IMG/VR virus record: IMGVR_UViG_3300010413_002523
Location: 1-37,762 of that record
Strand: one strand, 5' to 3'
DNA length: 37,762 bases
From: a virus
The notes below the pieces were generated by a model. The model was not told where the DNA came from. It was given only the letters and a program-made list of their open reading frames with translations, and ran no database searches. How positions within the stretch are numbered: position 1 is the stretch's first letter; each line of letters opens with the position of its first letter. The translations under genes were made by a program, and so were the position numbers. Positions 1-37,762 of the stretch are shown piece by piece.

Positions 1-1
1 C

Positions 2-1588
2 CCGGCCTTCAATGAGATGGGCACGGAAGGTATCAAGATCGATTACAAGCGCATCGACGATCTGACCGACTTGTTCCAGGAAGCGCGCGCTATACACCTG
101 GACGAACTCCGGCGCGAAATACACTGGCCGAACTTCAATCCGCGCAGCTCACAGCAGTGCGTGGAATTCCTGTTTGGTGAGATGTACTCCACGAAGAGGG
201 ATAAGCAGACCGGCGAGCGCGTGAGTGTACGTCCACCCGGTGCAGTGACGTTGAACCTACAGCCGATCAAGAGCACGGGTAAGGGCAAACCGTGGGGATG
301 GGTGATGGCGCGTGGTGCACAAGATCAGTATGCACCATCCACCGACAAGGAAACTTGCGGCATCCTCGGCGCACGGCATCCGCTCGCGCGCCGGTTACGC
401 GACGTCCGGTTGCTCGATCAGGTGCTGAAATCCGTCTTTCGACCACCGAAGACAGAGAAGGGCATCACGATAATCACTGACGCCGGACGTCGAATCTACG
501 AAGGCGGCATTGCCAAATACATGTGCCATGACGACCGCGTGCGCAGTTCGTTTAGACAGGTGCTGGAAACAGGCCGGGCAGCATCAGCACGCCCGCCGCT
601 TCAGAACATCAGCAAACGACGCGAAGACGATTACGCACGTATTCTGCGTGAACGATATCGGTGGGCGATACGCTCGTTCATCGTGAGCAATACCGATCCG
701 GAATACGGTGAAATCACTGTGCTGTTGGAAGCTGATTACAAGGGAGCTGAGCTACTCGGCATGGCAGTAATGTCGCGCGACGAAACAATGCTTGACCATT
801 GCTTGCGCGCTAACCTGCCAGACGACGACCCGAATCAGTATGACATCCACAGCAACATCGCCGTACAAGCATTCCGACTGGACTGCGCGCCAACCAAACA
901 AGGCTTGGCGGATCTCGGCCAGAAGGGCAAACGCGTTGCGGCAAAGAATATCATCTTCGGTGTCGGCTACGGGCGTACTGCTGAAGCATGCGCGCGTCAA
1001 TGTCAAGAAGAAGGCGCACACATCGACGAGATCGAAGCCCAGCAGATCATCAACACGATTTTCACAATGTACCCGGGCATTCCTGCACTTCAGGAGCGGC
1101 TGCGCGCACGCGTAGCAGATCCGGGCTGGCTTCGGAACTGTTTCGGAAGGTACAGGCGGTTCATCGCCACAAGTGATCGCGCAGCAATGGGCGAGCTAGA
1201 ACGGCAGGCGCTGAACTTCCCGTTTCAATCGATGGTGGCAGATGCGGTGAGCACCGCGCTGTTTCACTTGTTCAACCACCCGCGTAAGGCAGAGCTAGGT
1301 TACAAGATTATCCTCCAGATTCACGACGCTATCGTGCTGGAGGTCCCTGTACGGAGCTTGGACGTAGTCTACAACGAGGTCATGGAAGAGTGCATGGTCG
1401 CCGGTGTGCCGTTCCAGGCATGTGATCTCGACGGAGTCCCGTATAGCGATTCCCCGATCTACAGGTTCGGCATCGACAAGGATGTCTCGACCAGATGGGG
1501 TGTGAAGCTGTCGTGGGAGGAATGCGACAAATTGGGCATTGATCGACGCTACGGCAAGCCGCCAAAGAAATCCAACGAGGGGGCTTGA
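2..1588 (+). CDS. polA: DNA polymerase I (family A), C-terminal part, 5' end cut by window
   Basis: Template-directed DNA synthesis, most likely the phage replicative polymerase. The frame is open from base 2, so the start and any 3'-5' exonuclease domain lie upstream. Numbering from the Met at 17, a thumb-like region comes first (FNPRSSQQCVEFLF, near residue 40), then GRAASARPPLQNI (about 187-199), matching the family TGRxSSxxPNLQNI box. Motif A is EADYKGAEL with the metal-binding Asp at about 240. Motif B (O-helix) is KRVAAKNIIFGVGYG with Lys at about 310. Motif C is QIHDAIV with Asp at about 437; the usual HDE is HDA here. The thumb-to-palm length fits family A. An unknown gene and a UvsX-like recombinase follow, as in a replication module. 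Identification is firm; only the 5' extent is unknown. Confidence 0.95.
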   Translation, partial: PAFNEMGTEGIKIDYKRIDDLTDLFQEARAIHLDELRREIHWPNFNPRSSQQCVEFLFGEMYSTKRDKQTGERVSVRPPGAVTLNLQPIKSTGKGKPWGWVMARGAQDQYAPSTDKETCGILGARHPLARRLRDVRLLDQVLKSVFRPPKTEKGITIITDAGRRIYEGGIAKYMCHDDRVRSSFRQVLETGRAASARPPLQNISKRREDDYARILRERYRWAIRSFIVSNTDPEYGEITVLLEADYKGAELLGMAVMSRDETMLDHCLRANLPDDDPNQYDIHSNIAVQAFRLDCAPTKQGLADLGQKGKRVAAKNIIFGVGYGRTAEACARQCQEEGAHIDEIEAQQIINTIFTMYPGIPALQERLRARVADPGWLRNCFGRYRRFIATSDRAAMGELERQALNFPFQSMVADAVSTALFHLFNHPRKAELGYKIILQIHDAIVLEVPVRSLDVVYNEVMEECMVAGVPFQACDLDGVPYSDSPIYRFGIDKDVSTRWGVKLSWEECDKLGIDRRYGKPPKKSNEGA

Positions 1589-1674
1589 TTTGCGGTGCTG
1601 ATCTGCGACAATTCAAGCATACCTTTTACCGCTAACTTCTAACTTGTAACCTGTTTTCTTTTTTGGAGGCACAC

Positions 1675-3102
1675 ATGCCACGCCAAGGTGCGGTCGCAGG
1701 CGGCCGCTATCGTATGTCCCGCGAGGGACAGTCCTCAACACGCGGAATGCAGGGCGTGTATATCCTGCAGGAGAACGCCGGCTGTCAGATTTGGCGGCCG
1801 ACGTGGAACGGGACACGGACGATCTTCCGGCCGTTTCCCGGGCGCGATCCGGAACACCCGGAGAACTGGGACCCCTTCCGCCTCAGCGATGAGGATCGGG
1901 ACTGGGGTGACTGGATCCGCCGCTATGACATGGCTTTCAGCTTCGGTATCCCTGGGATCACCTTCATCCTGAAAGATCCTCTTGACAAGACCATTGACGA
2001 CCAGCAGAACCCCGCGTGGATGCTGTATCGGTCGATCACGCAGGCGGTCAAGAGTGGTCAGGGACAGCAAAGCTGGAACCCGCTCATCTTTGGTGGCGCA
2101 GGACGCGCTGCTCCACTTGATGCGCCGCGCGACGGATACGTCATGCAGGGCATTCTGATGGAGCACAAGTCGAAACCCCAGAATCCGCCGCGCGGTTGTC
2201 TCATGGAACACCAGCCCGTCGTGCTCTTGATGAGCCAGTCGGCTGGCGAGGCACTGCTCAACAAGCTGAGCGAGAAGACCCCGCAGGGGGAATGGCTGTG
2301 GCCCGATATCGTCAACCTTGACGGCGGGCGTTTCGTACAGTTCCACCAAGCCGGCACGCAGCATCACGCGGGGCCCGGCGGCGCACCACGTCAGATGGGC
2401 GCTAACATGTCGGTTGGCGGTGGCAATGCTGCCGAGAATAACCGGTACGAAGTGGAAGTCCTGGAACTCTACAACGGGATCTCGCCCACGTACAACGGCA
2501 TTCACGAGGTTGCCGCTGCACACGTGCGGCCATGGAACGACATCATGCGTATCCCGACCATCGAGGAGCAAGTCAAGTTGCTCTGCGGTGCGGGTATCCC
2601 AGCTTCAGCCATCGTCTACGCACTTGGCGAAATGTACGCGGAATACATCCCGCAGCACATCTTCGACCAGGCACGTGCGCAGTCGACAACTACCACGGTT
2701 CCGTTCCAAAGCGTGAACCCGATGGGACGGGCTGGGGATCAAGCTTCCATGCAAACACAGGGCACCATGCCGGGTCCGATGGGCCCCATGGGTGCACCAC
2801 AGACAGCCACGCGGCCTGATCCAGGCATGCCTACAATGCAGCCCGACGCAGAGCCGCAGCAGCCGCTGCAGCCAGAGCAGCCTGTGGCGGCGCCAATGAC
2901 GACACCAACTAAGGCACCTGCGGGCGCGCCCATGACGGCCCCAACAGAGCCCGCCGCGAACTCGGCGCCACAACAGACGCCGCCAGCAGCAGCACAGGGC
3001 TTTGATCCGCCGCCCACACACGCTGACCCGTCACGGGCGCAGTCCACGATGGATGCGCTTGAGCGGGCGCGTGCGCGCGCCTCGGCTGCCCAGAGCAGCT
3101 AG
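1675..3102 (+). CDS. Unknown protein with Pro/Gln/Ala-rich tail; possible ssDNA-binding protein
   Basis: I do not recognise this 475-residue protein. The ATG at 1675 is chosen because GGAGG (1665-1669) lies five bases upstream; a TTG at 1663 would overlap that site. Residues 1 to about 350 look folded and are rich in Trp and aromatic residues (for example the stretch around DWGDWIRRYDMAF). From about residue 350 on it is low-complexity Pro, Gln, Ala, Met and Thr, including a short GPMGPMG run, and probably disordered. Its place between DNA polymerase and a UvsX-like recombinase, with a folded N-terminal part and a flexible tail, would suit a large single-stranded DNA-binding protein. That is inference from context, and the tail is not strongly acidic. 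A strong terminator follows directly. Confidence 0.85.
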   Translation: MPRQGAVAGGRYRMSREGQSSTRGMQGVYILQENAGCQIWRPTWNGTRTIFRPFPGRDPEHPENWDPFRLSDEDRDWGDWIRRYDMAFSFGIPGITFILKDPLDKTIDDQQNPAWMLYRSITQAVKSGQGQQSWNPLIFGGAGRAAPLDAPRDGYVMQGILMEHKSKPQNPPRGCLMEHQPVVLLMSQSAGEALLNKLSEKTPQGEWLWPDIVNLDGGRFVQFHQAGTQHHAGPGGAPRQMGANMSVGGGNAAENNRYEVEVLELYNGISPTYNGIHEVAAAHVRPWNDIMRIPTIEEQVKLLCGAGIPASAIVYALGEMYAEYIPQHIFDQARAQSTTTTVPFQSVNPMGRAGDQASMQTQGTMPGPMGPMGAPQTATRPDPGMPTMQPDAEPQQPLQPEQPVAAPMTTPTKAPAGAPMTAPTEPAANSAPQQTPPAAAQGFDPPPTHADPSRAQSTMDALERARARASAAQSS

Positions 3103-3127
3103 TAAGCCCGGTTGGTAACCCCCGCGT

Positions 3128-3165
3128 GCCCCGTCCGGCCACTTGGCCGGGCGGGGCCTCTTTTT
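3128..3165 (+). terminator. Rho-independent terminator after the polymerase block
   Basis: A 13-bp GC-rich stem (3128-3140 with 3145-3157, one G:T pair) closes an ACTT loop and is followed by CTC and five T. It ends transcription of the polymerase and tail-rich gene before the recombinase gene, whose ATG is at 3177. Confidence 0.88.
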
Positions 3166-3176
3166 GTAGGACTGAC

Positions 3177-4586
3177 ATGGGAAAGAAAAAGAAGCAAGTA
3201 ACAGTCATAAGCGATGACGACCGCGCGAAGTTGGCCGACGCGGCGTTCAATCAGATGGTGCAAGAAGTACAGGCCAAACTGCAGAAGAAAGGGCTGCTGG
3301 TAGGACACGACGCGACGATCACAGTTCTACCCGTGCCGGCGTTCATCATCCGCTATCTGCTGCAGAACACAGGACTGCCATTGCAGTGTGTGTATCAGAT
3401 AGTAGGTCCGCAAGGCTGCTACAAGTCGACGTTCGCGGTGGAGATCGTGCGCTGGCATATACTTTGTGGTGGTTACGGTCAGTTGAATGAGGCTGAAACC
3501 AAACCAACACCGGAGCTGCGCAACAGTGTGCTGAACTGGGATGTCGCGCGCCTGCACATCGAGGACTGCGCTACATTCGAGGACTGGCAGCGCAAGGTGC
3601 TGATCGGCAACGAGCGCATGCAGAAAAATCTGATGAAGAACGAGTTGCTCGGTCGCAGGATTCCATTCTGTCAAATCGTAGATTCGCTGATGGGCAAGGC
3701 CAGCGAGATCACGCTCAAGAAGATCAAGGAGGTTGGGCATGCTTCGCCGCACTTCCCGATTGAGGCACGCGAGATGGCAGATTTCATGCGCGCATTCCCA
3801 CAGGATATGTTGGGATGGCCGTTCACGTTCGTTGGTGTTAACCATTTGAAGATCAACAAGGACGCACAGACTGGCGAGGTGGATTACAACATCCCCGGCG
3901 GCTGGTCACTGAAATTCCAGTGCGCCGCGATCATCGAGATGGAGCGTATAGGCAAGATCCGTGAATATGCCAACTACAAAGCAGCGACAGTGAAGCTGAA
4001 TACGCTGAAGAACTCGTACGGAGCCGACAATGTTCGGATTAACGTGCGGTTCAAGACTTGGTACCAGGAAGATGCTCCTGGTGTCTATAGGCTGCACAGC
4101 CGCTTCGAATGGTGGGAGGCCGGCATCCTGTTCTTGGCAACTGGACAAGGTCTGACCAAGACGCGTGCGGATTCATTGGTACCCAAAATGCGCGAGGTCT
4201 GCGATGTCCATGAGAAGAGCGGCGGAAGCGCAGGCAAACTGTACTGGTCTAAGCGGCTGGACGTGCCGTCGAGTGATGCTATGTCCGCCCACGATCTTGG
4301 TATGCTGCTGGAAACACGGCCGGAGGTACTAACTGATCTGTACACATTGCTAGAGATCACACAGCAGCCATACTTCAAACCGGGCGTCGACTTTATGAAG
4401 CAGCAGCAGGGCTACGAGTACGTGGCAGCGCAAAGCGATGCTGTTGACGAGATGGTCGCGCGCATGCGCGCTATCGAGCAGGAGCATGCACAATTAGGGC
4501 CAACGACTGAGCAATATCCGCAAGGTGTTGAGCCAGCGGCAGCATGGCCACAACCACCAGATGAAGATCCTGAGGAGTTGCCATGA
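3177..4586 (+). CDS. UvsX/RecA-like recombinase ATPase
   Basis: Predicted ATP-dependent strand-exchange protein acting in phage recombination and repair. Walker A is GPQGCYKST at residues 77-85. Walker B is CQIVDSL with Asp at 169. A further RecA-type segment, FTFVGVNHLK followed by GGWSLKFQCAAIIEMERI, resembles the L1/L2 loop region of UvsX and RecA, where a conserved Asn or Gln and a GG precede the basic strand. At 469 residues it is longer than RecA (about 350) and T4 UvsX (about 390); the last 60 residues are charged and Gln/Pro-rich. The ATG at 3177 has AGGA (3168-3171) upstream. An in-frame start at 3126 would sit inside the terminator and is not believed. The stop overlaps the next ATG (ATGA). 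Confidence 0.82.
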   Translation: MGKKKKQVTVISDDDRAKLADAAFNQMVQEVQAKLQKKGLLVGHDATITVLPVPAFIIRYLLQNTGLPLQCVYQIVGPQGCYKSTFAVEIVRWHILCGGYGQLNEAETKPTPELRNSVLNWDVARLHIEDCATFEDWQRKVLIGNERMQKNLMKNELLGRRIPFCQIVDSLMGKASEITLKKIKEVGHASPHFPIEAREMADFMRAFPQDMLGWPFTFVGVNHLKINKDAQTGEVDYNIPGGWSLKFQCAAIIEMERIGKIREYANYKAATVKLNTLKNSYGADNVRINVRFKTWYQEDAPGVYRLHSRFEWWEAGILFLATGQGLTKTRADSLVPKMREVCDVHEKSGGSAGKLYWSKRLDVPSSDAMSAHDLGMLLETRPEVLTDLYTLLEITQQPYFKPGVDFMKQQQGYEYVAAQSDAVDEMVARMRAIEQEHAQLGPTTEQYPQGVEPAAAWPQPPDEDPEELP

Positions 4587-5068
4587 CCGACGATAATGTG
4601 TTCGATGCGTTCGGCCAGACATGGACTGACGAGCTCAAGCTGATTGAGCAAGAGGCGATAGATCGCGCGCTAAAGGCGTCGGAATCACGACAGTTACCAG
4701 AGGCGCGACATGTCAGCACCGCGCAAGAGCTGTGGGACCTGGGTTTCCCGTATTTCCTGGTGCCGTACACGTTTAGTAAAAATGAGCTCGATTCATTGGC
4801 CTTTGACATGGCCAGATCGCCAACACGGGCTCCACTGTTCCTCGCGTATGAGGAGGCGACTGAAAAGACCGAGTTCGAGTCATGCACCGCGCTCGTATTT
4901 CCATGGCGCGGCCAGGGCGGGTTGCATTCACTCGTGCGTGACGTGTGCCTAACACTCACACCACAAACGGGCGCGCGTGGCATGTATTGGTGTATTAACG
5001 ATGCACATTACCTACTAGAACCGCTAGTCGTCATGGCGCGACGTGTTGGCAATCTCCGCGATTGGTGA
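4583..5068 (+). CDS. Unknown protein, translationally coupled to recombinase gene
   Basis: Not recognised. It has 161 residues and is acidic at the N-terminus, with a helical charged segment (residues about 12-45) followed by a mixed region containing FPYFLVPYTFSK. The ATG overlaps the recombinase stop as ATGA, so translational coupling is likely. Position between recombinase and a DUF932-like gene suggests a recombination or replication accessory role, which is only inference. Confidence 0.8.
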   Translation: MTDDNVFDAFGQTWTDELKLIEQEAIDRALKASESRQLPEARHVSTAQELWDLGFPYFLVPYTFSKNELDSLAFDMARSPTRAPLFLAYEEATEKTEFESCTALVFPWRGQGGLHSLVRDVCLTLTPQTGARGMYWCINDAHYLLEPLVVMARRVGNLRDW

Positions 5069-5078
5069 TCTTGATCTC

Positions 5079-6191
5079 ATGAACAAACTTCTGGCTGCGC
5101 ATACACTGCAAGAGTTCAACAGGCTAGAACTCGACGATTTCATGGAAACGCTGCAGGATGTGGATCAAAGCACCGTGCGCACATCGATCAACAGTGCGCA
5201 AGATATCAAGCTCAGTCCTGAGTGGCGGCTGGTAAGCAACGGGTTCAAGCTTTCACTACTTGCGGCCAAACAGCTCTGTAATCATGTTGCACGGGGCTTG
5301 TGGCCGCTGGCGGCCGATATCGGCGGGCTGCAAAGAACGGCACGCGGATACGACAACGCAATCTCGGCGCCAATGGCGGCCAATATCGTCAACGGCTGTG
5401 CAATACTGCGCTTCAATGCCGTGGAAGGGATCTGCGGGCGCGATATGGTCGTGAATCATGCTACTCGCACTGTCGACGGTATAATTGGCCCGCGCTACCG
5501 GCTGCTGCCGCATCATCAGTTAATAGATGCGGTAATTGAAACCCTGCCGTCGTGCACGACACCGCTTGAGTTTCATTCCAGTCGTCTATGGGATCGCCGC
5601 ATGACTGCGACGTTCATGTCCGTGGAACACCTCGTCGCGATTGAGCCCGATTTGGTATTTGGCGGACTATGCATCACCAATAGCGAGGCGGGCGAGTGCG
5701 GCATTCGCTGCTCGCTGATGTTAGATTTCGGCGATGGTCTTCGGTGCCTGGCACGTCCTCGGCACATTGCACACTCTGGCAAAGACTTCGGCCGTCGCCT
5801 TGGAAGGCTACTGGGTGGCGTATTAAGCCCCGAATGGTGGGCGTATATGTCTTCCTCTGCTGAGTTGGCGAAGCATGTGCTGAAAACGCCACTGGAGCTG
5901 CTCGATACAGCCGAGAAGAAGATAAGCAGCACGAAACGTACGCGGCTCAAGATGCTGCTAGCCGATTACGTCGACAAAGGGATCGCTACATCCCTTGTCC
6001 GACAAATCATCTACATGGGTGCGGACGGCAAAGAAATCCCGCAGACAGTTAGCGCTACAGAAATCAAGGAACGTACCATGCGCGATGTTGTGTTTACGCT
6101 GATGCGCGCTGCACAGCATCAATACTCTGATACCCGGGAGCGACTGCAGCGCGCCGCATTCGACTTTCTCACAAGGAGCATTCGGATCTAA
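5079..6191 (+). CDS. DUF932-like phage protein (tentative)
   Basis: A protein of 370 residues from the ATG at 5079. A GTG at 5043 would add 12 residues but overlaps the previous gene by 26 bases, so the ATG is preferred although its ribosome site is weak. The middle part contains GIIGPRYRLLPHHQLIDAV. This resembles the signature of DUF932 (phage/plasmid-like TIGR03299) proteins, in which a VGxxYxxxxN-type turn is followed by a helix. A later DFGDGLRCLARPRHIAHSG segment also fits a mixed alpha/beta fold. DUF932 proteins are common beside phage recombination genes but have no firm biochemical role. The family call rests on a short match by eye. Its stop TAA shares one base with the next ATG. 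Confidence 0.78.
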   Translation: MNKLLAAHTLQEFNRLELDDFMETLQDVDQSTVRTSINSAQDIKLSPEWRLVSNGFKLSLLAAKQLCNHVARGLWPLAADIGGLQRTARGYDNAISAPMAANIVNGCAILRFNAVEGICGRDMVVNHATRTVDGIIGPRYRLLPHHQLIDAVIETLPSCTTPLEFHSSRLWDRRMTATFMSVEHLVAIEPDLVFGGLCITNSEAGECGIRCSLMLDFGDGLRCLARPRHIAHSGKDFGRRLGRLLGGVLSPEWWAYMSSSAELAKHVLKTPLELLDTAEKKISSTKRTRLKMLLADYVDKGIATSLVRQIIYMGADGKEIPQTVSATEIKERTMRDVVFTLMRAAQHQYSDTRERLQRAAFDFLTRSIRI

Positions 6192-7126
6192 TGGCCAAAA
6201 ATCTACCGGCGAAGGTAGACGATTACACTGCCTTACAGGCGCAGTCGACATTCAACGAGGCCGAAAGGAAGGCCTTCAAGGATTTGTCGGACTACATCAG
6301 GAAACACACCAAGGACACGATTTGGTGGTACTGGGAGCTTGGCCAAAAGGTCAAGAAGATCTACGACGAGGCCAAGAATGCGCATGGCGTATACGGGCAG
6401 CAATTCATGCCGCGCCTTGCGCGTGCCTTGGGGTTTCAGAGCGACAGTCAACTGCGCAGCTCAATGCACGTGGTGGCAGCGTTTGAGACGAAGAAGGCCT
6501 TTGGCGAGTTCGTTAAACTGCAAGGCGAGGCGGGCAACGTATTGTCGTGGTCGCACATCGTCTATCTGTCGAGTATCGGCGACGATGAAACACGTATGAC
6601 GCTTGCTGCGGCGACGTTAAGCCAAGGGTGGACAGCCGCAGACCTGTGGCAGAAAGTCAAGGAGCTTTGCAGCAGAAAAGCGCGAGGTCGTCGTAACCCG
6701 GTCATCAAGATTCCGGCATCCGCACGTTCTTGCATTACGCATGTGACCTCACAGGCAGAGAAGTTCGTATTCAACTACGACAACGCCTGGACTGGGGATG
6801 CCTTCGATCTGCAGAACACCGTTCGCCAAATACCTGCGGACAAACTCAACGACAAGCTGCTGGATTCGGTACGTACAGCTCGTGGGCAGGTCAGCGAAAT
6901 GCAGCGGCGCGCCACGGAGATGGCGGATATACTGGCCAATACCGAAACTGACATCGCAGCGCGAATGGCTGCGCAAGCTGAATTGCGCGCGCAACAGGAA
7001 GCCGATCTTGCTGCAGCTGCCGGCACAGATGCCACACCCGAAGCGCCTGCCAGTGTGCCGCGTATAGCGAAACCAACGCGAAGGCACGGACCCACGCGTC
7101 CAGGACGGGTTGGAACAAATCGGTGA
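6191..7126 (+). CDS. DUF1016/YhcG N-terminal-like protein with coiled-coil tail (tentative)
   Basis: A 311-residue protein. Residues about 40-170 contain YWELGQKVKKIY, YGQQFMPRLARALGF, LSWSHIVYLSSI and LSQGWTAADLW. That order is reminiscent of the winged N-terminal domain of DUF1016/YhcG (Trp-rich helix, YG, a helix ending in GF, LSWSH, GW). Those proteins pair this domain with a PD-(D/E)XK nuclease, but I see no nuclease motif here. Instead residues about 220-270 are a Gln/Glu/Ala-rich helix that could form a coiled coil, and the last 40 residues are basic and Pro-rich. It may be a DNA-binding or scaffold protein. Stop and start overlap with both neighbours indicate one operon. The family assignment is weak. 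Confidence 0.8.
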   Translation: MAKNLPAKVDDYTALQAQSTFNEAERKAFKDLSDYIRKHTKDTIWWYWELGQKVKKIYDEAKNAHGVYGQQFMPRLARALGFQSDSQLRSSMHVVAAFETKKAFGEFVKLQGEAGNVLSWSHIVYLSSIGDDETRMTLAAATLSQGWTAADLWQKVKELCSRKARGRRNPVIKIPASARSCITHVTSQAEKFVFNYDNAWTGDAFDLQNTVRQIPADKLNDKLLDSVRTARGQVSEMQRRATEMADILANTETDIAARMAAQAELRAQQEADLAAAAGTDATPEAPASVPRIAKPTRRHGPTRPGRVGTNR

Positions 7127-7959
7127 GTAAACCATTCACTGTCTGCTGCTTGATGTACGGGAAGTTCGAGGGCCTTGCACGAAGACTTCTGAATTCATTT
7201 AGACATCCAGCTTTCCTGCGGTCCGTGAATTTCCGGATAGGTCTGAATAACGTCGGATGGCCGACATCATCATCCGTGCGGCAGTGGATTACCGACATCG
7301 GCGCGATGAGCACCGCCGAAGGGTTCGATAGACCCAGCATATACACCACGTACGGCGCGGCACCATACTACAAATATCCGTTAATGCGTCGGATGATCCA
7401 TACGAATGATGTGCCCAAGATCGACACACCATACGTCATGTGGTTTGATGATGATTCGTGTCTCTCACCCGCCGGGACAGCCGACTGGATCGTAGCTGAC
7501 TGGATCGTCAGACTCGTGAACGCGATGAGTCGGTATGACATGGTGGGCGGCAAGTACTCTATTCGATTGCGGGGCAATCAGCACAGATTCATCGAGGATC
7601 AACCGTGGTACAACGGTAAAAAAGTCCTTCGCAACCAGCGGGTCAATTTTATCACTGGAGGTTGGTGGGTAATCCGCACGGAGTTGTTGTACAAATACGA
7701 CTGGCCACCAGAGAACTTTGAGCACAACGGCGGGGATGTGATGCTTGGCGAGTTGTTACGCCAGCATGGGTACAGCATGGGACAGTGGACTGAGGGCGTC
7801 AGCATCAACGCCGACCATAGTGGCGGGATATCGACCGCCAAACGGCGCGGTATCACGCAAATACCGATAGGCGTGCGTCATCCGATTGCGGCCAAGCCAG
7901 CTATCCCGAACCTTTTTGACATCCTGGATGGAAAGTATGACCCGAATACACACAGCTGA
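7123..7959 (+). CDS. Glycosyltransferase, GT-A fold (family 2-like)
   Basis: Predicted transfer of a sugar from a nucleotide-sugar donor. MWFDDDSCL places a DDD/DXD metal and nucleotide-sugar site at residues 109-111, at the end of a hydrophobic strand as GT-A enzymes require. NFITGGWWVIRTELL matches the acceptor-side GG(x) segment of family 2-like enzymes. NGGDVMLGELLRQHGY supplies the ED-like acidic motif before a helix and GY. Length (278 residues) suits a minimal GT-A domain with no membrane anchor, so it acts in the cytoplasm. The GTG at 7123 overlaps the previous stop (GTGA). Possible targets are modified DNA bases or a virion protein; nothing here decides which. A second, unrelated glycosyltransferase lies at 26246. 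Confidence 0.82.
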   Translation: MSKPFTVCCLMYGKFEGLARRLLNSFRHPAFLRSVNFRIGLNNVGWPTSSSVRQWITDIGAMSTAEGFDRPSIYTTYGAAPYYKYPLMRRMIHTNDVPKIDTPYVMWFDDDSCLSPAGTADWIVADWIVRLVNAMSRYDMVGGKYSIRLRGNQHRFIEDQPWYNGKKVLRNQRVNFITGGWWVIRTELLYKYDWPPENFEHNGGDVMLGELLRQHGYSMGQWTEGVSINADHSGGISTAKRRGITQIPIGVRHPIAAKPAIPNLFDILDGKYDPNTHS

Positions 7960-8341
7960 GATTCTCGACATGGCGGGATTCTTTGCCGAAGACCAACTGC
8001 CGCAGGATCCAACCACAGGCAATCCGTTGATACAGCAGGCGATCAGACGCGACGAGCAGTCTGTCTGGCGCGTCCGCATAGAGCCGTTCCGATCCGAGGC
8101 GCCTGACGGACCACTTGCATGGAGCATCGTGCGTGCCGGCGACTTGGTACGGATACCTATGCTGCCGTATAGAACGCATAAGGATCCGGCCAAGGCAATG
8201 CTGGGCGGCATCTATATCGTCCAGAACTATCTTGAGGCAGTGCCTAACTGCAAACGCACACACATAGTCATAGGCGATCCATTACAGGAAGTGGACGGTA
8301 ACTTCCGCTTCTGGATAGGGTTTGCCGCACAGATCGCGTAG
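7937..8341 (+). CDS. Unknown small protein overlapping glycosyltransferase
   Basis: Not recognised. The ATG at 7937 gives 134 residues and overlaps the glycosyltransferase end by 23 bases; GGAAAG just upstream is close. Another Met at 7970 is possible. The sequence is mixed alpha/beta with GDLVRIPMLPYRT and GGIYIVQNYLEAVP, suggesting a small beta barrel. No catalytic motif is visible. Confidence 0.68.
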   Translation: MTRIHTAEILDMAGFFAEDQLPQDPTTGNPLIQQAIRRDEQSVWRVRIEPFRSEAPDGPLAWSIVRAGDLVRIPMLPYRTHKDPAKAMLGGIYIVQNYLEAVPNCKRTHIVIGDPLQEVDGNFRFWIGFAAQIA

Positions 8342-8345
8342 GATC

Positions 8346-8804
8346 GTGGAACAGCAAAATCCGATGACGGCGCAATACCCAGTGCCACAGCAACCGGCGC
8401 AGCCTGCGCCGACACAACCACAGCGCCAGCCAACGCTGGATGAATATGCTGTAGGTGTTGACCAGATGAACATCGAATTGCAGCGACAGACGTCGGCGTA
8501 CGGACATTTCCGTGAAGTCGTGCAGCACCTCGAAGCGCTGGAGCGCGGCGAGAAAGTCAGCAGCAAATTACCATTCGTCGTGGTTCGATTCCCGCAGAAG
8601 GGCCCGACACCGGGCGAGATCAGTATCGATCTCAATACACTGACACCCGAGCAACTGATGCATTTCAAGCCGCTGTTTGAGATGCTGGCGCGGGCGACCG
8701 GCATTCGCATGGTTGATGCATGGTCAAACATGCATAGTATCGTTGATGCAACACGTCCCTACATCGCAGTAGCAAAGCAGTCACAGGCCGCAAATGGGCA
8801 GTGA
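8346..8804 (+). CDS. Unknown protein with Pro/Gln-rich N-terminus
   Basis: Not recognised. GTG at 8346 has AGGA (8340-8343) a few bases upstream; an ATG at 8364 is the alternative. The 152-residue product begins with a Pro/Gln repeat-like segment (about 25 residues) and continues as a helical domain containing LDEYAVGVDQMNIELQRQTS and LTPEQLMHFKPLFEMLARAT. Its stop overlaps the next ATG. Confidence 0.7.
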   Translation: MEQQNPMTAQYPVPQQPAQPAPTQPQRQPTLDEYAVGVDQMNIELQRQTSAYGHFREVVQHLEALERGEKVSSKLPFVVVRFPQKGPTPGEISIDLNTLTPEQLMHFKPLFEMLARATGIRMVDAWSNMHSIVDATRPYIAVAKQSQAANGQ

Positions 8805-9264
8805 AGACGATGTTGTCATGGTCCGCGATGTGGTAGCCGACGAACAACGGCTCGCACTGGACGGATACAGATTGATCGTCACGACGGATGACGTAGAAGC
8901 ATCCATCGGGAAGATCAGGTTAATCACGGATGGCGAATCTACCGACCACGGCACCGTCGAGTTTAGTAAGGAATGTCCGGTACGCGATGAGACAATAGTC
9001 GACGCCATGCTGGGCTACATCAACGCGGGTGGCGATCCCGAAGCACTCATCGCATTGGCGGCCGTGGTTCACGCACTCCCGCGACTGCAACCCACGCGGT
9101 TTGCGGCTGTTGATGCCTTTGGGCATGTCGATTGGGTGTCATACTGGAAGCGTGAAGACGGACACTTCTTTGAGGTCTACCACGGCATCATGGCCGAGGA
9201 AGTGACCGAGGAAGAAATCGCCAGCGCGATGGAATTGGATCCTGACGAAGGCTATACCGATTAG
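8794..9264 (+). CDS. Unknown acidic protein
   Basis: Not recognised. It has 156 residues and is strongly acidic, especially in the last 30 (EEVTEEEIASAMELDPDE). The ATG at 8794 overlaps the previous stop by 11 bases. Such small acidic phage proteins sometimes act as inhibitors or DNA mimics, but nothing specific supports that here. Confidence 0.72.
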   Translation: MGSEDDVVMVRDVVADEQRLALDGYRLIVTTDDVEASIGKIRLITDGESTDHGTVEFSKECPVRDETIVDAMLGYINAGGDPEALIALAAVVHALPRLQPTRFAAVDAFGHVDWVSYWKREDGHFFEVYHGIMAEEVTEEEIASAMELDPDEGYTD

Positions 9265-9273
9265 TCAATAGTC

Positions 9274-10038
9274 ATGGAAGGCACGTTGGCCGCTGCACCG
9301 CGATATAACCTGAAGCGTGTCTTCCAGCTGCGCGACAAACTGGCGGATGACACGCTCAGCGACTTTTGCGGTTTCACTCCTATTGGAGAATCCTTCGAAG
9401 AGCTTGTCGACACAATCTGTGCGGCAATCCCACGCGCTAAACGCAGGGCCGTCTGGGACAGCATACGCGACGTCGCCGGGACGCTACTCACGACCGACGA
9501 CGTCTGGCGTATGTCTTGGCGCCTTGCTGGGAACATTGGGCTATTGCGCAATGGCGTGGCTGTGCCGCCATGGCATGTGCAGCAGGAAGTGGAATGGATG
9601 CCGGCACAGATACAGGCATTCAGCGAAGGAACATCACACCGCGGCAAGGCCGGCGGGTACTTCCAGATGCGCATATTGGCCGGTACGGCCTGCCCGTTGC
9701 GCCTAACCAAGTTCTGGACCAAGGGGTTCTGCAAACTCATTTCGGCCAAACTTGGATACACAACTAGGCGCGGCGATTTTCCGCTCGGCCATATTTCGGA
9801 GCTTGTCAGCTTGCGATTGTGGGTATATATCGAGCCGAAATACTGCGGACCCAATGGGCCAGATTTCAGGGAGATCGGATCGACTGGCGCGTTGTGGCAG
9901 TGGAACCGACGAATCGTCAGAATGCGCTTTCGGCATAATTGGCGGTGTCCTTATAGTTTCGACCATCACTGCTTTCTTTGTCCAGTAGGCTACAAAGAAT
10001 GCCCAGCAGCCACACATGCCGATACACACAATACTTAG
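9274..10038 (+). CDS. Unknown protein with C-terminal Cys/His cluster
   Basis: A 254-residue protein that is mostly helical and basic. Its last 30 residues form a dense cluster: CPYSFDHHCFLCPVGYKEC, with Cys at 225, 233, 236 and 243 and His at 231, 232 and 248. This arrangement could hold one or two zinc ions or an iron-sulfur cluster. The body contains GYFQMRILAGTACPLRL and GHISELVSLRLWVYIEP. I recognise no named family. A basic surface with a metal knuckle suggests nucleic-acid binding. The ATG at 9274 comes after a nine-base gap; no strong ribosome site is visible. Confidence 0.78.
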   Translation: MEGTLAAAPRYNLKRVFQLRDKLADDTLSDFCGFTPIGESFEELVDTICAAIPRAKRRAVWDSIRDVAGTLLTTDDVWRMSWRLAGNIGLLRNGVAVPPWHVQQEVEWMPAQIQAFSEGTSHRGKAGGYFQMRILAGTACPLRLTKFWTKGFCKLISAKLGYTTRRGDFPLGHISELVSLRLWVYIEPKYCGPNGPDFREIGSTGALWQWNRRIVRMRFRHNWRCPYSFDHHCFLCPVGYKECPAATHADTHNT

Positions 10039-10052
10039 CGAATGAGTGCATC

Positions 10053-10508
10053 ATGAGTGAAGAGCGGGGCAACGTACAGCTGCCTGAAGTGTCAGACGAG
10101 GAATCCGAGAAACTCGCCAAAGCAGCCAGCCAGCGCATACAAGAACTGGAGTCCGCGCGATCAAACTACAACTTCTATGACGCGCAGGTCGATGTGATGC
10201 GCTTCATGTACCAGATATTAGACCCTGATGATACTAGGTCAGGTTGCATTGAGATGCGTCTCTACAAAAAGGTGCTGAACCTCACAAAGGTCGGGCATGT
10301 TGATCCACTCGGCAGATACATTCCTGACGCGTTTGGGGAAGAGTTGTTTCATTTGATAGTTAAGGCATTCCAGGATGTGTTAACTAAACACTTGGATATT
10401 GCACGACGCGAGCGCACTAAGTACCTACATCTGATGGGCGTGCTGCCAACTGTCACAACTGAGCGACAGCCGCGTAAGGTGACGGTCAGAGAGTCCAATG
10501 ATGGATGA
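10053..10508 (+). CDS. Unknown helical protein upstream of peptide deformylase
   Basis: Not recognised. From the ATG at 10053 it has 151 residues; an upstream in-frame ATG at 9978 lies inside the previous gene and adds an unlikely Cys/Arg-rich leader. The N-terminal 45 residues are acidic and helical (DEESEKLAKAASQRIQELES) and the C-terminal part is basic. Its last bases overlap the deformylase start. Confidence 0.75.
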   Translation: MSEERGNVQLPEVSDEESEKLAKAASQRIQELESARSNYNFYDAQVDVMRFMYQILDPDDTRSGCIEMRLYKKVLNLTKVGHVDPLGRYIPDAFGEELFHLIVKAFQDVLTKHLDIARRERTKYLHLMGVLPTVTTERQPRKVTVRESNDG

Positions 10509-11028
10509 GAACCAGCTGAAAAGATTGCGGTCTCTGGCGGACGAAGGATACGTGAACCCATACAGGATGAGCAGAATGGAGATCATCAAATATCCTGACA
10601 ATCGTCTAACCGTCTCGGCGATGCCAGTCGAAACTGTTAATACTGCATTGCGCGAATCGATTAGGCAGATGCTCAAGCTGATGTATGAGCACGGCGGCGT
10701 AGGCCTTGCCGGTCCGCAGGTGGGGCTGGAGCTCTGCGTGATAGTGATGAACACATCTGGTGATCCGCAGCAGAAAAACAAGGAGCGCGTGTTCATCAAT
10801 CCGGTCATCACGCACTACCACGGATCGGTGATGAGCGATGAGGGATGTCTCAGTGTTCCTGGTGTTACTGGACGTGTAAACCGCGCTGAGCGCGTCGTGC
10901 TACATGCGTTTGGCCTAGATGGCACTGAGATAAATGAACCATTCAAGGGAATGGATGCAATCGTGTTACAGCACGAGTACGACCATCTTAGCGGGATACT
11001 TTTCATCGACAAACTGGTCGGATCTTGA
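10498..11028 (+). CDS. def: Peptide deformylase
   Basis: Removes the formyl group from the N-terminal Met of nascent proteins, using a metal ion in the cytoplasm. All three family motifs are present: motif I GVGLAGPQVG (residues 67-76, with Gln74), motif II EGCLS (Cys117), motif III QHEYDH (His159, Glu160, His163). Cys117 and the two His bind the metal and Glu160 is catalytic. Motif I reads AGPQ rather than the usual AAxQ. From the ATG at 10498 the protein has 176 residues, with about 27 residues before the usual start of the fold (MEIIKYPDNRL). An internal ATG at 10576 with AGGA eight bases upstream gives a typical phage-sized enzyme and may be the true start. The stop overlaps the TTG of thyX. 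Confidence 0.94.
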   Translation: MMDENQLKRLRSLADEGYVNPYRMSRMEIIKYPDNRLTVSAMPVETVNTALRESIRQMLKLMYEHGGVGLAGPQVGLELCVIVMNTSGDPQQKNKERVFINPVITHYHGSVMSDEGCLSVPGVTGRVNRAERVVLHAFGLDGTEINEPFKGMDAIVLQHEYDHLSGILFIDKLVGS

Positions 11029-11903
11029 AATTCGTCAAACCGCGGACATTCCTAATTGGCCATACAACGATTGATCGTGAGGGCCTTGAGGAATATCTGC
11101 AAGCAACGGGGCAGGAAGACTTCCTGAAATCATACGATGCGGCAATCCTGGACGGATTGTCGCCTGAAGAAGCACTCATTTCTTTCTACGCGAAGCTCTG
11201 CTACAAGTCGCTAATCGAGGGCAGGAACGACAATGTCACGCGTGTGCGCGGTATTAAGGATAACATCAAGAAGTGCTTAGAGACGGGACATGGTTCCGTG
11301 TTTGAGCATATCTGGTTCAACTTCGTGACAACCAACTGCTCACGTGTGCTGACCCATGAGTTCGTACGTCACCGTATCGGAGTCGCTTTCAGTCAGACCT
11401 CCGGGCGCTATTGCCGACTCGATAAGATCGAGTTCGTCCGTGATCCAAGCCTTTACGATGTTGAAGAAGACATCGTGAAGATCGTCAAGAAAATAGAGAA
11501 GGCCTACAAGAAGCTGGTCAAGAAGAAGGGCCTGGATCGCGACGACATCGATTTTGCTCTCAAGAAGAAACTGACATCTGCCCTGCGGCGGATTGCACCG
11601 AACGGCCAGGCCAACGAGATCGGCTGGTCGGTCAACATTCGCGCGCTGCGGCATATCATCATGATGCGCACGTCACGTTATGCAGAGCGTGAGATTCGCT
11701 ACGTGTTCAATCAGGTTTACAAGATGATGGTGGACCGATACCATCTGCTCTTCCTTGATGCCAAGGAGAAGGAAGTGGATGGGCTATTGGAGATCAAGGG
11801 TATGAAGATGCAGCAATACGATCTGACGGTCGACGCGCTGTCAGACGATGAGCTCATCGCAGTGCTCCGCGAGAGACACCCAGACGTCGGTTACGAGATC
11901 TGA
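11025..11903 (+). CDS. thyX: Flavin-dependent thymidylate synthase ThyX
   Basis: Makes dTMP from dUMP using methylenetetrahydrofolate, FAD and NADPH. It has EHIWFNFVTTNCSRVLTHEFVRHR, the family segment leading to the ThyX signature, then RHRIGVAFSQTSGRY with RHR at 115-117. The family pattern is RHR-x7-S; here Ser126 lies eight residues after RHR, one more than usual. NIRALRHIIMMRTSRYAEREIRYVF is the expected C-terminal dUMP/flavin-binding helix pair. Length (292) is above many ThyX (220-250), with a Lys-rich insert near residues 150-180. The start is a TTG overlapping the deformylase stop (TTGA). No ATG fits the beginning of the fold, and a weak GGA precedes it. The substrate could also be a modified pyrimidine, but dUMP is the default reading. 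Confidence 0.93.
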   Translation: MKFVKPRTFLIGHTTIDREGLEEYLQATGQEDFLKSYDAAILDGLSPEEALISFYAKLCYKSLIEGRNDNVTRVRGIKDNIKKCLETGHGSVFEHIWFNFVTTNCSRVLTHEFVRHRIGVAFSQTSGRYCRLDKIEFVRDPSLYDVEEDIVKIVKKIEKAYKKLVKKKGLDRDDIDFALKKKLTSALRRIAPNGQANEIGWSVNIRALRHIIMMRTSRYAEREIRYVFNQVYKMMVDRYHLLFLDAKEKEVDGLLEIKGMKMQQYDLTVDALSDDELIAVLRERHPDVGYEI

Positions 11904-12640
11904 TGGCCACCATGACGCGAACGCACTGGCAGACGAGAGTCAAACGCCAGATTCGTTCGCAACAACTCAATCTCCCAGGCAAGGTACATTCAGTCCTGAT
12001 GCTGCCAGGGCCAGAATGTCTGGACATCAAGCAGTTGCTGAACGCCGAGCTGATTGATCATGATTCGGCGGGAATTGCCGTTGAGCATTTTCCGGCACTG
12101 TCACGTCGGATCAAGTGGCGACTCGGCCGGTGGAAGCTGAAGAACTGGCGAGTCTTCGAAGGCGAGCTGGAGGATTTAGCACTGGGCCCGCAACGTCCCT
12201 TGGATTTCGCATACATCGATCTATGCGCGTCCCCGACGCTGCGCCTGTGCAATTGGATGCGGCATCAACTGTCACATTCGTTGCACGTTGGCAGTCAGCT
12301 TTCGGTAACCTTGTTGCGTCAGAGCCGCGGCAATCGCTTCATGCAGCAGATTCGCGACACGGCGTTCTTCCAAGGGACAACCTTTTGGAGTAGCACGCAG
12401 CGTATGCTGCAGCCGTTGCATCTGGAGATTACGGATGTATGCGTGACTCTTACTGCGCTGATACGCCTAGCGTTGCCTACGTGTATGCTTCGTGCACGTT
12501 ATGCCGAGCCGTACGAAAGCGACAGCGGGGCATACATGTTCGCGGTTCGTTTCGAGGTTGCGCGTAAGCTGGACCAGGCTGTGCCGAAACGGTTAATGGA
12601 GCAATTCGATGCACTTGAAATCGGCGGGGAAATACTGTAG
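11903..12640 (+). CDS. Unknown; possible Rossmann-fold (methyltransferase-like) protein
   Basis: A 245-residue protein whose ATG shares one base with the thyX stop. Residues about 27-60 read like the first strand and turn of a Rossmann fold: KVHSVLMLPGPECLDI, then GIAVEHF as a possible second strand ending in an acidic residue. Further on, RPLDFAYIDLCASPT looks like a strand ending in an acidic motif. This order resembles class I SAM-dependent methyltransferases, but no textbook GxGxG or NPPY motif is present. Neighbouring thyX would suit a DNA-modification or nucleotide role. I hold this lightly; an inactive or unrelated alpha/beta protein is equally possible. Confidence 0.78.
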   Translation: MATMTRTHWQTRVKRQIRSQQLNLPGKVHSVLMLPGPECLDIKQLLNAELIDHDSAGIAVEHFPALSRRIKWRLGRWKLKNWRVFEGELEDLALGPQRPLDFAYIDLCASPTLRLCNWMRHQLSHSLHVGSQLSVTLLRQSRGNRFMQQIRDTAFFQGTTFWSSTQRMLQPLHLEITDVCVTLTALIRLALPTCMLRARYAEPYESDSGAYMFAVRFEVARKLDQAVPKRLMEQFDALEIGGEIL

Positions 12641-12650
12641 TATCGCACTG

Positions 12651-13223
12651 ATGAGCAAGAGAAAGTCGTTATTCCAGATCCGGCGAAAAGAGCCGCGGGC
12701 GGGCGCTCGCGATCCTTATTACAGTCCTGAGCGCGATATCGCGCATATTGGCCCGCAGATGGTGGCAGGCGCAGTCAGGGCGGTAGATTGTCTACCATTC
12801 CCAGACAGCCCGCATACACCCGGTAATCCCGAGGCGGTCACCCGCGGACTCCAAGAGCCGTGGCTGGATAAGTTCATCTCGGACAACGGCATCACTTATG
12901 CAGATCTGATCAAGTGTGAAGCGCCAAGGCTACTCGCCCGTGCGCTAAATAGGATCATTTCAGCAGAACATCCACCAGCCGCCATGACCGCTGTGGGCTT
13001 CGATAAGCTGCCGGCCGCCATCCAAATGCTATTCTACGCACGACTAGGCCAGGTCTTCCTGTCCGCCGTATGGGCCGGGGTCAAGGACGTAAGCCGTCCT
13101 GAATCCGATCCGCCCATTTCGTTTGAGGAGTTCCTCCAAGACGTGGAGGAAGCGTTCAGAGGGTTCTTGGGAACAGGCAACGATGACGAGGCAGGCGGCT
13201 CCGCAGCCGCCAACAACGCATAA
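12651..13223 (+). CDS. Unknown protein with basic N-terminus and acidic C-terminus
   Basis: Not recognised. The ATG at 12651, ten bases after the previous stop, gives 190 residues. The N-terminal 25 residues are basic (MSKRKSLFQIRRKEPR), a helical middle follows, and the tail is acidic and Ala-rich. The middle includes YADLIKCEAPRLLARALNRI. An upstream ATG at 12609 would overlap the previous gene. No ribosome site stands out. Confidence 0.72.
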   Translation: MSKRKSLFQIRRKEPRAGARDPYYSPERDIAHIGPQMVAGAVRAVDCLPFPDSPHTPGNPEAVTRGLQEPWLDKFISDNGITYADLIKCEAPRLLARALNRIISAEHPPAAMTAVGFDKLPAAIQMLFYARLGQVFLSAVWAGVKDVSRPESDPPISFEEFLQDVEEAFRGFLGTGNDDEAGGSAAANNA

Positions 13224-13293
13224 TCCAACATATGTAACATCGAATCCGCTTCGATTCGCAGCGCTAACTACGCGCCTAAAGGTATTGGCGATC

Positions 13294-14052
13294 ATGTCCG
13301 ACCACTGGTTTCAGCAGTTTGCAGGTAGGTTTGCCTTTCCAGACAATTACACCTGTATTGACCTGGAGACGAACGGCACCAATCCGGAGCGCAGTGCTAT
13401 CTGCGTAATCGGAATTACGGTCGTTCGTAACAACCAACCAGTGTCGACAGACGAGACCTATCTAAATTGGCCCGACTGCCCGGACATCGATCCAGTCCAG
13501 TTCCAGGAGGCGCTCCAAGCAACCGAAACTGCGCTGCGCGGACGTAACCAGCCATTCCATCACACATGGGATCGCCTGCAGGCTCTCGGTGAGCCGCCGC
13601 GGACCGTGCTGGAAAACGTGCTGAAAATGTGCGAGGCCATGGAAGCACGCCGCGAAATACTCATCGCGCACAACGGGTGGCGCTTCGACATCGAGTTACT
13701 GCAGGCGCACTTCCACAATTGGCTCGACATTCCGTTCCTCTTCGATCCCGATCTAGTATACGACACGGGAATCGCTGAGAAGGCCAGCCAGCTCGACGAC
13801 GATGACGATCCATTGCCGTTGATTGGCGAGACCATGCAGCAGTTCGCATGGCGTATCGGGGCACTGCGGCGCCGTGGTATCTTCTGGGCGCTGGATAGAT
13901 ACTGCGATCAGCAGTATGCCCTATTCGAAAAGGCGGGCATTGATCGAAGCCAAGCACATAGTGCTGGCGCCGACAGCCTGCTTGTACACTACTTGATGCA
14001 GGAACATAAACGCCTCGCGGATGCCGGTCGCATTGCACGAGGCGGAGCTTAG
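13294..14052 (+). CDS. DnaQ-like 3'-5' exonuclease (DEDDh family)
   Basis: Predicted exonuclease trimming 3' ends of DNA or RNA with two metal ions. All five DEDDh residues can be placed from the ATG at 13294: Exo I CIDLETNG (Asp23, Glu25), Exo II AHNGWRFDIELL (Asp132), and Exo III HSAGAD (His222, Asp227). The 252-residue length suits a stand-alone exonuclease domain. Exo II is followed by a helix with LLQAHF as in DnaQ and RNase T. The start at 13294 is preceded by AAAGG about eleven bases upstream; an earlier ATG at 13183 would overlap the preceding gene. It may proofread for the polymerase at the window start, or process recombination intermediates. Confidence 0.85.
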   Translation: MSDHWFQQFAGRFAFPDNYTCIDLETNGTNPERSAICVIGITVVRNNQPVSTDETYLNWPDCPDIDPVQFQEALQATETALRGRNQPFHHTWDRLQALGEPPRTVLENVLKMCEAMEARREILIAHNGWRFDIELLQAHFHNWLDIPFLFDPDLVYDTGIAEKASQLDDDDDPLPLIGETMQQFAWRIGALRRRGIFWALDRYCDQQYALFEKAGIDRSQAHSAGADSLLVHYLMQEHKRLADAGRIARGGA

Positions 14053-14062
14053 AGAGGACGCA

Positions 14063-14233
14063 GTGAAAATTTCCAAAGACGCGCGCGAACTGCTTGACAA
14101 TGCAGACTCGCTCGCACTCGAAGCGCGCAGAGCTGACCCGCATGGCGCACCTGCGCGCGACGAATTTCTACTTGCCCAATTCATCGTCGAAATCCGCCGG
14201 CTCTGTGAGGCAGTCGAACGCCGCGGTGAATGA
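14063..14233 (+). CDS. Small unknown helical protein
   Basis: A 56-residue product from a GTG at 14063, chosen because AGAGGA (14053-14058) lies four bases upstream. Another in-frame ATG at 14021 would overlap the exonuclease gene. The protein is a highly charged helix (DARELLDNADSLALEARRA and FIVEIRRLCEAVERR) that could form a two-helix hairpin or coiled coil. No function can be named. Confidence 0.6.
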   Translation: MKISKDARELLDNADSLALEARRADPHGAPARDEFLLAQFIVEIRRLCEAVERRGE

Positions 14234-14525
14234 AATACCGGTACTGACGCAGCCATGCATGGATGTGCGGCTGCGGCCTATCGGCGTTGTAGCGGCAAAG
14301 GGCAGATTCAACGACGACTATAGCGAGCGACTCGACTCGTTGGTACAGGCATTGCGTGAGAGAGCTCCCGAGGGAACCGCACGCATGTATAATCTGCAAT
14401 ATGAATTGTGTGACTATCACTGCCACTACTATTTCCGCGGCACCGCGGATTGCTTCGCCGACGAATTCGTAGAGATTGGCGAAGGACGCGCACCACGTAA
14501 AGTGCGGATACGCCAGGATGCCTAG
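14226..14525 (+). CDS. Unknown small protein, His/Cys/Tyr-rich middle
   Basis: About 99 residues from a GTG at 14226 that overlaps the previous stop by eight bases; a Met at 14259 is an alternative. The middle contains ELCDYHCHYYFRGTADCF, with several Cys and His that might bind metal, inside an otherwise beta-rich sequence (RLRPIGVVAAKGRF). Not recognised. Confidence 0.58.
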   Translation: MNEIPVLTQPCMDVRLRPIGVVAAKGRFNDDYSERLDSLVQALRERAPEGTARMYNLQYELCDYHCHYYFRGTADCFADEFVEIGEGRAPRKVRIRQDA

Positions 14526-15006
14526 CCTGCCAAATGAAAATCCAATAACGCACCCTGGCGGACCTCCTGATCAGCCGTACGCGCGTTTGCGGCCGCGCCA
14601 CCAGGAGGGCCGCGCGCGGCATCCTGCTGACGTTGCTGAGGATTACATCGGCTACGGTACGCAGAATCTGCCTTTGCGTCCGTGGCAACAGAACTATCTG
14701 GGATCGCCAGAACGTAATCTAATGCGGCGCTTCATGTCACCGCAGCCGGGGTCAACGGAGCGGCCGACATTCACCATGGCCAACGCGATTGCAGTTGCTA
14801 CTGCATTCCTTCGCGGTGAACTAACACGCACGGAATTGCCGGCGTTTCGTAACCTAATGGAGGTCGTAGGTATGCTCGACCTGGTCAGGGCGGCTGCTTA
14901 CGATTACGTCCCTAGAGATGCTTCTCTGTACGAAGCGAAACGTGATCAGACACCTGACACGTCGCGCCACTTTCGTAAAATCTCAATCAACAGACGTCTA
15001 CCTTGA
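14518..15006 (+). CDS. Unknown protein, Pro/Arg-rich N-terminus
   Basis: Not recognised. The ATG at 14518 overlaps the previous stop by eight bases and gives 162 residues. The first 60 are Pro- and Arg-rich and probably flexible. The rest has a helical stretch (ANAIAVATAFLRGELTRTELPAFRNLMEVV). The end is basic. Confidence 0.68.
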   Translation: MPSLPNENPITHPGGPPDQPYARLRPRHQEGRARHPADVAEDYIGYGTQNLPLRPWQQNYLGSPERNLMRRFMSPQPGSTERPTFTMANAIAVATAFLRGELTRTELPAFRNLMEVVGMLDLVRAAAYDYVPRDASLYEAKRDQTPDTSRHFRKISINRRLP

Positions 15007-15035
15007 TAACGAGGTGAGTCATCGCAACGATACGT

Positions 15036-16148
15036 ATGCCCGGCGGAACGACCTATACGATTCCGGACGGGCTCGTTGAGGGCGTGGATTATCCCGCGCC
15101 GCCCGATATCCGGCTGGTAAAGCTGGATGAATTAAATGTGGACCCGCGATATCAGCGGCGTAAAATCCCAAAGGTAATCGAGCGCATCGCTAAGGATTTC
15201 GATCCGGTTGCAGCAGGCGCGATGGTTGTCGGCTTTCGGAATGACGGCTCGGGATGGGTCGTAGATGCGCAGCAACGGCGCGAATCAATGACGGAAAAAG
15301 GTTTTGGTTACGGTTGGGCAAGCTGTTTCCAATCGCAAGGATATCGCGATGAAGCGGCTCGCTTCGACCGGATAAACGGCAGAAACCGCATTCCTATCGG
15401 CGCTTTGCAGCAATTCAAATCGCTCATCGCGAAGGGCGATTACAAAGCGCTATGCATCCGCAATGCGGTGGAAAATGCCGGAATGTACATTCCACTTCCG
15501 CCAGGGCTGCGCCGAATCAAACAGCCCGCTGCTGGTGCGCTCAAAGTTAAGTGCGTCAGGACGCTGCAAGCGATTTATGAACATGGGCGCGATTTGAGAA
15601 ATGCGAAAGGGCATCTCGAGATGGTGCTCGATATCGCTACGCGTGCGTGGGGTAAGCATCCCGAACAGGCAGTTCGACGCGAATTGGCATCCAATGAGGT
15701 GCTATGCGGGTTGTCGATATTGTTGGCGGGATTGCCAACCCTCCGTAACGACAAGAAAAGCATCGCACGGCTGGTACACGTGTTGTCGGGCATACTGCCC
15801 AAAGACCCTAAGACGATGTACAAGGAGGGAAAAACCATACCGGAATGGCGCGGCAAGCACGCGCTGCACTTCGCAATATGCTACCTGCGAGTTTACAACG
15901 GTGGGCTGCATGCAAAGAATCGACTGGCGCTTACTTTTACGCAAGGTGAACCCTCACCTATGCAAGACGCGCCGCAACCGAGTCTTGCCAGCAAATCGCA
16001 GGCACCCGCCGCGGCAGTCGAAAGCACCGATGTGCACATCGAAGAAAAGCCGAAGCACTCCGACGGCTATGATGTGTCCAACGGCAAACCAGGCGATGAC
16101 GACGTGAAAGTCGTGCGGCAGAACGTCAACAAGCAGACTAACAGCTGA
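15036..16148 (+). CDS. ParB-like nuclease-domain protein
   Basis: A 370-residue protein with a ParB/Srx-type N-terminal domain. VKLDELNVDPRYQRR (about 25-40) is the opening strand and arginine turn. VIERIAKDFDPVAAGAMVVGFR follows, then WVVDAQQRRESM in place of the canonical DGQHR/GExR box; here it is DAQQRRE. ParB-like domains in phages serve as DNA binders, nickases or CTP switches, and this one cannot be placed further. The middle is helical; the last 70 residues are Pro/Ala/Lys-rich and probably disordered. The ATG at 15036 is 18 bases from a GAGGTGA site, which is far. The stop overlaps the next ATG by one base, and a RuvC-like gene follows shortly. Confidence 0.8.
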   Translation: MPGGTTYTIPDGLVEGVDYPAPPDIRLVKLDELNVDPRYQRRKIPKVIERIAKDFDPVAAGAMVVGFRNDGSGWVVDAQQRRESMTEKGFGYGWASCFQSQGYRDEAARFDRINGRNRIPIGALQQFKSLIAKGDYKALCIRNAVENAGMYIPLPPGLRRIKQPAAGALKVKCVRTLQAIYEHGRDLRNAKGHLEMVLDIATRAWGKHPEQAVRRELASNEVLCGLSILLAGLPTLRNDKKSIARLVHVLSGILPKDPKTMYKEGKTIPEWRGKHALHFAICYLRVYNGGLHAKNRLALTFTQGEPSPMQDAPQPSLASKSQAPAAAVESTDVHIEEKPKHSDGYDVSNGKPGDDDVKVVRQNVNKQTNS

Positions 16149-16369
16149 TGGCGTACTTCGTGATTATTTCGGACGCTGACGGGGTGGGCATCTATAAGTG
16201 CAAAGACGCGCAGACCGCTGTGCGATATCTCGAGGATGCCGGCGAGAACTGTGTAGATGACGTCCCGGACGACGACCTGAATTGTTGGGGTGACGCATGC
16301 GTGGTCATCAAGGGCGAGATCGTCGTGCCGAAGCCAGTCAAATCCGTAACTGAGTGGAAACTGCCGTAA
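16148..16369 (+). CDS. Unknown small acidic protein
   Basis: A 73-residue acidic protein whose ATG shares a base with the ParB-like stop and whose stop abuts the RuvC-like GTG. It begins with a strand-like AYFVIISDADGVGIY, then a helix and an acidic CVDDVPDDDLNCWGD segment with two Cys. It could be a small single-domain partner of either neighbour. No family recognised. Confidence 0.68.
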   Translation: MAYFVIISDADGVGIYKCKDAQTAVRYLEDAGENCVDDVPDDDLNCWGDACVVIKGEIVVPKPVKSVTEWKLP

Positions 16370-16993
16370 GTGGCCAAGATTGATCAATATCGCGACCCCG
16401 CAGATCTTGCTGCGGCGCTATCTGGAATTCATCCTGACAAACGTCGCATTCTGGGCGTGGACCTTGGCACGAATTGCGGTGTAGCATGGGCGGACATAAA
16501 TCCTTCAGAATCTGCGCGGGCTACCCGGATTGTGGCTGGTCAGTTAGACCTCTCTGTCGGTCCCTGGGATACCGGACCACTCCGACACATCAGGCTCAAA
16601 CAATTCCTGTCGGTACTTTGTCCGCACCTGATCGCATTCGAGGACGTCAAGTTCTCGCCTGACGTGAAGGGCTTCTCCGGCAAACGTATTGGCATGATCG
16701 TTGCGCGCGTCGCTACCGCTTCAGAGCTTCTGGGCGGCTTCAAAATTACACTCACGACCTGGGCAGAGGAACATGGCGTCCCTGCCCAGGGTTTTCCCAT
16801 TGGGACAATCAAGAAGCACGCAACCAACAAGGGCAATGCGAACAAGGTGCAGATGATCGAAGCGGCTAACGCGCGTTTCGGTGTAGAGCTGGGCATCAGT
16901 GATTACGAAAGCACCGGAGCCGATAACATCGCAGATGCCATGTGGATCTGCGATATGGCCATCACGATGTACAAAGATGGTCTCAAATGCTAG
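16370..16993 (+). CDS. RuvC-like Holliday junction resolvase (RNase H fold)
   Basis: Predicted structure-specific nuclease that resolves branched DNA before packaging. ILGVDLGTNCGVAW carries the first-strand Asp (Asp31). LIAFEDVKF carries the second acidic residue (Glu91). GADNIADAMWI near the C-terminus supplies the final acidic pair (Asp185, Asp189). IGTIKKHATNKGNANKVQM is the basic segment seen before the last helix of RuvC-type proteins. Spacing and length (207 residues) fit. The start is a GTG immediately after the previous stop, which suggests translational coupling. YqgF-like proteins share the fold, but the acidic quartet and phage setting favour a resolvase. Confidence 0.82.
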   Translation: MAKIDQYRDPADLAAALSGIHPDKRRILGVDLGTNCGVAWADINPSESARATRIVAGQLDLSVGPWDTGPLRHIRLKQFLSVLCPHLIAFEDVKFSPDVKGFSGKRIGMIVARVATASELLGGFKITLTTWAEEHGVPAQGFPIGTIKKHATNKGNANKVQMIEAANARFGVELGISDYESTGADNIADAMWICDMAITMYKDGLKC

Positions 16994-17232
16994 TCGGCTG
17001 TCGTGAATTGCTTGACAAGTACGGCTCGCTCCATGCTGTATTTCGTGCGCTGCTTAATAATCAGCTGACGTCGGCAGAGGAGCGTTTTGGATCCATGCTA
17101 CTAGCTACATGCGACGCCGTACTCCAGAACGAATGCTTCAAGGACATCGCTTGGATCGAATCCTTAATAACGCGGGATGATGCAGCGCCCGCGGAGAATC
17201 GCGCACCGCGGTTCATACGCCTGAAAACTTGA
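16987..17232 (+). CDS. Unknown small helical protein
   Basis: An 81-residue product from the ATG at 16987, which overlaps the resolvase stop by seven bases. It is almost wholly helical (CRELLDKYGSLHAVFRALLN, then EERFGSMLLATCDAVLQN), ending in a basic Pro/Arg tail. Not recognised. Confidence 0.65.
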   Translation: MLVGCRELLDKYGSLHAVFRALLNNQLTSAEERFGSMLLATCDAVLQNECFKDIAWIESLITRDDAAPAENRAPRFIRLKT

Positions 17233-17259
17233 TCACGTGACCAAAATTGGAGAATGCTT

Positions 17260-17958
17260 GTGGCTATCGTAGCCATGTCTGTCGGCGCCACGATCAAGGG
17301 CGCGCCCGATGGTCGGGACTATCTCGGTGAGATCAGGGTGCCAGGCACCATGACCAGGGCATCGACCATCAACGACCACAAGGAAAAGGTGCGGGCTGAG
17401 CGTGGCAAGCACCTGGAATTCAAGCCACTGGGCTTTGCTGGCAGCATTCTGCCGAACTCTGACGTCTATGAGAACCACGCGCAGCGTCCGATGGTTGGAA
17501 TGCTCGCGTCAGTCTGCGTCATGACGGAAGGACATACGGTATTTACACAAGTAGCGAAGGAGGGCGCATCGCGGGGTACCGTGGCGGCAGCGTTCATTCG
17601 CTACCTGCTGGACTCGTTCCCGAACCAGTTTGCAGATACCCTTCGCTTCGGCGACACCGACCCCGAGGCGGTCTTTTTCGGCTTCAACTTGAAGCAGGTA
17701 TTGCGCATCGCTGCGTTCGAGATACTGCAGCTTTCAGGCGATGACCGCGTAGCGGTGCCTGTGCGGCTGTGGCACAACCCCGCAGGCGTATACGACCCTG
17801 TGGACATTCTGCTGCCAGCGAATGACCGCCGGGACCTGGATCTATACAGCCTTTTGCGGTATTTTGGGATTGAGGCGACGGCTCAGGAGGTGGCAGAGAG
17901 CGCCGAACGTCAAGCCGCGGTCGTTTCCGCGCTTGTCGGTCGTGCTCAGCTGGCTTAG
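17260..17958 (+). CDS. Unknown protein
   Basis: Not recognised. The GTG at 17260 is chosen because GGAGA (17249-17253) lies six bases upstream. An ATG at 17254 is too close to that site, and an ATG at 17275 is further off. The 232-residue product looks folded, mixed alpha/beta, with KGAPDGRDYLGEIRVPG, VFTQVAKEGASRGTVAAAFI and FFGFNLKQVLRIAAFEILQL. The last 40 residues form an Ala/Glu-rich helix. It ends just before the structured RNA element at 17996. Confidence 0.78.
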   Translation: MAIVAMSVGATIKGAPDGRDYLGEIRVPGTMTRASTINDHKEKVRAERGKHLEFKPLGFAGSILPNSDVYENHAQRPMVGMLASVCVMTEGHTVFTQVAKEGASRGTVAAAFIRYLLDSFPNQFADTLRFGDTDPEAVFFGFNLKQVLRIAAFEILQLSGDDRVAVPVRLWHNPAGVYDPVDILLPANDRRDLDLYSLLRYFGIEATAQEVAESAERQAAVVSALVGRAQLA

Positions 17959-17995
17959 GCCGGCGGCTATCAAGCAGCTCGCCAGGGAGCTATCA

Positions 17996-18085
17996 GGGGA
18001 GTATCGTAGGTAGCTACGGAACCGGGGCTCATAGACCCCAACCAAGCCGGGTGCAACTCCCAAATGGCGTACTCCCCTTCTTTTT
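17996..18085 (+). ncRNA. Cloverleaf-like structured RNA element followed by T-rich tract
   Basis: A perfect 8-bp closing helix (17996-18003 with 18070-18077) surrounds three local hairpins. These are CGTAG/CTACG (18005-18009, 18013-18017 or shifted by one), GGGG/CCCC (18024-18027, 18036-18039) with loop CTCATAGA, and a GCC-GGG/CCC-GGC arm (18046-18068) with loop TGCAACT. The shape and size recall a tRNA, with CAT in the second loop and a T-loop-like third loop. However, the D loop is too small, extra bases precede the closing strand, and no CCA follows. TTCTTTTT comes straight after, so it may work as a terminator or leader for the gene at 18096. Alternative pairings exist (CGCCA 17980-17984 with TGGCG 18065-18069). 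Confidence 0.4.
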
Positions 18086-18095
18086 GGAACACAGC

Positions 18096-18806
18096 ATGAC
18101 AGACGATCTGGGTAACGCACACGTCCGTGTAAAGGGCGAGTTCCACGGTAAACTTCCACAGCCCACGGGGAAAGTAGCGACAGTCACTGCAGAGACGTTG
18201 CCTCCGCCCGCGGAGGCATCCAAGTTCACACTGAGCGATCTCGAGGATGACTGGATCTTCTTCAACCATGGTGCGCTATTCAGCTACTGCGGCATGAGAT
18301 ATCCGCAGCAAGATCCGCTTGCGGACTGGTACGCACAACAGCCAGAAGGCACTGAGGTATTGCAGCAGCCGTTCAAGCAGCTGCTCATTGGCAATCTCAA
18401 TGTATCAGCACGAATCGGAAATCTCACGTGGGGCCACGTCATCTGCGCGGTACGGAAGCCGCTGGGCGCCTCGTTGCTTATGTTTCTCCGGAGCGTTGCT
18501 ACGGTAGATCATAGGCGCGGGATATACGCGCAGACCGAGCTCGTAGCCATTGATATTCCGGATCCAGTGCTCGTAGAGCGCCACGGGATCTTGCATCCCC
18601 GCATAAAGCTGATTACGGTAGCGATAGTGTGCGCCGACACCAATAAAGGATTCTGGGCCCTCAAATCGCGCAAGACGCAGCTCGAACGACCTGAATTCGA
18701 ATGCAATCCCGCGCGCACCAATACCGTTTACATCGGCAGCAAGGTACTGGCAGGCGATACCGACTGCCTGGCGAATGCTTCGCGCCGATTGATACTACCA
18801 GGTTGA
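18096..18806 (+). CDS. Unknown protein
   Basis: Not recognised. The ATG at 18096 has GGA (18086-18088) seven bases upstream, at the end of the T-rich tract of the structured element. The 236-residue protein is beta-rich and mixed, with NAHVRVKGEFHGKLPQP near the start, DDWIFFNHGALFSYCGM, and LKSRKTQLERPEFEC near the end. The spread of beta strands would fit a virion or DNA-binding protein, without proof. Confidence 0.78.
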   Translation: MTDDLGNAHVRVKGEFHGKLPQPTGKVATVTAETLPPPAEASKFTLSDLEDDWIFFNHGALFSYCGMRYPQQDPLADWYAQQPEGTEVLQQPFKQLLIGNLNVSARIGNLTWGHVICAVRKPLGASLLMFLRSVATVDHRRGIYAQTELVAIDIPDPVLVERHGILHPRIKLITVAIVCADTNKGFWALKSRKTQLERPEFECNPARTNTVYIGSKVLAGDTDCLANASRRLILPG

Positions 18807-18822
18807 ACGTCAGGAGTGTAAC

Positions 18823-19131
18823 ATGGACGTGATGCTGAATCTGCCTACTGCCATAGAAGGTAAGTGGGTACTAAAGGACGGCGATGGCAAGATCATTGCC
18901 AGCCAGTCAAGCAACCCAGGCTCAGTGCTTGAAGTTACACCGCATTTCTATCGCGGACAGCAGTCTCAGACAGTGTCTCGCATCGAAGTACGGGGTAAAC
19001 GTGGGCGCAGTTCGCGCACAGCGCTGAAAGTGGGCGCCACCACGGGGAAGGTCAAGGCAGAGTCAATGAACAAAATCCCGAAACCTATCGAGCCCGCATT
19101 CGATAAAGATCCGCCGAAAGTCACGAAATGA
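18823..19131 (+). CDS. Unknown small basic protein
   Basis: A 102-residue protein with AGGAG (18811-18815) seven bases before the ATG. A beta-type N-terminal half (GKWVLKDGDGKIIASQSS, then VSRIEVRGKRGR) is followed by a Lys/Pro-rich flexible tail. The stop overlaps the next start (ATGA). Not recognised. Confidence 0.74.
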   Translation: MDVMLNLPTAIEGKWVLKDGDGKIIASQSSNPGSVLEVTPHFYRGQQSQTVSRIEVRGKRGRSSRTALKVGATTGKVKAESMNKIPKPIEPAFDKDPPKVTK

Positions 19132-19733
19132 GTACTGCCGAGCAAGAGAAGCAAGTCATCCCAGAAGCAACCGAGATTGCCGAGAAGGCACCGCGCAGGA
19201 AGCAGGAACAGCTGACGCCGCAGGAAACGCATGCGGTGTTGAAGCGACTAATTCACGTGCTATCGATTGCGGATGACCTAATCGAGGGTGATGCGCGCGG
19301 ACGCATCTGGGCGGTTTTCGGCGTCGTTGGTGGCTTGCCGCCGGCTGTGGGCTCTTTTGAGTCCGTGGATGCATTGTGTGAGCATATTGCACGGTTACGC
19401 GCGCAGCACAATGCCGGCGATAATGAATACTACATTCACATCTTCTACGGGCAGCGCTGGTCGATCCAGAAGGGACGTGCATGGAAGCTTTGGGACGGTA
19501 ACACTCTCATTCCAATCGCAGGAGGCGACATCGATGAGTTTCTTGATACGTCGGGCCTGCTTGGCGATAGGCCGGATCTTGATTCCGTGGTGCCTAACGC
19601 GGCAGTGGGGGCGGCTACGGAGGTGGTGCCGCCGGCGCGCAATCGCCAGAATACGGCACCGCCGGGGGTAACGCACGGACCGCCCATACTCGGGGAAGAG
19701 GCAGACTCCGGGGACGATCCGGACATTGAATAA
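19128..19733 (+). CDS. Unknown protein with charged N-terminus and acidic tail
   Basis: A 201-residue protein starting in the ATGA overlap with the previous gene. The first 40 residues are charged and Gln-rich. A compact middle (about 45-145) includes RIWAVFGVVGGLPPAVG and EYYIHIFYGQRWSIQKGRAW. The tail is Pro/Ala-rich and ends acidic. No family recognised. It is the last gene before a strong terminator. Confidence 0.76.
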   Translation: MSTAEQEKQVIPEATEIAEKAPRRKQEQLTPQETHAVLKRLIHVLSIADDLIEGDARGRIWAVFGVVGGLPPAVGSFESVDALCEHIARLRAQHNAGDNEYYIHIFYGQRWSIQKGRAWKLWDGNTLIPIAGGDIDEFLDTSGLLGDRPDLDSVVPNAAVGAATEVVPPARNRQNTAPPGVTHGPPILGEEADSGDDPDIE

Positions 19734-19746
19734 GTTCAGCCGAAAA

Positions 19747-19761
19747 ACGCGGCATTATAAA
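19747..19761 (+). repeat. 15-bp intergenic repeat, copy 1 (ACGCGGCATTATAAA)
   Basis: This 15-mer occurs again exactly at 33937-33951. Both copies are intergenic, between the stop of one gene and the start of the next. The AT-rich end (TATAAA) looks like a promoter -10 element, but no good -35 lies 17 bases upstream. It may be a phage-specific promoter or protein-binding site. Here its last A is the first base of the terminator stem. Confidence 0.5.
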
Positions 19762-19791
19762 GCGCCAGGTTTGTTGACCTGGCGCTTTTTT
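19761..19791 (+). terminator. Rho-independent terminator
   Basis: A perfect 10-bp stem AGCGCCAGGT/ACCTGGCGCT (19761-19770 with 19777-19786) closes a TTGTTG loop, and a run of six T (19786-19791) follows. It ends the 18-19.7 kb gene group. Confidence 0.93.
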
Positions 19792-19859
19792 GTTGTCTAT
19801 GACCATTGCCATGGATATGGCAGTAGGGTTGCTATGCGACCATAACATTATGATAGGCC

Positions 19860-21446
19860 GTGTCTGTGGCGGCGCGGCTACTTAGCATTCCAGCAAAGGA
19901 GTGGAAGCTGGTAATGGGCAACACCGAAGTACGTACGTTGACATTGGGCGGCGTAACCGCCGCGGTCCCCGTCCGCGAAATGGCTGAACAGCCACGCATC
20001 CAGAACATGCAACCCGGCGTTGCGGAACTGGCTGGTGCACTGTTCGACTGCTTCGGCAGGTCGGAGATTTGGACACCGGATCTGTTTCACGACCAGGGAG
20101 GTCCAACGATCCTGCAGGCCATTCGGCTCTTCTGCCAGATGGTCAACTACGAGTTGAGCGAGGCGGGCGAGCAGTTGCTCGACGTGCTCGAACTCGAACA
20201 GCTCGTGGCAAATCAGGCCATTGGACTTTCGTCACCGCTGCAGCTGCTGTGCCGCTGGACCGTGCTAGTCCGCATCGGCGTGCGCAAGATGCAGCGAGAC
20301 ATGCTAGGCATCGTGGCCATGTTGCCGATGCCCCCTGGCGGTAGCGTCAAGTGGAACAAGTCCGCCGACCATCTGGGTAGGACGCACTACGTTGTCACAC
20401 ACCTTTTCGGGGAGCGCTTTCTGTGCCGCGGGTACGCGATGACCTGCCAGCCAGACGGCGAGTGGGTCTTGGGAGGTCCCACCGGCAATCGGTGGCTCAA
20501 AGACCTGTATCTGACACCCGGATTGCAGCCGATCGACACCCTGGTGGCGGCGAAGAGGCGGAAGTTGGGAGGATCGCAACAACGTGGACGCAGCGTTGAT
20601 GACATCTGCAACAATCACAAGCGCCGGCTCACTGAGGGCCGCCGCGCCGCAGGCATCGACGCGAAGAATTTCGGCGAGGCTCACGGTGCCCGCCTTGACC
20701 TGGAGAACAAGGACATCATGGATGCCGCACTTGCCACAGTGCGCGCGCTGCTATCCCAGGTCATCGTGTACCGCGAGGACGCAATTCTCGACGACATCGT
20801 CGGGAGGACCGGGCACTCCAAGGCCGAAGTGCAGGAGGACCCGACACTCGCCGGTAGCGAGGAGGATGCTTTCAAACTCCATACCCGCAGACGGGATGAC
20901 GCGTACGGCTATTTCAGGCCGTGCGGCAGGTTCGAGATCCCGAAGGGTTACATGGTGTTTGCGGAAACCGGCATCCCGCCCGCGCTAAAAGACATCGAAC
21001 ATATTCCGCTTTCCGGAGTGACAGGTGCTGCGATCAGCATGGAGCATCTGTCCGGGCGCAAAGATCTTGCACCGCTTCGGAGAGCACCCACAGCGCTGCC
21101 AGATGTCGAAGATCTGGCGCCGCTGATCGACGCGTGCGGAATCCCGACGATCAACAGACAGGTGGTCGTCGAGATGGAGCCTTTGGCTAACGAGACAGGA
21201 CAGGACATCATGCGCTACCGCCTCGGCGGTGACGAGAACACGGCGGAGATGCTGTTGTCAGAATTCGTGCGCAGGACGGCCGTCCGTTTCGTACCCATGG
21301 TACTGGATTTCCGCCGCAGGCGTCTTTTCGTCGAGGATCTGCAAGGTGTGCGACACGGCATCGCCTGGGAGATCTCATACGACGACGTCAACAAACGGTT
21401 CACCTCATGCCCGAGACCGAAGAGATCAGAAACGTCGCCTACGTAG
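19860..21446 (+). CDS. Unknown large protein
   Basis: Not recognised. The first in-frame start is GTG at 19860; a second GTG at 19866 has better spacing from AGG (19855-19857), and an ATG at 19914 is possible. The product is about 528 residues, with a helical N-terminal half (FCQMVNYELSEAGEQLLDVLEL, VRIGVRKMQRDMLGIV). A beta stretch follows (GRTHYVVTHLFGERFLCRG), then a charged central helix region and a C-terminal mixed domain with AVRFVPMVLDFRRRRLFVED. Size and position before the portal region would permit a virion or packaging role, but I see no terminase Walker motifs. It is the first gene after a terminator. Confidence 0.85.
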   Translation: MSVAARLLSIPAKEWKLVMGNTEVRTLTLGGVTAAVPVREMAEQPRIQNMQPGVAELAGALFDCFGRSEIWTPDLFHDQGGPTILQAIRLFCQMVNYELSEAGEQLLDVLELEQLVANQAIGLSSPLQLLCRWTVLVRIGVRKMQRDMLGIVAMLPMPPGGSVKWNKSADHLGRTHYVVTHLFGERFLCRGYAMTCQPDGEWVLGGPTGNRWLKDLYLTPGLQPIDTLVAAKRRKLGGSQQRGRSVDDICNNHKRRLTEGRRAAGIDAKNFGEAHGARLDLENKDIMDAALATVRALLSQVIVYREDAILDDIVGRTGHSKAEVQEDPTLAGSEEDAFKLHTRRRDDAYGYFRPCGRFEIPKGYMVFAETGIPPALKDIEHIPLSGVTGAAISMEHLSGRKDLAPLRRAPTALPDVEDLAPLIDACGIPTINRQVVVEMEPLANETGQDIMRYRLGGDENTAEMLLSEFVRRTAVRFVPMVLDFRRRRLFVEDLQGVRHGIAWEISYDDVNKRFTSCPRPKRSETSPT

Positions 21447-21763
21447 GCGACGAGGACATTACCTGTTGGCTAAACAGGTGTAACTGTGAGGAACTGGGCA
21501 GTCCGCTTTGCTTCCCCTGCTGGCCCGGGAAACACTATCCAGCGCATGCACCAGTATGCATGTCAAAAATGGGCGATCAGCTGCAGGTGGCATTGTCGAG
21601 ACGCGCCATGCTAAGAGTTTGGCTGGCCAACTGGGAAGCCGGCCAAGCACAAGTTTGGTTTTGGATTACGGCGGAGGAACTGTGCGCGAGCACGGATGCC
21701 AAGCCGTCGTGGTTCGCGTCAGCTGCTGGAGAAGTAGATGGCCCGCGACGAGAGCGATACTGA
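21407..21763 (+). CDS. Unknown Cys-rich small protein
   Basis: A 118-residue protein whose ATG at 21407 overlaps the preceding gene by 40 bases. Residues 20-52 hold six Cys, with CNC, CFPC and a later VC, in the order C20, C25, C27, C36, C39, C52, plus nearby His. This looks like a metal-binding knuckle. The C-terminal half is a helix with several Trp (VWLANWEAGQAQVWFWITAEE). No family name fits. Confidence 0.66.
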   Translation: MPETEEIRNVAYVGDEDITCWLNRCNCEELGSPLCFPCWPGKHYPAHAPVCMSKMGDQLQVALSRRAMLRVWLANWEAGQAQVWFWITAEELCASTDAKPSWFASAAGEVDGPRRERY

Positions 21764-21935
21764 TCGACAGAAAGAGCTCGAGAAACTCTGCGACCGCATT
21801 ATACGCCTGCGCATGCAGCGATCTAGCAATGGTACTCCACCGTGGCTGGATGAGTGTGTCGTAGAATGGGAAATCCACAAGTCTCATGCGGACGAGGAGG
21901 AATTAGCACCGCTACTGGCTGTCAAATTGGGCTAA
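21738..21935 (+). CDS. Small unknown charged helical protein
   Basis: A 65-residue product with GGAG (21728-21731) before the ATG at 21738, overlapping the previous gene by 26 bases. The N-terminal 30 residues are a charged helix (DRQKELEKLCDRIIRLRMQR). Not recognised. It is the last gene before a strong terminator hairpin. Confidence 0.68.
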   Translation: MARDESDTDRQKELEKLCDRIIRLRMQRSSNGTPPWLDECVVEWEIHKSHADEEELAPLLAVKLG

Positions 21936-21970
21936 CCCCTAGTATTTGGCGCTGGTGGAGGTTAAATTCA

Positions 21971-22012
21971 AGCTCTGGGGGGCAGCCCCGCACTGCCCCC
22001 CGGAGCTTCTTT
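21971..22012 (+). terminator. Rho-independent terminator before the portal region
   Basis: A 15-bp stem (21971-21985 with 21993-22007, one T:G pair) with loop CCCCGCA, followed by TCTTTC. The stem is very stable and the T tract short and interrupted. Confidence 0.85.
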
Positions 22013-22055
22013 CAGCTATTGATGCTATCATGGACGAGGGCTAGACTGAAACGTC

Positions 22056-23024
22056 ATGGATGTACAGCAGTATCAGACGCTGGTAAAGCAACAGCATATA
22101 CCGCGCGGTTCGACAATGGCTGTTGCGCTACCACAGGCACTGCCTGGTTTTGTGGTCGGTCGTTCTACACTGAACGGCGGGGTCATAGGCTGGGATCCGT
22201 CAGGCATCGCCAGTGAAGTGCATGTTGATCCTGATCTCAAGGGCGGATTCATAGTCGATCTCACCAAGATCAGCGCTGACGCATTCCATCAGGCGACCGA
22301 TTCGGCGAAGCTGAAAGACGCCATATCCATCGACGATTTGCGGGCGCGTGCGTCTTCTGTTTTCCGCACGTTTGCATCTCCCGCACAACAACTGACTGAT
22401 GAGGAAGAAGGAGTCACAATGCCTGATGGCCTGACTCGTGCATTGAGCATGTCAACGGTGGAACCACTAAGTAAGCAGTCTGCAATGCCCGCAGCAGTGC
22501 CCGCGCAGACGATGCCAGTGTCCACAGTTCCCAATCCGTTTGTACAAGCAGAACCGCTACTAGCACCTCCGCAGGCACCGCCGCAGCCGCAGCAGTACCG
22601 GGCGCCGGCACAGCAACAGCCCCGTCCGCAAGCGGTATCGCATGCGCCAAGCTCGCTGTTCGAGCAGTTGTCTGGCCCGCGGCCTGCCGCAGCACCGGCG
22701 GCCGCACAACGCGGAGCTGGAGCGCCACCGACATACCAGGTCACTCTGGAAGTGAAAGGCTCGCCGGTGGCAATCGAAGCCTGGTATCACGAGATCATTC
22801 GCCGCGAGCATGTCCTCGTACTGGTGTTCGATACGAGCTGTGTCGGTTACCCGCGCTCACACCTGCGGCCCACGGATAGCGATATCGCCGTGCATATCAC
22901 AGGCAGTGAAAGTATCTATCTGGTGCAAGATCCGCAGATTGTCTTCGACTCAGGCGGGCAGGAATTCAAAGTCCTACTCATCAAATCTGAGTTTCCGTAC
23001 GAGGTCGGTCCGCGCACTGCCTAA
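22056..23024 (+). CDS. Unknown protein with Pro/Gln/Ala-rich middle
   Basis: Not recognised. A 322-residue protein in three parts: an N-terminal folded stretch (about 1-110, with GFVVGRSTLNGGVIGWDPSG), a disordered Pro/Gln/Ala middle (about 140-225), and a beta-rich C-terminal domain (about 227-322, starting YQVTLEVKGSPVAIEAWYHE). The C-terminal domain could be the functional unit joined by a flexible linker. It lies just ahead of the portal gene, so a virion or packaging role is reasonable. The ATG at 22056 lacks a strong ribosome site. Confidence 0.8.
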   Translation: MDVQQYQTLVKQQHIPRGSTMAVALPQALPGFVVGRSTLNGGVIGWDPSGIASEVHVDPDLKGGFIVDLTKISADAFHQATDSAKLKDAISIDDLRARASSVFRTFASPAQQLTDEEEGVTMPDGLTRALSMSTVEPLSKQSAMPAAVPAQTMPVSTVPNPFVQAEPLLAPPQAPPQPQQYRAPAQQQPRPQAVSHAPSSLFEQLSGPRPAAAPAAAQRGAGAPPTYQVTLEVKGSPVAIEAWYHEIIRREHVLVLVFDTSCVGYPRSHLRPTDSDIAVHITGSESIYLVQDPQIVFDSGGQEFKVLLIKSEFPYEVGPRTA

Positions 23025-23055
23025 AATGCGGCTGGCAGTTCAGCAAAGGCGTGCT

Positions 23056-23253
23056 ATGATGGACATCTACGTAAATCCCCGAACCCTTGAGGATATAAGG
23101 AGATGGGCAATGGAAAAGCAAGCCGCGATTAAACCAGGGGTCACGCCAGACCTTGCGCCGGAGAAACGCGCGACCGATCGAGACGAGAAGGATGAGATCA
23201 AAAGGTTGGAAGATCAAGACCCAACCAATCGGCTGGCCGCTGACGTAGACTAG
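23056..23253 (+). CDS. Small unknown charged protein before portal
   Basis: About 65 residues from the ATG at 23056, with AAAGG (23044-23048) seven bases upstream; the adjacent ATG at 23059 and an earlier ATG at 23026 are alternatives. The product is highly charged (EKRATDRDEKDEIKRLEDQD). Not recognised. Confidence 0.62.
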   Translation: MMDIYVNPRTLEDIRRWAMEKQAAIKPGVTPDLAPEKRATDRDEKDEIKRLEDQDPTNRLAADVD

Positions 23254-23270
23254 CATCCAAGGATGGATCA

Positions 23271-26219
23271 ATGTCATACCTGATCCCGAATTTTACATCT
23301 GGGTACAATCGCGGCGCACAGAACGTCGAGCCCTTCCCGGATCCGTTCTGTGACTATGCATCGACTGCGATGCCCTCGTCGCTACACAACGCATTCCGGT
23401 GGTGCGAGTATATCTTGCTCGCAAACGGTCCATATCGATCGGCCATCGATCGTGTTATTGCGTACCATATCACTGAGGTCGAGATCGAGGGCACCGACCG
23501 TGACGGCAAAGAGAAGTACCTCGATTACCTCAACAACACGATTGGTATTATCGCGTTGCTACGGCTTGCGGCAATGGACTACTGCTGCTTCCACGGTGAC
23601 ACGCAAGTGCCGACCCGCCAGGGAACATTTCCGATTCGTGAGCTAGTTGGGCGCACCGTGGATGTCATTTCGCGTGATGGTGTGTACCGGTCTGCGCAAT
23701 TCATGCATTACGGGCGCCAGCAGCTGATGGAGGTTACGTTGTCTGATGGACAGCGGATCCTTGCGACACCGGAGCATAAATGGCCAATCCACTGTGGATC
23801 GGGTGCGGAGACGACCGTGACTACGGCGGAGCTCAAACCCGGTCACTCACTATTCCGTACTGTAGCGCCGCGCCCTGAGAGAAATGCGGAATTTTATGAG
23901 GGCGTGCGGCATGGTTTCACATTTGGTGACGGGTCGCTTTACAACAGAAAGGCGCCTAATAAAACAACTAAGGCTGTGGCGAATTTCTTCGGCGACAAGG
24001 ACGCTGCGATGCTGCCATACTTCGAAGGGCACGGTACGTTGCCTTCGACACGGCGTATGGTTGGAAATCACACCCTCGTCAAGATTCACGGATTGCCAGC
24101 GCATTACAAGCTGCTGCCTGCCGCCGATGCCGGTGCCAGTTATTGGTATGGCTTTATTTGCGGATTTTTGGCAGCCGATGGCAGCGTGGATACGCACGGA
24201 TGCGTGGTACTGACACAAAAATCTCGTGCGACCCTGGAGGCGATCAAACGTCAGCTCCCACGAGTCGGTATGGCAGCGGGCCCTATCCGTTCTCAGGTGC
24301 GTGAGACATCACTGCCACCCGGTGCGCGTTCGTACAGGTCAACGATACATTTTTTGACCCTTCTGAAGCAGACCATAGAGCCTGCGGCGCTTTTGATTCC
24401 GCGGCACAGAGAGTTATTTGAGCGCAACTACGCACCATCAGGCTACGGTCGGCGCATAATAGTCCGCGACGTCGCGAAGACCGGTCTCGAGGACGATGTG
24501 TTTTGCTGTGTCGAACCGGAGACGCACACCTTTGTGATCGAAAATGCGGTCCTAACGTCTAATTGCTACGGCAATCATTTCGCCACTGCGATCATGCCAT
24601 TCAGACGGGCACTCTCGTGCCCAGGCTGCAGCTTTGAAGCGCCACTGAATCGTATTCATAGAAACGAAAGATTCAGCTTTTCATGGTCGGATTTCGCATT
24701 CCACGCGACGTGCCCGTTCTGCAATTACCACGGCAAATGGACGCACATCGATCGACGCTCGCACGAGGAAGACGATCTGATCATCAAGCGCTGGAGCCCA
24801 CATGAGCTAGAACTCGTATGGGATCCGTATACAGATCAGGTTGGCCATATCTGGCGAATCCCCCAGCATTACAAGCAGTATATCAGCAAAGGTACCTTGT
24901 TCCACTTGGAGCGTGCGCCATGGGAGGTGGTGCAGGCGATCAAGCACGGTACGCACATCGAGTTCAACAAAGATGTGCTGTACCACGGGAAGGAAGATAC
25001 CTTTGCCGGCGTACTCAACAAGGGTTGGGGAGTCAGCCGTGTTCTGACTAACTTCCGGCAGGCCTGGTACCTACAAGTGTTACATAGGTACAACGAGGCC
25101 ATCGGGTTGGACTACATCATCCCATTCCGCGTTCTAACGCCGGAACCACGACCTGGTGGTGCTGGCGGTGGCGGCGAGATGACTGACCCAATGTTCACTG
25201 CAGATCTAGGAGGGTTCACAGGGCAGGTAACTGCCATGCTTCGGCAGCGCAGGCGCGATCCGACGATGTGGTTCACACTGCCGTTTCCGTTGCGATACCA
25301 AGCATTAGGTGCCGAAGCAAGCCAAATGGCGCCATACCAGCTAATGGATCAGGCGCTAGACACGCTGCTATCATCCATCGGAATCCCGGTACAGTTCTAC
25401 AAGGGCGACCTTTCGATTCAGGCTGCCCCCGCTGCGCTGCGTCTGATGGAGAGCCACTGGAGCCACCTCACTCGGCTTCTGAACAACTTCTTGCAGTGGA
25501 TCTGCAATAAGATCAGCGTGGCTCTGAGTTGGGATGAAGTGACAGCACGGCTAGCACGGCCGAGCCACGCAGATGACCTGAATCGTCAACTGGCTGTGCT
25601 GCAACTTATGCTGGCTGGCCAGGTTTCCCAGACCACCGGGCTTCGCAGAGGCGTCGGGCTGGTCTTCGAGGATGAACAGAAGCGTATCCTCGACGAGCAG
25701 AAGTTCGTTGCTGAAGAGGCCCAGAAGGCCCAGGAAGAGCTTCAGGCAGCCGGGCTGGGAGATCAGCTTGCTATGGGTATGGGCGCCGTAGGCGGCGATC
25801 CTGCGGCTCTGGGAGCGGCTCTGGGCGCGCCTGGTGGCGGTCCTGCCGCCGGCGCCATGGCAGCACAACCAGCCACAGGCGCTACCGGCGCCACGGCACC
25901 GACGCCGGAACAGGCCATGATGCCGATGGACCCAGTACAAGCAGTGCTAGCACAATTGCCCACCGGGGCGGAGCAGGCCGCGTCGCCGCAAGAACTGCAG
26001 GCGATAGCGACAACCGTCGCACAGCAGCTATTCGCTATGCCTGGCGGGCAGCGACAGTCCGCGCTGCGGCAAATCAAGCAGCGCAGTCCGACGATCCATG
26101 CCATTGTCAAAAGCATGCTGGAGCAGATGGACTCACAAGCGGAAGCGCGAGGCCGTGCGGCTAGTCAGCAAACAGCGCAAATGGCGCAGCAGCAATCAAT
26201 GGCCCCGCCGCCTGTTTAA
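23271..26219 (+). CDS. Portal protein interrupted by an intein
   Basis: The portal forms the ring through which DNA enters the capsid. The precursor has 982 residues; removing the 326-residue intein leaves 656, a normal portal size. Portal-like features are the N-terminal PYRSAIDRVIAYHITEVEIEG, the YGN motif after the insertion, and a middle with GIPVQFYKGDLSIQAAPAALRLMESH followed by an aromatic helix, as in portal clip and stem regions. The Gly/Ala/Gln-rich tail (from about 830) is flexible. Unusually, a zinc-ribbon-like pair CPGC (450-453) and CPFC (481-484) lies just after the insertion site. The ATG at 23271 has AAGGA (23258-23262) eight bases upstream. The portal call rests on overall character and length, not on one signature. 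Confidence 0.82.
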   Translation: MSYLIPNFTSGYNRGAQNVEPFPDPFCDYASTAMPSSLHNAFRWCEYILLANGPYRSAIDRVIAYHITEVEIEGTDRDGKEKYLDYLNNTIGIIALLRLAAMDYCCFHGDTQVPTRQGTFPIRELVGRTVDVISRDGVYRSAQFMHYGRQQLMEVTLSDGQRILATPEHKWPIHCGSGAETTVTTAELKPGHSLFRTVAPRPERNAEFYEGVRHGFTFGDGSLYNRKAPNKTTKAVANFFGDKDAAMLPYFEGHGTLPSTRRMVGNHTLVKIHGLPAHYKLLPAADAGASYWYGFICGFLAADGSVDTHGCVVLTQKSRATLEAIKRQLPRVGMAAGPIRSQVRETSLPPGARSYRSTIHFLTLLKQTIEPAALLIPRHRELFERNYAPSGYGRRIIVRDVAKTGLEDDVFCCVEPETHTFVIENAVLTSNCYGNHFATAIMPFRRALSCPGCSFEAPLNRIHRNERFSFSWSDFAFHATCPFCNYHGKWTHIDRRSHEEDDLIIKRWSPHELELVWDPYTDQVGHIWRIPQHYKQYISKGTLFHLERAPWEVVQAIKHGTHIEFNKDVLYHGKEDTFAGVLNKGWGVSRVLTNFRQAWYLQVLHRYNEAIGLDYIIPFRVLTPEPRPGGAGGGGEMTDPMFTADLGGFTGQVTAMLRQRRRDPTMWFTLPFPLRYQALGAEASQMAPYQLMDQALDTLLSSIGIPVQFYKGDLSIQAAPAALRLMESHWSHLTRLLNNFLQWICNKISVALSWDEVTARLARPSHADDLNRQLAVLQLMLAGQVSQTTGLRRGVGLVFEDEQKRILDEQKFVAEEAQKAQEELQAAGLGDQLAMGMGAVGGDPAALGAALGAPGGGPAAGAMAAQPATGATGATAPTPEQAMMPMDPVQAVLAQLPTGAEQAASPQELQAIATTVAQQLFAMPGGQRQSALRQIKQRSPTIHAIVKSMLEQMDSQAEARGRAASQQTAQMAQQQSMAPPPV
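23586..24563 (+). mobile_element. Intein with LAGLIDADG-type homing endonuclease inside portal gene
   Basis: A protein-splicing element occupying residues 106-431 of the portal precursor. Block A is CFHGDTQV with Cys1 as first residue. Block B is ATPEHKW with the TxxH pair. Block F/G is CVEPETHTFVIENAVLTSN, ending in the terminal Asn, and Cys432 is the +1 nucleophile. The residue before Asn is Ser rather than the usual His. The centre holds two LAGLIDADG-like segments: GVRHGFTFGDGSL and WYGFICGFLAADGSV, each with an acidic residue. This suggests a DOD homing endonuclease that may still cut intein-free portal genes. Splicing would join MDYC to CYGNHF. Confidence 0.9.
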
Positions 26220-26245
26220 TACAATGAGCAAAGATCGAATCACTT

Positions 26246-27295
26246 ATGGCACCGCAGCTCGGGATCGTAACACGCTACCTGCGGAACGAGGTTACGCACG
26301 CCGCGATACACCTCGCGGAGATTACACATGAGCATGGCATCCGATCCACAATCTTCGGTGCCGGCCATGTCTGTCGTGATGTTGCTAAGCGATGGGATGC
26401 AGAGGTCGTAACAGCACAGCAGTGTCCGCTTGTTCAATGGGCAGCTGAATGTGACCATATCGTCTACACGTATGTCCCATCGCCGCGCGAAATCGCGCAC
26501 GTGCAGCACCTAGGTGTCCGTACGACCATCTTGGTGAACTGGGAAGTCCTGTTGCCTACCGATCGTGCAGGCTTCACCAGCTTCGATAACGTGATCTTTC
26601 CATTTCGGTGTGTGGCCAAAGCCATACAGAAGCACTGGCCAGCAAAGTTGCCACCGTCAGTGGTTATGCCATGGGACGTACCAGTTGGGCTCACCACGAG
26701 AGATCCATTGGAGTTGCGCGACACCGCCTGTGCGTACTTCCCACTATACGATACGCAGCCAGGGCGCTGCGATCAGTCGATTTTCGCACTGATGCAGCGT
26801 GTGTTGCTTGAGTTAGAGAACACACGCGTGCTGATTGCATGTGGCGGGGGGTGGTCGCAGTCTTCTAAGCGGGCCCTGCGTCAGCTACACAAGAAGTTCG
26901 GTGATCGCGTGGAAATCGTCATGCGCCCGAATATCTTGCAGCGGTTGCTGCTGTTCGCTCGTGCGGACCTGACTGTCTGGCCATCACGATTCGAAAGTTT
27001 CGCATTGATTGGCCTATACTCACTCTGCATGGGCACGCCCGTGCTCTCGTGGGATATCAGGCCGCAGAACGAATACCTGGAGAACCAACAAAATGCCATC
27101 CTGATACCGGCCAGAACACGCGATAACTGGCTCGGTGTCCCGGAAGTCACCGGGCGCTATCAGGATATGGCTGACGGATTGGTCGGAACCTTGCGCGACG
27201 GCGCACTTTTGGCCAAAATGAAAAAGAACACTACTACTGGTCTGGCCAGTCGTCGAAAGCAGTTCGAAGCTGGCTGGGCCAAACTTTTCCTTTGA
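26246..27295 (+). CDS. Glycosyltransferase, GT-B fold (family 4-like)
   Basis: Predicted retaining glycosyltransferase of the group 1 type. The C-terminal half carries ARADLTVWPSRFESFALIGLYSLCMGTPVLSWD (split here by reading two conserved pieces: a SRFESF segment with Glu, then LIGLYSLCMGTPVL). This is the donor-binding EX7E-type region, though the second acidic residue is replaced by the Tyr/Ser-containing helix. A Gly-rich VLIACGGGWSQSSKRAL precedes a helix in the linker region. Length 349 suits a compact GT-B enzyme. The ATG at 26246 follows the portal by 26 bases without a clear ribosome site. It differs in fold from the enzyme at 7123, so the phage encodes at least two sugar-transfer steps. 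Confidence 0.8.
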   Translation: MAPQLGIVTRYLRNEVTHAAIHLAEITHEHGIRSTIFGAGHVCRDVAKRWDAEVVTAQQCPLVQWAAECDHIVYTYVPSPREIAHVQHLGVRTTILVNWEVLLPTDRAGFTSFDNVIFPFRCVAKAIQKHWPAKLPPSVVMPWDVPVGLTTRDPLELRDTACAYFPLYDTQPGRCDQSIFALMQRVLLELENTRVLIACGGGWSQSSKRALRQLHKKFGDRVEIVMRPNILQRLLLFARADLTVWPSRFESFALIGLYSLCMGTPVLSWDIRPQNEYLENQQNAILIPARTRDNWLGVPEVTGRYQDMADGLVGTLRDGALLAKMKKNTTTGLASRRKQFEAGWAKLFL

Positions 27296-27309
27296 GGAAG
27301 GAGGATGTG

Positions 27310-27642
27310 ATGCGTTTGAGATGGTGGTTGTTTGCTGTCGCTGTGCTGATGGTCGCGATATTTGCGTTTGCGCAAGTCGCGACCGCGCAGCCGTGCCCGA
27401 CGAATGCTTGTACTCAAGTCTCCGCGCCGGCGTGTGCCACACGACCCTTGGGGGTGGTCGTCCGTTTCCTTGCGTCAGGGTGCACTTGCAGAGCCAATAA
27501 TTTGAATGCACGTCCACTCACACCAGTACGAACAGTCCTTCGCGCACGACCCGCACGGCGCCTCGTCGCCGGCACGCTCAGCACGGTACGCCGCGGCCTC
27601 GGCCGCCTCTACCGCCGTCCAGCGTTTCACAGATGCGAGTAA
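27310..27642 (+). CDS. Exported Cys- and Arg-rich small protein
   Basis: A 110-residue protein with AAGGAGG (27298-27304) five bases before the ATG at 27310. Residues 1-26 look like a signal peptide: a basic start MRLRWW, a hydrophobic stretch to about 21, and an ATA cleavage site before Gln27. The mature part begins with four Cys in 20 residues (PCPTNACTQ, PACATR), then CTC, then an Arg-rich region (VLRARPARRL, VRRGLGRLYRRP). Disulfide bonds in the periplasm and membrane disruption are possible, but this is inference. It could be a superinfection-exclusion or lysis accessory factor. The basic tail might also be a chance out-of-frame product. Confidence 0.62.
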   Translation: MRLRWWLFAVAVLMVAIFAFAQVATAQPCPTNACTQVSAPACATRPLGVVVRFLASGCTCRANNLNARPLTPVRTVLRARPARRLVAGTLSTVRRGLGRLYRRPAFHRCE

Positions 27643-27682
27643 TCGCATCATCGCAGGGATTGAAAGCTTTCTGTGAGGAACA

Positions 27683-27714
27683 TGGGGGGCCCCGCCGCGG
27701 GGCCCTCCACTTTT
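27683..27714 (+). terminator. Rho-independent terminator
   Basis: A 12-bp stem with one G:T pair (27683-27694 with 27698-27709), loop CCG, followed by C and four T. The very GC-rich core (GGGCCCCG) makes it strong. It separates the secreted protein gene from the next group. Confidence 0.88.
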
Positions 27715-27726
27715 CGTGAGGAAATC

Positions 27727-28191
27727 ATGCCTGTACCAAACCAAATAGACCATCGTGAACTCTTCCGTCGGCAGACTGCTGCCGGCACATTGCCTGATTA
27801 CACTGCCGGACGACATGGCACTGGGCGCCTGGCGCCAATTGTGCCACTACGTTTGCCGCAGCGACCGGATCTGCGCCGGCCGCAAAAGCCGACGGCGCCA
27901 GCGCCCGTGAAGCTGCCGCCACCGGCTGGCCTCGATTTCGATGAGGAAGCGGAGCGTGTTGCTGAAGAGCGGCGCTTTGTCGCCGAACAGCGGAAGCGCG
28001 AGGAAGAAGTGATGTGCCGACTCAAGCAACCACCTGCGGTGCATATCGATCCGCCGGTGGCCGAAGGAGAACTGCCCCCAGTCGCGGAAATTACAGAGAA
28101 GCCGCATGAGGATAGCGTCCTGCCGCCGATGCCACAGCACTGGACGGAGCAGACAAGCGACGAACAAGAGCGAGAAACGCCGCTGCTATGA
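27727..28191 (+). CDS. Unknown Pro-rich protein
   Basis: Not recognised. The ATG at 27727 has GAGGA (27718-27722) four bases upstream, giving 154 residues. The first 80 residues are Pro- and Arg-rich; a short Glu/Arg helix ([20 protein letters not shown]) follows; the tail is again Pro-rich and acidic. Likely a flexible linker or scaffold protein. The stop shares bases with the next ATG. Confidence 0.72.
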
Positions 28192-28715
28192 CCAGACGTC
28201 GTACCCGGCGCGTCGACGGGCGCGCGCCCGGAAAGCGCAAAGGATTTGGTTATGTAATCCCATTACGCAATGTCGACGAACATGTCGGCAGGAACGCGCC
28301 ATGTCCATGCAATTCCGGCAAGAAGTTCAAACGCTGTTGCGGTAAGCCCGCGCCGCCACCCATACGCGCGGTGCCATATACAACCTTGGCGTCCAAATAC
28401 ACGCCGGAACAACGCGCTGCCGCGCATCAGTTTGTTTGCAGGTGGGGATTCGTACCGGATCTGGCCCAGTTGATGATGTTCATGGATGGTGATCACGCAG
28501 GACTTAAAGAACTCATCCTCCGAGGTATGCGCGCTATCGATACCGAACCCGGGTTCCTACACGCTGTGGAGAAGCTCGGTCGACTCGTAACAGTGAAGAA
28601 TCGTCGGCGACTCTCGGCAGAAGAATGGGCTGAATGGGAAGCGGCGATTGCAGAAGGTGCGGAAGATGCCGGAACAGTTTCGGATGCATGTCAGGGGGGT
28701 GGTACGGCGCAGTAG
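28188..28715 (+). CDS. SEC-C zinc motif protein
   Basis: A 175-residue protein with a SEC-C domain: [21 protein letters not shown], with Cys39, Cys41, Cys50 and Cys51. This is the zinc motif named after the SecA C-terminus, where it binds SecB and ribosomes. SEC-C also occurs in many stand-alone proteins of unknown role. The N-terminal 25 residues are very basic ([17 protein letters not shown]), and residues 60-150 form a helical domain I do not recognise. It could bind the ribosome, SecB or nucleic acid; the first two would make it a host-interaction protein. The start overlaps the preceding stop (ATGA). Confidence 0.88.
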
Positions 28716-29379
28716 TGCTCGCCGGAACTCCGTAACAGTTTACGGAGATATCGTCACAGAGGGCAGCGCGGTTCCATCACCAGGTGAATTGGCAACAGTT
28801 CGCTACGAACGTGATCCATTCAGCGCGTCATTCAGCGCGTCTATACTGGAACAGAATCGCGAGGAAGCGGTCCAAGACAATCTACGACAGATGATGTGGG
28901 CGCAGGTACGTAACGTACTGCGGCACCCAATTACAGAAGGGTCGCTGGCTGGGCTCGAACAAATAGCGCGGCATCTGCGCCAGGAACTGCGCAATACCTA
29001 TGTGACGGGGCCGGCGCTTCCGGTTCCCGAAAGGCACCGGACCCTCCCGGTTGACGTCCACGATCACGTAATTCGCGCTGCGAATGCGCGCATAACCGAT
29101 CAGATTTACGCGGGCATGGGGATGCCAGCACGCGTGGCTCAAGGCGAACCCGCGCAATCGTCAGTTTCCGGCAGGCTTATGACTAGTCAAGAGTATGCAC
29201 GGCAAATGCGGGAATCAGCAGCGCGGGAAGAAATTTTCGCAGAACGCGACGAAACTACGCCAGGTAACTCGGCTAACCCAGTCCCGGAAACCCAAGGGGA
29301 AACTGATGGGCGACAACCGCGTAACATCAGAATTAGAGAGGACGCTAGCGCTCCTGTCGAAGGAGCTGATAGTTCTTGA
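28666..29379 (+). CDS. Unknown protein
   Basis: Not recognised. The ATG at 28666 has AGAAGG (28652-28657) eight bases upstream and overlaps the SEC-C gene by 50 bases; an ATG at 28684 is an alternative. The 237-residue protein has a beta start ([13 protein letters not shown]), a helical middle, and a polar acidic tail. A small tandem repeat at the DNA level encodes FSASFSAS near residue 50. Confidence 0.7.
28817..28840 (+). repeat. Two tandem copies of a 12-bp unit
   Basis: CATTCAGCGCGT occurs twice in direct tandem inside the coding sequence, producing a repeated four-residue unit (FSAS). It looks like a simple in-frame duplication. Confidence 0.7.
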
Positions 29380-29662
29380 GTGGCACCAGTGCCGTCAGGA
29401 GCTCAGTTGCGTGATATCCGAGATCGCAGGGGTCTTGAATTATCATGCAAAGCACGGTAACCTTGATGGCTGGCAGCGAGTGTGGACGGCAGCGATCGAC
29501 ACGCCCGCTGTGGAACTCGAGGAAATCTACGCGTTTTTAGCGAAGGTCGAAAGTGATTGCCGAGCCGAGGGAATTGGTGCTCCTGATCCTGGAGCAGTAC
29601 CACAAAGAGCAACTTGGCGAGCCTGGCAGGCCCGCCCAGCCGTCACCGCTAGCCAGACTTGA
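29306..29662 (+). CDS. Unknown helical protein
   Basis: A 118-residue protein with AAGGGGA (29294-29300) five bases before the ATG at 29306, overlapping the previous gene by 74 bases. It is mostly helical ([20 protein letters not shown], then CVISEIAGVLNYHAKHG). The last 25 residues lie in the overlap with the next gene and are of lower complexity. Not recognised. Confidence 0.66.
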   Translation: MGDNRVTSELERTLALLSKELIVLEWHQCRQELSCVISEIAGVLNYHAKHGNLDGWQRVWTAAIDTPAVELEEIYAFLAKVESDCRAEGIGAPDPGAVPQRATWRAWQARPAVTASQT

Positions 29663-29978
29663 TGCACAGCTATCGAGCATTGCGGAGCGTACGGCGGCGC
29701 GCAAGGGCATTGAGGATTTCGTCAAGTTCTTCCGAAAATCACTGTTGGAGAATCGGCCGCAAACGCATGTCATGTTTGCACAGGATTTCGGCGTACAGCT
29801 CGCGGACGGACAGCAGGTGCGAATCGCGCCGTTGGCGGATGAGTTGCAAGAAGGCGTGCTCGAACCGACGCTCATCCACCCAGTCACCGAAGGGCGCAGC
29901 ATCCGCGGGCAGCACGGCGTGCAGCCTAGTGAATACTTCGGGATAACAGGCACACAGGAAGAGCCATATCGCCGATGA
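29553..29978 (+). CDS. Unknown protein overlapping its neighbour by 110 bases
   Basis: A 141-residue protein from the GTG at 29553, with AAGG about six bases upstream. The overlapped N-terminal part is a coherent helix (RELVLLILEQYHKEQL), so it is believed coding; the middle has a basic helix EDFVKFFRKSLLE and the C-terminal half is beta-like. Not recognised. The stop overlaps the next ATG. Confidence 0.66.
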   Translation: MIAEPRELVLLILEQYHKEQLGEPGRPAQPSPLARLDAQLSSIAERTAARKGIEDFVKFFRKSLLENRPQTHVMFAQDFGVQLADGQQVRIAPLADELQEGVLEPTLIHPVTEGRSIRGQHGVQPSEYFGITGTQEEPYRR

Positions 29979-30268
29979 GCGCGGTGCTGCCCAAGACGAG
30001 CGTTGAAGTGAGGCAGATCCCAGATTGGCCCGGATATGCGATTGATCGCACGGGCATTGTGTGGCGCCTCGTCAACGGCAAATGGGTAAAGCTATCACCG
30101 CGCCGGACTGCTGCAGGAGCCAATGCAGTTTGGCTATCGTTGCCCTCTGGTATTGGCACCGCCACTCGTCGTGTCGCAGATCTCTACAAGGAGGTTTTCA
30201 ATAACACGCTTCCCCGAGTATCCGGAACAAAAAAGATTCCGCGTGGAGATCGGCCGTCCGGCCGATAG
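29975..30268 (+). CDS. NUMOD4-like domain protein without nuclease domain
   Basis: A 97-residue protein resembling the NUMOD4 DNA-binding module of homing endonucleases. It shows QIPDWPGYAIDRTGIVWRL (family: IPGFExYxVSxxGxVxS), then ANAVWLSLPSG (family GYxxVxLxxxG), then VADLYKEVF (family VHRLVAxAF). No HNH nuclease motif follows, so it may be a remnant or a repurposed DNA-binding protein. The start overlaps the previous stop by four bases. The family match is by eye and moderate. Confidence 0.66.
   Translation: MSAVLPKTSVEVRQIPDWPGYAIDRTGIVWRLVNGKWVKLSPRRTAAGANAVWLSLPSGIGTATRRVADLYKEVFNNTLPRVSGTKKIPRGDRPSGR
30188..30194 (+). promoter_or_regulatory. Strong ribosome binding site before a non-standard ATA codon
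   Basis: AAGGAGG (30188-30194) has no ATG, GTG or TTG at the right distance in any frame. It is six bases before an ATA codon (30201-30203) that is in frame with the gene ending at 30506. It may be chance, since it also encodes Lys-Glu in the NUMOD4-like gene. Confidence 0.3.
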
Positions 30269-30506
30269 ACCTGACATTATCATCAGGTATTATGACGATC
30301 AGGAGGAGGCACGCGAGGACTTGCAATTCATTACAATGCATCGTCCTGACGCGTGTCGCGGCATCTTGCACGATCTTGAAGGAGAATACGATCCAGTCAT
30401 TTTCCTTAAATCTGAGAACTGTCTCATGCCGAACCGCCGACATGATCCTGAAGCCTGCCGGCTATGCAAAAGTGGCGAACTTAGCGTCGACAAAGAAAGA
30501 ACATGA
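30243..30506 (+). CDS. Unknown small protein, start uncertain
   Basis: About 88 residues from the GTG at 30243. The frame is open upstream, and a start at the ATA codon 30201 with AAGGAGG would add 14 residues. An ATG at 30123 would overlap the previous gene by 146 bases. The product is acidic in the middle (YYDDQEEAREDLQF) and ends in a Cys/His group (CLMPNRRHDPEACRLC) that could bind metal. Not recognised. Its stop overlaps the next ATG. Confidence 0.62.
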   Translation: MEIGRPADRPDIIIRYYDDQEEAREDLQFITMHRPDACRGILHDLEGEYDPVIFLKSENCLMPNRRHDPEACRLCKSGELSVDKERT

Positions 30507-30988
30507 TGTTCAGATTCTCTCAGCTTTTTTGGATTGCCGTCATCGCGCTCGCGATCGGGATCAGCTATTTGGGCGCATATGAGTGCTACAAGGATGCCGA
30601 GAAAGCACGCGCATTATTGTGCCCCAAGTGCGTCGCAGCAGTTTCTGCTAGTCCGGATTCCATATTGAATGCGCCGGATCCGGGTGACAGCCTTAAGAAA
30701 CTGGTATTGCTGGCGATAGCAGCAGTGCTGGGCATAATCTTTATACTTGGCTTCGAAGCGTCCTGGGGCGTTGCGCGCCAGTTGAAGGCCGGGTGGCTGC
30801 TTGCAGGCACAATTGCGATAGCCTGGCCGATTTTGGCCTTTGCCTTCTTGCTCAGTACCGCGGTACAATGGTTGAACATACAGGTCGTCGACCCCGTGAT
30901 CTTCGCGGCTTGTGGTCGACACACGGCGCCCGCGCATCAACGACGCTCGCCGGCAAACGAAACGGCACAGCCAATGGAAGGCGACTAA
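30503..30988 (+). CDS. Membrane protein with three predicted spans
   Basis: A 161-residue inner-membrane protein. Hydrophobic segments lie at about 8-25, 67-84 and 97-120. A Cys pair (CPKC at 40-43) sits in the loop after the first span. The C-terminal 35 residues are polar. Three spans and small size are compatible with a holin, but holins usually have shorter loops, and no endolysin is adjacent, so I do not call it one. The ATG overlaps the previous stop (ATGA). Confidence 0.76.
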   Translation: MMFRFSQLFWIAVIALAIGISYLGAYECYKDAEKARALLCPKCVAAVSASPDSILNAPDPGDSLKKLVLLAIAAVLGIIFILGFEASWGVARQLKAGWLLAGTIAIAWPILAFAFLLSTAVQWLNIQVVDPVIFAACGRHTAPAHQRRSPANETAQPMEGD

Positions 30989-30992
30989 CGAC

Positions 30993-31568
30993 ATGCGAAT
31001 CCTAGGGCCTGACGACTTTAACCGAGGTGAACTCGTCACTGTGGTACATGGTCCGTGCACTCCAGCACGGTTGCCAATACCACACCCTATGCTAGGCTTG
31101 TCGGAACCCCCGAAGGAGGAAGATACGAAATACAACGGACGTGTGTTTCGTATTCTTGTCTATGATGCGCCGTTTGTCATCCTGGAGCCGTTGGATGGCA
31201 TAGGCGAGCCGCTTGAAGCACGCCAAATTGGACCAATTACCATGATCCCGTTTGGCGGTAACTTTGTGCCATCGGCTATCAGGCTAGATGCACGAACAGG
31301 GCTGAAGTTGGCACGAGTTGGCCCAGAGTACGCTGCAATGTTCCAGAAGCATTTCGTCCCGCCGGACGAGCTCATGCAGAAGCGGCAGCAGCCGCCGTCC
31401 CCGCCGGTACCGCCGGGACCTATTGGACTTTCCATGCCGGGATTGTTGGCCCTATATGAGCAGGAGCGAAGGCAGCGCCAAGCTGATGAGGGCCACGACG
31501 CAGAGGACTGCGATAAATGCGATGAGCGTGATAAGTGTCCTATGCGCCAGAATAAACCGGAAGAGTGA
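30993..31568 (+). CDS. Unknown protein with C-terminal paired cysteines
   Basis: Not recognised. The ATG at 30993 is preceded by GGAAGG about 12 bases upstream; a start at 30912 would overlap the membrane protein gene. The 191-residue product has a beta-type N-terminal half (ELVTVVHGPCTPARLPIPHP, YNGRVFRILVYDAPFVILEP), a Pro-rich stretch, and an acidic tail with CDKCDERDKC that may hold a metal ion. Confidence 0.72.
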   Translation: MRILGPDDFNRGELVTVVHGPCTPARLPIPHPMLGLSEPPKEEDTKYNGRVFRILVYDAPFVILEPLDGIGEPLEARQIGPITMIPFGGNFVPSAIRLDARTGLKLARVGPEYAAMFQKHFVPPDELMQKRQQPPSPPVPPGPIGLSMPGLLALYEQERRQRQADEGHDAEDCDKCDERDKCPMRQNKPEE

Positions 31569-31589
31569 ACTTTCATCGCGAGAACAAAA

Positions 31590-32147
31590 ATGGACCGTGC
31601 ACCACGCGGCATTCGAATCCGCGACGAAGCAGCCAAGGTTAAGCCCGATGGCACCTACAAGATCGAGGCTTACTGCACCAACTGTGACTGGGATGGTGAA
31701 GTCGAGCTACCTAAGGGTGTTGCAGCTCCGTACGGTGAGCCGCTGGAAGGCCGTGCACGGTGTGAGAATTGCGGCTGCCACACGCTGGTGAGGCACGCTG
31801 CAGCAGCGAAGGAGGTCGAGGAAACGACAGAGAATCCGGCAGAGATATCTCCACAGGCGGAGACTGTCGAGGAGCGCATACGGCGCATACTCGACGAGAT
31901 CGCGCGCGAACAAGGGCGGACTCGACGCGAACCGACACCTATAACACCATGGGCACCACCAGGTCCGCACTGGGAAGACAATCGACGCTATACGCGTAAG
32001 CCACAACTCGACCACATCCGCAATATCCCGTCGGAATGTACACACTGGACTACAGGTACTGGCAATACCATACTCACCGGCCATGCCGCATCGAATGTCA
32101 CGTTCAAGCCTCAGGGCATAGGTAGTGTGGTAACATTCAACGGATAA
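31590..32147 (+). CDS. Zinc ribbon protein
   Basis: A 185-residue protein with an N-terminal zinc ribbon: Cys29-x2-Cys32 (YCTNCDWDGE) and Cys58-x2-Cys61 (RCENCGCHTL), 25 residues apart, a typical ribbon spacing. An acidic helix (ETVEERIRRILDEIAREQ) and a Pro/Trp-rich tail follow. Such ribbons bind nucleic acid or proteins; nothing more specific is visible. Not a known named family. Confidence 0.76.
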   Translation: MDRAPRGIRIRDEAAKVKPDGTYKIEAYCTNCDWDGEVELPKGVAAPYGEPLEGRARCENCGCHTLVRHAAAAKEVEETTENPAEISPQAETVEERIRRILDEIAREQGRTRREPTPITPWAPPGPHWEDNRRYTRKPQLDHIRNIPSECTHWTTGTGNTILTGHAASNVTFKPQGIGSVVTFNG

Positions 32148-32177
32148 CTGCCCTGCAAACACGCCTAATTTGGCAAT

Positions 32178-32207
32178 CAGCCGCATCATTCTGGTGCGGC
32201 TGTTTTT
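32178..32207 (+). terminator. Rho-independent terminator, first of two
   Basis: An 8-bp stem CAGCCGCA/TGCGGCTG (32178-32185 with 32195-32202), extendable by two pairs, is followed by five T (32203-32207). A second hairpin with a T tract lies 37 bases further on. Confidence 0.9.
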
Positions 32208-32243
32208 GTTTAAGCGCGGCGTGGAGACGCTAGCGTGCTCGTT

Positions 32244-32289
32244 GCTCGGCTGGTACGCGGAGCGGTAATCAGCCGAGCGTTTCTTTTTC
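32244..32289 (+). terminator. Rho-independent terminator, second of two
   Basis: A 9-bp stem GCTCGGCTG/CAGCCGAGC (32244-32252 with 32270-32278) with a 17-base loop that holds a small CGC/GCG hairpin, then GTTTCTTTTT. Together with the first it isolates the 32.3-37.8 kb genes. The 37 bases between them hold no gene. Confidence 0.8.
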
Positions 32290-32313
32290 ACCGCTGTATC
32301 CAAGGAGGATATC

Positions 32314-33201
32314 ATGGCTAAGTCGGAAGCGTTGTCGAAGGCGTTTGGCCCGTGGATGATGTACTACGACGAAGAGATAAGTTGCCTGCCGTGTGATTTT
32401 CGCGCGATCGCGGCTATGGCACAGTGTCTCGACGCGTGCGCATCGCTCGTTGCCCGCGATGAAGGCTACCAGGCAAAGATGGTAGAGGCACTTAAGGCAT
32501 GTTGCGCGAGGAATGCGGTACTTGATCAGCTGATTCACAACATCGGTTCGATCGAACACGAGGCGGCCGCGATGACACAGCTATTGCCGCCCGAGTTTCT
32601 CAAAATACTGACGCGCGAGGGCGACAGATTCGTCGGACGGGAGATCAGACGCCACTCCATGGGCGTACAGTTGGGCGCCAAGCAACACCGGCGCATGCGT
32701 ACGTGGCGCAACGAATTGCGCCCACTGTATCAGCGCTTCCAGGCATTCGATGAGTTTGCCCGGGCCTTCGATTTCACTGCTGGTGAGTCGTTGCTTGGTT
32801 TGCTGCAATACGCCTTCGACGAGTACCTCGAGGAGGACTGGACTGGCTTTTTTACGTTCGCGGATCGCGTGGCCAGTTTCAAACTCGTTCTCCATGTGAA
32901 ACTGCGGTGGCTGCGCGAGTGGCATGCGAAGGCCGTGGAACGCCTAGGTTGGACACTGCCTATTAAACAAGGCAGTGCAGTCGGCCGCAGGCTGGTGCCG
33001 TCGGCGTATGAATCCGCGCGTGAGTCCCTCTACGCACCGTTTGCGGAGCCGATGTCGATTGTTGAGGCCTTCCGTCATGCTATCTCTATAGGTGTGCCCG
33101 AGACCGTACTGCTCGAAGAGATGGCAGCAGGAATTGAGGCAGAAGAAACTGAAGAGGCGGAAGAGACTGCGTCAACACAGATAACGCAGCCTTCTGCGTG
33201 A
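32314..33201 (+). CDS. Unknown helical protein
   Basis: Not recognised. AAGGAGG (32302-32308) stands five bases before the ATG at 32314. The 295-residue product is almost wholly helical, with Cys-rich segments near the N-terminus (SCLPCDFRAIAAMAQCLDAC, then ACCARN) and a Trp/Arg-rich middle (MRTWRNELRPLYQRFQAFDE). The tail is acidic (EAEETEEAEE). It heads the gene run after the tandem terminators. Confidence 0.82.
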   Translation: MAKSEALSKAFGPWMMYYDEEISCLPCDFRAIAAMAQCLDACASLVARDEGYQAKMVEALKACCARNAVLDQLIHNIGSIEHEAAAMTQLLPPEFLKILTREGDRFVGREIRRHSMGVQLGAKQHRRMRTWRNELRPLYQRFQAFDEFARAFDFTAGESLLGLLQYAFDEYLEEDWTGFFTFADRVASFKLVLHVKLRWLREWHAKAVERLGWTLPIKQGSAVGRRLVPSAYESARESLYAPFAEPMSIVEAFRHAISIGVPETVLLEEMAAGIEAEETEEAEETASTQITQPSA

Positions 33202-33228
33202 TAACCTGACAACGGATATGGAGAAGTC

Positions 33229-33918
33229 ATGCGGTTTGATCCGACAGCCGCTGCTGAATGGATGAGTGGTTGCAAAGTTGACGAAGATGCGAATACGCTC
33301 ATGCTCAGCAATGCCCTGCACCAATTGGACGTCGAGAGTCCGCGCGAACTCGTTCGGGCTGCGAGAGACAGCTACTATAACATGAAGGCGTTGGAATTTC
33401 ATCTCGTCGCCCAGAGACTTGGTTTCAGGAGCATAGGTCGCGAATTAGTCGCGTCGGACGGATGTTGGCTGTTCTGGCGTGCGTATTGGCGCACGCCAGG
33501 GCAGCTTTTACTATGCGAATACGGGCACTGGGATGATGAGCCTGAGGCATGGTTCCTAAACAAGGCCACGCTCTACTACAACTGGCACCCATCTGCAGAA
33601 TTGTACGGAGACAGCGAGGCCTATCGATGCACATCAACCGGAAGGTTCTACGGTAGCTGGGTGCATCCTCTCTGGGCTGGTATGCACGACTGCCGCACCG
33701 GCTTTGTAGAGCTACTGTCTAGGCTGGACCGCAATGGTAGATTCATTGAACCGTGGGCCTATACGCCACCATTGTGGGCTGTAGTCGGCAGGATCGAGGA
33801 AACTAGGTGGCGCGGGCGTTACCACGAGTGCACGTGCGCACGACTACGTGAGCAACTCCCATCAGAGATACAAGGACTCATCAATCTCGAAGAATTTGAG
33901 TTGCTGACTTCCGCATGA
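33229..33918 (+). CDS. Unknown Trp/Tyr-rich protein
   Basis: A 229-residue protein with GGAGAAG shortly before the ATG at 33229. It is rich in Trp and Tyr in the middle (GCWLFWRAYWRTPGQLLLCE, then ATLYYNWHP), which suggests a beta-rich fold that binds a ligand or partner. No motif names it. A perfect 10-bp inverted repeat lies inside the coding sequence at 33474-33499. Confidence 0.8.
   Translation: MRFDPTAAAEWMSGCKVDEDANTLMLSNALHQLDVESPRELVRAARDSYYNMKALEFHLVAQRLGFRSIGRELVASDGCWLFWRAYWRTPGQLLLCEYGHWDDEPEAWFLNKATLYYNWHPSAELYGDSEAYRCTSTGRFYGSWVHPLWAGMHDCRTGFVELLSRLDRNGRFIEPWAYTPPLWAVVGRIEETRWRGRYHECTCARLREQLPSEIQGLINLEEFELLTSA
33474..33499 (+). other. Perfect 10-bp inverted repeat inside a gene
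   Basis: CTGGCGTGCG (33474-33483) and its exact complement (33490-33499) flank a TATTGG loop. A short T run (CTTTTA) follows about six bases later. It encodes FWRAYWRTP, so coding constraint may explain it in part. It could be an internal attenuator or a protein-binding site. Confidence 0.55.
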
Positions 33919-33936
33919 TTCAAAGAACCGCAGGTT

Positions 33937-33951
33937 ACGCGGCATTATAAA
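33937..33951 (+). repeat. 15-bp intergenic repeat, copy 2 (ACGCGGCATTATAAA)
   Basis: Exact match to 19747-19761, in the 78-bp gap before the HD-domain gene. This copy is followed by a weak TTTCCC/GGGAAA hairpin (around 33965-33986) rather than a strong terminator. TATAAA is at its 3' end. Confidence 0.5.
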
Positions 33952-33996
33952 CGGAGCGTTTTAGTTTCCCATTTTAGCTAGGGAAAGGAGGCCTAC

Positions 33997-34683
33997 GTGA
34001 GAGTGATGGAGCTGATAGAGGTAAAGCTCCAGTTGGCGTATCTCGACTATGACTTGCTCGATCGCGGGCATAATCGGCGGCACATCGTAGCCGTGGAGCG
34101 TAATGCGATCGAACTGGCCCAACTATATGCGCCAGAGTATTTACAGCTGGTGCGTATTGCCGCCATCTACCACGATATCGGGCAATCAGGCGGCCGGGAC
34201 GGCCATGAACATCGTAGTAGCGATCGCGCCCGTCGCGACATGCATGAACTACTACGGCCCGACGCTATGTCGGCAATCTGCAATGCGATTGAAAACCACA
34301 GGGCATCCAACGGTAATCCGCAGGATATACCTAGCATGATTCTCGCGGACGCCGATCGTTCGCCGATAAGCACCGCGCACGCACTCATGCGGGCAGAGGT
34401 GTATATCGGCAGGGACATGCCCTGGTTGGACCCAGATGAACGACTCCTGCGTGCTGGCATGTACGTCGAAAGGAGACACGGGCCAGCGGGTTACAGCCGT
34501 CGTCCATTCTTCGCAGAAACTAGGAAGTTGCTGGATCGCACGCTTAACCCGATCTTCGCTGCACTGCATAGTTTGAAGCGTGAGCGAATTCAAAGGTTGC
34601 GTGCATTACTCATTACGGAGAGCCACAATGGTCAGGGCGAGTTACGAGCCAATCGTAGCAGAGCACGAAAAGCTGCTACGTGA
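33997..34683 (+). CDS. HD-domain metal-dependent phosphohydrolase
   Basis: A 228-residue enzyme of the HD superfamily. The metal ligands are His29 (RRHIVAVE), His59-Asp60 (IYHDIGQSG) and an Asp at 118 or 120 (ILADADRS), in the H...HD...D order. A second His-rich segment, GHEHRSSDRARRD, follows the HD pair as in many HD phosphohydrolases. The substrate could be a nucleotide, a deoxynucleotide triphosphate or a signalling nucleotide; nothing decides it. AAGGAGG (33985-33991) sits five bases before the GTG at 33997. The basic C-terminal tail (QGELRANRSRARKAAT) overlaps the next gene. Confidence 0.87.
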   Translation: MRVMELIEVKLQLAYLDYDLLDRGHNRRHIVAVERNAIELAQLYAPEYLQLVRIAAIYHDIGQSGGRDGHEHRSSDRARRDMHELLRPDAMSAICNAIENHRASNGNPQDIPSMILADADRSPISTAHALMRAEVYIGRDMPWLDPDERLLRAGMYVERRHGPAGYSRRPFFAETRKLLDRTLNPIFAALHSLKRERIQRLRALLITESHNGQGELRANRSRARKAAT

Positions 34684-34981
34684 TCTGCGGCGACAGCAAC
34701 GAAAAGACTTCTTGTCCTGTGCATTTTACTTCACATGCGCATGGGGCATTTTGCTGCTAACCACAGCACTTGCGATATCCGTTGAAGCCTGGACGGCTGC
34801 GGCGATGACGGGGCCACTAGGGCTTTACTACCTGTTTGCTTCAATGTGGAAACTTGCAGGTCTCTATGTTTGCCAGCGCGAGACCCGTGCGGAATTCGCA
34901 CGGAACTTGTCGCGGGTTGAACAATTCTCGTGTTGGCTGTCGTGGATGCCGGAAGGGTCGACAGCCGTTTACTTGCACTAG
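34628..34981 (+). CDS. Membrane protein with two predicted spans
   Basis: A 117-residue protein with GGAG (34617-34620) seven bases before the ATG at 34628, overlapping the HD gene by 56 bases. A charged N-terminal helix (EHEKLLRDLRRQQRKD) is followed by two hydrophobic spans at about 29-50 and 56-80, then a polar helix and a short aromatic tail. The topology fits a small inner-membrane protein with both ends in the cytoplasm. Function unknown. Confidence 0.74.
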   Translation: MVRASYEPIVAEHEKLLRDLRRQQRKDFLSCAFYFTCAWGILLLTTALAISVEAWTAAAMTGPLGLYYLFASMWKLAGLYVCQRETRAEFARNLSRVEQFSCWLSWMPEGSTAVYLH

Positions 34982-34992
34982 CCCGCCGGGCT
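34980..34992 (+). terminator. Weak terminator-like hairpin
   Basis: A 5-bp stem AGCCC/GGGCT (34980-34984 with 34988-34992) with loop GCC, then GTACTTTTCC. Short stem and interrupted T tract make it uncertain. Confidence 0.4.
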
Positions 34993-35016
34993 GTACTTTT
35001 CCGAAAGGAGTGTCGT

Positions 35017-35526
35017 ATGGGTGCAATAGTGATACCGTCGGGCACGCGCTGGAAGCTGAAGTGTCCCAGCAAAAAGCACGTAGAACTCGGGGACGAGGTA
35101 CTGGAAGGCGATCCGTCCAAGTTCATCGTCGCCAGCATGCTGATTCCGTGCTTGAGCACAACGATCCCGCGGGCGTTCGAATCCAGCGACATGGTGAGTA
35201 ACTACGGCTGGCGGGGTAAGGCCCTGAGCGAGTCTGAGGTAGAAGTCTTCAACAACTTCACCTGCGGTTATGTTGATTCCGCTGAGCCGCTCGTCGCCCT
35301 GATGCGCGAAGGCGGCAGGCCGGGACTGGCCGTGTTTGATCATTGGCGGAGGAGCGTGGCAAATCTGCAGATGGACGAGAGCGATCTGCAGCGCATGTAC
35401 GCTTATCTGCCATATGAGTTGCGCGAGCATCGCGACATGCCGCAGGGTACCGAAGCGCTGGTGGAGGCGCTCGTCACAATGTGCACTGCGAATGCCGCCT
35501 TGTTGGTGCCTACTCGCGTGCCTTGA
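35017..35526 (+). CDS. Unknown protein
   Basis: Not recognised. AAAGGAG (35003-35009) precedes the ATG at 35017 by seven bases; upstream in-frame starts would overlap the membrane gene. The 169-residue product has a beta-type start (GAIVIPSGTRWKLKCPSKKH), then a mixed body (GWRGKALSESEVEVFNNF, VFDHWRRSVANLQMDESD) and a helical end. Confidence 0.78.
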   Translation: MGAIVIPSGTRWKLKCPSKKHVELGDEVLEGDPSKFIVASMLIPCLSTTIPRAFESSDMVSNYGWRGKALSESEVEVFNNFTCGYVDSAEPLVALMREGGRPGLAVFDHWRRSVANLQMDESDLQRMYAYLPYELREHRDMPQGTEALVEALVTMCTANAALLVPTRVP

Positions 35527-35571
35527 ACTTCGTACGAGTTTCTGAGATCGGTTAACGCATGGAGGTGCTTT

Positions 35572-36063
35572 ATGATCAAAACCGATCTTTCGCTGCTCGA
35601 GGTATATCGGCGGCTAACGGCCACCGATGACATCTTGGGCCTCAATGTCCACGTACGTGAGTGGCCACAGGATGAACCTGATGAGACACTCATGTTCTTC
35701 GAGATCTATGACGACAGGCACGAGGATTCGATCTATCTTGACTGGCTTTTTGGCACTGGCCGCAGTCGACTCAGGCTTTCATCGGAGCTTCCAGAAGCCG
35801 TTGTGCTACGACTCCGCATGTTTGGGCCTGGAGAACCGCCAATCTTCATCGACGGCGCTGCGTGTGTTGCCAAGAATCCGTTACGCCACGTTTATCCAGC
35901 AGACTACGATGAGACGCGTTCACGCACTGGCCTGACTGTGGGTGAATTGCTCAGGCTGCTGGATAGCGTACGTGGCGGCGTGCGCGACAGTCGTGCCGAC
36001 GTCGAGGCGGCTATGGCAGCCGCGAGAAAATATCGGAGGACGAAGCGACGAAGAGCGAGCTAG
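35572..36063 (+). CDS. Unknown protein with basic C-terminus
   Basis: Not recognised. The ATG at 35572 is preceded by GGAGG seven bases upstream. The 163-residue product has an acidic N-terminal half (REWPQDEPDETLMFFEIYDD) and a basic tail (ARKYRRTKRRRAS). The middle is helical. Confidence 0.76.
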   Translation: MIKTDLSLLEVYRRLTATDDILGLNVHVREWPQDEPDETLMFFEIYDDRHEDSIYLDWLFGTGRSRLRLSSELPEAVVLRLRMFGPGEPPIFIDGAACVAKNPLRHVYPADYDETRSRTGLTVGELLRLLDSVRGGVRDSRADVEAAMAAARKYRRTKRRRAS

Positions 36064-36077
36064 TCCCCCCGGCACTT

Positions 36078-36113
36078 ACAGCGGCGCGGGCGGCTGCGGC
36101 CGCCTGCCGCTGT
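36078..36113 (+). terminator. Large GC-rich hairpin, terminator-like
   Basis: An 8-bp stem ACAGCGGC/GCCGCTGT (36078-36085 with 36106-36113) extended by a 6-bp GGCGGC/GCCGCC stem across a small internal loop, in the gap before the gene at 36149. A pyrimidine-rich but not T-only stretch (CTTCCCCCTTCTTCT) follows. Confidence 0.6.
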
Positions 36114-36148
36114 CTTCCCCCTTCTTCTAGACCGAGAGGAACCAAAAA

Positions 36149-36457
36149 ATGCCAGCTTTGAAAGATGCACTGACCGACTTCGTCGGGCTTCCGCATACAG
36201 GGCCCGGCGAAGTGGTGGTGACGCGTGCTCCGCTGCCAGGCGCAAAACCTGAGGGCGGCAAACACGTCTACAGAATCTTCAATGACCAGACGGAGCTCAC
36301 CGCCAAGGTTAGACCGTGTGTGTCGTGGGAGTCTACCTGGAATGGCATCGAGATGGGCGTTGTTCTGCGGACGGTAGCCATGCGCTTCGTGAAGCGAGAG
36401 AAGCCAGGCGACATCAGCAAGTTCAAAAAAGTACACCGGCGAACGCGCCGGCATTAG
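36149..36457 (+). CDS. Unknown basic protein
   Basis: A 102-residue protein with AGAGGA (36134-36139) nine bases before the ATG at 36149. Beta-type segments (GEVVVTRAPLPG, GKHVYRIFNDQTELTAKV) lead to a basic tail (KFKKVHRRTRRH). It may bind nucleic acid. Its last codons lie in a GC-rich hairpin (CCGGC/GCCGG). Confidence 0.72.
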   Translation: MPALKDALTDFVGLPHTGPGEVVVTRAPLPGAKPEGGKHVYRIFNDQTELTAKVRPCVSWESTWNGIEMGVVLRTVAMRFVKREKPGDISKFKKVHRRTRRH

Positions 36458-36464
36458 GACACTT

Positions 36465-36483
36465 CGGAACCTCGTAGGTTCCG
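36465..36483 (+). terminator. Hairpin after the gene at 36149
   Basis: A perfect 7-bp stem CGGAACC/GGTTCCG with loop TCGTA. A GTT-rich rather than pure T tract (TTGCGTTTG) follows, so termination is likely partial. Confidence 0.55.
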
Positions 36484-36503
36484 TTGCGTTTGTGCCTTTC
36501 CGT

Positions 36504-36540
36504 CGGGGAGGTGCCCTTGGGCGCCTCCCCGTCGTATTTC
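36504..36540 (+). terminator. Strong GC hairpin before the gene at 36562
   Basis: A 13-bp stem (36504-36516 with 36519-36531, one T:G pair), closing a loop of two to four bases, then TCGTATTTC. The core is CGGGGAGG/CCTCCCCG. The T tract is imperfect but stem strength compensates. Confidence 0.65.
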
Positions 36541-36561
36541 CTTCTACCAAAGGAGTGACCG

Positions 36562-36966
36562 ATGGAGAATTGGATTGCAAGGTTAGTAGCTGTCGGAACG
36601 CGCCTGTCGGTGATCGTTGTTGTTGCCGCCGCGCTTATCATCATGTTGCTATGCATGTCAACTGTAGTACAGCAGAGTGATCGTACGTTGCAGATGCTCC
36701 AGAGTGATATCGATACGCTGTCCTACACGCTTCGCGAGCAGAGCGAACGCATCGAGCTATTGCGTGATTCTCGCATCGCATTGGAGCGGCATTTGCAGGC
36801 GCGCATGGCAGAAGAGCTGGAGATGCTACACGAGAAGACTGAGGCGCAGATCGAAATGCTGCGGATAATGCCACCGAATGGCACGATTGCAGAAGGGCAC
36901 GAGATGCCGCCACAGCGCGCCGCACCTAAACATGGTGACGGCAGACTTGCTGGCGATATTCGATAA
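36562..36966 (+). CDS. Membrane-anchored coiled-coil protein (i-spanin-like topology)
   Basis: A 134-residue protein with AAAGGAGTG shortly before the ATG at 36562. A single hydrophobic span at about 13-34 is followed by a long helix (about 40-100; IDTLSYTLREQSERIELLRD, MAEELEMLHEKTEAQIEML) likely to form a coiled coil. The end is polar. An N-in anchor with a periplasmic coiled coil is the layout of an inner-membrane spanin, but no outer-membrane lipoprotein partner is seen nearby, so this stays a structural comparison. Confidence 0.74.
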   Translation: MENWIARLVAVGTRLSVIVVVAAALIIMLLCMSTVVQQSDRTLQMLQSDIDTLSYTLREQSERIELLRDSRIALERHLQARMAEELEMLHEKTEAQIEMLRIMPPNGTIAEGHEMPPQRAAPKHGDGRLAGDIR

Positions 36967-36989
36967 CTCCCGGCTAAAGGAGCCTGCCC

Positions 36990-37762
36990 ATGCTTCCGGC
37001 GCAAAAACCACTGCATTGCTATTTCGTGTCGCTCATCGACCCAGGCGATCCGTTCCTGTTGGGCGACCCAGAAAATGGCTACAACATCTCGGATCACAAT
37101 CACTGCCAGAAAATGCCCGATTCGGATAGTCTCTGGCCTGGTATCGTAGCGTGGCCGAGCTACTTGCCGACCGAGTTCGGGATTGGCCCTACGCTTACAG
37201 CGCTGTTCCACCCCAACAGCGAGAGAAACCTTAAAGCGAAGCGCTATCGACGTATCTTTCTGTTGCATGGCGCCGGTCTGATGCGCGTGGCACATCGTTC
37301 AGGCGGGACGAAGACACCCTTGATGCCGAATCCGATACGGCCATGCAAGAGTTCTTGGTCCAAGATGCTCGACTGCCTGAAGCACAAGGACGAATTCGCG
37401 CGTGTTGCAGCACAGATTGCTAATGCGCGCGGCCTAGGTCGCTCCTGGGAATCCCGCGTCAGGTTCATTGAGCTCGAAGGCCCGTTGATCAGCACAGAGA
37501 ACATCGAGCTCGCGATCCGCACGTGGCTCGCCGAAAAGGACCCGTTCTTGAAATCCCGCGACGTATGCCGCGAGATCTCCGTAAGTTCAGCAGCCGGCGG
37601 GCTTGACCAGCTGTGGGGAATGATCAATTTCCCTTGGGAGCAGCTTGTGCGCCTTTGGGAAGGCCACACGGAGGTCAAGCGATTTCGCGAAACACGTTGC
37701 TTGCGTGATGAAGAGGGTTTTGTTCACGCAGGCGCGAACCACCTATTTGCACCCGCAGAGCC
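36990..37762 (+). CDS. Unknown protein, 3' end cut by window
   Basis: The frame is open from the ATG at 36990 to the window end (257 codons so far), with AAAGGAG (36976-36982) seven bases upstream. The visible part is mixed, with HCYFVSLIDPGDPFLLGD near the start and RRIFLLHGAGLMRVAHRSGG in the middle. Further on come RTWLAEKDPFLKSRDVCREI and LWGMINFPWEQLVRLWEG. I do not recognise it. The size suggests a protein of at least 260 residues. Confidence 0.76.
   Translation, partial: MLPAQKPLHCYFVSLIDPGDPFLLGDPENGYNISDHNHCQKMPDSDSLWPGIVAWPSYLPTEFGIGPTLTALFHPNSERNLKAKRYRRIFLLHGAGLMRVAHRSGGTKTPLMPNPIRPCKSSWSKMLDCLKHKDEFARVAAQIANARGLGRSWESRVRFIELEGPLISTENIELAIRTWLAEKDPFLKSRDVCREISVSSAAGGLDQLWGMINFPWEQLVRLWEGHTEVKRFRETRCLRDEEGFVHAGANHLFAPAE

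Follow-up and report, generated by a model that had tools for sequence, protein, structure and literature searches.

What is the block of 326 in-frame residues that interrupts the putative portal gene in the stretch of viral DNA analysed here (37,762 nucleotides, hereafter the window), how would a working portal protein be made from the interrupted gene, and does the block move between phages? The initial annotation had read it as an intein with a LAGLIDADG homing endonuclease inserted in a portal gene, and this reading passed every sequence, structure and comparative test that we ran. The block is almost certainly a mobile intein with two functions, inserted at a conserved position in the phage portal gene; splicing and homing would proceed as proposed below.

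An intein interrupts the reading frame of the portal gene

The features of the locus are as follows.

23271-26219, + strand: portal precursor ORF, 982 codons, open throughout (translation)
23271..23585, + strand: N-extein of the portal, 105 aa, last residues RLAAMDYC; aligns with the intein-free L006/L007 up to DYC
23586..24563, + strand: intein, 326 aa, Cys1 to Asn326; from profiles, structure and a block missing from intein-free homologues
23586..23882, + strand: N-terminal half of the Hint splicing domain, residues 1-99; motifs invariant in 13 same-site inteins
23883..24449, + strand: LAGLIDADG homing endonuclease domain, about residues 100-288; PF14528, fold match to PI-PfuI, PI-SceI and I-DmoI
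24450..24563, + strand: C-terminal half of the splicing domain; from the 13-intein alignment, with motif definitions of PMC4031507 and PMC5222942
24564..26219, + strand: C-extein of the portal, Cys+1 (CYGNHF...) to stop; matches the Arash portal and the Vibrio phage D181 homologue

Translation of 23586-24563 yields 326 residues without a stop, starting with CFHGDT, ending with VLTSN and followed by CYGN. All motifs named in the initial annotation (block A with Cys1, block B, two LAGLIDADG-type segments, block F/G and Cys+1) were present on this translation. Specifically, block A is CFHGDT, Cys1 included, while block B reads ATPEHKW (codons 23763-23783) and contains Thr61, His64 and Trp66. Block F, DVFCCVEPETHTF (24495-24533), contains Cys307 at position F:4 as well as His314, and block G, ENAVLTSN (24540-24563), ends with Thr324, Ser325 and Asn326 directly before Cys+1. 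This is the full intein block set A, B, F and G, with a nucleophile at position 1, a terminal Asn and Cys+1. The first LAGLIDADG motif, GVRHGFTFGDGS (residues 106-117, 23901-23936), has Asp115 as its acid, and the second, YGFICGFLAADGS (residues 188-200, 24147-24191), has Asp198. Comparison with intein-free homologues shows the intein boundaries to be exact. A search across the whole window did not find a second intein, and direct and inverted repeats around the insertion site showed nothing of note.

Profile comparison, as suggested in the initial annotation, gave matches over the curated cut-offs for TIGR01445 (intein_Nterm, E=5.7e-7) and PF14528 (LAGLIDADG_3, E=4.8e-5), which disposes of the objection that no Hint-type profile recognizes the block. 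PF14890 (Intein_splicing) also matched with E=4.8e-5, but below its curated cut-off (23.6 of 35.8 bits). Taken together, the motif and profile match is far beyond chance. An AlphaFold2 model, for which the window intein aligned with 12 relatives served as input, reached a pLDDT of 92.3 and a pTM of 0.90. Its best structural match was PI-PfuI (Z 24.9, 314 residues aligned, 3.6 A), and it also aligned with PI-SceI across residues 1-326. The nuclease part matched the I-DmoI fold, and the splicing part matched the mini-inteins NpuDnaB, Ssp DnaB and gp41-1 and the class 3 intein Msm DnaB. The whole-length alignments together with those to mini-inteins point to a Hint domain with an inserted LAGLIDADG nuclease.

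The host gene encodes a tailed-phage portal

In a tblastn search, the C-extein matched a Salmonella phage Arash protein that is annotated as the portal (E=5e-34), and homologues were also found in Vibrio phages D69, D148 and D181. The same Arash/Vibrio phage portal homology was obtained again with an intein-free relative as query, while PHROGs merely hinted at a portal (phrog_64, E=0.023). The predicted structure of L006, a model of moderate confidence (pLDDT 62.5), matched the solved portals of HFTV1, phiTE, G20C, T4 and others with E-values down to 1.6e-6, as well as portals in a viral library. Homology to the Arash portal and the portal fold of this model indicate that the host gene encodes the portal protein of a tailed phage. 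In the L006 model, the insertion site lies at the transition from a helix (93-107) to a strand (109-115), and residues D103, G108 and N109, which adjoin it, are invariant in 18 portals.

Shortly downstream of the intein site, the portal contains a four-cysteine zinc-ribbon-like segment (CPGC...CPFC, window 24618-24722), the cysteines of which (C450, C453, C481 and C484 in precursor numbering) are invariant in 6/6 aligned portals. A glycosyltransferase gene lies directly 3' of the portal gene (window 26246-27295), and a similarly sized ORF (349-350 aa) follows the portal directly in L001 and L006/L007. Elsewhere, the window encodes a family A DNA polymerase (17-1588), a UvsX-like recombinase (3126-4586), a DUF1016_N protein (6191-7126), a thymidylate synthase (11025-11903) and a DUF6551/ParB-like protein (15036-16148).

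Empty and filled sites among related portals

The intein-free portal homologues that the initial annotation proposed to look for do exist. In L006 and L007, two identical stretches from two metagenomes, the junction is contiguous and reads DYC-TYGN, with no insert. The window protein is 81% identical to L006/L007 in the portal alignment, with 82% identity for the N-extein and 86% for the C-extein. Collection scans revealed a related intein at the identical position in 12 further portals, which brings the number of filled alleles to 13 including the window, and 71 portals without the intein were left after screening (L006/L007 and 69 others). The 13 filled portals are as little as 24-25% identical to each other. 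L001 is filled and L033-L038 are empty although the C-exteins of the latter are 97-98% identical to that of L001. No copy of the intein was found elsewhere in the records of L006, L007, L033, L034, L039, L102 and L113. On our analyses, the anatomy, the predicted fold and the exact empty sites of the portal intein are established. In a further record (L101; G019, 193694 bases) the portal is intein-free, and three other intein N-terminal matches are located in ORFs of 1449-2511 residues.

Filled and empty alleles also differ at the residue following the site: Cys+1 is present in 13/13 filled versus 4/71 empty alleles, the latter mostly having Thr, Ser or Ala. The Cys+1 codon would either arrive with the intein or be required by it. 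Among 7 phylogenetically independent pairs, 4-5 were in favour of this association and 0 against, which falls short of significance. The nucleotide sequence surrounding the site varies little between phages (GAYTAC ATG/ACC TAC GGN AAY), as expected for a homing target.

Evidence that the intein moves among portal genes

When the presence or absence of the intein was mapped on a portal tree of 54 rows, at least 7 changes were needed, all of them forced by well-supported branches. The intein thus occurs sporadically at one and the same site and has repeatedly been gained or lost. For close pairs, the ratio of intein to extein distance was 1.2-3.3, meaning that inteins diverge faster than portals, whereas for the most distant pairs it was mostly 0.35-0.65, meaning that inteins are closer to each other than their host portals. 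For L002 versus L010, the inteins are 63% identical and the portals 31%. A slower intein clock fails to explain both ratios, which favours transfer of the intein from one phage to a distant one, although a plateau in intein divergence set by constraint could contribute to the long-range ratio.

Tested against each other's data, the two trees fared differently: the intein tree was firmly rejected by the portals, the portal tree just at the border by the intein alignment (AU test, P-value 0.050). Single portal-supported clades imposed on the intein tree were not rejected in AU tests (P-values 0.10-0.31). In view of at least 7 changes on the tree, and of inteins that resemble each other much more closely than their host portals do in distant pairs, we regard the intein as mobile, and the sequence comparisons strongly suggest horizontal transfer between phages. 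We also considered co-conversion in L001 in the vicinity of the site. Over the initial 100 nt downstream of the site, L001 matches its sisters at 76-82%, versus 83-86% between the nearest sisters, and this small drop is too weak to claim co-conversion.

The homing endonuclease domain appears to be under constraint

In the intein model, two LAGLIDADG helices (residues 101-115 and 184-198) each carry a catalytic acid. These acids, Asp115 and Asp198, are invariant in 13/13 portal inteins, as are the GDG and ADG sequences. In close pairs of relatives, pN was much lower than pS across the nuclease domain as well as the splicing domain (for L010/L011, pN 0.12-0.17 versus pS 0.64-0.68); synonymous sites are saturated in many pairs, including all pairs with the window copy.

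Old inteins frequently lose their homing activity, and the window copy could be partly decayed, such that it still splices while its endonuclease no longer cuts and the element is no longer mobile. One same-site intein (L110:3116-4000) indeed misses about 31 residues between its two LAGLIDADG motifs, which is perhaps early nuclease decay. The nuclease domain of the window intein is, however, of full length with both acids present, and the low pN/pS in close relative pairs spans this domain. We therefore consider decay of the window copy unlikely.

Two potential starting nucleophiles

Trp66 (B:12), Cys307 (F:4) and Thr324 (G:5) form the dispersed Trp-Cys-Thr triad characteristic of class 3 inteins (PMC5222942, PMC7891396), a feature absent from the initial annotation. 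Across the same-site inteins, Cys1, Thr61, His64, Trp66, Cys307, Cys308 and His314 are invariant (13/13) and Thr324 is nearly so. This conservation of the triad and of His64 would suit a class 3 route, in which the N-terminal junction is attacked by Cys307 with the support of Trp66 and Thr324, leaving Cys1 either unnecessary or as a reserve nucleophile. Yet the class 1 nucleophile Cys1 is just as invariant, block B retains an intact class 1 Thr-x-x-His, and Cys+1 is the class 1 norm whereas class 3 inteins mostly have Ser or Thr at this position (PMC5222942). Moreover, Cys is the second commonest residue at F:4 among inteins generally (PMC4031507), so that the combination of Cys1 with the triad may be common in this intein lineage. 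The same combination is shared by the related ribonucleotide reductase/primase-type inteins L005, L017, L019, L020 and L023, the host gene of L020 having no Pfam match of its own. A class 3 start is thus distinctly unlikely, and a class 1 start from Cys1 is preferred. Class 3 sets have been collected as inteins without an N-terminal Cys (PMC7891396), and we do not file the window intein, with its invariant Cys1, as class 3.

The crystal entry 6riz is gp41-1 with C1A, F65W and D107C, an engineered version of the triad without Cys1, and this version did not splice productively (PMC7664689). That the lineage keeps both starting nucleophiles and can start by either route, as a living class 1/class 3 intermediate, is an unlikely reading.

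The penultimate serine is a lineage trait

The penultimate residue is Ser325, as stated in the initial annotation, which went on to suggest that Ser in place of the usual His often retards cleavage at the C-terminus and could render splicing conditional. Slow or conditional splicing of this kind might time portal assembly, and the penultimate His does normally assist Asn cyclisation (PMC7765530). However, His is found in only 1/13 same-site inteins, the other 12 having Ser, Gly or Lys, which makes the Ser of the window intein part of a family-wide pattern; the last residue is Asn in 10/13 and Gln in 3/13. The fast splicer Npu DnaE itself ends with Ala-Ser-Asn. Its splicing half-life is 1 min or less (PMC4031507), and Ssp DnaE, a working intein, also lacks the penultimate His (title of ref. 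87 in PMC4031507). In phage inteins the position is often taken by Gly, Lys or Ser, the penultimate His is poorly conserved in mycobacteriophage inteins, a Gly to His change made splicing of the Bethlehem RDF intein slower, and a His in block F is able to assume the role of the penultimate one (PMC5050341). In view of the absence of this His from 12 of 13 family members and of the Bethlehem RDF result, slow or conditional splicing is unsupported, and we consider it very improbable. That the residue varies across the family likewise leaves conditional splicing without support. The proposed coupling between splicing and capsid assembly comes down to the trivial fact that every essential protein hosting an intein depends on splicing; no sign of regulation was seen.

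Finally, that the 326 residues are an ordinary inserted portal domain, a reading in favour of which we saw no evidence, is practically excluded by the intein profiles, the Hint/LAGLIDADG fold and the exact empty sites, the close homologues lacking the block instead of carrying it as a structural domain.

Proposed splicing and homing cycle

The splicing reaction and the order of its catalytic steps are inferred, as are the cutting of DNA and the sequence that is cut. The 982-aa precursor would be translated, after which the Hint domain would excise itself and join ...MDYC to CYGN... to give a 656-aa portal. Most likely, Cys1 would form the first thioester with the help of Thr61 and His64, a start by Cys307 being the alternative. 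Cys+1 would then take over the N-extein and Asn326 would cyclise, with the last cut aided by a residue other than the penultimate one, for which His314 of block F is the best candidate. In co-infecting phages whose portal gene lacks the intein, the freed LAGLIDADG enzyme would cut this gene at the conserved stretch around GAYTAC-ATG/ACC-TAC-GGN-AAY, and repair of the cut gene would copy the intein in. The sporadic spread of the intein at one and the same site supports such cutting indirectly.

As a natural record of how an intein homes within one structural phage gene, these portals are unusually clear. With this element at an identical codon in 13 divergent portals, and a close empty allele for several of them, they provide a ready system for homing tests in phages. 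As a discovery the finding is modest, since portal inteins are already on record.

Comparison with known inteins

Like PI-PfuI and PI-SceI, with which it aligns over its whole length, the window intein combines a Hint splicing domain with a LAGLIDADG nuclease; unlike it, these two are larger (about 425-454 residues), and the identity is 13-16%. With the class 3 inteins Bethlehem DnaB, Msm DnaB-1 and Bvi IcmO it shares Trp at B:12, Cys at F:4 and Thr at G:5, and its splicing domain superposes on the class 3 structure 6bs8 with 1.7 A over 121 residues. Those inteins lack Cys1 and rarely have Cys+1, whereas the window intein has both.

In a search of cultured phages with the window intein, the 50 matches listed included inteins of ribonucleotide reductases but none of a portal, and the closest relatives among these are ribonucleotide reductase inteins such as that of Thermobifida phage P318 (33.6% identical over 99%, E=6e-40). 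The P318 intein likewise has Cys1, a VFCC block F, Trp at B:12 and Thr at G:5, but it resides at another site in another host gene and ends with Gly-Gln instead of Ser-Asn. Relatives of this intein lineage also occur in cellular genomes (L122, L121, L123 and L120), where the hosts are a DnaG primase (Nocardioides), ribonucleotide reductases (a Cyclobacteriaceae MAG and an archaeal MAG) and a RecD2-like helicase (a Bryobacteraceae MAG).

We found no description of an intein in this portal family in the literature searched, coverage of which was partial. Portal inteins are known from cluster C1 mycobacteriophages, as a PORT group of 6 (PMC5050341 Table 1). These are likewise inteins in a phage portal gene, and the penultimate His is often missing in that phage set, but the portals studied here differ in resembling those of Salmonella phage Arash and Vibrio phage D181. 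The window intein is a new, well-documented portal intein.
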